Below, piece after piece: positions 1-42,133 of a DNA stretch of 42,133 nt. The position numbers and the translations under genes were made by a program. Source of the DNA: a virus. How positions within the stretch are numbered: the stretch's first letter is position 1; every line of letters begins with the position of its first letter. The stretch is taken from positions 1 to 42,133 of IMG/VR virus record IMGVR_UViG_3300020456_000028; one strand, given 5' to 3'. The notes under the pieces were generated by a model. The model was not told the DNA's origin and made no database searches. It was given only the letters and a program-made list of their open reading frames with translations.

Positions 1-138
1 GGACTTTACGCAAACATCCATGCTAAAAGGATGCGGATCAAACAAGGATCTGGTGAAAAAATGAGAAAGCCTGGGTCTAAAGGAGCACCCACGGCTGCTA
101 ACTTCAAACGCTCCGCAAAAACTGCTAAAAAAAAGTAA
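1..138 (+). CDS. Small basic conserved phage protein, 5' end missing
   Basis: The frame is open from the first base and ends at a TAA, giving 45 visible residues, so the N-terminus lies outside the window. The visible part reads GLYANIHAKR, then a GEKMRKPGSKGAPTA stretch, and ends in a lysine-rich tail. I recognise this as a small basic protein common in marine phages, often found in the structural region. Its charge would suit nucleic-acid binding, but no function is established that I know of. It lies 10 bp before the next gene, so the two are probably co-transcribed. The family assignment is from memory of similar sequences, not a search. Confidence 0.75.
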   Translation, partial: GLYANIHAKRMRIKQGSGEKMRKPGSKGAPTAANFKRSAKTAKKK

Positions 139-148
139 CTTATTAATT

Positions 149-490
149 ATGAAATCTATTATTGCTGCTGGTCTCCTCCTCGGCTGTGCCCACGGTGCCA
201 TCGCCGGTCCCTACGCAAACATTGAAGCCAACTCTGGTTTCGTCGGATCTGATTACGGTGGCTCTGCTACTGATGTCCACGTTGGTTATGAAGGTGATAA
301 TTGGTATGTGCAGGGAGGTCCTGCTCTGCTGGCTCCCGATGGTGGAGATGGAGATGTTGAACTGTCTGGTAAAATCGGTGGTAGCTATCCTGTGAGCGAA
401 GCTCTTGCTGTGTATGGTGAGTTTTCTTTCCTTACTGGTGATGATGACAATAACTATGGCACTAAGGTTGGTGCTAAGTACAATTTTTGA
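149..490 (+). CDS. Secreted beta-barrel-like (porin-like) outer membrane protein
   Basis: The 113-residue product starts with a clear signal peptide: MK, a hydrophobic stretch, then a probable cleavage after AIA near residue 19. The mature part is rich in glycine, aspartate and alternating aromatic residues (VHVGYEG, NWYVQGG, GEFSFLTG). It ends in AKYNF, and a C-terminal phenylalanine after alternating residues is the usual sorting signal of outer membrane beta-barrels. At about 94 mature residues it is shorter than known eight-stranded barrels, so it may form six strands or oligomerise. Related proteins occur in cyanophages without known function. In P-SSP7-like phages the gene before psbA is a high-light-inducible gene, and here this gene takes that place. 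Altering the envelope, blocking superinfection or helping lysis are guesses. Confidence 0.75.
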   Translation: MKSIIAAGLLLGCAHGAIAGPYANIEANSGFVGSDYGGSATDVHVGYEGDNWYVQGGPALLAPDGGDGDVELSGKIGGSYPVSEALAVYGEFSFLTGDDDNNYGTKVGAKYNF

Positions 491-500
491 TAATTAATCC

Positions 501-533
501 AGCCCTCCACTGGACGTGAGCCTTGGGAGGGCT
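501..533 (+). terminator. Hairpin between the barrel gene and psbA
   Basis: AGCCCTCC at 501-508 pairs perfectly with GGAGGGCT at 526-533 around a 17-nt loop. It is followed by TTATAAAA rather than a clean T run. It may be a weak Rho-independent terminator or an RNA-processing hairpin that gives psbA its own 5' end. It also rules out an upstream TTG start for psbA, which would fall inside this hairpin. Confidence 0.6.
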
Positions 534-585
534 TTATAAAAGTGCTCAAATACTTACCCTTATAAACCACAACTCCGCACTTTTA

Positions 586-1662
586 ATGACCGCTGTACTT
601 CAACAACAACAAAGGTCTACCTGGGATGAGTTTTGCTCCTGGGTAACCTCTACTAACAATCGACTTTATGTTGGCTGGTTTGGTATCCTTATGATCCCAT
701 GCTTGCTGGCTGCTACAATTTGTTTCATCACTGCATTTATTGCAGCACCCCCCGTAGACATTGATGGAATCCGTGAACCCGTATCAGGCTCCCTCATGTG
801 GGGCAACAACATCATATCCGGCGCAGTCGTACCCAGTTCAAACGCAATTGGGCTTCATTTCTATCCCATCTGGGAAGCCGGTACACTTGACGAATGGCTT
901 TACAACGGCGGACCGTATCAGTTGGTCGTCTTCCATTTCCTTATCGGTGTCTTCGCTTACATGGGACGAGAATGGGAACTTAGCTACCGGCTAGGTATGC
1001 GTCCCTGGATCTTCGTAGCCTACTCTGCACCAGTTGCAGCAGCATCTGCTGTGTTCCTGGTCTATCCTTTTGGTCAAGGTTCTTTCTCCGATGGTATGCC
1101 CCTTGGGATCTCAGGTACCTTTAACTACATGCTTGTCTTCCAAGCAGAGCACAACATCCTTATGCACCCTTTCCATATGCTTGGTGTTGCTGGCGTATTT
1201 GGTGGTGCTCTCTTTTCAGCTATGCACGGATCTCTCGTCACGTCGTCCCTCATTAGGGAGACTACCGAAGAAGTCTCGCAGAATTATGGATACAAGTTTG
1301 GGCAGGAAGAAGAGACATATAACATTGTCGCTGCCCACGGCTACTTCGGACGGTTGATTTTCCAGTATGCATCTTTTAACAATTCTCGCTCGCTGCACTT
1401 CTTCCTCGCAGCATGGCCCGTCGTGGGTATCTGGTTTGCCGCCCTCGGCGTCAGCACCATGGCATTTAACCTCAACGGGTTCAATTTCAACCAGTCCATT
1501 ACTGAGAGTCAAGGTCATGTGGTGAACACATGGGCTGATATTCTCAACCGTGCCAACCTTGGTTTTGAGGTGATGCATGAGCGGAACGCACATAACTTCC
1601 CGCTCGATCTTGCATCCGTGGAGACAACTCCCGTGGCACTGCAGGCACCTGCAATCGGCTAA
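586..1662 (+). CDS. psbA: Photosystem II reaction centre protein D1
   Basis: This encodes a full-length D1 protein of 358 residues, the thylakoid membrane subunit of photosystem II that carries the water-splitting manganese site. Core D1 signatures are present: [41 protein letters not shown], the [13 protein letters not shown] region and [16 protein letters not shown]. The C-terminus [13 protein letters not shown] carries the Mn ligands and processing site, followed by a short extension ending APAIG. Residue 129 (standard position 130) is Glu in [11 protein letters not shown], as in high-light D1 forms. The start was chosen because MTAVLQQQQ matches known D1 N-termini; an upstream in-frame TTG at 523 lies in a hairpin. 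Phage psbA replaces damaged host D1 during infection. It lies among late genes upstream of the capsid gene, as in other cyanopodoviruses. Confidence 0.99.
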
Positions 1663-1681
1663 TTAATTCGTACGTTCATCT

Positions 1682-1846
1682 ATGTTTGACGTTCAAGTAT
1701 CTGACGGAGCCGCTCGTATAATCCGAGACGCTCTTCGTATGTATAAACAGCAGTGGCCTGGTGGTCACCCACAAGAACAAACAGACATTGAGTTTTTGGA
1801 AACGCAGTTTACACGGATGGTTCTTGAAGCAACCATGGACGCATGA
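1682..1846 (+). CDS. Conserved hypothetical cyanophage protein (54 aa)
   Basis: A 54-residue product beginning MFDVQVSDGAARIIRDAL and ending TRMVLEATMDA, 19 bp after psbA with no strong Shine-Dalgarno site. It looks soluble and largely helical, with a central WPGGHPQEQ loop. I recognise similar small proteins next to psbA or capsid genes in cyanopodoviruses. Its function is unknown. Confidence 0.7.
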   Translation: MFDVQVSDGAARIIRDALRMYKQQWPGGHPQEQTDIEFLETQFTRMVLEATMDA

Positions 1847-1891
1847 CTGTCTAAGCATGGAACGGGGCTTAGGTTTATCTTGTACGAACTC

Positions 1892-2005
1892 ATGTCTAAC
1901 ATCGTTATCCGCTACATCGCAAACGCTAAAAAGAAAGCAGAAAACTATAAGGTTGATGCTCTTCGCTATCGTGGTGTAGTTTATAAACAACTTATTAAAA
2001 AGTAA
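1892..2005 (+). CDS. Small basic protein with YRGVVY motif (37 aa)
   Basis: A 37-residue, lysine-rich product starting MSNIVIRYIANAKKKAE and ending in YRGVVYKQLIKK. The YRGV-x-Y motif recalls small cyanobacterial DUF4278-type proteins, a family common in cyanobacteria and their phages with unknown function. It sits 45 bp after the previous gene and 6 bp before the next. Alternative frames give no credible protein here. Confidence 0.6.
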   Translation: MSNIVIRYIANAKKKAENYKVDALRYRGVVYKQLIKK

Positions 2006-2011
2006 CTACCC

Positions 2012-2182
2012 ATGCCAGCTAAAAGAAAGCGTGCGCAGACAATGCAATCTGACAGTGTAAAAGCCCATGTCACTCCGTTGACACCTGGCGACACTGAGGT
2101 TGTATTTAAACGATGTGGACATTGTGGCGATAAAAAGCCAGAATGCCGCAAACAAAAGAAGTGTCTTAAAGACCTTCTGTAA
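2012..2182 (+). CDS. Small putative zinc-ribbon protein (56 aa)
   Basis: A 56-residue product with a basic N-terminus (MPAKRKRAQT) and a C-terminal cysteine cluster: CGHCGDKKPEC followed by a further Cys near residue 51. The CxxC...C...C spacing fits a small zinc-binding fold. It ends 147 bp before the capsid gene. The function is unknown; nucleic-acid or protein binding is inferred from composition only. Confidence 0.6.
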   Translation: MPAKRKRAQTMQSDSVKAHVTPLTPGDTEVVFKRCGHCGDKKPECRKQKKCLKDLL

Positions 2183-2188
2183 TAGCTT

Positions 2189-2265
2189 GGGGAGCACCTC
2201 GGAGTAGGACTCCCCTGGCATTGGCGTTGGCCCGTACGCGGATACCCTTCGCCGTCTAGACGGTG
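2189..2265 (+). other. Structured, GC-rich leader upstream of the capsid gene
   Basis: The 147-nt gap before the capsid gene has no start codon leading to a credible ORF but carries two hairpins. GGGGAG (2189-2194) pairs with CTCCCC (2210-2215). CCGTCTAGACGG (2252-2263) is a perfect palindrome that extends outward with wobble pairs. The stretch is distinctly GC-rich and then switches to A/T at about 2275. It could be an mRNA leader that stabilises or is processed from the very abundant capsid transcript, a terminator for upstream transcription, or a small RNA. Confidence 0.5.
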
Positions 2266-2285
2266 GGAATAGACCACAAAAATTT

Positions 2286-2299
2286 TTCAAACGTTTGAA
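2286..2299 (+). promoter_or_regulatory. 14-bp perfect palindrome 30 bp before the capsid gene
   Basis: TTCAAACGTTTGAA is a perfect inverted repeat, directly preceded by and overlapping an AAAAATTTTT tract (2278-2287). The capsid start is 30 bp downstream. Its position suits a promoter or operator element of the main late transcript. No known binding protein is assigned. Confidence 0.4.
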
Positions 2300-2329
2300 G
2301 TCTGTCTAAATACATTTTAAGATTATACA

Positions 2330-3466
2330 ATGGCTTTTCAATCTTCTGACATGGCTGCGAGTCTGACTCGCCCAGGTCAATCTAACAGCACGGGTGACGC
2401 CCGCGCTCTTTACCTGAAGCTCTTCTCTGGTGAGATGTTTAAGGGCTTCCAGCATAATGCGATCGCTCGTGATCTTGTTATGCGTCGTACGCTGACTAAC
2501 GGAAAATCTCTCCAGTTCATCTACACTGGTCACACCAAAGCTGAGTACCATACCCCTGGCAACAGCATCCTTGGTGATAGCAACGGTGCACCCCCGGTGG
2601 CCGAGAAGACCATCACGGTTGATGACCTGCTGATCTCCAGCGCATTCCTCTACGATCTCGATGAGACCCTGTCTCACTACGATATGCGTTCTGAGATCTC
2701 CCGTAAGATCGGTTACGCTCTTGCTCAAAAATATGACCGTCTGATCTTCCGTGCCATCACTCGTGGTGCACGTGCTGCTTCTCCGATCACTAAGTCTGGC
2801 TACGTTGAGCCGGGCGGTACTCAGATTCGTGTTGGCTCTACGACCAACGCTTCTGATGCTTACTCTTCTGCCGGACTGGTTGCCGCATTCTATGATGCTG
2901 CAGCTGCCCTTGACGAAAAGGGTGTTAGCTCTGACGGACGTGTGGGGGTCCTCAACCCACGTCAATACTATGAATTGATCCAAGCTGTTGGATCTAACGG
3001 TCTTGTGAACCGCGATGCTCAGGGCTCTGCTCTGCAAGGCGGTAACGGCATTATCGAAATTGCCGGGATCAAGATCTACAAGTCTATGAACATTCCGTTC
3101 TTCTCTCAGTACGGTACCAAGTTTGGTACTGGTTCTGCCACGAACCCCGGTGTGACCGATCCTGGTAACACTGGTTCCTTCGTGTCTGAAGCTGTTGAAG
3201 ATGCTGCTAACGATGTTACTGGTATCAACAATGAGTACGGTGAAGAAACCGAATTCGCTAACAGCTGTGGTCTCATCTTCCAACGTGAAGCTGCTGGCTG
3301 CGTGGAGGCTATCGCTCCTCAGGTGCAAGTCACCAGTGGAGATGTGTCCACGATCTACCAGGGTGACGTGATTCTGGGTCGTTTGGCCATGGGTGCCGAC
3401 TACCTGAATCCCGCTGCTTCTGTGGAACTGTTTGCTGGTACTGCCACCAAGCCTTCCGCATTCTGA
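2330..3466 (+). CDS. Major capsid protein (T7 gp10-like)
   Basis: A 378-residue product matching the major capsid protein of cyanopodoviruses (HK97 fold, T7 gp10 class), which builds the icosahedral head. Typical stretches are the N-terminal TRPGQSNSTGDARALYLKLF, a segment around LTNGKSLQFIYTGHTKAEYH, EKTITVDDLLISSAFLYDLD, and the C-terminal DVILGRLAMGADYLNPA. The length fits the family. There is no strong ribosome site; the A/T-rich sequence before ATG is accessible. The gene is followed directly by a strong terminator, as after T7 gene 10. No scaffold gene lies just upstream; that gene should lie beyond the left edge. Confidence 0.95.
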   Translation: MAFQSSDMAASLTRPGQSNSTGDARALYLKLFSGEMFKGFQHNAIARDLVMRRTLTNGKSLQFIYTGHTKAEYHTPGNSILGDSNGAPPVAEKTITVDDLLISSAFLYDLDETLSHYDMRSEISRKIGYALAQKYDRLIFRAITRGARAASPITKSGYVEPGGTQIRVGSTTNASDAYSSAGLVAAFYDAAAALDEKGVSSDGRVGVLNPRQYYELIQAVGSNGLVNRDAQGSALQGGNGIIEIAGIKIYKSMNIPFFSQYGTKFGTGSATNPGVTDPGNTGSFVSEAVEDAANDVTGINNEYGEETEFANSCGLIFQREAAGCVEAIAPQVQVTSGDVSTIYQGDVILGRLAMGADYLNPAASVELFAGTATKPSAF

Positions 3467-3479
3467 TTGCGGTTATATG

Positions 3480-3507
3480 GGAGCCTCTTCGGGGGCTCCT
3501 TTTTTTT
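3480..3507 (+). terminator. Strong Rho-independent terminator after the capsid gene
   Basis: GGAGCCTC (3480-3487) pairs with GGGGCTCC (3492-3499), with one G-U pair, around a TTCG tetraloop, followed directly by eight T residues. This is a textbook UUCG terminator, placed like the T7 late terminator after gene 10. It should lower tail-gene expression relative to capsid. Confidence 0.93.
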
Positions 3508-3517
3508 AATTCTTTAT

Positions 3518-3532
3518 TGAGAATAATACTCA
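3518..3532 (+). promoter_or_regulatory. 15-bp near-palindrome (TGAGAAT-A-ATACTCA) before the tail genes
   Basis: The 7-1-7 inverted repeat has one mismatch and lies between the capsid terminator and the tail tubular A start. A perfect version of the same element occurs at 27654-27668 in the putative genome-end region. Its form resembles Fur-type boxes, but it could equally be a phage element restarting transcription after the terminator. Confidence 0.4.
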
Positions 3533-3541
3533 TTTGCAATT

Positions 3542-4423
3542 ATGCCTTACCTAACTACTGGCTCCACTGAGCTTAAAGCTGTTAATCAGATCCTGGCGTC
3601 AGTTGGTCAGGCTCCTGTAACCACGTTGACAACTGAAGAAACCTTTGTTGTTAGTGAGGTCAGCCGGTTTACTGGCTCTATTTCTGGCACAACTTTAACT
3701 ACTGAAACTGATAACATCCCTGTCGGTACTTATATTGGCGGAACTGGTGTTACTGCTGGTACGTCTATTGCTGTTGCTGGTGCAGAAGCTAGTCCTGCTA
3801 CTGACCCTGTTACGTATGAATACACTCTGAACATTTCTCAGACTGTAGCTGAACGTACTCTAACTCGTAGTGAGGTTACTACTAGAGTTGAAACCCAAAC
3901 CAACCCGGACGTTGCGATTGCACTCAACACCCTGAGAGAAGTGTCACGTGAGGTACAGAGCGAAGGCTGGTCTTTTAATACTGAATACGATTATAAAATC
4001 ACACCCGACGCCAATAACGAAATTAAAATTGCAGACGATGTTCTTCAAATGGATCTTAACCAGAGATACCCTGAAAACATTGAAAAAGATGCCATCTTCC
4101 GTGGTGGTAAACTATACGACAAAAAGAAGCATTCGTATGAGTGGACAGCTGAACATGTTTACGTAGATATTGTATGGTATTTTAGCTGGGAGAACATCCC
4201 TGCACCCATCCAGGCACACATTGTAGCCCGTGCTGCTGCTATTGTATCCAGCCGTATCATCGGTGATGCTAATCAATATGCTGTCTTGCAGCAAAAAGAA
4301 CTGGTTACCCGCTCCCAGGCTATGGAGTATGAGTGTAATCAAGGTGATTATACGTTCTTTGGTTCACCTGATGGTGGTAATTTCTACCGACCCTATAAGC
4401 CGTTCCATACCTTGCAACGCTAA
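3542..4423 (+). CDS. Tail tubular protein A (T7 gp11-like) with an inserted domain
   Basis: Tail tubular protein A forms the adaptor ring under the portal. The 293-residue product has the typical N-terminus (TELKAVNQILASVGQAPVTTL) and core (NTLREVSREVQSEGWSFNTEYDYKI, then NQRYPENIEKDAIFRGGKLYD, then ARAAAIVSSRIIGD). T7 gp11 is about 196 residues. The extra length is a Thr/Gly-rich block at about residues 38-115 (TGSISGTTLT, VGTYIGGTGVTAGTSI) inserted after the first helix, which resembles beta-repeat inserts found in other phage structural proteins. The stop overlaps the next start (TAATG), suggesting coupled translation. Confidence 0.92.
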   Translation: MPYLTTGSTELKAVNQILASVGQAPVTTLTTEETFVVSEVSRFTGSISGTTLTTETDNIPVGTYIGGTGVTAGTSIAVAGAEASPATDPVTYEYTLNISQTVAERTLTRSEVTTRVETQTNPDVAIALNTLREVSREVQSEGWSFNTEYDYKITPDANNEIKIADDVLQMDLNQRYPENIEKDAIFRGGKLYDKKKHSYEWTAEHVYVDIVWYFSWENIPAPIQAHIVARAAAIVSSRIIGDANQYAVLQQKELVTRSQAMEYECNQGDYTFFGSPDGGNFYRPYKPFHTLQR

Positions 4424-6960
4424 TGCCAGCAATAACTCAAGACATTCCTAATTTTCTGGGTGGTGTATCACGCCAGAATGATGACAAGAAACTACTTAAT
4501 CAGGTAACTGAGTGTGTTAACGGTTACCCTGATCCTACTTATGGTCTTCTTAAAAGACCTGGTATGGAACATATTAATGTGCTTAAAAAGGCAGATGGTA
4601 CAGCATTTACAAAAGCTGAGCTAGCTAATGCTGCTTGGTTTTTTATTGACCGTGATGATGCTGGTTCATACATAGGAGCAATTAAAGGTGACGACATTTA
4701 TGTATGGACAAAAGAAGATGGTACGTTTTGCACTGTAACTAACAATGGTGCGTCGTATCTAACTGGTACTAAACAGTCTGATTATCATTTCCGTAGTGTA
4801 CAAGATGTTACTGTTATTACTAACAAAACGGTAACTGCTGCTATGCAGGCAGACGGTACTTTTGTGGCTAACTCTGTAGGAACTTTAAGGCTCAACAGCC
4901 TTACTGACGGTTTAGCTTACACAGCAACTATTCAAGGTATCGATGCATCAGTAACTGCACAAAGCAGCACCACTTTTGACGATACACTTTTGTATAATTC
5001 TAGTGATGTTAACACCAACCATCATCTAGTAGATAAAATTAAAGATGTTATTGAAGCCCAGCATACTGCCAGCAACTCTGACTTTGATGGTGTATGGTCT
5101 CTAGAAGCCTATACAAATAGCCTAGTAATTAAACGTACTACAGGTACTAACGCTGTTGTTACGGACTACACAGCACCTACTGGAACCCCTCTTGCGTTTA
5201 CGTTGGAAGCTAAGGGTGGTCTAGCTAACGAAGGTATCGAAGCTTTCCAAGATAGTGTATCTAGTGCTAATGATGTTCCTGCAGAATCTTTTAACGGACA
5301 TCATGTTAAAATCCGTAACACTAATTCAGCGGATGATGATTACTATCTTGAATACGAAGCTTTTAATGGTACTTCTGGTAAAGGTTTTTGGAAAGAAACA
5401 CGTGCTAGAGATGTATCCCCTGGTCTCAATTCTGCTACCGTACCACACCAGCTGGAAAATACTGGAGCCACTACATTTACGTTTGGCCCGGTAACTTGGG
5501 TAGATAGGTTGGTTGGAGATGTTAACAGTAACCCCAACCCCTCTTTTATCGGTAAAAAGATTACATCAACTTTCTTTTATAACAGCCGGTTTGGTGTGTT
5601 ATCGGAAGACAATGTATTCTTTGGTGTAGCTAATGATTCATTTAACTTTTTTGTTAAGTCAGCTCTTACACAAGTTGATTCTGACCCAATTGATTTGAAC
5701 GTAGCTAGTATCCGTCCTGTTGTTCTTAACGACGTCCTACCTTCTCCACAAGGTTTGATGCTGTTTAGCGCTCGCCAGCAATTCCAAGTGTATGCTGCCA
5801 GTGCTACCACGTTGACACCTAAGACAGCAGTAATTAGGTCTATTTCTAATTATGAGATGGCTGCCACTATTTCTCCTGTCGATGTAGGTACAACCGCAGC
5901 GTTTATTAATACAGTGCCTGGTTACTCTAAACTGTTTACATTACAACTACGTGAGATTGAACAAAGTCCTTTGGTTGTAGACATCAGTAAAGTTGTACAA
6001 GAGTGGGTTCCTGATACTGTTGATTCACTCACTGTTAGCCCACAAAACTCTGTGATTATGCTAACTGATCGTGATACTTCATATATGTATCTTTATAGGT
6101 TTTACAACAATGGTGAAAAGGACCTATTTCAGGCATGGGTTAAGTGGCAGTTAGTAGGTACTATTCAAGCTGCAGATATTATTGATGATGATGTTCTAGT
6201 TGTTTCTCAAACTGAGGATGAATATACTATCGGTAAGATTACTCTTGATCAGCTACCTAGTGGTAATGTTATAGCTACTACTAGCGGTATGACTGGTACA
6301 CCTTGTCTTGATATGGCAACACGTCCTGTTAAACCACACAATGATGTTGATGCTGTAGTATATGACGAGACAAATGACATCACTAAAGTTTACGTACCAT
6401 ATACACCTATTAATGATAAACAAGCTGTTATGTTTTTGGCACTTCCAGAAGCAGATAAAGATACAGCGGCTGCTATCGATTCAGATATTGGTTATTACGC
6501 TTCTGCTATTGAACGTATAGAACCCAGTACAAATTATAGGTATTTTGAAGTAAAAGGTAAATTTACTGATTACAGTGACGGTATCATTGTCGGTTATGGG
6601 TATGATTTTGAAACAACTCTTCCTAAATTGTACTATCGTCCTGAAGATAATCAAACTGATTATACTGCTACATTAACCATTTCTAGGGTTAAATTTTCTG
6701 TTGGCAGAACTGGAGCAATCCGCTTTAAGATAAAAGCTGACGGTTCTAATGAATGGAAACATGTAGAGCATACAACAGATGGTGATTACTATTCTGCCGA
6801 TACTAATCCTGTAAAACTTGAACGTCAATTTACTTTACCCATCCACCGACGTAATACTAATTTTGAACTTAAAGTGACAAGTAATTTTCCATACCCTGTA
6901 TCGTTGGTGTCAATGATGTGGGAAGGTATTTATTCCCCACGATTCTATAGGAGGGCTTGA
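4423..6960 (+). CDS. Tail tubular protein B (T7 gp12-like nozzle)
   Basis: The 845-residue product is the T7 gp12-type nozzle protein of the short tail, known as a beta-rich hexamer below the adaptor. It starts PAITQDIPNFLGGVSRQNDDKKL, the hallmark N-terminus of the family, and continues with VTECVNGYPDPTYGLLKRPG. Near the C-terminus LPIHRRNTNFELKVTSNFPYP is also typical. The family length is about 800 residues. It overlaps its upstream neighbour by one base and the next gene at TGATG. Confidence 0.95.
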   Translation: MPAITQDIPNFLGGVSRQNDDKKLLNQVTECVNGYPDPTYGLLKRPGMEHINVLKKADGTAFTKAELANAAWFFIDRDDAGSYIGAIKGDDIYVWTKEDGTFCTVTNNGASYLTGTKQSDYHFRSVQDVTVITNKTVTAAMQADGTFVANSVGTLRLNSLTDGLAYTATIQGIDASVTAQSSTTFDDTLLYNSSDVNTNHHLVDKIKDVIEAQHTASNSDFDGVWSLEAYTNSLVIKRTTGTNAVVTDYTAPTGTPLAFTLEAKGGLANEGIEAFQDSVSSANDVPAESFNGHHVKIRNTNSADDDYYLEYEAFNGTSGKGFWKETRARDVSPGLNSATVPHQLENTGATTFTFGPVTWVDRLVGDVNSNPNPSFIGKKITSTFFYNSRFGVLSEDNVFFGVANDSFNFFVKSALTQVDSDPIDLNVASIRPVVLNDVLPSPQGLMLFSARQQFQVYAASATTLTPKTAVIRSISNYEMAATISPVDVGTTAAFINTVPGYSKLFTLQLREIEQSPLVVDISKVVQEWVPDTVDSLTVSPQNSVIMLTDRDTSYMYLYRFYNNGEKDLFQAWVKWQLVGTIQAADIIDDDVLVVSQTEDEYTIGKITLDQLPSGNVIATTSGMTGTPCLDMATRPVKPHNDVDAVVYDETNDITKVYVPYTPINDKQAVMFLALPEADKDTAAAIDSDIGYYASAIERIEPSTNYRYFEVKGKFTDYSDGIIVGYGYDFETTLPKLYYRPEDNQTDYTATLTISRVKFSVGRTGAIRFKIKADGSNEWKHVEHTTDGDYYSADTNPVKLERQFTLPIHRRNTNFELKVTSNFPYPVSLVSMMWEGIYSPRFYRRA

Positions 6961-8252
6961 TGTTTAATCCAAAAGAAAATTTATTGGATCAGCAGCTTGC
7001 CGTGTCTGGTCTGGAAATGCAATTTTTTAGAGACCTAATCACTACTGGTGCTTATAGTCGTAATAAAAAGGCAAAGAAAAACGAAAGGAAGCAGAAAAAA
7101 GCAGCCGAGAGAATGGCTCGGATTCAAAACGAGCATAACGATAAACTTGATGCAGCTGATAAAGCTAATTATCAAGCGATGCGTGACTTTACACACGAAA
7201 CCAATGTAACTAATTGGGAACGTGGTAAAGAAATTCAAGACTATCAATATGCCGCGCAGCTTAATCAGTATTACAGAAGCCAATCAATAGGTCAGAGTCA
7301 ACTTCGACTTAATGAGCAGGCTAGGGGAATTGCTATTGAAGGTGAGCGGGCTGCTATTAACGAAGCTTTTATTCAGCAAAATTTCCAACACCAAGAATCG
7401 ATGTCTGCCTTAAAGCAGACTTACGCTGAACAAAGTATTAACCGGGCTGAACAAAACATCCAGCTTGCTGGTATTAATAACCGGCAACAGTTTGGTGCTA
7501 TGAGCATCGAAAATGAATTGAAGCAGCAACGTGCACAAACTGGTTTGCAAAAGGAAGCTACCATGGTTGATAGTCTAGTTGCTCAAGGTACTGCTCAACT
7601 AGGCCAAGCTGGTAAATCTAACGCTAAAGCACAGCAAGCTAACATGGCAACGCTTCATCGTTCACTTATGGCGTTGGATACAGAGTTGTCTGGTAAAAAA
7701 GTGACAGCAGCAATACAAATGGCAGAGCTTAATGCTGATGCATCTCTTTCTAAAATGGGCGTTGGTCTTAATCTAAAAAGGATTGAAAACGCTATTTCAG
7801 ATGCTGAAGGCGCTGCTCAAGCTAATATTCAAGTCCTTAATGAAAACATGCGAAGCTTGCTGGCTCAAGCTGAGCGTAACGTTCAACAAATTGACTTGGA
7901 AAGGAGGGTTGCTGACGCCAACACACGGGCAAGTATGATGATCAAACCACAACGTTTGTCATATGATCCTGAGCCGCAGATGCCCCCTGAGCGTGAGTTT
8001 GTTGACCGTATGGAAGTAGTTCCTGGGTTTGTCCCAGAAGCTCATCAGGAAAACCTGTGGTCTGCAGGTATCAGCACTGTTGGTTCTGTTGTCAGCACAG
8101 TTGCTACTGGCGTTGGTGCAATCAATGCTGTTAATCAAGCTGGTGGTCTTGGCGCTATGGTGGGTAATTTCTTTGGCAGCGGAGGTCCACCTTCAGTTCC
8201 CGGTATAACACCTCCAGTTACACTACCAGGTAGCGTGGGGGCAATTGGTTAA
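6960..8252 (+). CDS. Internal virion protein (T7 gp14 position)
   Basis: The 430-residue product lies between tail tube B and two giant internal proteins, where T7 carries gp13/gp14. The first half is long, charged, Gln/Ala-rich helix (AKKNERKQKKAAERMARIQNEHNDK, then many heptad-like stretches to about residue 320). The C-terminus has an alanine/glycine/valine-rich hydrophobic segment (ISTVGSVVSTVATGVGAINAV) and a proline-rich tail, which could enter a membrane during DNA ejection. I chose the ATG at 6960 over the TTG three bases earlier because of the AGGAGGG site at 6949-6955. The assignment to ejection proteins is by position and architecture. Confidence 0.82.
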   Translation: MFNPKENLLDQQLAVSGLEMQFFRDLITTGAYSRNKKAKKNERKQKKAAERMARIQNEHNDKLDAADKANYQAMRDFTHETNVTNWERGKEIQDYQYAAQLNQYYRSQSIGQSQLRLNEQARGIAIEGERAAINEAFIQQNFQHQESMSALKQTYAEQSINRAEQNIQLAGINNRQQFGAMSIENELKQQRAQTGLQKEATMVDSLVAQGTAQLGQAGKSNAKAQQANMATLHRSLMALDTELSGKKVTAAIQMAELNADASLSKMGVGLNLKRIENAISDAEGAAQANIQVLNENMRSLLAQAERNVQQIDLERRVADANTRASMMIKPQRLSYDPEPQMPPEREFVDRMEVVPGFVPEAHQENLWSAGISTVGSVVSTVATGVGAINAVNQAGGLGAMVGNFFGSGGPPSVPGITPPVTLPGSVGAIG

Positions 8253-8263
8253 ACATTTAAACT

Positions 8264-10846
8264 ATGGCACGTATCCAGTATCAATCCGCTGCACGTAGCA
8301 GGGGATTTAGTCCACAACAATTAAGTACAGCGGGTATTGACCGGATGCGTGAAGACAGCAACCGGCTTATCCAAGGCATGGAGGCACGTCGTCGTTCTGA
8401 AAACGAACGGCGTGATGAAGAACTCCAGGCGATGAAAGAAGACGCTGCTTACACTGAAAGGATTGAGCGTGAGAACCAAAAGATTGCTCTTTACAATGAA
8501 GAGCAACGTGGTAAGGCAATGATCGAACCCACTAAAACTGAGGGGGTCGGTGAGATGTTTACCGGTCTTATGGAGTTTAGTGGTACCCTTTCTAAAGCTA
8601 TTACTCAAGAGGCTAACCGACAAACTAAACGTAACGTCGCTGCTGCATTGGCAGAGCCTATTAGTATTGAGCAAGAACTAGAAGCAGCAAAAGCCAGAAG
8701 GGCTCAGACTGACGGTGGTATTAAACTTAATACCGAAATACGTATCAACGCACTTTTAACAGGTGAAGATCCTGTTGATACAATTAAGAGTCACGTAAGT
8801 AACCCTGCTATTGTTGGTAAGGCAGCACAAGTGTATGACAACCGTCGCGCTAAATTGCTTTACGATACACTGCGTGATGAATACATGATGTCTACTGACA
8901 AAATTTTTGTCGGTGATGATGGTAAATTATTTTCTGGTGTAGAAGCTGGTGGTGACGCTAACCTTACTAGGCAGCTTCATCAACGTCTTAAACAAGATGT
9001 GTTGATTACATTAGGTAACCCTAACCCTGTGTATTTGTCAGAAGCTTTTAAAGCTATTGACGAAAGTAACACATCGTTTGTAAACAGAGCTAGAACCGAA
9101 CAGAAAAAACGGTTTGAGGCTGAGGCTGAGGCTCAGATTGACACCTTGTACAGCAGCGGTGATCCTGAAAACATCATCAGTGCTTTTAATCATTCCGTTG
9201 CTAATTTTGGTCATACATGGGCTTTAGATAGATATCAGGAAGAGTATTCCAAAGCTGATAGCAATGAAAAAGTTTTGCTGTCAATGGATCTAAAGGGTAA
9301 CGGTAAAACCTTTGGTGAAGAATTTCCCAACCGTGTTACAGCTGGTGCCCAAGAAAGAAAAAAAGCTATTGATAAACGGAACAGGATAGAAGAGCGTCTT
9401 AAGGTAGATGAGTTCCAAGCATTGGTTGACAACAACCTTGACAACATCCGTGCTGATTTTGACAAAGATCCTGAATTGACCTATTCTTATCTGCTTGACT
9501 ACGCTAATGAAAGAGGTATTGCTATGCCTGCTAGTGTTAAGCAACTGTACACCGCTGGTAAGAAAAGAAACAAAGAACTAAACAGTCAGTTGCTTGATCG
9601 TCTTGCTAGTAAAGGTATGCTAGATGGTACTTTTATTAACAGCCTGGAAGATAGTAATTTACAAAAACGTGGTAAGGAACTGTTGGCGCTTCAAAACGAA
9701 CGTAATTACGGTCCTGGTTATGCACCTTTGTTAGAAGGTGTTGAAAGTTATGCCAAAGAATTGGCTAATTTTTCTTCTACATTACCTGGCGCTACTACCA
9801 CACAAGTTGAGTTAAATAAAACAGCTATTACAAACTTTATTAAAAAGGACCTAAAAGAAACCCAAGATGCAAACCTCACCCGTAAAAACCTTGAAACACT
9901 ACTTCGTACTGCTAACAATGGGGATCCTACTAATCCCTTTTCCTACACAGAACAAGGTACTGGTAGGCAGTTCCTAAATATCGGTAAGATTGATAGGACT
10001 CGTCAAGAGATGTCAGTGTACATTTCCAAACAGGCTAAAGGTAAAACTGCCGGTCAAGTTGTTGACACACCGTATCTTTTGATGAGCGAAAAAGAGCAGC
10101 AAGAGGTTTCATCTAGAGTTGAACAAGGTCTACCATTTGTCTACCCTGATGGTATTGAGCAAGCTGCTGATATGTACGGTTTGAAACCTAGCGAAGTGTA
10201 TAACGCACAAGCTATAGCAAATAACAGAACCAGTGGCAAACAAATACCTCTTCTTACACCGAGCCCTATTGTTGACATGTACGATGGTCTGAGCCCAGCA
10301 CTTCGTAAAACATTTAAATCTGGTATTGAGAATGGTGTTAGCCAACAGGTTAACCGTGCACTGTCCCCTCAAACTGGTCGTTTACCTGTACGTGCTTCTA
10401 TGGGTGCTAGTGATTTTACTAGCCAACGTGATGCACTACAAACCGCTGCTGCTGAACTTGGTGTTGATCCTATCGACCTAGCTACTATTATTGGTTTTGA
10501 AACCGGTGGTACATACGACCCAGGTCAGGTAGGTGGAGAAGGTGATAACTACCGAGGACTTATCCAATTTGGTGGACCTGAACGTAAAGCCTATGGTGTA
10601 GTACCTGGCATGTCGTTTGAAGAGCAACTGCTCGGACCTGTAGTCGGGTACTTTAAAGATAGATTTGCTAGAGCAGGTATGAGCACAAAAGGTGCTACCT
10701 TAGAAGATTTGTACACTACAGTATTGGCTGGCAACCCTAAAGCTAACCGAGACGCTGCAGATGCTAATGGCACTACCGCACGTAGTGGTGCTAAGAGAAT
10801 GTATGACGAACATAGACCAGTAGCAATTCAACGATTTGGTTTTTAA
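8264..10846 (+). CDS. Internal core protein with C-terminal lysozyme-like domain (T7 gp15 position)
   Basis: An 860-residue protein in the T7 gp15 slot. Residues 1-700 are mostly charged helix, as in gp15-type ejection proteins. From about residue 715 there is a lysozyme/transglycosylase-like domain: DALQTAAAELGVDPIDLATIIGFETGG, where the Glu of FETGG is the likely catalytic acid, then YRGLIQFGGPERKAYGV and SFEEQLLGPVVGYF. In T7 the transglycosylase sits at the N-terminus of gp16, so here peptidoglycan cleavage appears to be attached to the neighbouring protein. It probably opens the cell wall during genome entry. The next gene starts 7 bp downstream. Confidence 0.88.
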   Translation: MARIQYQSAARSRGFSPQQLSTAGIDRMREDSNRLIQGMEARRRSENERRDEELQAMKEDAAYTERIERENQKIALYNEEQRGKAMIEPTKTEGVGEMFTGLMEFSGTLSKAITQEANRQTKRNVAAALAEPISIEQELEAAKARRAQTDGGIKLNTEIRINALLTGEDPVDTIKSHVSNPAIVGKAAQVYDNRRAKLLYDTLRDEYMMSTDKIFVGDDGKLFSGVEAGGDANLTRQLHQRLKQDVLITLGNPNPVYLSEAFKAIDESNTSFVNRARTEQKKRFEAEAEAQIDTLYSSGDPENIISAFNHSVANFGHTWALDRYQEEYSKADSNEKVLLSMDLKGNGKTFGEEFPNRVTAGAQERKKAIDKRNRIEERLKVDEFQALVDNNLDNIRADFDKDPELTYSYLLDYANERGIAMPASVKQLYTAGKKRNKELNSQLLDRLASKGMLDGTFINSLEDSNLQKRGKELLALQNERNYGPGYAPLLEGVESYAKELANFSSTLPGATTTQVELNKTAITNFIKKDLKETQDANLTRKNLETLLRTANNGDPTNPFSYTEQGTGRQFLNIGKIDRTRQEMSVYISKQAKGKTAGQVVDTPYLLMSEKEQQEVSSRVEQGLPFVYPDGIEQAADMYGLKPSEVYNAQAIANNRTSGKQIPLLTPSPIVDMYDGLSPALRKTFKSGIENGVSQQVNRALSPQTGRLPVRASMGASDFTSQRDALQTAAAELGVDPIDLATIIGFETGGTYDPGQVGGEGDNYRGLIQFGGPERKAYGVVPGMSFEEQLLGPVVGYFKDRFARAGMSTKGATLEDLYTTVLAGNPKANRDAADANGTTARSGAKRMYDEHRPVAIQRFGF

Positions 10847-10853
10847 TTAACAA

Positions 10854-13800
10854 ATGAACGATCCCTCAGAATACTCCAACCTAGGTGAGGATTTTGTGCT
10901 GGATGAGAAGGAGCGTGATACCCGTCTTTCTAACGATATGCTTGAGCATATTGAAGCTAGAGAGACGGCTTCTCAAGAGAAAGAACAAGCGCTTGATCTA
11001 CAAACCGCACAACCTGCTACGGCAGGGCAGACCACACCAGTTGAGTCAACCCCTCCGCCTTCTACGGAAGGCAGTCAAAGTCCATACAGAGATGCAGAAG
11101 GTAACATCGATTTAGAACAGATTAGAAAAGAAGGTGCTGAACTTGATATGGCAGCCGTTCAAGGTGTTGTTGATACAGCCACTGATTTTGTTAATTTTGT
11201 TCTGCCAGATTTTATCCCAGACATCCCTAAGGCAACTAAATACGAAAACAAAATTGCACAAACTGTTCGGAGCGTATCGTCTGTTGCTATCCCTACCATG
11301 GGTCTGCAAGGTCTTGGTATGCGTGGAGCAACTGCATTGCAATCGCAAGTCGTTAGTAAACTTGGACCTAGTGCTAAGATCAACCAACTAGGTAACACAG
11401 CTTTTATGAAGTTTGTGGGATCCCGTGGTATTGAAGCTGGTGCTTCTGTTACTGTGGGTGCTGTCGCCTCTGAATATGAAGAGGACAACCTGCTCGGTTC
11501 ACTTAAACAAAACTGGCCTGAGACTTGGGATTTTATTCCTGATAGTTGGGCTACTCTTGCTGGAGAAGCACCAGATCTTAAACGGCAAAAGAATATTAAC
11601 GAAGATCTGGCAATGGGTTTTCTAATTCCTTTTGTTAACTTTGCTGGTAAATTTGTCACAGCTGTAGGTGAAGTAAAGGACGTATTTAAGAATGCTCCTA
11701 AAATTGTTGGTGAAAGCGATCAGGCTGTAAAGTACCTTGCTGCTAACAAACCAAAACCTGTTAGTGATGTACCTGAAGAGGCACTGCTTGAGTATCAAGT
11801 TAAGCAAGATGAAGCACTAGATGAGTTGGGTTATTACAACGCAAGTAAAACAACTGACCCTAACATCCCCCTTAAAGGTGTGCATGACATGTACGAGTTC
11901 CGTGAAACCGGTCTTCGTACTGTAGATGATTTTGGTATCGTTGGTGCTAGTATTGATGCTGCACGTATTCAAGGCAACAAAGGTACTGTTTATGGTCGTC
12001 TAGGTAACTTTATTAGTGGTCCTGCTCTTAAGTATGGTACCGAAACAGCCGGTGGTGTCGAAGAGATTACCATTGGTCTAACTAAGCAGCTAAAAGAAGC
12101 TGACCGTGTTGGTATGGTTGCTGATGATTTTGCTGTGTCTGCTGATGAAGTAATTGAAGCAGGTGATAAACTTGTTCTAGAACTGTTTGACCCTACTGCT
12201 AGTATTGACGACATGCGTCGTATGCTTGACCCCCAGATTGTTAAAAATCAGGCTGGTGTTGAGGTACTAGCAAAGGACGGTTATATTGATGCTCTTGGTT
12301 CTATTAATACTTTGGTAAAAGAATTCCAAGGTATGGATGTTGCACGTGCTCAGGCATATACTGCAACGTCTATGGCTGGTCAAATTGCTGACCTGTCTGA
12401 GGGTATTAGAATTAACCGTGGTTCTGTTGCTATTGAAAACGCACAAGAACAAATCCTAGATAAAATTAACTTCCTGCAACAACTGGTCGGCTCTACTCGT
12501 TACTTTACCCAACAAAAGAAGGGTATTGCAGCTCTTGGTGAGAAAGCTAAGAACCTGTTTAAAACACCTCAACAGATTGCTGACGAGATTAAAGAAGGTT
12601 ATCCTACTGCTCTTCGACAGATCCAGACTGATAGTGAAAAGTTTACTGAGAATTGGATGTGGTTGCAGAAAAACCGTCCTGACATCTTAGATTCTTTCCT
12701 TGAGTTGTATGAACTAAGCGATGGTAGGATTAACACCATTGCGAAAATGAATGAGGACATTCTTAACAGCTTTGTTAATTTTCGTCCTATCTTTGATCCT
12801 AATCCAGATCAACCTAACATCATTGCACAGGCTGTACGTGCTAATTACTTTAACAGCTTGCTGTCTGCAATCGGTACTGCAGGTAAAGCTCTGTATGGCA
12901 ACCTCAGTGGCCTTGTAGGTGAGCCTATTTCCTACTTTGGTGGGTCTATACTCCACAAGGATATGAAATCTCTACAACGCGGTTGGATGGCTTATAGCGC
13001 TATCTTTGATACACAGAAGAAGGCATTACCTTATGCTGGGCAGATGTTTACAAAAGCATCACAAAACCCCAACGCTGTAAAAGGACAGTCTCGTCTTGAC
13101 CTTGTTATTAAACAAGAGGAAAAGCTAGACCAATACCGCTATATTGCTGAACAAGAGGCTGCACGTGGTAACAACGGATTTAAATTCCTTGTTAAACAAT
13201 ACGAGGAGATGCAAGCTATGGCTGCTGATCCTGTGTTCCGTCTTGTACCTAACCTGTTTACAGGGTTTGATGCTTGGACTGGTGCTACCTTGGCTAATGC
13301 TCAGGCACGTTTCCGTGCAATGGATGAGCTAGAACGTCTCGGTGAAGCAGTTACCCCAGCTAGAATCAAAGAGCTTGCTGATGTTGAATACAACAGCATG
13401 TTTGGCGCTGACGGTTTGATTAAGGACAAGGCTGTTAAATATAGCACAGCTGATATTGCACTTAACCTTGACACTGGGTTGAGTAAAGATGTAGGTAATT
13501 TGCTACAAACTCTGCCTGGATTGGTTCCGTTCCTTACATTCCCGACAACAATGATGAACATTGTACGGGTTGCGGACGACTACCTTCCGGCACCTCTCCG
13601 GTCTTTCCAGAAAGATGTTAATGAATTGGCATACACGTCTGTCAAAACTTTTATGGAAAACCCTGAGCAAATGGAAACTATTCTTAGGGCTCGTGGTCAT
13701 AAAGTAGAGTTGATGGATGAAACCGCTAAACTTAACACTCTTATTGATCTAAAGAATCGGACGTTAGGTCGTAAGGCTATTGGTACTTTTGTGACCTCTA

Positions 13801-14858
13801 TGGTTGTTGGTAATGTCCTTAAAGATAAACTGTTCGGTGATGGTCTTTTTGCTGTTACTGGTGATGGTAATGTAGATCGGCAGCTTAACACTGCACGGAT
13901 GAAGAACAGCAACTTTAAACCACGTTCGGTTGTTGCTGAAGATGGTACTAGGTTTGAGTATAATGAACTGCTTGGTCCTGGTCTAAGTAACTGGGTTGCA
14001 GCTGTGGCTAACATTGCTGACAACTTTGATATGCTTGGTGAAGCTGCTACTGAAAATCTTTTTGAAAAAGCCAGCTTTATCCTTGCTGCTGCATTAACAG
14101 ATCCTGCTGGTATTTCTGCTTTGCGCCCCCTAGTAGAAACAATGAGTGGTAATAAATTTGCTGCTAATCGTTTTGTTGCCGGACAAATCAATTCACTTGG
14201 TCCTTTGGGCGGTCTGCGTAATGAATTTGGTAAAATCCTTGACGGTGGTCTGAAAGATCTGAACAACGATATTATTGAGATGATGGGCGACCGTAATAGA
14301 ATTATCGGTCTGGTCGATCAAACAAACCGCCTTCCTACTGTTATCAGCCCTGTTAGTGGTGAAGCCCCTAATAAATACAGTATGTTGCAACGTGTCTGGA
14401 ACACTTATTCTCCTTTGAAAATCCATCCAGCTATGACAAAGGAAGAAAAGTTTTTGTATGACATTGAATATGATGTATCATCTGCATTTAAGAAACGTCA
14501 AGGCGTAGATCTAACTGCTGCTGAACGTAACGAGCTAAATGCTGTAATGGGTAAGCATGGTTTCTTTAGAAATGAAGTTGCTCGTATTGCTAAGACAGCT
14601 GAGGCGCGTAATACTATTAAAGAATTGAGAGCAATGCGACGGCCACCGAACTTTGTCGGTTCTCAAGATGTACCTATTGCTAAATATGATCAAATTCATA
14701 TGATGCTTCGTGATGCACAAAAAGCTGCTGAGCAACGTGCATTTGAAAGCCTTGACCCTGAAATGCGTAATGCTATTGAGCAACGTATTATGGTGAAAAA
14801 GATCAATGATCAACGGGCTGAACAAGGTTTAAACCCTATCCCAACTAATCGTTATTAA
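10854..14858 (+). CDS. Giant internal virion/ejection protein (T7 gp16 position)
   Basis: The 1334-residue product occupies the place and size class of T7 gp16 (1318 residues), the large internal protein ejected to form the DNA channel across the periplasm and inner membrane. The N-terminus is acidic and Pro/Thr-rich (to about residue 80). Long helical stretches follow, with several weakly hydrophobic segments (VGAVASEYEE, GLVPFLTFPTTMMNIV, FVTSMVVGNVLKD). I see no lysozyme motif at its N-terminus, consistent with the domain being on the preceding protein. Identification is by synteny and length; sequence conservation in this family is low. Confidence 0.87.
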   Translation: MNDPSEYSNLGEDFVLDEKERDTRLSNDMLEHIEARETASQEKEQALDLQTAQPATAGQTTPVESTPPPSTEGSQSPYRDAEGNIDLEQIRKEGAELDMAAVQGVVDTATDFVNFVLPDFIPDIPKATKYENKIAQTVRSVSSVAIPTMGLQGLGMRGATALQSQVVSKLGPSAKINQLGNTAFMKFVGSRGIEAGASVTVGAVASEYEEDNLLGSLKQNWPETWDFIPDSWATLAGEAPDLKRQKNINEDLAMGFLIPFVNFAGKFVTAVGEVKDVFKNAPKIVGESDQAVKYLAANKPKPVSDVPEEALLEYQVKQDEALDELGYYNASKTTDPNIPLKGVHDMYEFRETGLRTVDDFGIVGASIDAARIQGNKGTVYGRLGNFISGPALKYGTETAGGVEEITIGLTKQLKEADRVGMVADDFAVSADEVIEAGDKLVLELFDPTASIDDMRRMLDPQIVKNQAGVEVLAKDGYIDALGSINTLVKEFQGMDVARAQAYTATSMAGQIADLSEGIRINRGSVAIENAQEQILDKINFLQQLVGSTRYFTQQKKGIAALGEKAKNLFKTPQQIADEIKEGYPTALRQIQTDSEKFTENWMWLQKNRPDILDSFLELYELSDGRINTIAKMNEDILNSFVNFRPIFDPNPDQPNIIAQAVRANYFNSLLSAIGTAGKALYGNLSGLVGEPISYFGGSILHKDMKSLQRGWMAYSAIFDTQKKALPYAGQMFTKASQNPNAVKGQSRLDLVIKQEEKLDQYRYIAEQEAARGNNGFKFLVKQYEEMQAMAADPVFRLVPNLFTGFDAWTGATLANAQARFRAMDELERLGEAVTPARIKELADVEYNSMFGADGLIKDKAVKYSTADIALNLDTGLSKDVGNLLQTLPGLVPFLTFPTTMMNIVRVADDYLPAPLRSFQKDVNELAYTSVKTFMENPEQMETILRARGHKVELMDETAKLNTLIDLKNRTLGRKAIGTFVTSMVVGNVLKDKLFGDGLFAVTGDGNVDRQLNTARMKNSNFKPRSVVAEDGTRFEYNELLGPGLSNWVAAVANIADNFDMLGEAATENLFEKASFILAAALTDPAGISALRPLVETMSGNKFAANRFVAGQINSLGPLGGLRNEFGKILDGGLKDLNNDIIEMMGDRNRIIGLVDQTNRLPTVISPVSGEAPNKYSMLQRVWNTYSPLKIHPAMTKEEKFLYDIEYDVSSAFKKRQGVDLTAAERNELNAVMGKHGFFRNEVARIAKTAEARNTIKELRAMRRPPNFVGSQDVPIAKYDQIHMMLRDAQKAAEQRAFESLDPEMRNAIEQRIMVKKINDQRAEQGLNPIPTNRY

Positions 14859-14863
14859 ACAAA

Positions 14864-17800
14864 ATGGCGTGCACTGACGTACAAACAATTCAAGCTGGAA
14901 ACGGGTCAAAGACACAATTTTCTTTTGACTTCCCGTACATTTTTAAATCTGAAATCCACGTTTACTTCTGGAACGCGGCTACAAAAGAATACGACGAAAA
15001 ACTTACGACAGATAGCACCTACCCCTGGCGTATTACTGATGCTAACCCCACCATTGTGGAGTTTACCGGTACTGCGCCACCGTCACCTACCACACCAACG
15101 GATCCAGGTGAGCCTACTGTTGACAACGTTAAGATCCGCCGCATTACTAAGGTTGACGACATCCGTGCTTTGTTCAACCCTGGCTCGGCAATTAGGTCTG
15201 ATGACCTGAATAAGAACTTTGAGCAGCTTCGTTATGCTGTTCAAGAATCTAATTGTCAAGGTATTCCTGATGATGTAGATGCTTATCTTAAGAACTACTA
15301 TTGGGATAATTTTGACAGCACTGTTTATTCTACTGAAACCTGGGTTAGTAGTGACGCAAAGGTTGCTACAACTGCTGCGATGGACGCACGATTCCAGGAT
15401 GAATCGACAGAAACCTTTACTAAGGCTGAGCTTGCTTCAGCTAGCAATGTAATCCCTGATAACGACACAGCCGTTCCTACCACAGGTGCTGTTAAGGATT
15501 ATGTTGATCACGTAGTTGAAACCGATGTCCTTGTTAACAGCACTGGTCTTGAAAAAAGTGCTAGCAATGGTCAGGTAACTCTTGGTATTGCTGCTGGTTC
15601 TGTTGATCTTGATCGGATCAAAGCAGCTGACATCATCACTTCATCGGAATCTAACCCTAATAACGATACTACTATCGCAACTACAGCTAAGATCGATGAT
15701 ATGATCGATGCTGCTATTACTGGTGATATTGCAGGTTCTGATGGTGTTTCAATTACTAATGATGGTGATGGTACTATTACTGTTGGTTTGAGTGACGGCG
15801 GTGTCGATCTTGATAAAATTAAGGATGCTGATAAGATTACTTATGCCGAGCAAAACGCTGGATCTCCCAGCCCTGCTGATAGTAATATCTTTACAGCATC
15901 TGCATCTGCACGTCGTTTTGATACCCTTGTACAAACTAGCATTCCTAGTGGTACAGATTGGGAAACTGGTAAGACCTGGCTTCAAAATGATGATGACCAA
16001 ACCCTTAAAATTTGGAATGGTAGTACCTGGCTAGACGTTGCGTCTGGTGGTTCTTTCCGTACCCAAGATAAAGTCATCTACGTTGATGCTACCGGTGGTG
16101 ATGATTCTAAAACCGGTCACCGTATTAGTGGTCCTAAGCTGACTATTAAAGATGCTATCAATGACATCAATGCTGACATCAGCACGTCTATTAAGACTGC
16201 TGGTTCAGGCTATACCAACGGTTCTTACACTAACGTGCCTATTACTGGTGGTACTACTGGATCTGGTCTGCAAGCTAACATTACTGTTTCTGGTAATGCA
16301 GTAACCGCTTGCACTGTTACAAGCACAACTACACTAGAAGATTATCAAATTGGTGATATTCTATCTGCTGCTGACTCTAACCTTGGCGGCGGCGGTGGTT
16401 CTGGTTTTGAGCTGGAAGTGACTGGTGGTGGTGATGGTATGACCGTCATTGTTTCTGCTGGTGTTTACCAAGAGGCAGCACCTATCCAGATCAAACGCCG
16501 TAACGTGTCTATTATTGGTATGGCGTTGCGTAGCTGTATTGTACACCCAACCGTTGCAACACAAGGTGATCAATCAGATGGTAACCATGCATTGTTTGAG
16601 CTAAACAGCGGTTCATTTATTCAAAACCTAACGTTGACTGGCATGAAGGCTAGCAACTCTGGTACCAATACTTTGGACTCAGCACTGCCTGCACGTCAGG
16701 GTTGGAACTTTGCTTTCTACAACAACTGTTTCCTTAGTAAGTCTCCGTACATCCAAAACTGTACTAACTTTTCTGATAGTGAAATTGATAACAGCGATCT
16801 TCGTGCTCACCGCCCGCGTGGTGGTACTGCTGGTGACACCGATTCTGCACCTACTGGTGGCGGTATGCTGGCTGACGGTGCTGTACCTAAGAGCACTAGC
16901 CCGCTCCGGTCGATGGTGGCTGACAGTTATACCCATGTCGGTTTGAATGGTCCTGGCATCCTTGTTACTAACAACGGTTATACACAATGTACCTCTAGCT
17001 ATGCATTCTTTAACAAGTACCACATCAAATGTTTGAATGGTGGTCAGGCTAACCTGGCTGCTTCTACCACTGACTTTGGTGATGAAGCATTAGTTGCTGA
17101 TGGTAAATCTACCACGGCAATTTTCACATCTACAGTAGATGGTGCGAAGGCTGACGGATCTACTACCTTTAACATTGATGCACCTACTGCTGGTAGTGGT
17201 TGGTTTGGTGATGCTCAAAGACCTGCTAGCAACATGTTGGTGACTGTAAATAGTATTACCTATCCTGTGTTGTCTGCTGCTGCTAATGGTAGTGGTTGGA
17301 CAGTTACTATTAGCCGTCCTAATGCTAACAAGCGTAGCGAAAACCTTGGTTTGAATGGTGCTATTGCCGACGGCGCTGCTGTATCGTTCTTCCTACGTTC
17401 TATGATCGCTTCTAGTGGTCACACGATGGAATATGTAGGTAGTGGTACTAACTACAATGCACTGCCTGAAAATGGTGGTGTTCCTAATGCCGCTAAACAA
17501 ATTGTCGAAAGTAATGACGGTAAAATCTGGACTGCTATTACTGACCACAACGGTAGATTTGCGATTGGCGATTTCTTTACGGTCGATCAACGTACTGGTA
17601 GTATTGAGTTTAGTGGTGGTTCAGTCGCATTTGACGTTGTAACTGACGAAACACCTGAACTTGGTGGTCAACTAGATGCATTGAATAATAAGATTGTCAA
17701 TCTTGGTACGCCAACTGCCGCCGCCGATGCTGCTACTAAAGGTTACGTTGATACTACTGCAGCTGGTATATTAAATGTTGTTGAGGATACTACGCCCCAG

Positions 17801-20422
17801 CTTGGGGGTGACTTGGCCAGCAATGGCAACAACATCAACATCGCTGACAACGACAAGGTCGTGGTTGGCACTGACGGTGACTTGCAGATTCATCACAACA
17901 ACAGCAATAGCATTATCGGGCATGACGGGACTGGGAACCTCTACATTCAGACCACTGGCTCTGGCGAGGACATATACCTGCAAGCTGTTGATAACGTTTT
18001 AATTAGACCGCAAGGTGGCGAAGATGGCATCAAGGTTATTGGAAACGGTTCAGTTGAGCTTTACTACGACAACTCTAAGAAATTTGAAACAGGCCAGTAC
18101 GGCGTAGTTATCACCGGCTCGCTTTCAGCAAGCAACATCGATCTAGACGATGACGCCAAGCTACTTCTCGGCACTGGCGATGATCTGCAGATTTACCATG
18201 ATGGGAGCAACAGCAATATTGTTGACACTGGCACCGGAAATTTAACTTTATATAGCAACGGCTCTGGAGTTGATATCAAAAAGCTTGACGGCTTTGAAAA
18301 TATGGCGCGGTTTTTAACAGACGGCGCAGTTGAGCTTTACCACGACAGCTCTAAAAAGCTTGAAACTACAAGCAGTGGCATAGAAGTCACTGGAACGGTT
18401 GTTGCTACTGGTGGAACCTATGCCGCTGGTGATGACACCTTTAATGATGCTGCAATCGTTATAGAAGAAGAAGGATCTATTTACACAAAAGACGGCACCT
18501 ATCTCAGGAATTTAATTCAGAAAAAATCTGATTTTATTCAAATTGGCCAACAGAATACATCTCTTACTGATGGCATACACCTAATGCCCGGGGGAGCAGG
18601 CGGCGGCGTAAAGCTTCACGCTGGTGGAACAACTAACAACGTAAAACTTGAGACAACAAACACTGGCGTCACAGTTACTGGAAATATAGATGTTGGCGAT
18701 AACTCCAAGCTGCTTCTTGGCACTGACGATGATTTTCAGATTTATCACGATGGAACGTCAAATATTTTCTTAGGTAATGGTTCAGCAGATTTTAAAATAC
18801 AAGATGCTAATCATACATCAGCAATATTTGATACGTCAGCAGAGGTTCAACTTTATTACGACAACAGTAAAAAATTTGAAACCACAAGCGCTGGAGCAAC
18901 TGTAACTGGTACTCTTACAATCAACACCCCAACTGCAGACAGCCATGCAGCTACTAAAGCTTATGTAGATAGTAATGCTGGTGGTGGCGGTACCTTGACT
19001 GCAACAGCGTCTGGAGCATTGACTGATGGAGCTACAGTAGTTGTTAACTCTGATGGTACTGTTTCTGTTGTTAGCGGCAGTGTTACTAGCACCGGTCTAG
19101 GTACAGAAGCTGTTTTTGAAACTGGTAATACGCACGATATTGCTGCTGTTTATTGCCCTGACGACGATAAAGTTGTCGTTGCGTATAAAGACGCAGGTGA
19201 CAGTAATAAGGGCAAGGCTGTGCTTGGAACTATTTCTAGCGGTAACATTACTTTTGGTACGCCGGTAGAGTTTGACAGTGGAGCTAGCGGAATCAGCATA
19301 ACTTATGATGAGCTTGCTAACAGAGTTGTTCTTCATTACAAAGACTCTGCTAATTCAGATAACATGACTATTGTTGTTGGCAATCCCAGCGGTTCTAACA
19401 TTACATTTGGAAGCCCAAATACTTATTACACTGCTTCTGGCGGTGGCAATGTAACTGGGATTATCTACGATCCAAATGCCCAACGTTGCTTTGGATGCTG
19501 GGCTAATGGTACTGCCGAAACAAGAGGAATTGCAATTAAAACAAGTTCTGATTCAGTTAACATATCTGGCACTACCCAAGTTGTTTCTGGTACTGGCGTC
19601 TGGTTATCAACAGCCTTTGACACAAGCGTAAACAAAATTGTTATTGCTTATCAAGATGATGATGATTCTGACAAAGGTCATATTATAATCTGCACACTTA
19701 CAGCAACCGATGATAATGGTTCAATGTCATTTGGCGGTGAAACAGAATTTGAAGCTGGTACTACAACCTACATTGCTGCAGCTTATGATGCAAATGCAGA
19801 AAAAACAGTTATTGCTTATGTAGACGCTAGCGACAGTAATAAAGGCAAAGCACTTGCTGTAAGCGTAAACAGCAGTAGTGTTGTAACTAAAGATACTATT
19901 GGAGAATTTGAGGCTGGATCAACTGCAAATGTTTCAGTAGCTTACAATCCAGACAATCAAAATGTAGTTATCCTTTATAGAGACAGCGATGACTCAAACA
20001 GATTGAAATCTATTGAAGCTACAGTGAATGGATCTAGTTTAGATTTCGGTACTGCTGTCCAGTTGACTACTGATGGAGGTGACCAAACTTCGCTTTGTTA
20101 TAGCACTGCGGATGATGTTTTTGTTGCAGGATTCCGTGATCTTGGCAATAGCAACCGAGGTACTGGCGCAACCCTTTCTATGGGTTCAACCACAACAAAC
20201 CTTACTGCAGAAAATTATATTGGCATTTCAAATGGTGCCTATGCAAACGGCGCTACAGCCACAATCCAAATTGTTGGATCGGTCGATGATGCACAATCAA
20301 GTTTAACGCCTGGACAAGCTTATTATGTCCAACTTGATGGCACGCTTGCTACAACACCAGCTACTACATCCGTGTTTGCTGGTACAGCTGTTGCTGCAAC
20401 TAAATTGATTGTCAAAGGTTAA
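14864..20422 (+). CDS. Large mosaic tail fibre / receptor-binding protein
   Basis: The 1852-residue product begins with a T7 gp17-like tail-attachment domain (QTIQAGNGSKTQFSFDFPYIF, then NVKIRRITKVDDIRALFNPG, SAIRSDDLNKNFEQLRYAVQE; residues 1-150). Residues 150-400 hold Asp/Ile-rich repeats. Residues about 400-920 look like a pectate-lyase-type beta-helix (VIYVDATGGDDSKTGHR, ITIKDAI-like repeats, VIVSAGVYQE). Residues about 920-1370 carry cyanophage fibre repeats (GDDLQIYHDGSN and VELYYDNSKKFET). Residues about 1416-1785 form seven similar units likely to make a beta-propeller. The end (GQAYYVQLDGTLATTPATTS) is a typical fibre tip. T7 gp17 is only 553 residues. The modules differ in base composition, suggesting assembly by recombination. 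It should decide which host surface is recognised. Confidence 0.93.
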   Translation: MACTDVQTIQAGNGSKTQFSFDFPYIFKSEIHVYFWNAATKEYDEKLTTDSTYPWRITDANPTIVEFTGTAPPSPTTPTDPGEPTVDNVKIRRITKVDDIRALFNPGSAIRSDDLNKNFEQLRYAVQESNCQGIPDDVDAYLKNYYWDNFDSTVYSTETWVSSDAKVATTAAMDARFQDESTETFTKAELASASNVIPDNDTAVPTTGAVKDYVDHVVETDVLVNSTGLEKSASNGQVTLGIAAGSVDLDRIKAADIITSSESNPNNDTTIATTAKIDDMIDAAITGDIAGSDGVSITNDGDGTITVGLSDGGVDLDKIKDADKITYAEQNAGSPSPADSNIFTASASARRFDTLVQTSIPSGTDWETGKTWLQNDDDQTLKIWNGSTWLDVASGGSFRTQDKVIYVDATGGDDSKTGHRISGPKLTIKDAINDINADISTSIKTAGSGYTNGSYTNVPITGGTTGSGLQANITVSGNAVTACTVTSTTTLEDYQIGDILSAADSNLGGGGGSGFELEVTGGGDGMTVIVSAGVYQEAAPIQIKRRNVSIIGMALRSCIVHPTVATQGDQSDGNHALFELNSGSFIQNLTLTGMKASNSGTNTLDSALPARQGWNFAFYNNCFLSKSPYIQNCTNFSDSEIDNSDLRAHRPRGGTAGDTDSAPTGGGMLADGAVPKSTSPLRSMVADSYTHVGLNGPGILVTNNGYTQCTSSYAFFNKYHIKCLNGGQANLAASTTDFGDEALVADGKSTTAIFTSTVDGAKADGSTTFNIDAPTAGSGWFGDAQRPASNMLVTVNSITYPVLSAAANGSGWTVTISRPNANKRSENLGLNGAIADGAAVSFFLRSMIASSGHTMEYVGSGTNYNALPENGGVPNAAKQIVESNDGKIWTAITDHNGRFAIGDFFTVDQRTGSIEFSGGSVAFDVVTDETPELGGQLDALNNKIVNLGTPTAAADAATKGYVDTTAAGILNVVEDTTPQLGGDLASNGNNINIADNDKVVVGTDGDLQIHHNNSNSIIGHDGTGNLYIQTTGSGEDIYLQAVDNVLIRPQGGEDGIKVIGNGSVELYYDNSKKFETGQYGVVITGSLSASNIDLDDDAKLLLGTGDDLQIYHDGSNSNIVDTGTGNLTLYSNGSGVDIKKLDGFENMARFLTDGAVELYHDSSKKLETTSSGIEVTGTVVATGGTYAAGDDTFNDAAIVIEEEGSIYTKDGTYLRNLIQKKSDFIQIGQQNTSLTDGIHLMPGGAGGGVKLHAGGTTNNVKLETTNTGVTVTGNIDVGDNSKLLLGTDDDFQIYHDGTSNIFLGNGSADFKIQDANHTSAIFDTSAEVQLYYDNSKKFETTSAGATVTGTLTINTPTADSHAATKAYVDSNAGGGGTLTATASGALTDGATVVVNSDGTVSVVSGSVTSTGLGTEAVFETGNTHDIAAVYCPDDDKVVVAYKDAGDSNKGKAVLGTISSGNITFGTPVEFDSGASGISITYDELANRVVLHYKDSANSDNMTIVVGNPSGSNITFGSPNTYYTASGGGNVTGIIYDPNAQRCFGCWANGTAETRGIAIKTSSDSVNISGTTQVVSGTGVWLSTAFDTSVNKIVIAYQDDDDSDKGHIIICTLTATDDNGSMSFGGETEFEAGTTTYIAAAYDANAEKTVIAYVDASDSNKGKALAVSVNSSSVVTKDTIGEFEAGSTANVSVAYNPDNQNVVILYRDSDDSNRLKSIEATVNGSSLDFGTAVQLTTDGGDQTSLCYSTADDVFVAGFRDLGNSNRGTGATLSMGSTTTNLTAENYIGISNGAYANGATATIQIVGSVDDAQSSLTPGQAYYVQLDGTLATTPATTSVFAGTAVAATKLIVKG
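17850..18930 (+). repeat. Diverged internal repeats in the tail fibre shaft
   Basis: Three units repeat the pairing of a DLQIYHDGSN-like segment with a VELYYDNSKKFET-like segment (near 17877/18050, 18180/18325 and 18727/18845). They are also recognisable at DNA level. The same repeat type is widespread in fibre proteins of T4-like and T7-like cyanophages. The block is visibly richer in G/C at third positions than the fibre sequence before it, so it was probably acquired as a module. Confidence 0.75.
19112..20215 (+). repeat. Seven tandem ~52-residue units, probable beta-propeller
   Basis: Each unit has the pattern: small loop, I/V-rich strand ending in AY, D/N-rich turn, V-x-AY-x-D strand, DSNKGK-like turn, then a strand ending FG-T. 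Examples are the units starting FETGNTHD, FDSGASGI, FEAGTTTY and FEAGSTAN. I count seven units, which fits a seven-bladed propeller. No Asp-box (SxDxGxTW) is seen, so a sialidase activity is not supported; carbohydrate binding is more likely. Confidence 0.7.
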
Positions 20423-20441
20423 TTTATTTTAGATGTAACTT

Positions 20442-20690
20442 ATGAAAACTCTTGTTGAAAATAGTACAAACGAGGCTATTTACTTATTTGCAGACTCTGA
20501 GCATGTAACTTTGGGTGCTGAAAAAGTTTCTATTGGAGATCCTGAAAGAAAAATTATTTCATGTGCAAATTCAAGCACCCATGCTTTATTTGAAGATGTG
20601 GCAGAACCTGAAGATTTTTGGAGTCACAAGTATCTTTATACGGAAAGCAACGGTTGGGAACTTAACCCTTCGTTTGTTGACCCTCGTTAA
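20442..20690 (+). CDS. Conserved hypothetical protein downstream of tail fibre (82 aa)
   Basis: An acidic 82-residue product (MKTLVENSTNEAIYLFAD..., ending NPSFVDPR). Proteins of this kind follow fibre genes in several cyanophages, where a role as a tail-associated or chaperone-like partner would be plausible but is not shown. It starts 19 bp after the fibre stop. Confidence 0.7.
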   Translation: MKTLVENSTNEAIYLFADSEHVTLGAEKVSIGDPERKIISCANSSTHALFEDVAEPEDFWSHKYLYTESNGWELNPSFVDPR

Positions 20691-20707
20691 TTTAGTAATT
20701 ATTTATT

Positions 20708-20875
20708 ATGATCACCCTTATCCGTCCAATTCTTTTTTCGTTTCTTAACTCTGAAAAAGTTAAGCGTCTTATCGTTGATCTTTTGACGAAACTTGCTGAA
20801 CAAAGCGACAACACTGTTGATGATGAAGCAGTGAAGTTCATCGAACGCGGATTGTTCGGTGGACCCCTGGATTAA
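20708..20875 (+). CDS. Small conserved protein (55 aa)
   Basis: A 55-residue product beginning MITLIRPILFSFLNSEKVKR, with a hydrophobic N-terminal segment and a helical, acidic remainder ending FGGPLD. I recognise close relatives just after fibre genes in cyanopodoviruses. It may be membrane-associated and part of the lysis cluster. Its last 17 bases overlap the next gene. Confidence 0.72.
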   Translation: MITLIRPILFSFLNSEKVKRLIVDLLTKLAEQSDNTVDDEAVKFIERGLFGGPLD

Positions 20876-21302
20876 TCCACCGTCGTTTCCTTCTCTAACG
20901 CTTCCAGAAGCGCCTGTAATGCCTGAAGCGGTGTTAGAGGTACCAAGGGCTCAGTTACCTAGTTACAAACCCCTTGTAGTACCTCCTAACACCCTCAGGC
21001 CCCCAGCAGGTATTGAGGGGTTTAACACGGAGGACGAAGCTCCTAAAGAGGATGCTGAAACAAAACCAGCTAAAACGTCATTACCACCTGAAGCACAGAT
21101 AGTAGAGATTCCATTTACGGACATTGAGGTTCCTATGCCTACAACTACTATCATGACAACTGCAGCTACAACAGCATTTATTAGTGTTGCTGCCACCCTA
21201 ACTGCTACGTCTTTGTTCAAATACATTGTGATGCTACTTAAACCAGTATTCAAACAAACATGGAGCAAGTTAACAAAAAAGAAGGAACAAAAAGTTTCTT
21301 AG
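20859..21302 (+). CDS. Proline-rich protein with C-terminal membrane segment
   Basis: The 147-residue product uses a GTG start inside the preceding gene (MDPWINPPSFPSLTLPEAP). The first 100 residues are proline-rich, with an acidic and then a TDIEVPMP stretch. Residues about 103-130 are hydrophobic (TTAATTAFISVAATLTATSLF), followed by a basic tail. This is a tail-anchored layout. Relatives occur beside holin-like genes in cyanopodoviruses. A spanin-like or lysis-accessory role is possible but unproven. It overlaps the next gene by 43 bases. Confidence 0.72.
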   Translation: MDPWINPPSFPSLTLPEAPVMPEAVLEVPRAQLPSYKPLVVPPNTLRPPAGIEGFNTEDEAPKEDAETKPAKTSLPPEAQIVEIPFTDIEVPMPTTTIMTTAATTAFISVAATLTATSLFKYIVMLLKPVFKQTWSKLTKKKEQKVS

Positions 21303-21556
21303 ATAAAGTAAAGGAAAACACTGAGGATGAATTGCAAATCCTTGGTACTTTTGTCCGTCTAGGCGTTGTCGTATGGAGTGGTTTTATTATCACACTTAAT
21401 TACGTTGATCTTCCTATGATTAAAAAAGGACAAAGCGGTGGCGACATAACCTTTGTAGCCAGTGTTTTTACAGGAGCGCTTGCTACGTTCGGACTAACCA
21501 CATCAAACACCAAAACAAACTCTAAACCTCCTGAATCTAAAAAGAAAGAAGAATGA
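21260..21556 (+). CDS. Putative holin
   Basis: A 98-residue membrane protein with two hydrophobic segments: FVRLGVVVWSGFIITLNYV at about 31-49 and FVASVFTGALATFGL at about 65-79. The ends are charged and the C-terminus is lysine-rich (ESKKKEE). Size, two segments and position between tail and terminase genes fit a class II holin, which would release lytic enzymes at the end of infection. No separate endolysin is evident nearby. ATGA overlap with the next gene. Confidence 0.6.
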   Translation: MEQVNKKEGTKSFLDKVKENTEDELQILGTFVRLGVVVWSGFIITLNYVDLPMIKKGQSGGDITFVASVFTGALATFGLTTSNTKTNSKPPESKKKEE

Positions 21557-21903
21557 AACGTCTTATTTTGTTGTTGATGCTGGCTAGCCCTGCTGCTGCC
21601 CAGCAAGTTACACCTAATTTTACACAGGGTAGTATGCAATCCACCACGACTACTACTGTAGACATCGATCGTACGATTGAAACAAATATCTATGGTGGTG
21701 ATTACAAGTCATGGTCTGGAACCAACGTAGTCCCCAGTGGGGATATCTTGAACGATTCTACAACTTATTCAGTACACACAGCCGGAGATCAGTTTCAACT
21801 AGAGACTGTGGTACGAGATGCAGGAGTAGTAGAGAACATCGTAGTCGAAGAAGTAATCGAATCAACTTCTACCACTACCTCGCTATCGGTCTTCTCTCAA
21901 TAA
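21553..21903 (+). CDS. Secreted Thr/Ser-rich protein (116 aa)
   Basis: A signal peptide (MKRLILLLMLASPAAA, cleavage after AAA-Q region near residue 16) is followed by a Thr/Ser/Val-rich mature part (TTTTTVDIDRTIETNIYGG, ending STTTSLSVFSQ). Similar short exported proteins lie next to the putative holin in other marine phages. It is predicted to be periplasmic or surface-exposed. The function is unknown. Its 3' end is overlapped by the next gene's signal peptide in another frame. Confidence 0.72.
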   Translation: MKRLILLLMLASPAAAQQVTPNFTQGSMQSTTTTTVDIDRTIETNIYGGDYKSWSGTNVVPSGDILNDSTTYSVHTAGDQFQLETVVRDAGVVENIVVEEVIESTSTTTSLSVFSQ

Positions 21904-22361
21904 ACCCAGCATTTGCTGATAACGACCCTAAAGTTCAAAATACATCTAACCCAGTAGCTGCGGCTACAGGTAATGTAACAAACCAAGCCGTACAATTCCA
22001 AAACAATGGAGCACCATCTCGGCAATACTTCGCATCTAACAGCAGCTGTAACGGCACTACGATGCAATTTAGCCCGTTTTACATGGGCAATGACACCATT
22101 CCTTATGAAAACTCTGGTTATGTTAGGAGTAACAACTGGGGTGCACAGCTTAATTTTAGTGTACCTCTGGATGGTGGGATGATTGAGCTATGTAAAAGCA
22201 TAGCTAAAAAACACGAAGAGAAAATGCGTCTTGACTACGAACTTGTGAGAGCACTCAAATGCACTGAGATTATGAAAGCTGGGTTTATGTTTAGACCTGG
22301 TTCTCGTGTAGAAATTTTGTGTCATGACGTTGTACCTATAGTGGCAGTAGAAAATGAGTGA
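21861..22361 (+). CDS. Second secreted protein, uncertain (possibly non-AUG) start
   Basis: The frame encodes NFYHYLAIGLLSINPAFA, a clean signal peptide, then DNDPKVQNTSNPVAAATGNVTNQAV and a conserved body (NGAPSRQYF, SPFYMGNDT, NNWGAQLNFSVPLDGG, EEKMRLDYELVRALKC, VEILCHDVVPI). I recognise this family in cyanophages. The only in-frame ATG upstream (21711) would add a 50-residue arginine-rich leader read across the previous gene and spoil the signal peptide. Directly before the signal peptide there is only ATC (21861). The start given is therefore an inference. Other possibilities are a -1 frameshift from the preceding gene or translation from 21711. The stop and the protein itself are well supported. 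Confidence 0.7.
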   Translation: MNFYHYLAIGLLSINPAFADNDPKVQNTSNPVAAATGNVTNQAVQFQNNGAPSRQYFASNSSCNGTTMQFSPFYMGNDTIPYENSGYVRSNNWGAQLNFSVPLDGGMIELCKSIAKKHEEKMRLDYELVRALKCTEIMKAGFMFRPGSRVEILCHDVVPIVAVENE

Positions 22362-22608
22362 AGCATTTGTTAGCCTAGCTGTTGCCGTCGTTGCAGGTGG
22401 CGCTGCTTTAAACAACAGATTACATAATCGAATAAACAGCGTCCATGAACGTATCAGCGCACTTGACCGTCGTCTTGATGGTATAGAGCTAACTGTCGCT
22501 TCTGACTACGTTAAAAAAGCCGAACTGGCTGAATTGTTAGCACGGATGGAAGATCACATGGTACGCATTGAAAACAAATTAGATCAAATCGTGCTTAAAA
22601 ATGCCTAA
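22354..22608 (+). CDS. Membrane-anchored coiled-coil protein (84 aa)
   Basis: The N-terminal segment SLAVAVVAGGAAL is hydrophobic; residues 25-80 form a charged coiled coil (INSVHERISALDRRLDGIEL, ARMEDHMVRIENKLDQIV). This anchor-plus-helix form is seen in some spanins and tail-related proteins. The gene overlaps both neighbours by 8 bases, so it is part of one operon. A lysis role is a guess. Confidence 0.65.
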   Translation: MSEAFVSLAVAVVAGGAALNNRLHNRINSVHERISALDRRLDGIELTVASDYVKKAELAELLARMEDHMVRIENKLDQIVLKNA

Positions 22609-22849
22609 GAAAAAAGCTACAGAAGACCAGTTTAACGAGCTGCATAATCTTGTTACTAATGAATTTCTTGCCCGTATTAAATCAGGTGAGGCTTCTACAG
22701 CTGATCTAAAAGCAGCTTGTGACTGGCTCAAAACAAATGACATTAGTGGTGTAGCCATGGAAGGTAATCCGCTGTCTAAATTGGCAGCAGTTATGCCCCA
22801 GGTAGACCCTGAGCTTGTACAACGGAGGTTGCATGGCTCGCACGTCTAA
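22601..22849 (+). CDS. Terminase small subunit (T7 gp18-like)
   Basis: The 82-residue product has the small-subunit pattern of podoviral DNA maturases: an N-terminal helix FNELHNLVTNEFLARIKSGE, then ASTADLKAACDWLKTNDISG, where sequences like LKxACDWLKxN typify the family. It would recognise concatemeric phage DNA and guide the large subunit to its cutting site. The large subunit follows three genes later. In T7 the small and large genes are much closer, so the intervening genes are an insertion. The assignment rests on pattern and context. Confidence 0.7.
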   Translation: MPKKKATEDQFNELHNLVTNEFLARIKSGEASTADLKAACDWLKTNDISGVAMEGNPLSKLAAVMPQVDPELVQRRLHGSHV

Positions 22850-23069
22850 ATACAAAGGCGCAAAATACGCCAACGGTAACTACAAGTCGTATCAAAAAAA
22901 GTACGACGCATCAAAACTACAGATCAAGAAACGGTCTGCACTTAACAAAGAAAATCGGAAACGCGGAACTTATGGTAATGGCGACGGTAAAGATGTTTCA
23001 CACAAGAAGAATGGTAAAACATTCCTTGAAAAAGCATCTAAAAACCGAGCACGTAAAGGCCGCGCATGA
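22833..23069 (+). CDS. Small very basic protein (78 aa)
   Basis: Start chosen at the ATG with GGAGG at 22824-22828. The product (MARTSKYKGAKYANGNYKSY..., ending KASKNRARKGRA) has many Lys/Arg and no hydrophobic segment, which points to nucleic-acid binding. The middle, GNGDGKDVSHKKNGKTF, is reminiscent of small HNH-associated phage proteins (a V-x-HKxxG pattern), but a complete nuclease motif is not present. It overlaps the terminase small subunit by 17 bases and the HNH gene by 4. Confidence 0.7.
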   Translation: MARTSKYKGAKYANGNYKSYQKKYDASKLQIKKRSALNKENRKRGTYGNGDGKDVSHKKNGKTFLEKASKNRARKGRA

Positions 23070-23395
23070 CCCCGTTTCTCCCAACTCCTGACGACTATCT
23101 TTTTAACTTAATAGCTATGACCTCTCCAGAAGCCAAGCGCCTGTGGAGGCGCTCTATTAAGGAACATTTTGACCATACATGTATTTATTGCGGAAAAACT
23201 TATGACCTTAGTCAATTATCTATCGATCATGTTCATCCTAGGTCTCGTGGGGGTCAGGATGTCGCAACTAATGTTGTATGCGCCTGCACCCGTTGTAATC
23301 AGGAAAAGGGAAGTGCTCCCGTCATCGACTGGATGAGGGAGCGATTTGGAGTCAATAGGCTCCGTGAAAAAATTCTTATGGAGCATATTGCTTAA
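23066..23395 (+). CDS. HNH endonuclease
   Basis: The 109-residue protein has a complete HNH motif: CIYCGK (zinc pair), then LSIDHVHPRSRGG with the catalytic DH, then NVVCACTRCNQEKG with the Asn, second zinc pair and final part of the fold. It cuts DNA using a metal ion. HNH genes next to terminases are common, and in several phages such a protein helps terminase cut and package DNA. It could instead be a homing nuclease. It is compact, has an ATGA overlap and lies in the operon without a break, which favours a packaging role. Confidence 0.9.
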   Translation: MTPFLPTPDDYLFNLIAMTSPEAKRLWRRSIKEHFDHTCIYCGKTYDLSQLSIDHVHPRSRGGQDVATNVVCACTRCNQEKGSAPVIDWMRERFGVNRLREKILMEHIA

Positions 23396-24781
23396 ATGGA
23401 AGAAGAAGAACAGCTACTTTTAACAAAAGAGTTTGATGCTGTCCAAGAAGGCTGGAACAAATTAACAAGTGGCGTTTCGTCAGTAATTGGATCAGGTGTA
23501 CGGGCCGCTGACGATTTTATTGATCAAAACATTCCTGGCGGTGAGCAATTTACTGCTAGATGGAGAAAAGGTGCTGTCCAAATTTTAAAAGGTACAGCTA
23601 GATTTGTTCAACAAGAATTTGAAGCTGCTGACCGGCAAGTGGACGAACCAATTGATAGTCCTGGGGATATCCCTTATTTTGTTGCCGGCGCTTTTAATAG
23701 AGGCAAACAGCAGTACACCGAAAATGCTCGGAGGATGGCTGAATCTGCTGGTATTGATCCTAGAGCAGGTGATGTGTTAGGTGAAGTAGCTGGAGAAATT
23801 GCTACGTTTGGTACTGGTAAATTAGCTGGGGCAGCTTTAGACGCTGTTCCGCCAGGAACTGGTGGCCTGTCACCACAGGTTGCAACGGCTGGCGGTATGG
23901 TAGCACCTACTCAAATGACACCACAAATTACAAAAGGTGGTGTAGTTATGAAAGCTGTTACTATTACTGACCAGCCTACTTTGGAAGCTGTTGGAGTTAA
24001 AACTGGTCAAAAAGTTGTTACCCCTAAACAAGGTAGGCGTCTTATTAGACGTGATATGGAAATTGACCGTCTTAAAGGCAGTATTCAAAAAAGTAACGAG
24101 CAACTAGATGCTTTACTAGAACTGCAAGGTGACCCTGATAATCTACGGATTTTCCTTAACGATAACCCAGAAGTGGAGCAACTTATGGGCATGTATGAAG
24201 GAAGACCGGATCAAATTAAAAAGGTTACTAATCGTTTACGTGAACGCCGGATGGGCGCTCAAGAATCTTTAAGCAGGCAGCAATCTAATGTCCTACCTTT
24301 TGATGAAACCGATCCTAATTTCTTTAGAAACAAAGAGGGTTTGGCAGTTAAAAAGGACGAAGAGGTTAGACGTGGTATTACTGGTTACCTAGAGCAACAT
24401 CACCTATTTCCTAAAGGCATTAGTGCTGCGTTCTTTGGTAAAATGGACGATCTTATTAGTAAAGGTAAGGCAGACAAAGATGATCTTATTGTAATGGCAG
24501 AATACGCTGTTAAACAAGGTAAACGTACTGGTGACGTTAAAAGTAATCTTATTAACATGCAAAAAGACCCACACAATGAATTACATACTATGCTTAGAGC
24601 TTCTGGCGCTGAGCTTGGTAAAACAGATTATGTACGGTCTTTGAAAGATGTTAAAGATGTCAATGAGCTAATCCGTCGTTGGCGGGATATGCTAGATTCT
24701 GATGTTGCATACAACGTAGATACTGCTAAAGTTTGGGAACCTTTAAATGACCTTATTAAAGAAGTCCGTTCTACTAAATAA
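23396..24781 (+). CDS. Protein with C-terminal toxin-like HNH/EndoVII-type domain
   Basis: The 461-residue product combines an N-terminal part like an internal virion protein (helical, glycine/alanine-rich stretch AGDVLGEVAGEIATFGTGKLAGAAL at about 126-150) with a C-terminal domain from about residue 325. That domain contains LEQHHLFPKGISAAFF and DPHNELHTML, so the paired His followed by a distant HNELH matches nucleases of the HNH/EndoVII superfamily seen in polymorphic bacterial toxins. It lies directly between the HNH gene and the terminase large subunit. It could degrade host DNA, resolve replication intermediates, or be ejected with the genome. The nuclease call is from motif memory only. 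Confidence 0.65.
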   Translation: MEEEEQLLLTKEFDAVQEGWNKLTSGVSSVIGSGVRAADDFIDQNIPGGEQFTARWRKGAVQILKGTARFVQQEFEAADRQVDEPIDSPGDIPYFVAGAFNRGKQQYTENARRMAESAGIDPRAGDVLGEVAGEIATFGTGKLAGAALDAVPPGTGGLSPQVATAGGMVAPTQMTPQITKGGVVMKAVTITDQPTLEAVGVKTGQKVVTPKQGRRLIRRDMEIDRLKGSIQKSNEQLDALLELQGDPDNLRIFLNDNPEVEQLMGMYEGRPDQIKKVTNRLRERRMGAQESLSRQQSNVLPFDETDPNFFRNKEGLAVKKDEEVRRGITGYLEQHHLFPKGISAAFFGKMDDLISKGKADKDDLIVMAEYAVKQGKRTGDVKSNLINMQKDPHNELHTMLRASGAELGKTDYVRSLKDVKDVNELIRRWRDMLDSDVAYNVDTAKVWEPLNDLIKEVRSTK

Positions 24782-24784
24782 CTT

Positions 24785-26509
24785 ATGAACACACTAGACC
24801 TTCTACAAGGTGACTTTAAGCTCTTCCTGCAGGCTCTGTGGGCGGAGCTAGATCTACCCAATCCTACACGTGCGCAATATGCTATCGCAGACTATCTTCA
24901 ACATGGACCTAAGCGTCTTCAGATACAGGCTTTCCGTGGAGTTGGTAAGTCGTGGATCACAGGCGCATTTGTTCTCTGGACTCTCTTTAACGATCCAGAG
25001 CGAAAAATTATGATTATCTCCGCGTCTAAAGAACGTGCAGATAACATGTCCATTTTTCTACAAAAACTTATTATTGAAACGCCATGGCTTTCTCATTTAC
25101 GACCGACTGGAGACGATGCAAGGTGGAGCAGGGTAAGCTTCGATGTGAAGTGCTCACCCCACCAGGCACCAAGCGTAAAGTCGGTGGGCATCACTGGTCA
25201 GCTCACCGGAAGCCGCGCAGATTTAATGATCCTAGACGACATTGAAGTTCCTGGTAACTCAATGACGGAGTTGATGAGAGAAAAGCTCCTACAACTTTGT
25301 ACAGAAGCTGAGTCTATCCTTACACCAAAAGATGATTCACGTATTATGTACTTAGGTACTCCTCAAACTACATTTACCGTCTACAAACGTCTCGCTGAGC
25401 GGTCATACAAACCCTTTGTATGGCCTGCTAGGTATCCTCGTAAGACTTCTAATTATGAGGGTCTCCTAGCTCCTCAGCTCGTGGATGACATCGATAATGG
25501 TGCAGACAAATGGGACGTAACAGATGACCGCTTTGATAATGAAGACCTGATTGAACGTGAAGCCTCAATGGGTCGTAGCAACTTTATGTTGCAGTTCATG
25601 CTAGACACCTCACTTAGTGATGCTGACAAATTTCCACTTAAATGTGCAGACCTTATCGTTACCTCTGTTAACCCTAAGTCTGCTCCTGAGTCCGTCATCT
25701 GGTGCTCAGACCCAAAAAATTGTATCAAGGAACTCCCCACTGTCGGGCTACCTGGAGATTATTTCTACAGTCCAATGCAGCTTCAAGGAGAATGGGACTC
25801 TTACGCTGAAACAATCTGCTCTGTTGACCCGTCGGGTCGTGGATCGGATGAAACGACTGCAGCTTATCTCTCCCAACGTAACGGTATCCTGTACTTGCAC
25901 GAAATGCGTGCTTACCGAGACGGATACTCAGACAACACACTTCTGGACATTTTAAAAGGTTGTAAAAAGTATGAAGTATCTAAGCTTGTCATTGAAACTA
26001 ACTTTGGCGACGGTATTGTTAGCGAGTTGTTCCGCAAACATCTCCAACAAACTAATCAAAGATGCGATGTTGAAGAAGTCAGAGCAACTGTTAGAAAAGA
26101 AGATCGAATCATCGATTCCCTTGAACCCGTCCTCAATCAACACCGACTCGTTATTGACAAATCCGTCATCGAGTGGGACTTCCGATCTAACCCCAATGAA
26201 GCTCCTGAACGGCGGTTGATGTACATGTTGTTCTATCAAATGTCTCGTATGTGTCGTGAGAAAGGCGCAGTTAAACACGACGATAGAATTGACTGCCTAG
26301 CTCAAGGCGTTAAGTATTTTACAGATGCAATGGGTATCTCAGCCCAGGAAGCAATCAAAGAACGTAAACGTACTGAGTGGAATCAAATGTTAGCAGAGTT
26401 TATTGAAGACCCTCAATCCTCTGCTAATCATATGGTTTTGGGTATGAATTACGAACAACGACAACAATCTAAAGGTGGTGGTAAAAACTCTGTCCCTACC
26501 TGGGTTTAG
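24785..26509 (+). CDS. Terminase large subunit (T7 gp19-like)
   Basis: The 574-residue packaging motor has an ATPase domain with Walker A FRGVGKSW (about residues 50-57) and Walker B LMILDD (about 148-153), with a nearby TGSRAD segment. The nuclease domain has CSVDPSGRGSDET (about 344-356), KLVIETNFGDG, and HDDRIDCLAQ (about 498-507), the acidic residues binding metal. It drives DNA into the prohead and cuts concatemers. Length matches T7 gp19 (586). The gene ends at the terminator that closes the late region. Confidence 0.97.
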   Translation: MNTLDLLQGDFKLFLQALWAELDLPNPTRAQYAIADYLQHGPKRLQIQAFRGVGKSWITGAFVLWTLFNDPERKIMIISASKERADNMSIFLQKLIIETPWLSHLRPTGDDARWSRVSFDVKCSPHQAPSVKSVGITGQLTGSRADLMILDDIEVPGNSMTELMREKLLQLCTEAESILTPKDDSRIMYLGTPQTTFTVYKRLAERSYKPFVWPARYPRKTSNYEGLLAPQLVDDIDNGADKWDVTDDRFDNEDLIEREASMGRSNFMLQFMLDTSLSDADKFPLKCADLIVTSVNPKSAPESVIWCSDPKNCIKELPTVGLPGDYFYSPMQLQGEWDSYAETICSVDPSGRGSDETTAAYLSQRNGILYLHEMRAYRDGYSDNTLLDILKGCKKYEVSKLVIETNFGDGIVSELFRKHLQQTNQRCDVEEVRATVRKEDRIIDSLEPVLNQHRLVIDKSVIEWDFRSNPNEAPERRLMYMLFYQMSRMCREKGAVKHDDRIDCLAQGVKYFTDAMGISAQEAIKERKRTEWNQMLAEFIEDPQSSANHMVLGMNYEQRQQSKGGGKNSVPTWV

Positions 26510-26514
26510 TTTAC

Positions 26515-26531
26515 CCCCACATCTATACAGG
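26515..26531 (+). repeat. 17-bp exact repeat, copy 1
   Basis: CCCCACATCTATACAGG occurs here just after the terminase stop and again at 32153-32169 inside the RNA polymerase gene. Both are followed by GAGA-like sequence (GGAGA). The TCTATA...GGAGA layout is faintly like T7-family promoters (CTATAGGGAGA), so a phage promoter is one hypothesis. Confidence 0.45.
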
Positions 26532-26559
26532 AGAAGGGAAGGGTGGACCCGACTTCTGC

Positions 26560-26600
26560 GAAGGAAGGAACTCGTGTCTAACGACACTCCTTCCTTCTTT
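26560..26600 (+). terminator. Rho-independent terminator after terminase
   Basis: GAAGGAAGGA (26560-26569) pairs perfectly with TCCTTCCTTC (26588-26597); a short inner GTGT/ACAC stem lies between them. TTTTAT follows. The structure should end the long late transcript before thyX. Confidence 0.85.
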
Positions 26601-26629
26601 TATCTGATGATTCGTTTTCGTACTCATCT

Positions 26630-26637
26630 TATAAATA
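26630..26637 (+). promoter_or_regulatory. TATAAATA box upstream of thyX
   Basis: TATAAATA lies 30 bp before the thyX ATG and just after a terminator, so thyX needs its own promoter. The octamer is identical to the late-promoter box of T4-like phages, including cyanomyoviruses. No good -35 element is visible. In a T7-like phage this may be chance, an ordinary AT-rich -10, or a relic carried over with thyX. Confidence 0.4.
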
Positions 26638-26667
26638 CTACCACCAACTACGTTAACCACCTCTTAC

Positions 26668-27297
26668 ATGTATCATACAGTATCATTAGTACACACCACC
26701 CCGGATGCTGAGAAACTTATAGCCTACATGGCTCGTGTATCTAACCCTGATAATCAGGATAACCCCGAGTCAGAACGTTTGATCAGGTACTTGATTAAAC
26801 ATAAGCATTGGTCACCCTTTGAAATGGTGAATATGTGTGTGAAGATTGAGACAACCCGAAGTGTTGCTGCTCAAATCTTACGTCACAGATCCTTTAGCTT
26901 TCAAGAGTTTTCTCAAAGATACGCTCAAGTGGCGGAACCTGCCGCTATCCCGCAGCTTAGACGCCAAGATACGAAGAATAGGCAGAATAGTATTGATGAT
27001 TTAGACTTTTATACCGTAAAAGACTTCACAATTAAAATTAATAGCCTATATGAGCTTAGTGAAAGCCTATATAAGGAGTTATTGCAAGCAGGTGTGGCAA
27101 AAGAGTGTGCTAGAGACGTTTTACCGCTCTCAACACCCACTAAAATGTATATGAATGGTACTTTACGCTCTTGGTTGCACTATTGTGACCTAAGATGCGC
27201 TAATGGTACTCAATATGAACATAAACTGATTGCAGATCAGGTTAAAGGTATTATTGAACAAGAATTCCCTACTATTTACGCCGCTATGTTCTGCTAA
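26668..27297 (+). CDS. thyX: Flavin-dependent thymidylate synthase ThyX
   Basis: The 209-residue enzyme makes dTMP from dUMP using FAD, NADPH and methylenetetrahydrofolate. The ThyX signature RHRSFSFQEFSQRY (residues 72-85) matches the RHRxxSxxExSxRY pattern. Also typical are NPESERLIRYLIKHKHWSPFE, LRRQDTKNRQNS, and ARDVLPLSTPTKMYMNGTLRSWLHY with the substrate-binding arginines. Length is normal. It complements the RNR and MazG genes near the other end of the window in supplying DNA precursors. It stands apart from them, after the late terminator. Similar forms are common in T4-like cyanophages, which suggests acquisition. Confidence 0.96.
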   Translation: MYHTVSLVHTTPDAEKLIAYMARVSNPDNQDNPESERLIRYLIKHKHWSPFEMVNMCVKIETTRSVAAQILRHRSFSFQEFSQRYAQVAEPAAIPQLRRQDTKNRQNSIDDLDFYTVKDFTIKINSLYELSESLYKELLQAGVAKECARDVLPLSTPTKMYMNGTLRSWLHYCDLRCANGTQYEHKLIADQVKGIIEQEFPTIYAAMFC

Positions 27298-27389
27298 TGG
27301 TTGTTTGGAGTGTTGTATGGATGATCGTTATCCTGTTGATAGTGGTCTCCTATGTTATTTACCTGGTATTAAACTTTGATTCTACTTAA
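27297..27389 (+). CDS. Single-span membrane peptide (30 aa)
   Basis: A TAATG overlap with thyX starts a 30-residue peptide, MVVWSVVWMIVILLIVVSY and onward, almost entirely one transmembrane helix, ending NFDST. Tight coupling and membrane character support it, but peptides this small are hard to prove. Function unknown. Confidence 0.5.
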   Translation: MVVWSVVWMIVILLIVVSYVIYLVLNFDST

Positions 27390-27390
27390 T

Positions 27391-27504
27391 ATGCTTATTG
27401 TTGGTCTGGTGGAAACCGGTCCAAACGTTTATCAACTGCAATTACTGGCGGAAACTGGCGAAATCGTAGAATATACGATCTCAAAAAATGACAAAAATTT
27501 CTGA
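27391..27504 (+). CDS. Small hypothetical protein (37 aa)
   Basis: One base after the previous stop, this frame gives MLIVGLVETGPNVYQLQLLAE and ends SKNDKNF. The alternating pattern suggests a small beta-sheet (NVYQLQLL, EIVEYTI). No known domain. Support comes from position and sensible composition. Confidence 0.5.
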   Translation: MLIVGLVETGPNVYQLQLLAETGEIVEYTISKNDKNF

Positions 27505-27536
27505 AGCCTTTGCCTTATTGAGAACCGTTCGCAATA

Positions 27537-27572
27537 CCCCCAGTGGGGGCAGTAGAAACACTTTTTTTACTG
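27537..27572 (+). terminator. Tandem hairpins closing the late/thyX region
   Basis: CCCCC (27537-27541) pairs with GGGGG (27545-27549) around AGT. Directly after it, CAGTAGAAA (27550-27558) pairs with TTTTTACTG (27564-27572), so the second stem contains the T run. This should stop + strand transcription and, because the second stem is A-rich on one side and T-rich on the other, possibly opposite-strand transcription as well. Confidence 0.75.
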
Positions 27573-27575
27573 TCC

Positions 27576-27646
27576 GCTCGCTTCGCTCGCTTGCTCTGCG
27601 CTGTGATATACTGCGCCAACACGGAGCGAGCGCGTAGCGCGAGCGA
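27576..27646 (+). repeat. GC-rich imperfect inverted repeat in the gene-free stretch
   Basis: The left arm has two CGCTCGC blocks (27576-27590). The right arm has GCGAGCG blocks (27626-27646), separated by different loop lengths, so the arms can form a stem of two 7-8 bp segments with an internal loop. Between them lies GATATACT. Base composition is far richer in G/C than the surroundings. The stretch 27505-27767 has no credible gene and lies between the late end and the early promoters, where T7-like genomes have their ends. Confidence 0.55.
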
Positions 27647-27653
27647 TGCTTAC

Positions 27654-27668
27654 TGAGAATTATTCTCA
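27654..27668 (+). promoter_or_regulatory. 15-bp perfect palindrome TGAGAAT-T-ATTCTCA
   Basis: A perfect 7-1-7 inverted repeat 48 bp upstream of the first early promoter. It has the layout of a Fur box (TGAGAATnATTCTCA is close to classical Fur sites), and a one-mismatch copy lies at 3518-3532. It may bind a host or phage regulator. No binding is shown. Confidence 0.45.
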
Positions 27669-27715
27669 ACAGGCGAAGCCATCTGTCTGCCGGTTAACGT
27701 ACTGTCCACTACATG

Positions 27716-27744
27716 TTGACATCAGCTCTGAACTGTGCAATACT
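27716..27744 (+). promoter_or_regulatory. Host sigma70-type early promoter
   Basis: TTGACA (27716-27721), a 17-bp spacer, and AATACT (27739-27744). The -35 is consensus and the -10 matches at several positions. It lies just before the first early gene and directs rightward transcription by host RNA polymerase at the start of infection. Confidence 0.8.
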
Positions 27745-27767
27745 ATGTACATACTCAAGCGAATGAC

Positions 27768-28100
27768 ATGCGACTCATCGAACAACAAATGTGCAGTGCA
27801 GTTGTTAACAAGAATGACTGGCGTAAAGACAACACTGAAGTATTATACTCACCATCACGTGATGTGAGCTGTGTGTATCTGCACAAGAATCTTATCGCTA
27901 CCATTGATAACAACAGCGTTGAGATCTATGATGGTGGTTGGCGAACTAACACGACTAAATCACGTTTGAATGCTCTCATCAACTCACTGTGTGATGGTAC
28001 AATGTGTGGTGTATTCCAAAAGAATTATGAGTGGTTCATTCATGATCACATCGACACGATTGAGTTTGAGCACGGTTACACTTTCTCCCGCGTAAACTGA
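27768..28100 (+). CDS. Conserved early cyanophage protein (110 aa)
   Basis: The first early gene. I chose the ATG at 27768 (MRLIEQQMCSAVVNKNDWRK) because the upstream in-frame ATG at 27735 would lie within the promoter, before any transcript start. The product has the pattern NDWRKDNTEV, VYLHKNLIATI, DGGWRTNTTKSRLNALINSLC and QKNYEWF, which I recognise as a family shared by many cyanophages. It is a small mixed alpha/beta protein of unknown function, likely acting on the host early in infection. Stop and next start overlap (TGATG). Confidence 0.78.
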   Translation: MRLIEQQMCSAVVNKNDWRKDNTEVLYSPSRDVSCVYLHKNLIATIDNNSVEIYDGGWRTNTTKSRLNALINSLCDGTMCGVFQKNYEWFIHDHIDTIEFEHGYTFSRVN

Positions 28101-28261
28101 TGAGCAAAGTTAAACTCAAAGATTGCACATTCACGCTGCACGGTAAGCCAATCAAAACGCTGCTATGGTGTAACACACAGAAACGCGCTAAGCGTAACAA
28201 ACCAGCTAAACTCAATGGTGTTATTGTCACCAACACTGTGGAGGTATTCCATGAACTATAA
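28100..28261 (+). CDS. Small basic early protein (53 aa)
   Basis: TGATG overlap with the previous gene. The product (MSKVKLKDCTFTLHGKPIKT..., ending TVEVFHEL) is Lys/Arg/Asn-rich in the middle (NTQKRAKRNKPAK). It has no hydrophobic segment and no known domain. Overlap and early position support it. Confidence 0.6.
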   Translation: MSKVKLKDCTFTLHGKPIKTLLWCNTQKRAKRNKPAKLNGVIVTNTVEVFHEL

Positions 28262-28391
28262 TGGGGAAACAATCATCGAAGATAACATCGACTTCTGGTA
28301 CGATTCACTCAACGATTGTTACAACAATTCAATGCCGATTGACATGGTGTTAACTTACATTGAAGCCATCACCGATGAAGATAGTGAATAG
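28251..28391 (+). CDS. Small acidic early protein (46 aa)
   Basis: Preceded by GGAGG at 28240-28244, six bases before the ATG, one of the few strong ribosome sites in the window. The 46-residue product is acidic (MNYNGETIIEDNIDFWYDSL..., ending AITDEDSE). It overlaps the previous gene by 11 bases. Unknown function; acidic small early proteins can act as inhibitors of host enzymes, but that is only a possibility. Confidence 0.65.
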   Translation: MNYNGETIIEDNIDFWYDSLNDCYNNSMPIDMVLTYIEAITDEDSE

Positions 28392-28443
28392 AACAAGTGT
28401 ACTATCAGCTACTCTTATCAATGAGTCTTCAAAACGGTAGCGG

Positions 28444-28473
28444 TTGATACAGAAAAAAACGGCAACCTATGCT
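28444..28473 (+). promoter_or_regulatory. Host-type early promoter
   Basis: TTGATA (28444-28449), an 18-bp spacer and TATGCT (28468-28473), ending 12 bp before the next ATG. The fit to sigma70 consensus is good but the leader would be very short. Confidence 0.6.
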
Positions 28474-28484
28474 ATGGTGAAACC

Positions 28485-28730
28485 ATGATCAAAACAAACG
28501 ACTATCCCTTCACTCTATCCTTTGCAATCTCAACGCTTGAGAAGCAATTCAATGCTAAGTATAATGGCACTAAAACTGTGCGTGAAATGTGCACATCTCT
28601 GACTGATGCTATCTCTTGGGAGGGTGAATCTCCTGATAAAGTATATCATCACTTCATCACTAAATGTGATCAACCTAACCACTTAGTTAGTGATGATCAA
28701 CTGTTCCAAGTTGCTAACACCTACGCTTGA
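28485..28730 (+). CDS. Hypothetical early protein (81 aa)
   Basis: An 81-residue, mainly helical soluble protein (MIKTNDYPFTLSFAISTLEKQFNAKY, VREMCTSLTDAISWEG, VYHHFITKCDQPN). No recognised domain. It has its own probable promoter just upstream. Normal codon use and a clean start support it as real. Confidence 0.65.
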   Translation: MIKTNDYPFTLSFAISTLEKQFNAKYNGTKTVREMCTSLTDAISWEGESPDKVYHHFITKCDQPNHLVSDDQLFQVANTYA

Positions 28731-28735
28731 AGATT

Positions 28736-28897
28736 ATGAAAAAGAAAATCACATTCACAAATGGCGTTTACGCTTCTGATTCTCGCCTTGCTTCTATTGC
28801 TGCTGAGTGCATCGCTGCCGAGCGTGCTGCTGTTGCTGCTAGTCGTGCTGCTCGTGCTGCCGGTGCGCAGGAATCCACCTGGTTAGTCAATTGGTAA
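28736..28897 (+). CDS. Alanine-rich early protein (53 aa)
   Basis: The product begins MKKKITFTNGVYASDSRLAS, continues with an Ala/Arg/Glu-rich helix (AAERAAVAASRAARAAG) and ends STWLVNW. The Ala-rich part suggests a single amphipathic helix. It starts 5 bases after the previous stop. Unknown function. Confidence 0.6.
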   Translation: MKKKITFTNGVYASDSRLASIAAECIAAERAAVAASRAARAAGAQESTWLVNW

Positions 28898-28912
28898 AGT
28901 GCACACCATCGG

Positions 28913-28941
28913 TTGACTTTCCTCGTCATCCGTGCCATACT
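28913..28941 (+). promoter_or_regulatory. Host sigma70-type early promoter
   Basis: TTGACT (28913-28918), a 17-bp spacer and CATACT (28936-28941). It lies 28 bp before the next ATG (28970) and is among the best promoter matches in the window. It also argues against starting the next gene at the in-frame TTG that forms the -35 box. Confidence 0.75.
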
Positions 28942-28969
28942 TACATTGTTCAATTCAATTCACTCAATC

Positions 28970-29302
28970 ATGCTTCGTAATCAACTCATCGATCTTCGTT
29001 CTTCTGATGCTGTCGATGTTATGTTTGCCAATCCTTTGAATGGCACTGTTGATATTCTCTTCCAAACTGGACACGCTTACACGTACACTAACGTGTCACG
29101 TCGTGCCATCGTCAATCTCATCCTCAACCCAAACATGTCGCTTGGTTTCTGGATTAATGAGAACCTGGTAGGTGCTAACCGTACTAAGTACAAGTCTCAG
29201 GGTATTCTTAACCCTGAACTGCGTAAGCATTCTTCTTACGAGCTTGAGCGTAGTTTTGCTGCTACGCGTCCTGAGCTGCGTGCATATGCGCTCGCTGGCT
29301 GA
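28970..29302 (+). CDS. KTSC-like domain protein (110 aa)
   Basis: The segment GTVDILFQTGHAYTYTNVSRRAIVNLILNPNMSLGFWINENLV (about residues 23-65, here cited in words by its ends GTVDIL and NENLV) follows the KTSC-domain pattern: beta strands with a Y-x-Y-x-N-V turn, helix, then SxGxxxN. KTSC domains occur in small phage and bacterial proteins; some are fused to lysyl-tRNA synthetase, but the function is unclear. The C-terminal part is basic and helical. The next gene appears to be a paralogue. It has its own promoter and a downstream hairpin pair. Confidence 0.65.
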   Translation: MLRNQLIDLRSSDAVDVMFANPLNGTVDILFQTGHAYTYTNVSRRAIVNLILNPNMSLGFWINENLVGANRTKYKSQGILNPELRKHSSYELERSFAATRPELRAYALAG

Positions 29303-29310
29303 TAGTTACC

Positions 29311-29350
29311 TTGAGGGGATTCGTCCCTTCAATGTAGCTTTCACAGCTAC
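29311..29350 (+). terminator. Two adjacent hairpins between the KTSC-like genes
   Basis: TTGAGGGGA (29311-29319) pairs with TCCCTTCAA (29324-29332) around TTCG, with one G-U pair. GTAGCT (29334-29339) pairs with AGCTAC (29345-29350) around TTCAC and is followed by TTTATT. The pair looks like a terminator or an mRNA processing/stability element. Confidence 0.6.
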
Positions 29351-29376
29351 TTTATTCACCTTATTTCACATACACA

Positions 29377-29616
29377 ATGTTCTTTGTTCCTGCTGCACGT
29401 AACGCTATCAAGTCTTCTTCTATTGAGCAACTTGAGGTTTCTCCTCTGCACAATCAAGCTCTCGTGACATACAAGAGCGGCAATCAGTATCTCTACAGCA
29501 ACATCGACGAAGACGCAATGTTTGACATTCTCTTCCACAATGTTGAGTCTTTTGGCAAGTGGGTTAACAAGTTCTGCAAAGCTGATGGTGTAGCTGTCTT
29601 CCCGATTGCTGCCTGA
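29377..29616 (+). CDS. Second KTSC-like protein (79 aa)
   Basis: The product (MFFVPAARNAIKSSSIEQLE..., ending AVFPIAA) contains ALVTYKSGNQYLYSNIDEDA and FDILFHNVESFGKWVNKF, the same order of elements as the preceding gene: strand, YxYSN turn, helix, SxGxW-N. It probably arose by duplication. It is shorter and lacks the basic C-terminus. Function unknown. Confidence 0.65.
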   Translation: MFFVPAARNAIKSSSIEQLEVSPLHNQALVTYKSGNQYLYSNIDEDAMFDILFHNVESFGKWVNKFCKADGVAVFPIAA

Positions 29617-29651
29617 TATTGTCACTCATCAAACAACACATTTACAACATC

Positions 29652-29987
29652 ATGACTCAAACTACGTTGTCACCTCTTCAGGAAATTGTATCCAACATCA
29701 TTGAGACTGATGCTGAGCATCTCATCGACATGTTTATCAATGAGCTGCGCGGTTATGGGTTGGATGATGTAGAAGATTTAGAGAATGCATACTCTGGTTG
29801 TTTCCCAAGTGTCGAGGCATTCAGTGAGAATCTAGTCGAGGATTGCTACAGCCACGAGCTTGACGCGCTGCCAATCTTCTTGCAGTCAGCTATTGACTAC
29901 GAGATGGTATGGCATCAGAGTTTGCAATATGATTACTTTGAAATTTATTTTAATTATGAATACTATTTCTTCAATCGTAATGTGTAA
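29652..29987 (+). CDS. ArdA-like antirestriction protein (short form)
   Basis: The 111-residue, strongly acidic product matches the middle and C-terminal parts of ArdA antirestriction proteins: LENAYSGCFPSVEAFSENLVEDC, LPIFLQSAIDYEMVWHQSL and YDYFEIYFNYEYYFFNRNV. ArdA mimics B-form DNA and blocks type I restriction enzymes, the same job as T7 Ocr, which is also an early gene. Known ArdA is about 165 residues in three domains; this copy would lack the first, so activity is uncertain. I prefer the ATG at 29652 over the in-frame TTG at 29619. A terminator follows. Confidence 0.72.
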   Translation: MTQTTLSPLQEIVSNIIETDAEHLIDMFINELRGYGLDDVEDLENAYSGCFPSVEAFSENLVEDCYSHELDALPIFLQSAIDYEMVWHQSLQYDYFEIYFNYEYYFFNRNV

Positions 29988-30015
29988 CTAATTCTAATTA
30001 CATTGCAATCACAAT

Positions 30016-30050
30016 CCGTCGCTATTACTAATACATAGCGGCGGTTTTTT
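30016..30050 (+). terminator. Rho-independent terminator after ardA-like gene
   Basis: CCGTCGCTAT (30016-30025) pairs with ATAGCGGCGG (30035-30044), with one G-U pair, around a 9-nt loop. Six T residues follow. It separates the first early block from the next. Confidence 0.88.
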
Positions 30051-30066
30051 ACATCTCCACATTCAT

Positions 30067-30096
30067 CACATTCACTCCAGCAAGTCCGCAGTTTTA
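30067..30096 (+). repeat. CAAGTCCG repeat, copy A, upstream of gene at 30096
   Basis: The element CACATTCACTC-CAG-CAAGTCCGCA-GTTTTA ends at the A of the next ATG. Copy B (31297-31327) shares CCAGCAAGTCCG[C/T]AGTTTTA with one difference. Copy C (35085-35108) shares 22 of 24 bases of the first part. Placed right after a terminator and before a start, it is a good candidate for a middle-gene promoter or translation element. Confidence 0.5.
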
Positions 30097-30329
30097 TGGC
30101 TACTGTTTACGTTCTCCGCTATTCTTTGCCGTACGAATGCACTGACATGGTATCAGTGTACTCTACGCTACGCGGTGCAATGAACCGTCTTGAGATGATG
30201 GATCTACATGACTCTTTCGATGAAGATGAGTCTGTTACCATTGAGTGTCAAAACATCATCACTGAAGAGGTATCACTCGAACGCCTCAACAACATCCGCA
30301 AACACTACGAAGAGCGTAACAGCAAATGA
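30096..30329 (+). CDS. Hypothetical protein (77 aa)
   Basis: The product (MATVYVLRYSLPYECTDMVS..., ending HYEERNSK) has a beta strand followed by acidic helices and no recognised domain. It is the first gene after the terminator and the repeat element. The following gene starts within its last codons (ATGATG overlap). Confidence 0.65.
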   Translation: MATVYVLRYSLPYECTDMVSVYSTLRGAMNRLEMMDLHDSFDEDESVTIECQNIITEEVSLERLNNIRKHYEERNSK

Positions 30330-30502
30330 TGCAAACCAAACCCATCACACGCCACACACGTGCCGGTAAACAAGGCAAAGAGATCATGTGTACATGTGGT
30401 GCAATTCACCGTGTCTACCACTTTTCGTGGAGTGGGCTAGGTTGCCAAACATGTGGTAACATGGTTGACAAGTACGATTATCAAGAGGTTATCAGCAAAT
30501 GA
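30326..30502 (+). CDS. Small zinc-ribbon protein (58 aa)
   Basis: Two adjacent ATGs (30326, 30329) both work, giving 58 or 57 residues. The product has two Cys pairs, CTCG (near residue 23) and CQTCG (near 40), separated by AIHRVYHFSWSGLG: a classic small zinc ribbon. A DNA- or RNA-binding role is likely by fold but unproven. It overlaps its neighbours at both ends. Confidence 0.68.
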   Translation: MMQTKPITRHTRAGKQGKEIMCTCGAIHRVYHFSWSGLGCQTCGNMVDKYDYQEVISK

Positions 30503-30633
30503 ACTGGAACGAATCAACCATCATCCTCGCCTGCATCGGTATGGTAGGATTGTTTGCGTCTGCTATCACATGGCAGCGTGCAAACCGTATTACATCAAAC
30601 TACTATGGCAAACGTAACACCACCCAAAGATGA
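30499..30633 (+). CDS. Small membrane protein (44 aa)
   Basis: ATGA overlap with the previous gene. One transmembrane helix (TIILACIGMVGLFASAITW, residues about 7-25) and a basic C-terminal tail (ANRITSNYYGKRNTTQR). Unknown function. Its last 29 bases overlap the next gene. Confidence 0.55.
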   Translation: MNWNESTIILACIGMVGLFASAITWQRANRITSNYYGKRNTTQR

Positions 30634-30802
30634 CGATTGGTTCATCCGCAATGCTATCTACTGTTGGCTAAATTACTTTGGCGAGGAACATCAGTGGCAC
30701 GCTAAGTACACTGAACTCGCACAACGTGAAACCTACTTACCCAAACCACGCCCAGCTAAGCGTAGGAAGACAACTAATGCGTCTACAAAAACAGCCGCTT
30801 AA
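30605..30802 (+). CDS. Small hypothetical protein (65 aa)
   Basis: I chose the ATG at 30605 (MANVTPPKDDDWFIRNAIYC), since an upstream TTG at 30554 is deeper within the previous gene. The product has a WLNYFGEEHQWHAKYTELAQ helix and a basic tail (PKPRPAKRRKTT). No recognised domain. Confidence 0.58.
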   Translation: MANVTPPKDDDWFIRNAIYCWLNYFGEEHQWHAKYTELAQRETYLPKPRPAKRRKTTNASTKTAA

Positions 30803-30941
30803 AGAGTGGCAATACACACGAACTGACGGTCAGGTGCAGTATTTATTGGCACCCGATTTAGAGCACGCCGCATGGGCTGCTGCTGAATTGTCCGGTGGCA
30901 CGCAGTTCCTTAAAGATGTAAAACTTTGTGATGAGTGGTAA
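30777..30941 (+). CDS. Small hypothetical protein (54 aa)
   Basis: Starts at the ATG of MRLQKQPLKEWQYTRTDGQV. The sequence includes VQYLLAPDLEHAAWAAAELS and ends KLCDEW. The composition is like the neighbouring genes. It overlaps the previous gene by 26 bases and the next by 11. No domain recognised. Confidence 0.58.
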   Translation: MRLQKQPLKEWQYTRTDGQVQYLLAPDLEHAAWAAAELSGGTQFLKDVKLCDEW

Positions 30942-31236
30942 CTATTTCCCCAACAATTGGGAAGCATGGGCAGAGATGCCTGAAGAATATCTTGCCACAC
31001 CATCGTGGGAAGAGTTTGAAGACTGGAAACTGCGCGGCTGGGAGATCCCTAGTTCAGTGTGTTGCATTATCCGCGCAACAAATAGCAAAGGTAAAGTAAA
31101 AGAGTACGTTTACCAAAAAGCGCATGCGGCCGAAAATCGTATCAAACAACTAATCGCTGAAGAGGCAGAGTTTACTATCTGCACTGACGATGAGTTGCGC
31201 CACATTTCACCCGTTAAATCTAATGAGCTTGATTAA
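30931..31236 (+). CDS. Conserved cyanophage protein (101 aa)
   Basis: ATG at 30931 preferred over the GTG three bases earlier. The product has LATPSWEEFEDWKLRGWEIP, SSVCCIIRATNSKGKVKEYV and a C-terminal EFTICTDDELRHI. I recognise the E-E-F-x-x-WKLxGxEIPSSV pattern from other cyanophage early regions. It looks like a small alpha/beta protein of unknown role, just upstream of the RNA polymerase gene. Confidence 0.7.
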   Translation: MSGNYFPNNWEAWAEMPEEYLATPSWEEFEDWKLRGWEIPSSVCCIIRATNSKGKVKEYVYQKAHAAENRIKQLIAEEAEFTICTDDELRHISPVKSNELD

Positions 31237-31360
31237 TCTTGAACAGTTCAATGAGTTTGCTGAGGATTATCCTGAGCTAGCTCAATGCTACTATTTCACA
31301 TACACGCCCAGCAAGTCCGTAGTTTTAGAGGAGCCTATTGCCGACACCAGCCCAGATTGA
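31223..31360 (+). CDS. Small acidic protein preceding RNA polymerase (45 aa)
   Basis: The product (MSLINLEQFNEFAEDYPELA..., ending PIADTSPD) is acidic. It overlaps the previous gene by 14 bases and runs 23 bases into the RNA polymerase gene. Repeat copy B lies within it, so part of this sequence may be kept for regulatory reasons. Confidence 0.55.
   Translation: MSLINLEQFNEFAEDYPELAQCYYFTYTPSKSVVLEEPIADTSPD
31297..31327 (+). repeat. CAAGTCCG repeat, copy B, just upstream of RNA polymerase
   Basis: CACATACAC, two bases, then CCAGCAAGTCCGTAGTTTTA, ending 11 bp before the RNA polymerase start codon. It differs at one position from copy A over the last 20 bases. Finding the same element right before the polymerase gene and before gene 30096 suggests control by a shared factor, possibly the phage polymerase itself. 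Confidence 0.5.
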
Positions 31361-33677
31361 TGAACAGATACAACTTGAGCGTGACGCAATCGCTCTTGGA
31401 TTAAAGAAACTACATAAAAACACACGCGATCTCGAAGGCAAAGCCTATGCGTCTGCTACTGTGTATGGAACTGCTTCTATCGATACCTTGCTGCCTCTTG
31501 TGGTGGCACGTATTGAAGCAACTACAACTAGGCTAAGAAAAGGTAACGCAGGTATAGCATTTAGAGAGATACAACAGTATCTTACAGATGTTGAGCCACT
31601 TGCTGCTGCAGCTATCGCTGTTAAAATTACCTTTGATAAAGTATTCTCATACAAAGAGAAAAGCAACCAAGCCACCAAAGTATGTGAGTCTATTGGACTT
31701 GCTGTTGAACAAGAGTGTCAAATGCGACACTATGAAAAACATGCACCCGGTCTACTAAAAACACTCAAAGATAACTACTGGCATCGTTCTATTGGAACAC
31801 AGCAAAAGCTAGTTGTTATCCGTACCTTGATGAATCGCTATGATGTCAAACAATGGACAACATGGGGAAGCTCTAATCGCATTAAACTTGGAGGTTGGCT
31901 ACTTGACTGCATCATGCAGAGCAGCGGCTGGTTCGCGAAGGACATGCAACAACAAGGACGTAAACGTGTCCAGTATGTTATCCCTACTCCAGAATTCCTT
32001 GAAATCAAGGACGCAGTGATGAGAGATGCTGAACTATTCAGCCCACTTGCATGGCCAATGCTTATCGAACCTAATAATTGGGATCATGATAGGCAAGGCG
32101 GATACATCCTCAATGAGGTAATGCGTGGTCATGACATGGTTAGACGCGGTAACCCCACATCTATACAGGGAGATAAACCCCTGGAGTTTCTGAACAAAAT
32201 CCAGAAGGTAGCTTACCGATTAAATCCCTTTATTGTAGGGGTAGCGGAAGAGCTAGATAGATTGGAACGAGCTGTTGGTAAGTTTCTCCCTATCATCCAT
32301 CACGAACTACCACCTAAACCTGTTGATATTGAGGAGAACAAAGAGTCTCGTCAAGTATATAGGAGAACTTGTGCTGAGGTTCATAACCTACAAGCGCAAG
32401 AGTTCAGGAAGTCATGTCGAACACGCATGACGATGGAAGCTGTTGCTAGGTTCAAGGATCGTGATAAGTTCTATATTCCGTGGTCGTTTGATTACAGAGG
32501 TAGAGCATACCCAATTCCTGCATTCCTCACACCACAAGATACAGACTTTGGAAAAAGTTTATTAACATTTGCTAAGGCGTCGTTTATGACACCTGAAGCT
32601 GAGGAGTGGTTAGCATTTCAAGTAGCCACAACATATGGTCTTGATAAAGCACCAATGGCTGAACGTTTAGAATGGGTAAAGAACAACACACACCTTATAT
32701 CTTGTGTCGCTTCTGATCCTATCTTACACATTCACGAGTGGGAAACTGCTGATGAACCTTGGCAATTTCTTGCAGCATGTGATGAATACTATCACTGTGT
32801 TCTCAAATGTGATAGACACGAAACACGTGCCATGATCGCCACAGATGCTACTTGTAGTGGTCTACAAATACTGGCAGGGTTAGCTAGGGACCGAAATACG
32901 GCTCAATTAGTCAACGTTCTGCCCTCAGATCGCCCTCAAGATGCATATAAAGTAGTTGCTGAACAAGCAAGTCCGCACTGCCCGAAGTCTATCCGTCCTT
33001 ACATGGACAGAAAAACCGTCAAAAGGGTGGTGATGACCGTACCCTACAATGCTAAACCATTTAGTAACCGTGGGTACATACGGGACGCACTCAAAGAGAA
33101 AGGTGTTGAGATTGATAAAGACGACTTGACACAGACTGTGGTCGCTGTTAGAAATGCTATGGATGAGGTTGTACCTGGTCCTATGGCTGTTATGTCTTGG
33201 ATTGAATCAGAAGTCTCTAAGGCTATTGATCGTGGCAAGACTGAACTAACATGGACAACTCCATCTGGTTTCGTGGTAACACAGAAACTGATGAAGAAGA
33301 AAACAGTCCAAGTTGAATTGCAGTTGATGGGTCGTTGCAAATTAACCGTAGCAGTCGATGACTCTGACAAGGTTGACAAGCAACACCACAAGAACGCAAC
33401 TGCACCGAATCTAATCCATTCACTCGATTCATCTCTCCTCCACTTCAGTGCACTTCGTTTTGACGCACCGATCGCTCTCATTCATGACTCTGTATTGTGT
33501 CGTGCTACTGACATGTCTCACCTCAGTGCAATTGTACGAGAGACATATATGCACCTCTTCGCAGAGCATGATTACTTGCGAGACTTCGCTGACCAAATAG
33601 AAGCGGAGACTGAACCACCGATCATTGGAGATCTGCAACCAGAATCCGTGATTGAATCCACTTATTTTTTCTGTTAA
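31338..33677 (+). CDS. T7-like single-subunit RNA polymerase
   Basis: The 779-residue enzyme (T7: 883) transcribes phage middle and late genes. Motifs: FDYRGRAYPIP (the DxxGR region), motif A TDATCSGLQ with catalytic D503, motif B RKTVKRVVMTVPYNAKPF with K562 and Y570, and motif C HDSVLC with catalytic D717. The Gly that follows the motif B Tyr in T7 is Asn here, as I recall from other cyanopodoviruses. It starts with TTG, supported by GAGGAG eight bases upstream. The stop overlaps the next start (TAATG). It should be transcribed by host polymerase from the early promoters, perhaps with feedback via repeat B. Confidence 0.97.
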   Translation: MPTPAQIDEQIQLERDAIALGLKKLHKNTRDLEGKAYASATVYGTASIDTLLPLVVARIEATTTRLRKGNAGIAFREIQQYLTDVEPLAAAAIAVKITFDKVFSYKEKSNQATKVCESIGLAVEQECQMRHYEKHAPGLLKTLKDNYWHRSIGTQQKLVVIRTLMNRYDVKQWTTWGSSNRIKLGGWLLDCIMQSSGWFAKDMQQQGRKRVQYVIPTPEFLEIKDAVMRDAELFSPLAWPMLIEPNNWDHDRQGGYILNEVMRGHDMVRRGNPTSIQGDKPLEFLNKIQKVAYRLNPFIVGVAEELDRLERAVGKFLPIIHHELPPKPVDIEENKESRQVYRRTCAEVHNLQAQEFRKSCRTRMTMEAVARFKDRDKFYIPWSFDYRGRAYPIPAFLTPQDTDFGKSLLTFAKASFMTPEAEEWLAFQVATTYGLDKAPMAERLEWVKNNTHLISCVASDPILHIHEWETADEPWQFLAACDEYYHCVLKCDRHETRAMIATDATCSGLQILAGLARDRNTAQLVNVLPSDRPQDAYKVVAEQASPHCPKSIRPYMDRKTVKRVVMTVPYNAKPFSNRGYIRDALKEKGVEIDKDDLTQTVVAVRNAMDEVVPGPMAVMSWIESEVSKAIDRGKTELTWTTPSGFVVTQKLMKKKTVQVELQLMGRCKLTVAVDDSDKVDKQHHKNATAPNLIHSLDSSLLHFSALRFDAPIALIHDSVLCRATDMSHLSAIVRETYMHLFAEHDYLRDFADQIEAETEPPIIGDLQPESVIESTYFFC
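32153..32169 (+). repeat. 17-bp exact repeat, copy 2, inside RNA polymerase gene
   Basis: CCCCACATCTATACAGG, identical to 26515-26531, followed by GAGATAA. Here it is read as codons for N-P-T-S-I-Q-G. If it is functional it could be an internal promoter serving the replication genes downstream. Confidence 0.4.
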
Positions 33678-33853
33678 TGCCTTTGCATTGGGATGATTGC
33701 GGCTTTATAGCCGACACTATTGAAGAAAACGTAAGGTATTACGGATGGGATGAGCCAGAAGAGGACAAACAGTATTGGTTGTCTCTGGCTAAAAGATTCC
33801 GTGAAAGCATGGAAACCGGCACGGTTATCCTTGACACACCTTTTTACGACTGA
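33677..33853 (+). CDS. Small acidic protein between RNA polymerase and SSB (58 aa)
   Basis: TAATG overlap with the RNA polymerase stop. The product (MPLHWDDCGFIADTIEENVR..., ending DTPFYD) is rich in Asp/Glu/Trp. No domain recognised. T7 has small host-takeover genes at this place, so a regulatory role is conceivable. Confidence 0.6.
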   Translation: MPLHWDDCGFIADTIEENVRYYGWDEPEEDKQYWLSLAKRFRESMETGTVILDTPFYD

Positions 33854-33859
33854 TTATTA

Positions 33860-34426
33860 ATGCCACGCACTATCCACAAAACTGAACAGCCTGTTATCCT
33901 CGAAGGTTATCAAGCTGTACTGAAGCCAAGCAAGTTTGGCTACTCCCTCTCTGCTATTGTTGATAGCGAGATGGTTGACGCCCTGGAGGAGGACCGTACT
34001 GAGTCTCTCGAATGGGCACAAGGTAAACTCAAGAATCCTAAGCGTTCTGTACTTAAGCCTGAACCTTGGGAAGAAGTTGCTGAAGGTCAATTTAAAGTTA
34101 AGTTCAGCTGGAATGAAGAGAACCGCCCGCCCGTCGTTGACACCGAGGGCACACCTGTCCAAGACGAGAATACGCCCATGTATTCTGGTAGCCGAGTTAA
34201 GTTGGCGTTCTATCAGAAACCGTACATCCTCAAGGATGGCGTCACTTATGGAACAAGCCTTAAACTGGTTGGTGTACAACTGGTGTCTCTCAATTCAGGA
34301 GCTGGTGTAGATACTGGCAGCATGCCCGCTGAAGATGTAGCCGCCCTGTTTGGTAAGACTGACGGCTTTAAAGCTAACGATCCGACTGTTACTGTTCTCC
34401 CTGGTTCCGACGAAGATGACTTCTGA
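33860..34426 (+). CDS. Single-stranded DNA-binding protein (T7 gp2.5-like)
   Basis: The 188-residue product lies between RNA polymerase and endonuclease, as gp2.5 does. It has an OB-fold-like body (GQFKVKFSWNEENRPPVVD, SRVKLAFYQKPYILKDG, GTSLKLVGVQLVSLN) and ends in an acidic tail with a terminal aromatic residue (PGSDEDDF). In T7 this tail contacts the polymerase and helicase and its last Phe is essential. It coats single-stranded DNA and organises the replisome. Length is near the family norm. An 11-base overlap with the next gene suggests coupling. Confidence 0.88.
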   Translation: MPRTIHKTEQPVILEGYQAVLKPSKFGYSLSAIVDSEMVDALEEDRTESLEWAQGKLKNPKRSVLKPEPWEEVAEGQFKVKFSWNEENRPPVVDTEGTPVQDENTPMYSGSRVKLAFYQKPYILKDGVTYGTSLKLVGVQLVSLNSGAGVDTGSMPAEDVAALFGKTDGFKANDPTVTVLPGSDEDDF

Positions 34427-34607
34427 TTTTCAATTTACCGTTGCAAAAGATGAGATCACTGGTATCTACAAAGGTACCCTTGATATTCAACTCCCTCCCA
34501 TTTGTGTCACCCGTTACAAGGCTGATAAGAATGACTTCAAGTACGAGATGTCTCGTGCTGTAACTGAGGTTGTGGAAGCTATTATTGAAAAGAACATGGA
34601 CGACTAA
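34416..34607 (+). CDS. Small hypothetical protein (63 aa)
   Basis: The start ATG lies within the acidic tail codons of the SSB gene. The product (MTSDFQFTVAKDEITGIYKG..., ending EAIIEKNMDD) has beta strands then a helix, acidic overall. It precedes the endonuclease with a one-base overlap. No domain recognised. Confidence 0.62.
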   Translation: MTSDFQFTVAKDEITGIYKGTLDIQLPPICVTRYKADKNDFKYEMSRAVTEVVEAIIEKNMDD

Positions 34608-34960
34608 TGGCATTCAGATCCAAGCTCGAAGAGCAGGTCGCTGATCTACTTGTAGACCTTGGTGTTAAGTATGAGTACGAGACAACTAAAGTCCGCTATA
34701 TTATTAATTACGTTTACACACCAGACTTCGTATTACCGAATGGTGTCGTATTAGAGTGTAAGGGTTATTGGGATGCTGCTGATCGACGTAAGATCAAAGC
34801 CGTAAAAGAGCTACATCCTTACATGGATCTACGCATGGTATTCCAAGCACCCTTTAATAAAATCAGCAAAAAATCTAAAACTACATACGCTAAATGGTGC
34901 GATAAGCATGACATCCCTTGGACTTCCTTCAAGGACATACCTATCGACTGGCTCCTCTGA
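34607..34960 (+). CDS. Endonuclease I / Holliday junction resolvase (T7 gp3-like)
   Basis: The 117-residue enzyme cuts branched DNA, resolving recombination intermediates and degrading host DNA. It has FRSKLEEQVADLL with the first catalytic Glu, YTPDFVLPNGVVLECKGYWD with the PD...ExK core, and DRRKIKAVKELHP. These match T7 gp3 E20, D55, E65 and K67. Length is near the T7 protein (149), missing part of the termini. It overlaps the primase-helicase by 53 bases in another frame. Confidence 0.93.
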   Translation: MAFRSKLEEQVADLLVDLGVKYEYETTKVRYIINYVYTPDFVLPNGVVLECKGYWDAADRRKIKAVKELHPYMDLRMVFQAPFNKISKKSKTTYAKWCDKHDIPWTSFKDIPIDWLL

Positions 34961-36530
34961 GTTTCTATTTCACGAGCCATGCGAAGAGTGTGGATCGTCA
35001 GATGCTAAGAGTGTCTATGATGACGGTCACACATATTGTTTTGTTTGCCATCACTATACGCACGGTGATGGTGAACCTTCTTTACACATTCACTCAAACA
35101 AGTCCGCACGTGTGAACATAACAGGCTCAGCCCAAAGGCTGCAGAAGCGTAACATCTCACAGAAAGTTTGTGAGAAGTACAAAATCTACCGTGATGGTGA
35201 CAAGCTTCGCTTTTACTATCATGACGAATCAGGCATCGTCAAAGGTGCCAAGGTAAAAACAAAGGGTAAGTCATTCTCGTATGAGGGTGAGGTGCCTGGT
35301 ACATTCTTCGGACAACATCTCTATCCTACTACTGGTAAACGTATCGTCATCTTTGAAGGCGAGATGGATGCAGCTAGTGGGTCTGAGTGTATGCCAGGGT
35401 GGCCGATGGTTTCTGTACCATCAGGTGCAGCTGGTGCAAAGAAGGCTGTACAAAAACAACTCCCATTGCTGCAAGGCTACGATGAGATTGTTCTATTTTA
35501 CGACAACGATCCTCCAGGTCGTCAGGCTGCTGAAGAGTGTGCTAGTGTACTACCACCAGGTAAGGTTAAGATTGCCCACCTGCAGGGAGAATACAAGGAC
35601 GCATCAGACGCCCTTCAAGCCAATGACTCTGACGCTGTATGCCGAGCTATCTGGGACGCCAAGCCGTTCCGCCCTGATGGCATTGTCGATGGCAAAACTC
35701 TTTTAGATTTAGTAACTACACCATCCCCTGCTGCTGATCATGACTACCCATTTCAAGGATTACAATCAAAGCTTCACGGGATCAGGTATGGAGAGCTTGT
35801 CACAATTACTGCAGGCTCTGGCATCGGAAAGTCCAGCTTCTGTCGTGAGCTTGCAACTAATCTTCTTTCAAAAGGAGAACGGGTCGGTTACTTGGCGCTT
35901 GAAGAATCCAACCGCCGTACTGCTCTAGGCTTGATCAGCTCCCACGTTGGCAAGTCCCTGCACCTAGGAGAACACACCCATGAAGAACTTACGGCGGCGT
36001 TCGACGCTACGATGGCTAATTGGAACCTCTATTTGTTTGACGGTTTCGGCTCCTACGATCCTGATGTTATTTATAATCGGATTGAGTACCTGGCATCAGG
36101 TCTCGACTGTAGAATCATTTTCTTGGATCACCTCTCCATCCTCCTTTCTGGGCTTGACGGAGACGAACGACGAATGATTGACACCACAATGACTAAGTTA
36201 AGGTCGCTCGTGGAGCGTACTGGCATAGCGTTGTTCTTGGTGTCTCACCTCAAACGTACATCATCGGATCAGAATCATGAAGAAGGAGCACGAGTCACGC
36301 TCGGACAATTGCGCGGATCTGCTGCAATCGCTCAACTCAGCGATGCGTGTATTGGACTGGAAAGAGATCAACAATCCAACAAAGCTGGAGGTTCTACGAC
36401 TGTTAGAATCCTTAAAAATCGTTATTCAGGCGAAACTGGAGTAGCCTGTGAGCTAAGCTATGATCTACCTACCTGTAAATTCTATGAAACTCAAGCTGAA
36501 CCAGAGTTCAACGCAGCAACAGACTTCTGA
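34908..36530 (+). CDS. DNA primase-helicase (T7 gp4-like)
   Basis: The 540-residue protein makes RNA primers and unwinds DNA. An N-terminal zinc site (C25, C28, C44, C47 in EPCEECGSSDAKS and YCFVCHHY) reads primer sites. The TOPRIM primase core shows IVIFEGEMDAASGSE and LFYDNDPPGRQA. The RecA-like helicase has Walker A ITAGSGIGKSSFCRE (about residue 300) and Walker B CRIIFLDHLSIL, followed by LFLVSHLKR. T7 gp4A is 566 residues. The start is the only available codon before the zinc site. It forms the replisome with the SSB and DNA polymerase. Confidence 0.96.
   Translation: MTSLGLPSRTYLSTGSSEFLFHEPCEECGSSDAKSVYDDGHTYCFVCHHYTHGDGEPSLHIHSNKSARVNITGSAQRLQKRNISQKVCEKYKIYRDGDKLRFYYHDESGIVKGAKVKTKGKSFSYEGEVPGTFFGQHLYPTTGKRIVIFEGEMDAASGSECMPGWPMVSVPSGAAGAKKAVQKQLPLLQGYDEIVLFYDNDPPGRQAAEECASVLPPGKVKIAHLQGEYKDASDALQANDSDAVCRAIWDAKPFRPDGIVDGKTLLDLVTTPSPAADHDYPFQGLQSKLHGIRYGELVTITAGSGIGKSSFCRELATNLLSKGERVGYLALEESNRRTALGLISSHVGKSLHLGEHTHEELTAAFDATMANWNLYLFDGFGSYDPDVIYNRIEYLASGLDCRIIFLDHLSILLSGLDGDERRMIDTTMTKLRSLVERTGIALFLVSHLKRTSSDQNHEEGARVTLGQLRGSAAIAQLSDACIGLERDQQSNKAGGSTTVRILKNRYSGETGVACELSYDLPTCKFYETQAEPEFNAATDF
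35085..35108 (+). repeat. CAAGTCCG repeat, copy C, inside primase-helicase gene
   Basis: CACATTCACTC-AAA-CAAGTCCGCA, 22 of 24 bases identical to copy A. It lies between the zinc-binding and primase core coding parts. A shorter match, AGCAAGTCCGCA, occurs at 32966-32977. All copies are in the 30-35 kb segment. Confidence 0.42.
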
Positions 36531-36615
36531 ACTTAAACGACCTAACCCACCTACCACCCAAGCTATTGAACGTGCACAATTTAAAGATAAAACGTTCAGA
36601 TGGAATGGGAAGTGA
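36484..36615 (+). CDS. Small basic protein bridging helicase and DNA polymerase (43 aa)
   Basis: The product (MKLKLNQSSTQQQTSELKRP..., ending FKDKTFRWNGK) is basic and polar. It starts within the last codons of the helicase gene and ends 16 bases into the exonuclease gene, filling the whole gap between them. Similar ELKRPNPPT-type peptides occur at this position in other cyanopodoviruses as I recall. Unknown function. Confidence 0.6.
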   Translation: MKLKLNQSSTQQQTSELKRPNPPTTQAIERAQFKDKTFRWNGK

Positions 36616-37130
36616 GTCTAATCTTTGACATAGAAACAAACGGATTGCTTCATGATGTTAGTACCATCCACTGCCTTGCTATCCATGATCTCTCGAATGA
36701 TCAGACGATTGCGTACAATGACACGGGGACCAGTGAGCCGATATCAAGAGGCTTGCAAAGACTACAGGACGCGGACAGGATTATTGGTCACAACATTATT
36801 GGTTACGACATACCTGTTATTCGCAAACTTTACCCTTGGTTTGGTAAGCCTGCTTATGTGGTCGATACTCTACTACTTAGCAGACTCTACCACCCCGACA
36901 TGATAAACTTGGATAAGAATCGTACCTGGGATGGTATGCCTCTCAAGTTATATGGTAAACACTCACTTGAATCTTACGGCTACAGATTAGATGAACGGAA
37001 AGGTGACTACGGTTCCACTTCTAATTGGACAGATTGGTCTCAAGAAATGGAAGATTATTGCATACAAGACGTTCACGTTACCACCAAACTATGGAAACAC
37101 TTCCAGCCCTACCTGAATGGGTCGCGCTAG
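36600..37130 (+). CDS. DNA polymerase, 3'-5' exonuclease part (separate gene)
   Basis: The 176-residue product equals the proofreading domain of T7 gp5: FDIETNG with D10 and E12, GHNIIGYD with D70, and the YxxxD motif Y153-D157 in EDYCIQDV. It ends HFQPYLNGSR at a TAG. In T7 the exonuclease and polymerase are one 704-residue chain. Here the frame closes and the polymerase continues one base back in a new frame from 37091. The two products could assemble into one enzyme. A one-base sequence error in the 37091-37130 overlap is the alternative. Confidence 0.93.
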   Translation: MEWEVSLIFDIETNGLLHDVSTIHCLAIHDLSNDQTIAYNDTGTSEPISRGLQRLQDADRIIGHNIIGYDIPVIRKLYPWFGKPAYVVDTLLLSRLYHPDMINLDKNRTWDGMPLKLYGKHSLESYGYRLDERKGDYGSTSNWTDWSQEMEDYCIQDVHVTTKLWKHFQPYLNGSR

Positions 37131-38362
37131 AACACGAAGTACAACAAATCCTTACTGATCAAGAAATTCATGGATGGGCTTTTGACGAGAACGCTGCATG
37201 GGAACTTGCATCTACTCTCAGACGAGAACTTAGAGAAACTGAAGAACTACTTCGAGACAGGCACCCTTTCGTCCGAGGATCGGAATTCACTCCTAAACGA
37301 GATAACCGCACGCAAGGATATGTCAAGGGTGCACCCTTTACTCGACTGAAAGAACTAAATACATCCTCTCGCGACCATATATCATGGATCTTGCAACAAT
37401 TCTATGGCTGGATTCCAAGCCAGAAGACGACTACTGGGAAACCTGTTATCGACGAGGTGATCTTGAAGGAGATGAACTCGGAAGTAGCGACGATGTTCCT
37501 GCGGATTTTGACGATAACGAAGATGCTTGGAATGATCAGCGAAGGCGCGAACGCCTGGCTGAAGTTGAGTACGACTGCTAAGCGTATTCATCATCATTGC
37601 AGTGTAGCAACTAACACTTTTCGTTGCGCCCACCGTAACCCAAACTTAGGGCAAGTCCCATCAGATGAAAGATTTAGAAGACTCTTTATACCAAGTCCGG
37701 GTTTACGTATGGTTGGCGCTGATCTTAGCGGCATCGAGCTTCGTATGCTCGCTCATTATCTTGCAAGGTATGACGGAGGAAGATACGCGAAACTTTTACT
37801 TGAGGATGACATCCATCAGATTAACGCCGACAAAATTGGAATCTCCAGGCGACAAGTAAAAACCGTAACCTACGCATTTTTATATGGTGCAGGTGACGAA
37901 AAAATTGGACACTCTTATGACCCACAACTTTCGACCACTGCTGCAAAAAAGAAAGGAAAAGAAATTCGTGCAGCGTATGTTGACGCGGTTGATGGATTGG
38001 ATGACCTACTCAAAGCTATTAAACAAGCTGCAGAAAGAGGGTTCATCAAGTCTATCGATGGACGAAAAGTTAACGTTGACTCGCCTCACAAAGCCCTGAA
38101 TTACTGCTTGCAGTCAGGTGCGGGTGTCATCGCAAAACGGTGGATGGTGATCAATCAAGAGACAATAAGAGAGGCACAGATATGTGCTGCTCAATTAGGA
38201 TTTATTCATGACGAGCTACAATTCGAGTGTGCCCCTGAGCACGTCGGAGACTTATCTACATCCCTGGTATATAGCGCTACAGCGGCTGGGGAATACTACA
38301 ACATGCGCATCCGCATCGACGCGGAAGCAACACACGGAAACAACTGGAGTGAGACTCACTAA
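37091..38362 (+). CDS. DNA polymerase, polymerase part (family A, T7 gp5-like)
   Basis: The 423-residue product (start METLPALPEWVALEHE) carries the family A polymerase core: motif A VGADLSGIELRMLAHYLARYD with catalytic D211, motif B RRQVKTVTYAFLYGAGDEKIG, and motif C GFIHDELQFEC with H373 and D374. Residue Tyr261 in motif B is equivalent to E. coli Pol I position 762; Tyr there, as in T7, has been associated with virulent phages. It copies the phage genome, normally with host thioredoxin for processivity in T7. I placed the start at the ATG within the end of the exonuclease gene. Stop and next start overlap (TAATG). Confidence 0.95.
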   Translation: METLPALPEWVALEHEVQQILTDQEIHGWAFDENAAWELASTLRRELRETEELLRDRHPFVRGSEFTPKRDNRTQGYVKGAPFTRLKELNTSSRDHISWILQQFYGWIPSQKTTTGKPVIDEVILKEMNSEVATMFLRILTITKMLGMISEGANAWLKLSTTAKRIHHHCSVATNTFRCAHRNPNLGQVPSDERFRRLFIPSPGLRMVGADLSGIELRMLAHYLARYDGGRYAKLLLEDDIHQINADKIGISRRQVKTVTYAFLYGAGDEKIGHSYDPQLSTTAAKKKGKEIRAAYVDAVDGLDDLLKAIKQAAERGFIKSIDGRKVNVDSPHKALNYCLQSGAGVIAKRWMVINQETIREAQICAAQLGFIHDELQFECAPEHVGDLSTSLVYSATAAGEYYNMRIRIDAEATHGNNWSETH

Positions 38363-38481
38363 TGTACAGCAAGAAAAACAAGGCTGAGATTAAATCAGTC
38401 GCAAAGAAAACCCGTCAAGGACAAGGACGCAACTCCAGACCCAAGGGTGATAAGAAAGCATACCGAGGACAAGGCAGGTGA
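38362..38481 (+). CDS. Small highly basic protein (39 aa)
   Basis: TAATG overlap with the polymerase. The product (MYSKKNKAEIKSVAKKTRQG..., ending KKAYRGQGR) has about one third Lys/Arg and no hydrophobic core, so it is probably disordered and nucleic-acid binding. The terminal YRGQG motif recurs in small phage proteins near replication genes. It overlaps the exonuclease start by 4 bases. Confidence 0.62.
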   Translation: MYSKKNKAEIKSVAKKTRQGQGRNSRPKGDKKAYRGQGR

Positions 38482-39248
38482 AGTTACTTGTAGACGCTGA
38501 TTACGTAGTCTACAAATGCTGTGCCGCTGCCGAAACAGAAATTGATTGGGGCGATGATGTAATTCTTGTAACGAGTAAATTTAGTGATGCTTATGCTGCT
38601 GTTAAGCGTGAGTTGCTCAAAATTATTAACAACTTTCTATGGGATGTACCTGAATTAGTTCTGTTCTTTAGCGATAGTGTAAACTTTCGTAAATCCATCC
38701 AGCCCTCATACAAAGGGCATCGCAATCGCAAGAAACCTTGCGGTTACAAACGTGTGATCAACCGACTCAAGACTGAGTACAAAGTTGTCATCATGCCAAC
38801 GCTTGAGGCTGACGATGCCTTGGGTATTTATGCTACACAAAACCGAGGCAAGTGTTGTATCTGCTCGCCGGATAAGGACATGCGCCAAATACCTGGTCGC
38901 CTCTTTGACATGTCAGAAATGATGAATGTGGAAGAGGACGAGGGAGCTAAGTGGCACCTTATTCAAACATTAGCAGGAGATCAAACCGATGGCTACGCAG
39001 GTTGTCCCGGTATTGGTGTTAAACGTGCAATCACCCTCTTTGAAGACAAAGGGTATTCTTGGAAGACTGTCGTTGAAGCGTTTGCTGAGAAAGATCTTTC
39101 CGAAGATGTCGCACTTGAGAATGCACGACTCGCAAAAATCCTCACAGTATCCGACTATGACTTCAACAAGCAACAGCCCATCCTTTGGACCCCCACCGCC
39201 GATTATCGAATTGACGATGGAACAACAGTTCAAAATGCGTCGGATTGA
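38478..39248 (+). CDS. 5'-3' exonuclease (T7 gp6-like)
   Basis: The 256-residue product begins with GTG (KLLVDADYVVYKCCAAAE) and belongs to the FEN/5' nuclease family. Acidic metal-binding sites: LLVDADY, TLEADDALG, SPDKDMRQIPG and GDQTDGYAGCPGIGVKRA, the last being the helix-hairpin-helix region. It removes RNA primers and helps degrade host DNA into nucleotides. T7 gp6 is 300 residues. GTG start is supported by the overlap GTGA with the previous gene. Confidence 0.93.
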   Translation: MKLLVDADYVVYKCCAAAETEIDWGDDVILVTSKFSDAYAAVKRELLKIINNFLWDVPELVLFFSDSVNFRKSIQPSYKGHRNRKKPCGYKRVINRLKTEYKVVIMPTLEADDALGIYATQNRGKCCICSPDKDMRQIPGRLFDMSEMMNVEEDEGAKWHLIQTLAGDQTDGYAGCPGIGVKRAITLFEDKGYSWKTVVEAFAEKDLSEDVALENARLAKILTVSDYDFNKQQPILWTPTADYRIDDGTTVQNASD

Positions 39249-39399
39249 GGATGCACTAAACAACCCCGATACAACAAAGGAAGATATGATTACTGTTTTC
39301 CTTGCTCTACAACGTCAATGCTTTGTGCTTGGCAACAATATGAATCAATTGCTTAAACAATGGCAGAATCCCCCGATCATTACACCCGAGGATCAATAG
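39217..39399 (+). CDS. Small conserved protein (60 aa)
   Basis: The product starts MEQQFKMRRIEDALNNPDTT and includes ITVFLALQRQCFVLGNNMNQ. It is helical and found after exonuclease genes in related phages as I recall. It overlaps the end of the exonuclease gene by 32 bases and the following gene by 40. Unknown function. Confidence 0.68.
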   Translation: MEQQFKMRRIEDALNNPDTTKEDMITVFLALQRQCFVLGNNMNQLLKQWQNPPIITPEDQ

Positions 39400-39659
39400 A
39401 AGTCTGGGACTTTATTCGAGACCAAGATCTTAACTACCACCTTGGTAATGCTATTAAATATATTTGCAGAGCCGGTTACAAGTCTTCTGAATCGAAAGAG
39501 GCGGATCTTAAAAAGGCTATCCACTACCTTGAAAATGAACTCTACCACACAACACTGTACATCGACCAGTCTGAGCGATCAAGCAATTCAATTCCGTTCA
39601 GCGTATGGGATCAAGAACAGTTCGGAGAACCGGACTATGCAACTGGCTTTGATCGATGA
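39360..39659 (+). CDS. DUF3310 protein (T7 gp1.7-like nucleotide kinase domain)
   Basis: The 99-residue product has the DUF3310 pattern: PDHYTRGSIEVWDFIRDQDL, LNYHLGNAIKYICRAGYK and EADLKKAIHYLENEL. In T7 gp1.7 this domain is part of a nucleotide kinase that phosphorylates dGMP and dTMP; other members are of unknown role. It lies with MazG-like and RNR genes, so a nucleotide role fits. Its last 125 bases also encode the start of the next protein in another frame. Confidence 0.82.
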   Translation: MAESPDHYTRGSIEVWDFIRDQDLNYHLGNAIKYICRAGYKSSESKEADLKKAIHYLENELYHTTLYIDQSERSSNSIPFSVWDQEQFGEPDYATGFDR

Positions 39660-39918
39660 AGAATATAAAGAGTTTCGTAGTGCATTTTACAATGAACCTT
39701 ACGAAGCTGAACTAAAAGAGCTAGCAGATCTTATATATGTCTGCTTTCAGTATGCTGAAAATATGGAATGGGATCTAGAGGAAGCACTTGATCGTGTCCA
39801 TAAGTCAAACATGTCTAAGCTTGGACTCGACGGTACACCTATCCGCCGTGCGGACGGCAAGGTCTTGAAAGGACCAAACTACAAACCACCTATTTTGAAC
39901 GATCTCGTTAACCCATGA
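39535..39918 (+). CDS. MazG-like nucleotide pyrophosphohydrolase
   Basis: The 127-residue product shows the MazG pattern: SDQAIQFRSAYGI, LALIDEEYKEFRSAF with the EExxE metal site, and ELKELADLIYVCFQYAENM with ExxD. Cyanophage MazG enzymes hydrolyse dGTP and dCTP, or affect (p)ppGpp in some models. The start at 39535 is needed to include the first helix, so the gene overlaps DUF3310 by 125 bases. The stop overlaps the RNR alpha start (ATGA). Confidence 0.85.
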   Translation: MNSTTQHCTSTSLSDQAIQFRSAYGIKNSSENRTMQLALIDEEYKEFRSAFYNEPYEAELKELADLIYVCFQYAENMEWDLEEALDRVHKSNMSKLGLDGTPIRRADGKVLKGPNYKPPILNDLVNP

Positions 39919-41291
39919 CAACCTCTTATATTTCTCGTACGGGTCGTGTCCAGTCTTGGCTGGATGACCCTACTTCACGTTTGCCGGTGTCCTGTACTGT
40001 TTTCACCGTAGAAGATAGTATCGAAGGAGACAATGGAATTGAAGCAAGCTGGAAGTTTGTGTCTCACGCACTGCGTTTTGGCGCAGGTTGCGCAGTTCAC
40101 CTTTCCAAGCTGCGACCAAAAGGAACAGAAAATGACAAAGGACTGGTTGCATCTGGTCCTGTCAGCTTTGCCAAAATCTATAGCACACTAAATGAGATCC
40201 TCCGTCGCGGCGGGGTGTACAAGAACGGCGCTGTGGTGTGCCATATCGATCTCTCGCACCCAGATGCTTTGGAGTTTATCAAGACTCCACGATCTGAGCT
40301 ACCCTGGGTTAAGCGGTGCATTAACATTAAACCAGAATGGTGGGAAGCATGTGACTTTAAAGAGGAACTACTTCACGGCATTAAATCTGGCGACATTTGG
40401 CTCAACAAAGTAAAATACGATGACGAAGGAAACCGAATCCGAGGTAATGTCTGCCTTGAAGTTTACCTGCCCTCACGAGGTACCTGTTTACTCCAACATG
40501 TATCTCTCGGTGCCTGTGAATTCGACGACATCCCTAACGCTTTCTTTGAAGGTATGTCCCAGTTGTGCGAACTCCATGGTAAAACAGGTGTTGGCGAAAG
40601 CGGAGAATATCTCCCTAGCAAAACTGACCGACAAGTGGGGCTCGGGATGCTCGGACTCGCCAATCTACTTCGTCGATACGGAGTAACCTACGACCAATTT
40701 GGTCGTGCTCTTGAACAGTACAACAACGGTGAAATCATCAGATCTCCTGCTTATGAACTTGTATCACAGATTGCCTCTGGTGTTGATCTCGCCGCTGGAG
40801 TTGCTCGCCGTAACAACATGGTTCGAGCCTTTGCTATTGCGCCGACCGCCAGTTGCAGTTATCGAAGCTTGGATCTGGATGGCTATACTTCAACACCAGA
40901 AATCGCTCCACCTATCTCGCAGACAGTCGATCGCGACAGCGGTACTTTTGGAGTACAAACATACAACTATGGTGACGTAGAGATCGCCAGTAAAGTAGGC
41001 TGGGAGGCTTACAAACGTGTTGCAGATGGCATCATGACTCTACTCGACAGGACTGGACTTCTTCACGGTTACAGCTTCAATTCGTGGTCCGATGTGGTCA
41101 CGTATGATGAAGCGTTCATCGAAGAGTGGCTTGAATCGCCCCAGACTTCTCTTTATTATAGTCTCCAAGTTATGGGCGACGTTCAAGATAAGTCCAGCGC
41201 GTATGCAGCTCTCGAAGAAGACGACGTAAATGACTATCTGAACAGCCTACTTGAGGACACTCCTGAACCTCAATGTGATTGTGCAGAATGA
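39915..41291 (+). CDS. Class I ribonucleotide reductase, alpha subunit (short cyanopodovirus type)
   Basis: The 458-residue catalytic subunit reduces ribonucleotides to deoxyribonucleotides. Visible active-site residues: C27 (redox Cys), N178-x-C180-x-E182 (GNVCLE, with thiyl radical Cys), C191 (partner redox Cys), a Tyr-Tyr pair in TSLYYSLQ for radical transfer, and a C-terminal C454-x-C456 for re-reduction. It has no ATP-cone and is much shorter than E. coli NrdA (761). Such cyanophage enzymes were long called class II, but the P-SSP7 type has been re-assigned to class I; the beta gene right after it agrees. ATGA overlap with beta. Confidence 0.93.
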   Translation: MTTSYISRTGRVQSWLDDPTSRLPVSCTVFTVEDSIEGDNGIEASWKFVSHALRFGAGCAVHLSKLRPKGTENDKGLVASGPVSFAKIYSTLNEILRRGGVYKNGAVVCHIDLSHPDALEFIKTPRSELPWVKRCINIKPEWWEACDFKEELLHGIKSGDIWLNKVKYDDEGNRIRGNVCLEVYLPSRGTCLLQHVSLGACEFDDIPNAFFEGMSQLCELHGKTGVGESGEYLPSKTDRQVGLGMLGLANLLRRYGVTYDQFGRALEQYNNGEIIRSPAYELVSQIASGVDLAAGVARRNNMVRAFAIAPTASCSYRSLDLDGYTSTPEIAPPISQTVDRDSGTFGVQTYNYGDVEIASKVGWEAYKRVADGIMTLLDRTGLLHGYSFNSWSDVVTYDEAFIEEWLESPQTSLYYSLQVMGDVQDKSSAYAALEEDDVNDYLNSLLEDTPEPQCDCAE

Positions 41292-42004
41292 ACCCTTATC
41301 AAAAACTAATGGCGCGGAAGCGCAAATGGACGCCAGTACAGACAACTGCTGGTACATGCAAGCAGGGCGCGGAAGAAGCAATCTACCGTGCTCTTGCTTT
41401 GCGACACATGGAACTACCTGTGGGAGATTTTATTACCCATGCCCTCGATCATGAAGTACCAGCGTTGGCACGCGAAGTATTGGTGTCAAACGTCACGGAC
41501 GAAGAAAACCACGATCTCGCACTTGGTTACATTGCCAATGCTTACGGTGTTGATGAAACGGCTGAGAAAGAAGCCAAGAGGCTTAGGACCGCTTGGGAGG
41601 CACATCCAGATCACACGATCACCAAAGCACTTGTTGCCGAACGTGCGATTTTCTTCGTTCTTCTACCATTCTTTCGCTTTAATGGTGACGCTGGTATGAG
41701 GACCGTTTCAGCGGATATCAGCCGAGATGAGCAAATCCATGTGGCGGTTAACTCACTGGCACACACCGAGCTGGGCTACAACATCAGCCCATCCCTGGAC
41801 AAGCTTCGTAAAGCTACCATTAACTGGGTAATGCAACCACTAGGTATAAATACCGTGGACAAATATCTGGACAAAAAATTTTGGTTGGAATCTAGCGACC
41901 GGCTAATGTATGAGGGCAAGGCTCCTCAACTTGCCGAAACTAAATCAGCCAGAATGCCTGCCTTTTTTGAGCATAGTAATGTCAACCTCCCCCAGTATGC
42001 TTGA
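41288..42004 (+). CDS. Class I ribonucleotide reductase, beta subunit lacking the radical tyrosine
   Basis: The 238-residue, helical ferritin-like product has metal-ligand patterns: Glu29/Glu30 (GAEEAIYR) as candidate first ligand, E72-x-x-H75 (DEENHD), E118 (VAERAIFF) and E148-x-x-H151 (RDEQIH). The residue four after H75, where E. coli NrdB has radical Tyr122, is Leu79. So the radical must be made or stored differently, as in other Tyr-less subclasses. It is much shorter than usual (about 320-375). I chose the ATG overlapping the alpha stop, not a TTG nine bases earlier. Confidence 0.88.
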   Translation: MNPYQKLMARKRKWTPVQTTAGTCKQGAEEAIYRALALRHMELPVGDFITHALDHEVPALAREVLVSNVTDEENHDLALGYIANAYGVDETAEKEAKRLRTAWEAHPDHTITKALVAERAIFFVLLPFFRFNGDAGMRTVSADISRDEQIHVAVNSLAHTELGYNISPSLDKLRKATINWVMQPLGINTVDKYLDKKFWLESSDRLMYEGKAPQLAETKSARMPAFFEHSNVNLPQYA

Positions 42005-42133
42005 GGTTCTTGGGATGAATTCCCGAGGACTTATTCATTCATTAGAAGAATCCTTTCCACCCACCAACCCTACACCTGACGATACAATGGAAAAAATTAT
42101 GTACCGATCCGGTCAACGCAGTGTTGTTGAGTG
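41979..42133 (+). CDS. Small conserved protein upstream of the portal gene, 3' end missing
   Basis: The start ATG lies 26 bases inside the RNR beta gene in another frame (MSTSPSMLEVLGMNSRGLIH, continuing to MYRSGQRSVVE). It runs off the window after 51 residues. Similar proteins sit between RNR and portal in cyanopodoviruses. The frame is supported by its sensible composition and by continuing beyond the beta stop. Confidence 0.72.
   Translation, partial: MSTSPSMLEVLGMNSRGLIHSLEESFPPTNPTPDDTMEKIMYRSGQRSVVE

Follow-up and report, generated by a model that had tools for sequence, protein, structure and literature searches.

The ribonucleotide reductase (RNR) gene pair of Prochlorococcus phage P-SSP7 entered the literature as a proposed class I subclass, 'Cyano SP' (Harrison 2019, PMC6370689), and the P-SSP7-type enzymes were later set in a separate clade, class Ø (Burnim 2022, PMC9531940). 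Class Ø is associated with marine microbes, and its beta subunits have a redox-inert residue, Phe or Leu, where the radical Tyr would be (eLife, PMC9531940); according to the class Ø authors, beta may be unstable when no metal is bound (PMC9531940). The NVCLE sequence around the catalytic Cys has been reported as class Ø-specific, occurring in neither the class I nor the class II sets (PMC9669993). A redox-inert Leu or Phe at the radical site is likewise present in the class Ic reference sequences (PMC12918982). No class Ø enzyme with a measured activity or an identified metal was found in the literature consulted, and a 2026 preprint still terms the class biochemically uncharacterised. Class Ø has also been proposed as an early branch of oxygen-tolerant RNRs.

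The window analysed here (42,133 bases) is an entire IMG/VR virus record, IMGVR_UViG_3300020456_000028. It encodes psbA and thyX together with a T7-like capsid, tail, terminase, RNA polymerase, helicase, DNA polymerase and exonuclease, and therefore it is assigned to a marine T7-like cyanophage; the nearest annotated records are the uncultured phage MedDCM-OCT-S04-C24 and the Synechococcus phages S-TIP37 and S-RIP1. A preliminary description of this sequence placed an RNR gene pair at 39915-42004, and these limits proved exact. The features of the locus are as follows:

39442 to 39918, plus strand: MazG-like nucleotide pyrophosphohydrolase, upstream of alpha and overlapping its start
39915 to 41291, plus strand: class Ø RNR alpha (catalytic) subunit, 458 aa, from ATG at 39915 to TGA ending at 41291
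41288 to 42004, plus strand: class Ø RNR beta (ferritin-like, radical-generating) subunit, 238 aa, from ATG at 41288 to the stop at 42004
41501 to 41512, plus strand: E72-E73-N74-H75, first EXXH metal motif (E72 and H75 in 184/184 betas)
41522 to 41524, plus strand: Leu79 codon CTT (H75+4), position of E. coli Tyr122
41729 to 41740, plus strand: E148-Q149-I150-H151, second EXXH metal motif (E148 in 184/184 betas; H151 in 183/184, one unreadable)
41996 to 41998, plus strand: Tyr237 codon, invariant C-terminal Tyr (183/183 betas)

The MazG-like frame is given as the longest open frame, and the real start is probably further downstream; S-CBP4 and Syn5 have a MazG-like gene in the same position before alpha. 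In the same region, the DNA polymerase at 36600-38362 is encoded in two pieces, an exonuclease of 176 aa and a polymerase of 445 aa, whose open frames overlap in different reading frames. The annotators of S-TIP37 remarked on the same split, for which a frameshift and a true split are the candidates. A small ORF at 39217-39399 overlaps the exonuclease gene at its end and scores 24.5 bits against NblA (phycobilisome degradation adaptor), the Pfam cut-off being 25.

All catalytic Cys, Asn and Glu residues that had been attributed to an alpha of only 458 residues lacking an ATP-cone could be located. C27 and C191 are the redox pair, C180 is the thiyl site in the finger loop N178-V-C180-L-E182 (NVCLE), Y414 and Y415 form a dyad, and the C-terminus carries C454-D-C456 (CDC). 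In a Pfam scan of alpha, PF02867 was the sole match, and no match to an ATP-cone was obtained. N178, C180, E182, C191, Y414, Y415 and C456 are kept in 145-146 of 146 distinct sequences; of 202 alphas, 171 have NVCLE and many that lack it are incomplete, and the C-terminal motif of related alphas is CXC in 113 and CXXC in 88. The alpha and beta genes overlap by 4 bases (ATGA), as they do in 96 loci, and in almost every locus beta comes after alpha. The dN/dS values against relatives, approximately 0.06-0.11, indicate strong purifying selection. These values, the full-length family match of beta and the 791 bits of alpha against 7urg show that the resemblance is not accidental.

Similarly, the 238-residue beta has the full set of Glu and His ligands, with Leu79 at the Tyr122 position, in agreement with the preliminary description. 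The first-sphere ligand set consists of E42, E72, H75, E118, E148 and H151, and the second-sphere residues are D71 and D147. Across its whole length (1-238/238), beta matches the PHROG family 'ribonucleotide reductase class Ia beta subunit' with 445 bits. The C-terminus is Y237-A238, one residue past the Tyr, which would have the role of E. coli Tyr356; the alpha-binding tail that class I betas carry beyond the transfer Tyr is absent from beta, which ends at residue 238.

The pair shows the feature set of class Ø: a short alpha without an ATP-cone, NVCLE, YY, CXC, a beta of approximately 240 aa ending after a Tyr, and L79. On its sequence, it is an ordinary member of this already described class, and high identity to clade members suggests that it falls within the class Ø clade. 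The class of these two genes is the smallest kind of RNR known. The preliminary description had referred to the P-SSP7 type as a proposed class I subclass; that proposal was indeed made (PMC6370689), but the type was later set apart as class Ø (PMC9531940).

The residue at position 79 was surveyed in an alignment of 184 distinct betas from viral contigs, bacterial assemblies and phage records, collected with search patterns that spanned residues near 79, not 79 itself, and that may miss strongly divergent betas. Position 79 is Leu in 181 of these sequences and Phe in 3, and Tyr occurs in none. The Leu79 codons among the relatives are CTT, TTG, CTG, CTC and TTA, five of the six Leu codons, and it is therefore the residue that is kept, not the DNA. 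W14, E42, D71, E72, H75, E118, F122, D147, E148 and W180 are invariant in all 184 betas, H151 is invariant but for one sequence in which a base is unreadable, and Y237 is invariant wherever it could be read. When a stand-in for Tyr122 was sought by conservation among the 184 betas, no Tyr was invariant except the C-terminal Y237; Y33, Y86, Y193 and Y208 vary. As far as aligned sequences can tell, the missing radical Tyr is a fixed property of class Ø (184/184 betas). The survey of position 79 is new in the present analysis, a Phe or Leu there having already been published, and with no other non-terminal Tyr fixed it offers biochemists a narrower target.

The AlphaFold2 model of beta, built with 49 relatives, has a mean pLDDT of 90.1 and a weak C-terminus. 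Both Foldseek and VIA-align put class I betas on top among the matches listed, with Z of 19-20 and rmsd of approximately 3 Å over 214-222 residues, and the Mn/Fe Chlamydia NrdB is among the top structural matches. The order of the ligands along the helices is that of class I betas. A sequence-only search of beta against the PDB gave no match, and a profile search returned mostly class I betas, all under significance. In a profile-profile alignment, L79 is paired at a weak score (probability 1.9%, E 0.026) with E. coli Tyr122, which is residue 123 if Met1 is counted; across ten class I betas, the profile-profile mode recovered the expected register without reaching significance, and a global alignment missed it. 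The structural alignments begin at model residue 1 against residue 33 of E. coli, 16 of Salmonella and 36 of Chlamydia. The transfer Trp residues of these proteins we take to be W48, W31 and W51, respectively. From these alignment ranges and Trp positions, W14 of beta may match the transfer Trp (W48 in E. coli), with a two-residue offset that is equal in all three proteins.

The best overall explanation, which we regard as quite probable, is a functional two-subunit class Ø RNR in which a metal-held oxidant would act on alpha through proton-coupled electron transfer (PCET). The gene pair, the catalytic and ligand residues, the class motifs and the purifying selection are seen directly, and the class I beta fold is that of a predicted model. 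In such an enzyme, two metals would be bound by beta at E42/E72/H75/E118/E148/H151, and oxygen would be activated there. Since residue 79 is a Leu and hence redox-inert, the oxidising equivalent would stay on the metal pair, for which Mn/Fe, the class Ic cofactor, is the most likely identity and Mn/Mn a less likely one. The PCET path would run from H75-D147-W14 to Y237, and from there through the alpha dyad Y415/Y414 to C180. Finally, C180 would initiate nucleotide reduction, and C27/C191 would be re-reduced via the C-terminal CDC of alpha. Deoxynucleotides for phage replication would be supplied without the B12 needed by the host enzyme. The missing alpha-binding tail and the non-significant sequence similarity to class I betas count against this explanation. 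It is conceivable, though we rather doubt it, that the class Ø beta has a dimetal initiator or a mode of alpha docking unlike any characterised class I subclass; the features behind this idea are the Asp in the second sphere and the missing alpha-binding tail. If it were true, these two genes would represent an RNR type with a new mechanism. The interest is low for the present locus and moderate for class Ø overall.

A radical on another beta residue near the metals, such as Y81, a Trp (W180 or W14) or a modified residue, would also fit a beta with Leu79, and both Trp residues are invariant. Y81 is Tyr in 175 of the 184 betas; however, the other 9 have Phe, Met, Leu or Asn, and ideal-helix geometry places Y81 approximately 150 degrees from the ligand face, compared with at most 10 degrees for L79. 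By the same estimate, the variable Y33 faces away from the ligand face, and Y86 is 19 Å along the helix. Such a radical seems unlikely to us.

We give still less weight to a class II (B12) enzyme beside a ferritin-like protein that is not an RNR subunit, a very improbable combination even though the early annotations of relatives read class II and the class II model NrdJ_Z scores higher on alpha (67.5 bits) than NrdE_NrdA (48.5 bits). The finger loop here is NVCLE, not NPCXE, the YY dyad of alpha is invariant together with the C-terminal Tyr of beta, and the beta gene regularly follows alpha and overlaps it here. In addition, in the S-CBP4 structure the YY dyad sits where the adenosyl group of cobalamin would be (PMC9531940), which argues against class II. 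That beta is an R2-like oxidase type protein, with a substrate other than alpha, is scarcely credible: the ferritin-like fold, the two-metal motifs and the absent radical Tyr would suit it, but the 4-base overlap with alpha in 96 loci and the invariant C-terminal Tyr would not. R2-like oxidases were absent from the 50 structural matches listed, which in itself excludes nothing. The two-subunit RNR with a metal-held oxidant is the reading that we prefer.

Class Ø genes were also observed in other genomes. In two cyanobacterial genomes, class Ø alpha adjoins beta: at 8177-10306 of locus L235 (472 kb contig G039:C1) and at locus L236 of a Limnothrix MAG (G003:C93). Limnothrix is a freshwater genus. 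The G039 pair lies deep inside the chromosome, flanked by genes reading as proline-tRNA ligase and methionine synthase. That class Ø might be the sole RNR of some cyanobacteria was rejected, as G039 and G003 also carry the B12-dependent RTPR. Calothrix membranacea FACHB-236 has a class Ø-like beta (L105:2929-3720; 46% identical, C-terminus NLPEYY) among ordinary cellular genes, and a profile search of its genome found no class Ø alpha. In Microcystis phage Mic1 and its relatives (L087:2983-3753; MN013189.1:74739-76049), beta and alpha are approximately 12 kb apart, unlike in nearly all loci; a Mic1 beta without alpha was rejected, since alpha is found at this distance in the same record. In Prochlorococcus phage P-RSP2 (L088), matches to the beta homologue fall into two segments and its frame breaks at 184 residues, possibly through a sequencing frameshift or because the RNR pair is damaged; the record has no annotated gene at this place.

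Among known systems, the class Ø RNR of S-CBP4 (alpha cryo-EM structure PDB 7urg, PMC9531940) is 75% identical in alpha (791 bits) and 75-78% in beta, and it shares gene order, motifs, sizes, YY, the C-terminal Tyr and the redox-inert residue at the radical site; only small length differences separate it from the present pair, none found to bear on function. The P-SSP7 enzyme ('Cyano SP', labelled If, PMC6370689) is 73% identical in beta and 67% in alpha, which bears out the earlier view of the present pair as another enzyme of this type. Comparison with the residues tabulated for the P-SSP7 beta gives the same eight in the metal spheres, E E H E E H D D (PMC6370689), the P-SSP7 beta numbering being off by one after E42. 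The class Ic NrdB of Chlamydia trachomatis (Mn/Fe; 4d8f, 4m1i, 2ani) shares the redox-inert residue at the Tyr site, the same six first-sphere ligands (Table 3, PMC6370689) and the same fold (Z 19-20). On the other hand, beta is only 14% identical to it, is approximately 100 residues shorter and lacks its C-terminal alpha-binding tail, and in the second sphere, before the first EXXH, beta has D71 (184/184) where Chlamydia class Ic has a Glu, E119.
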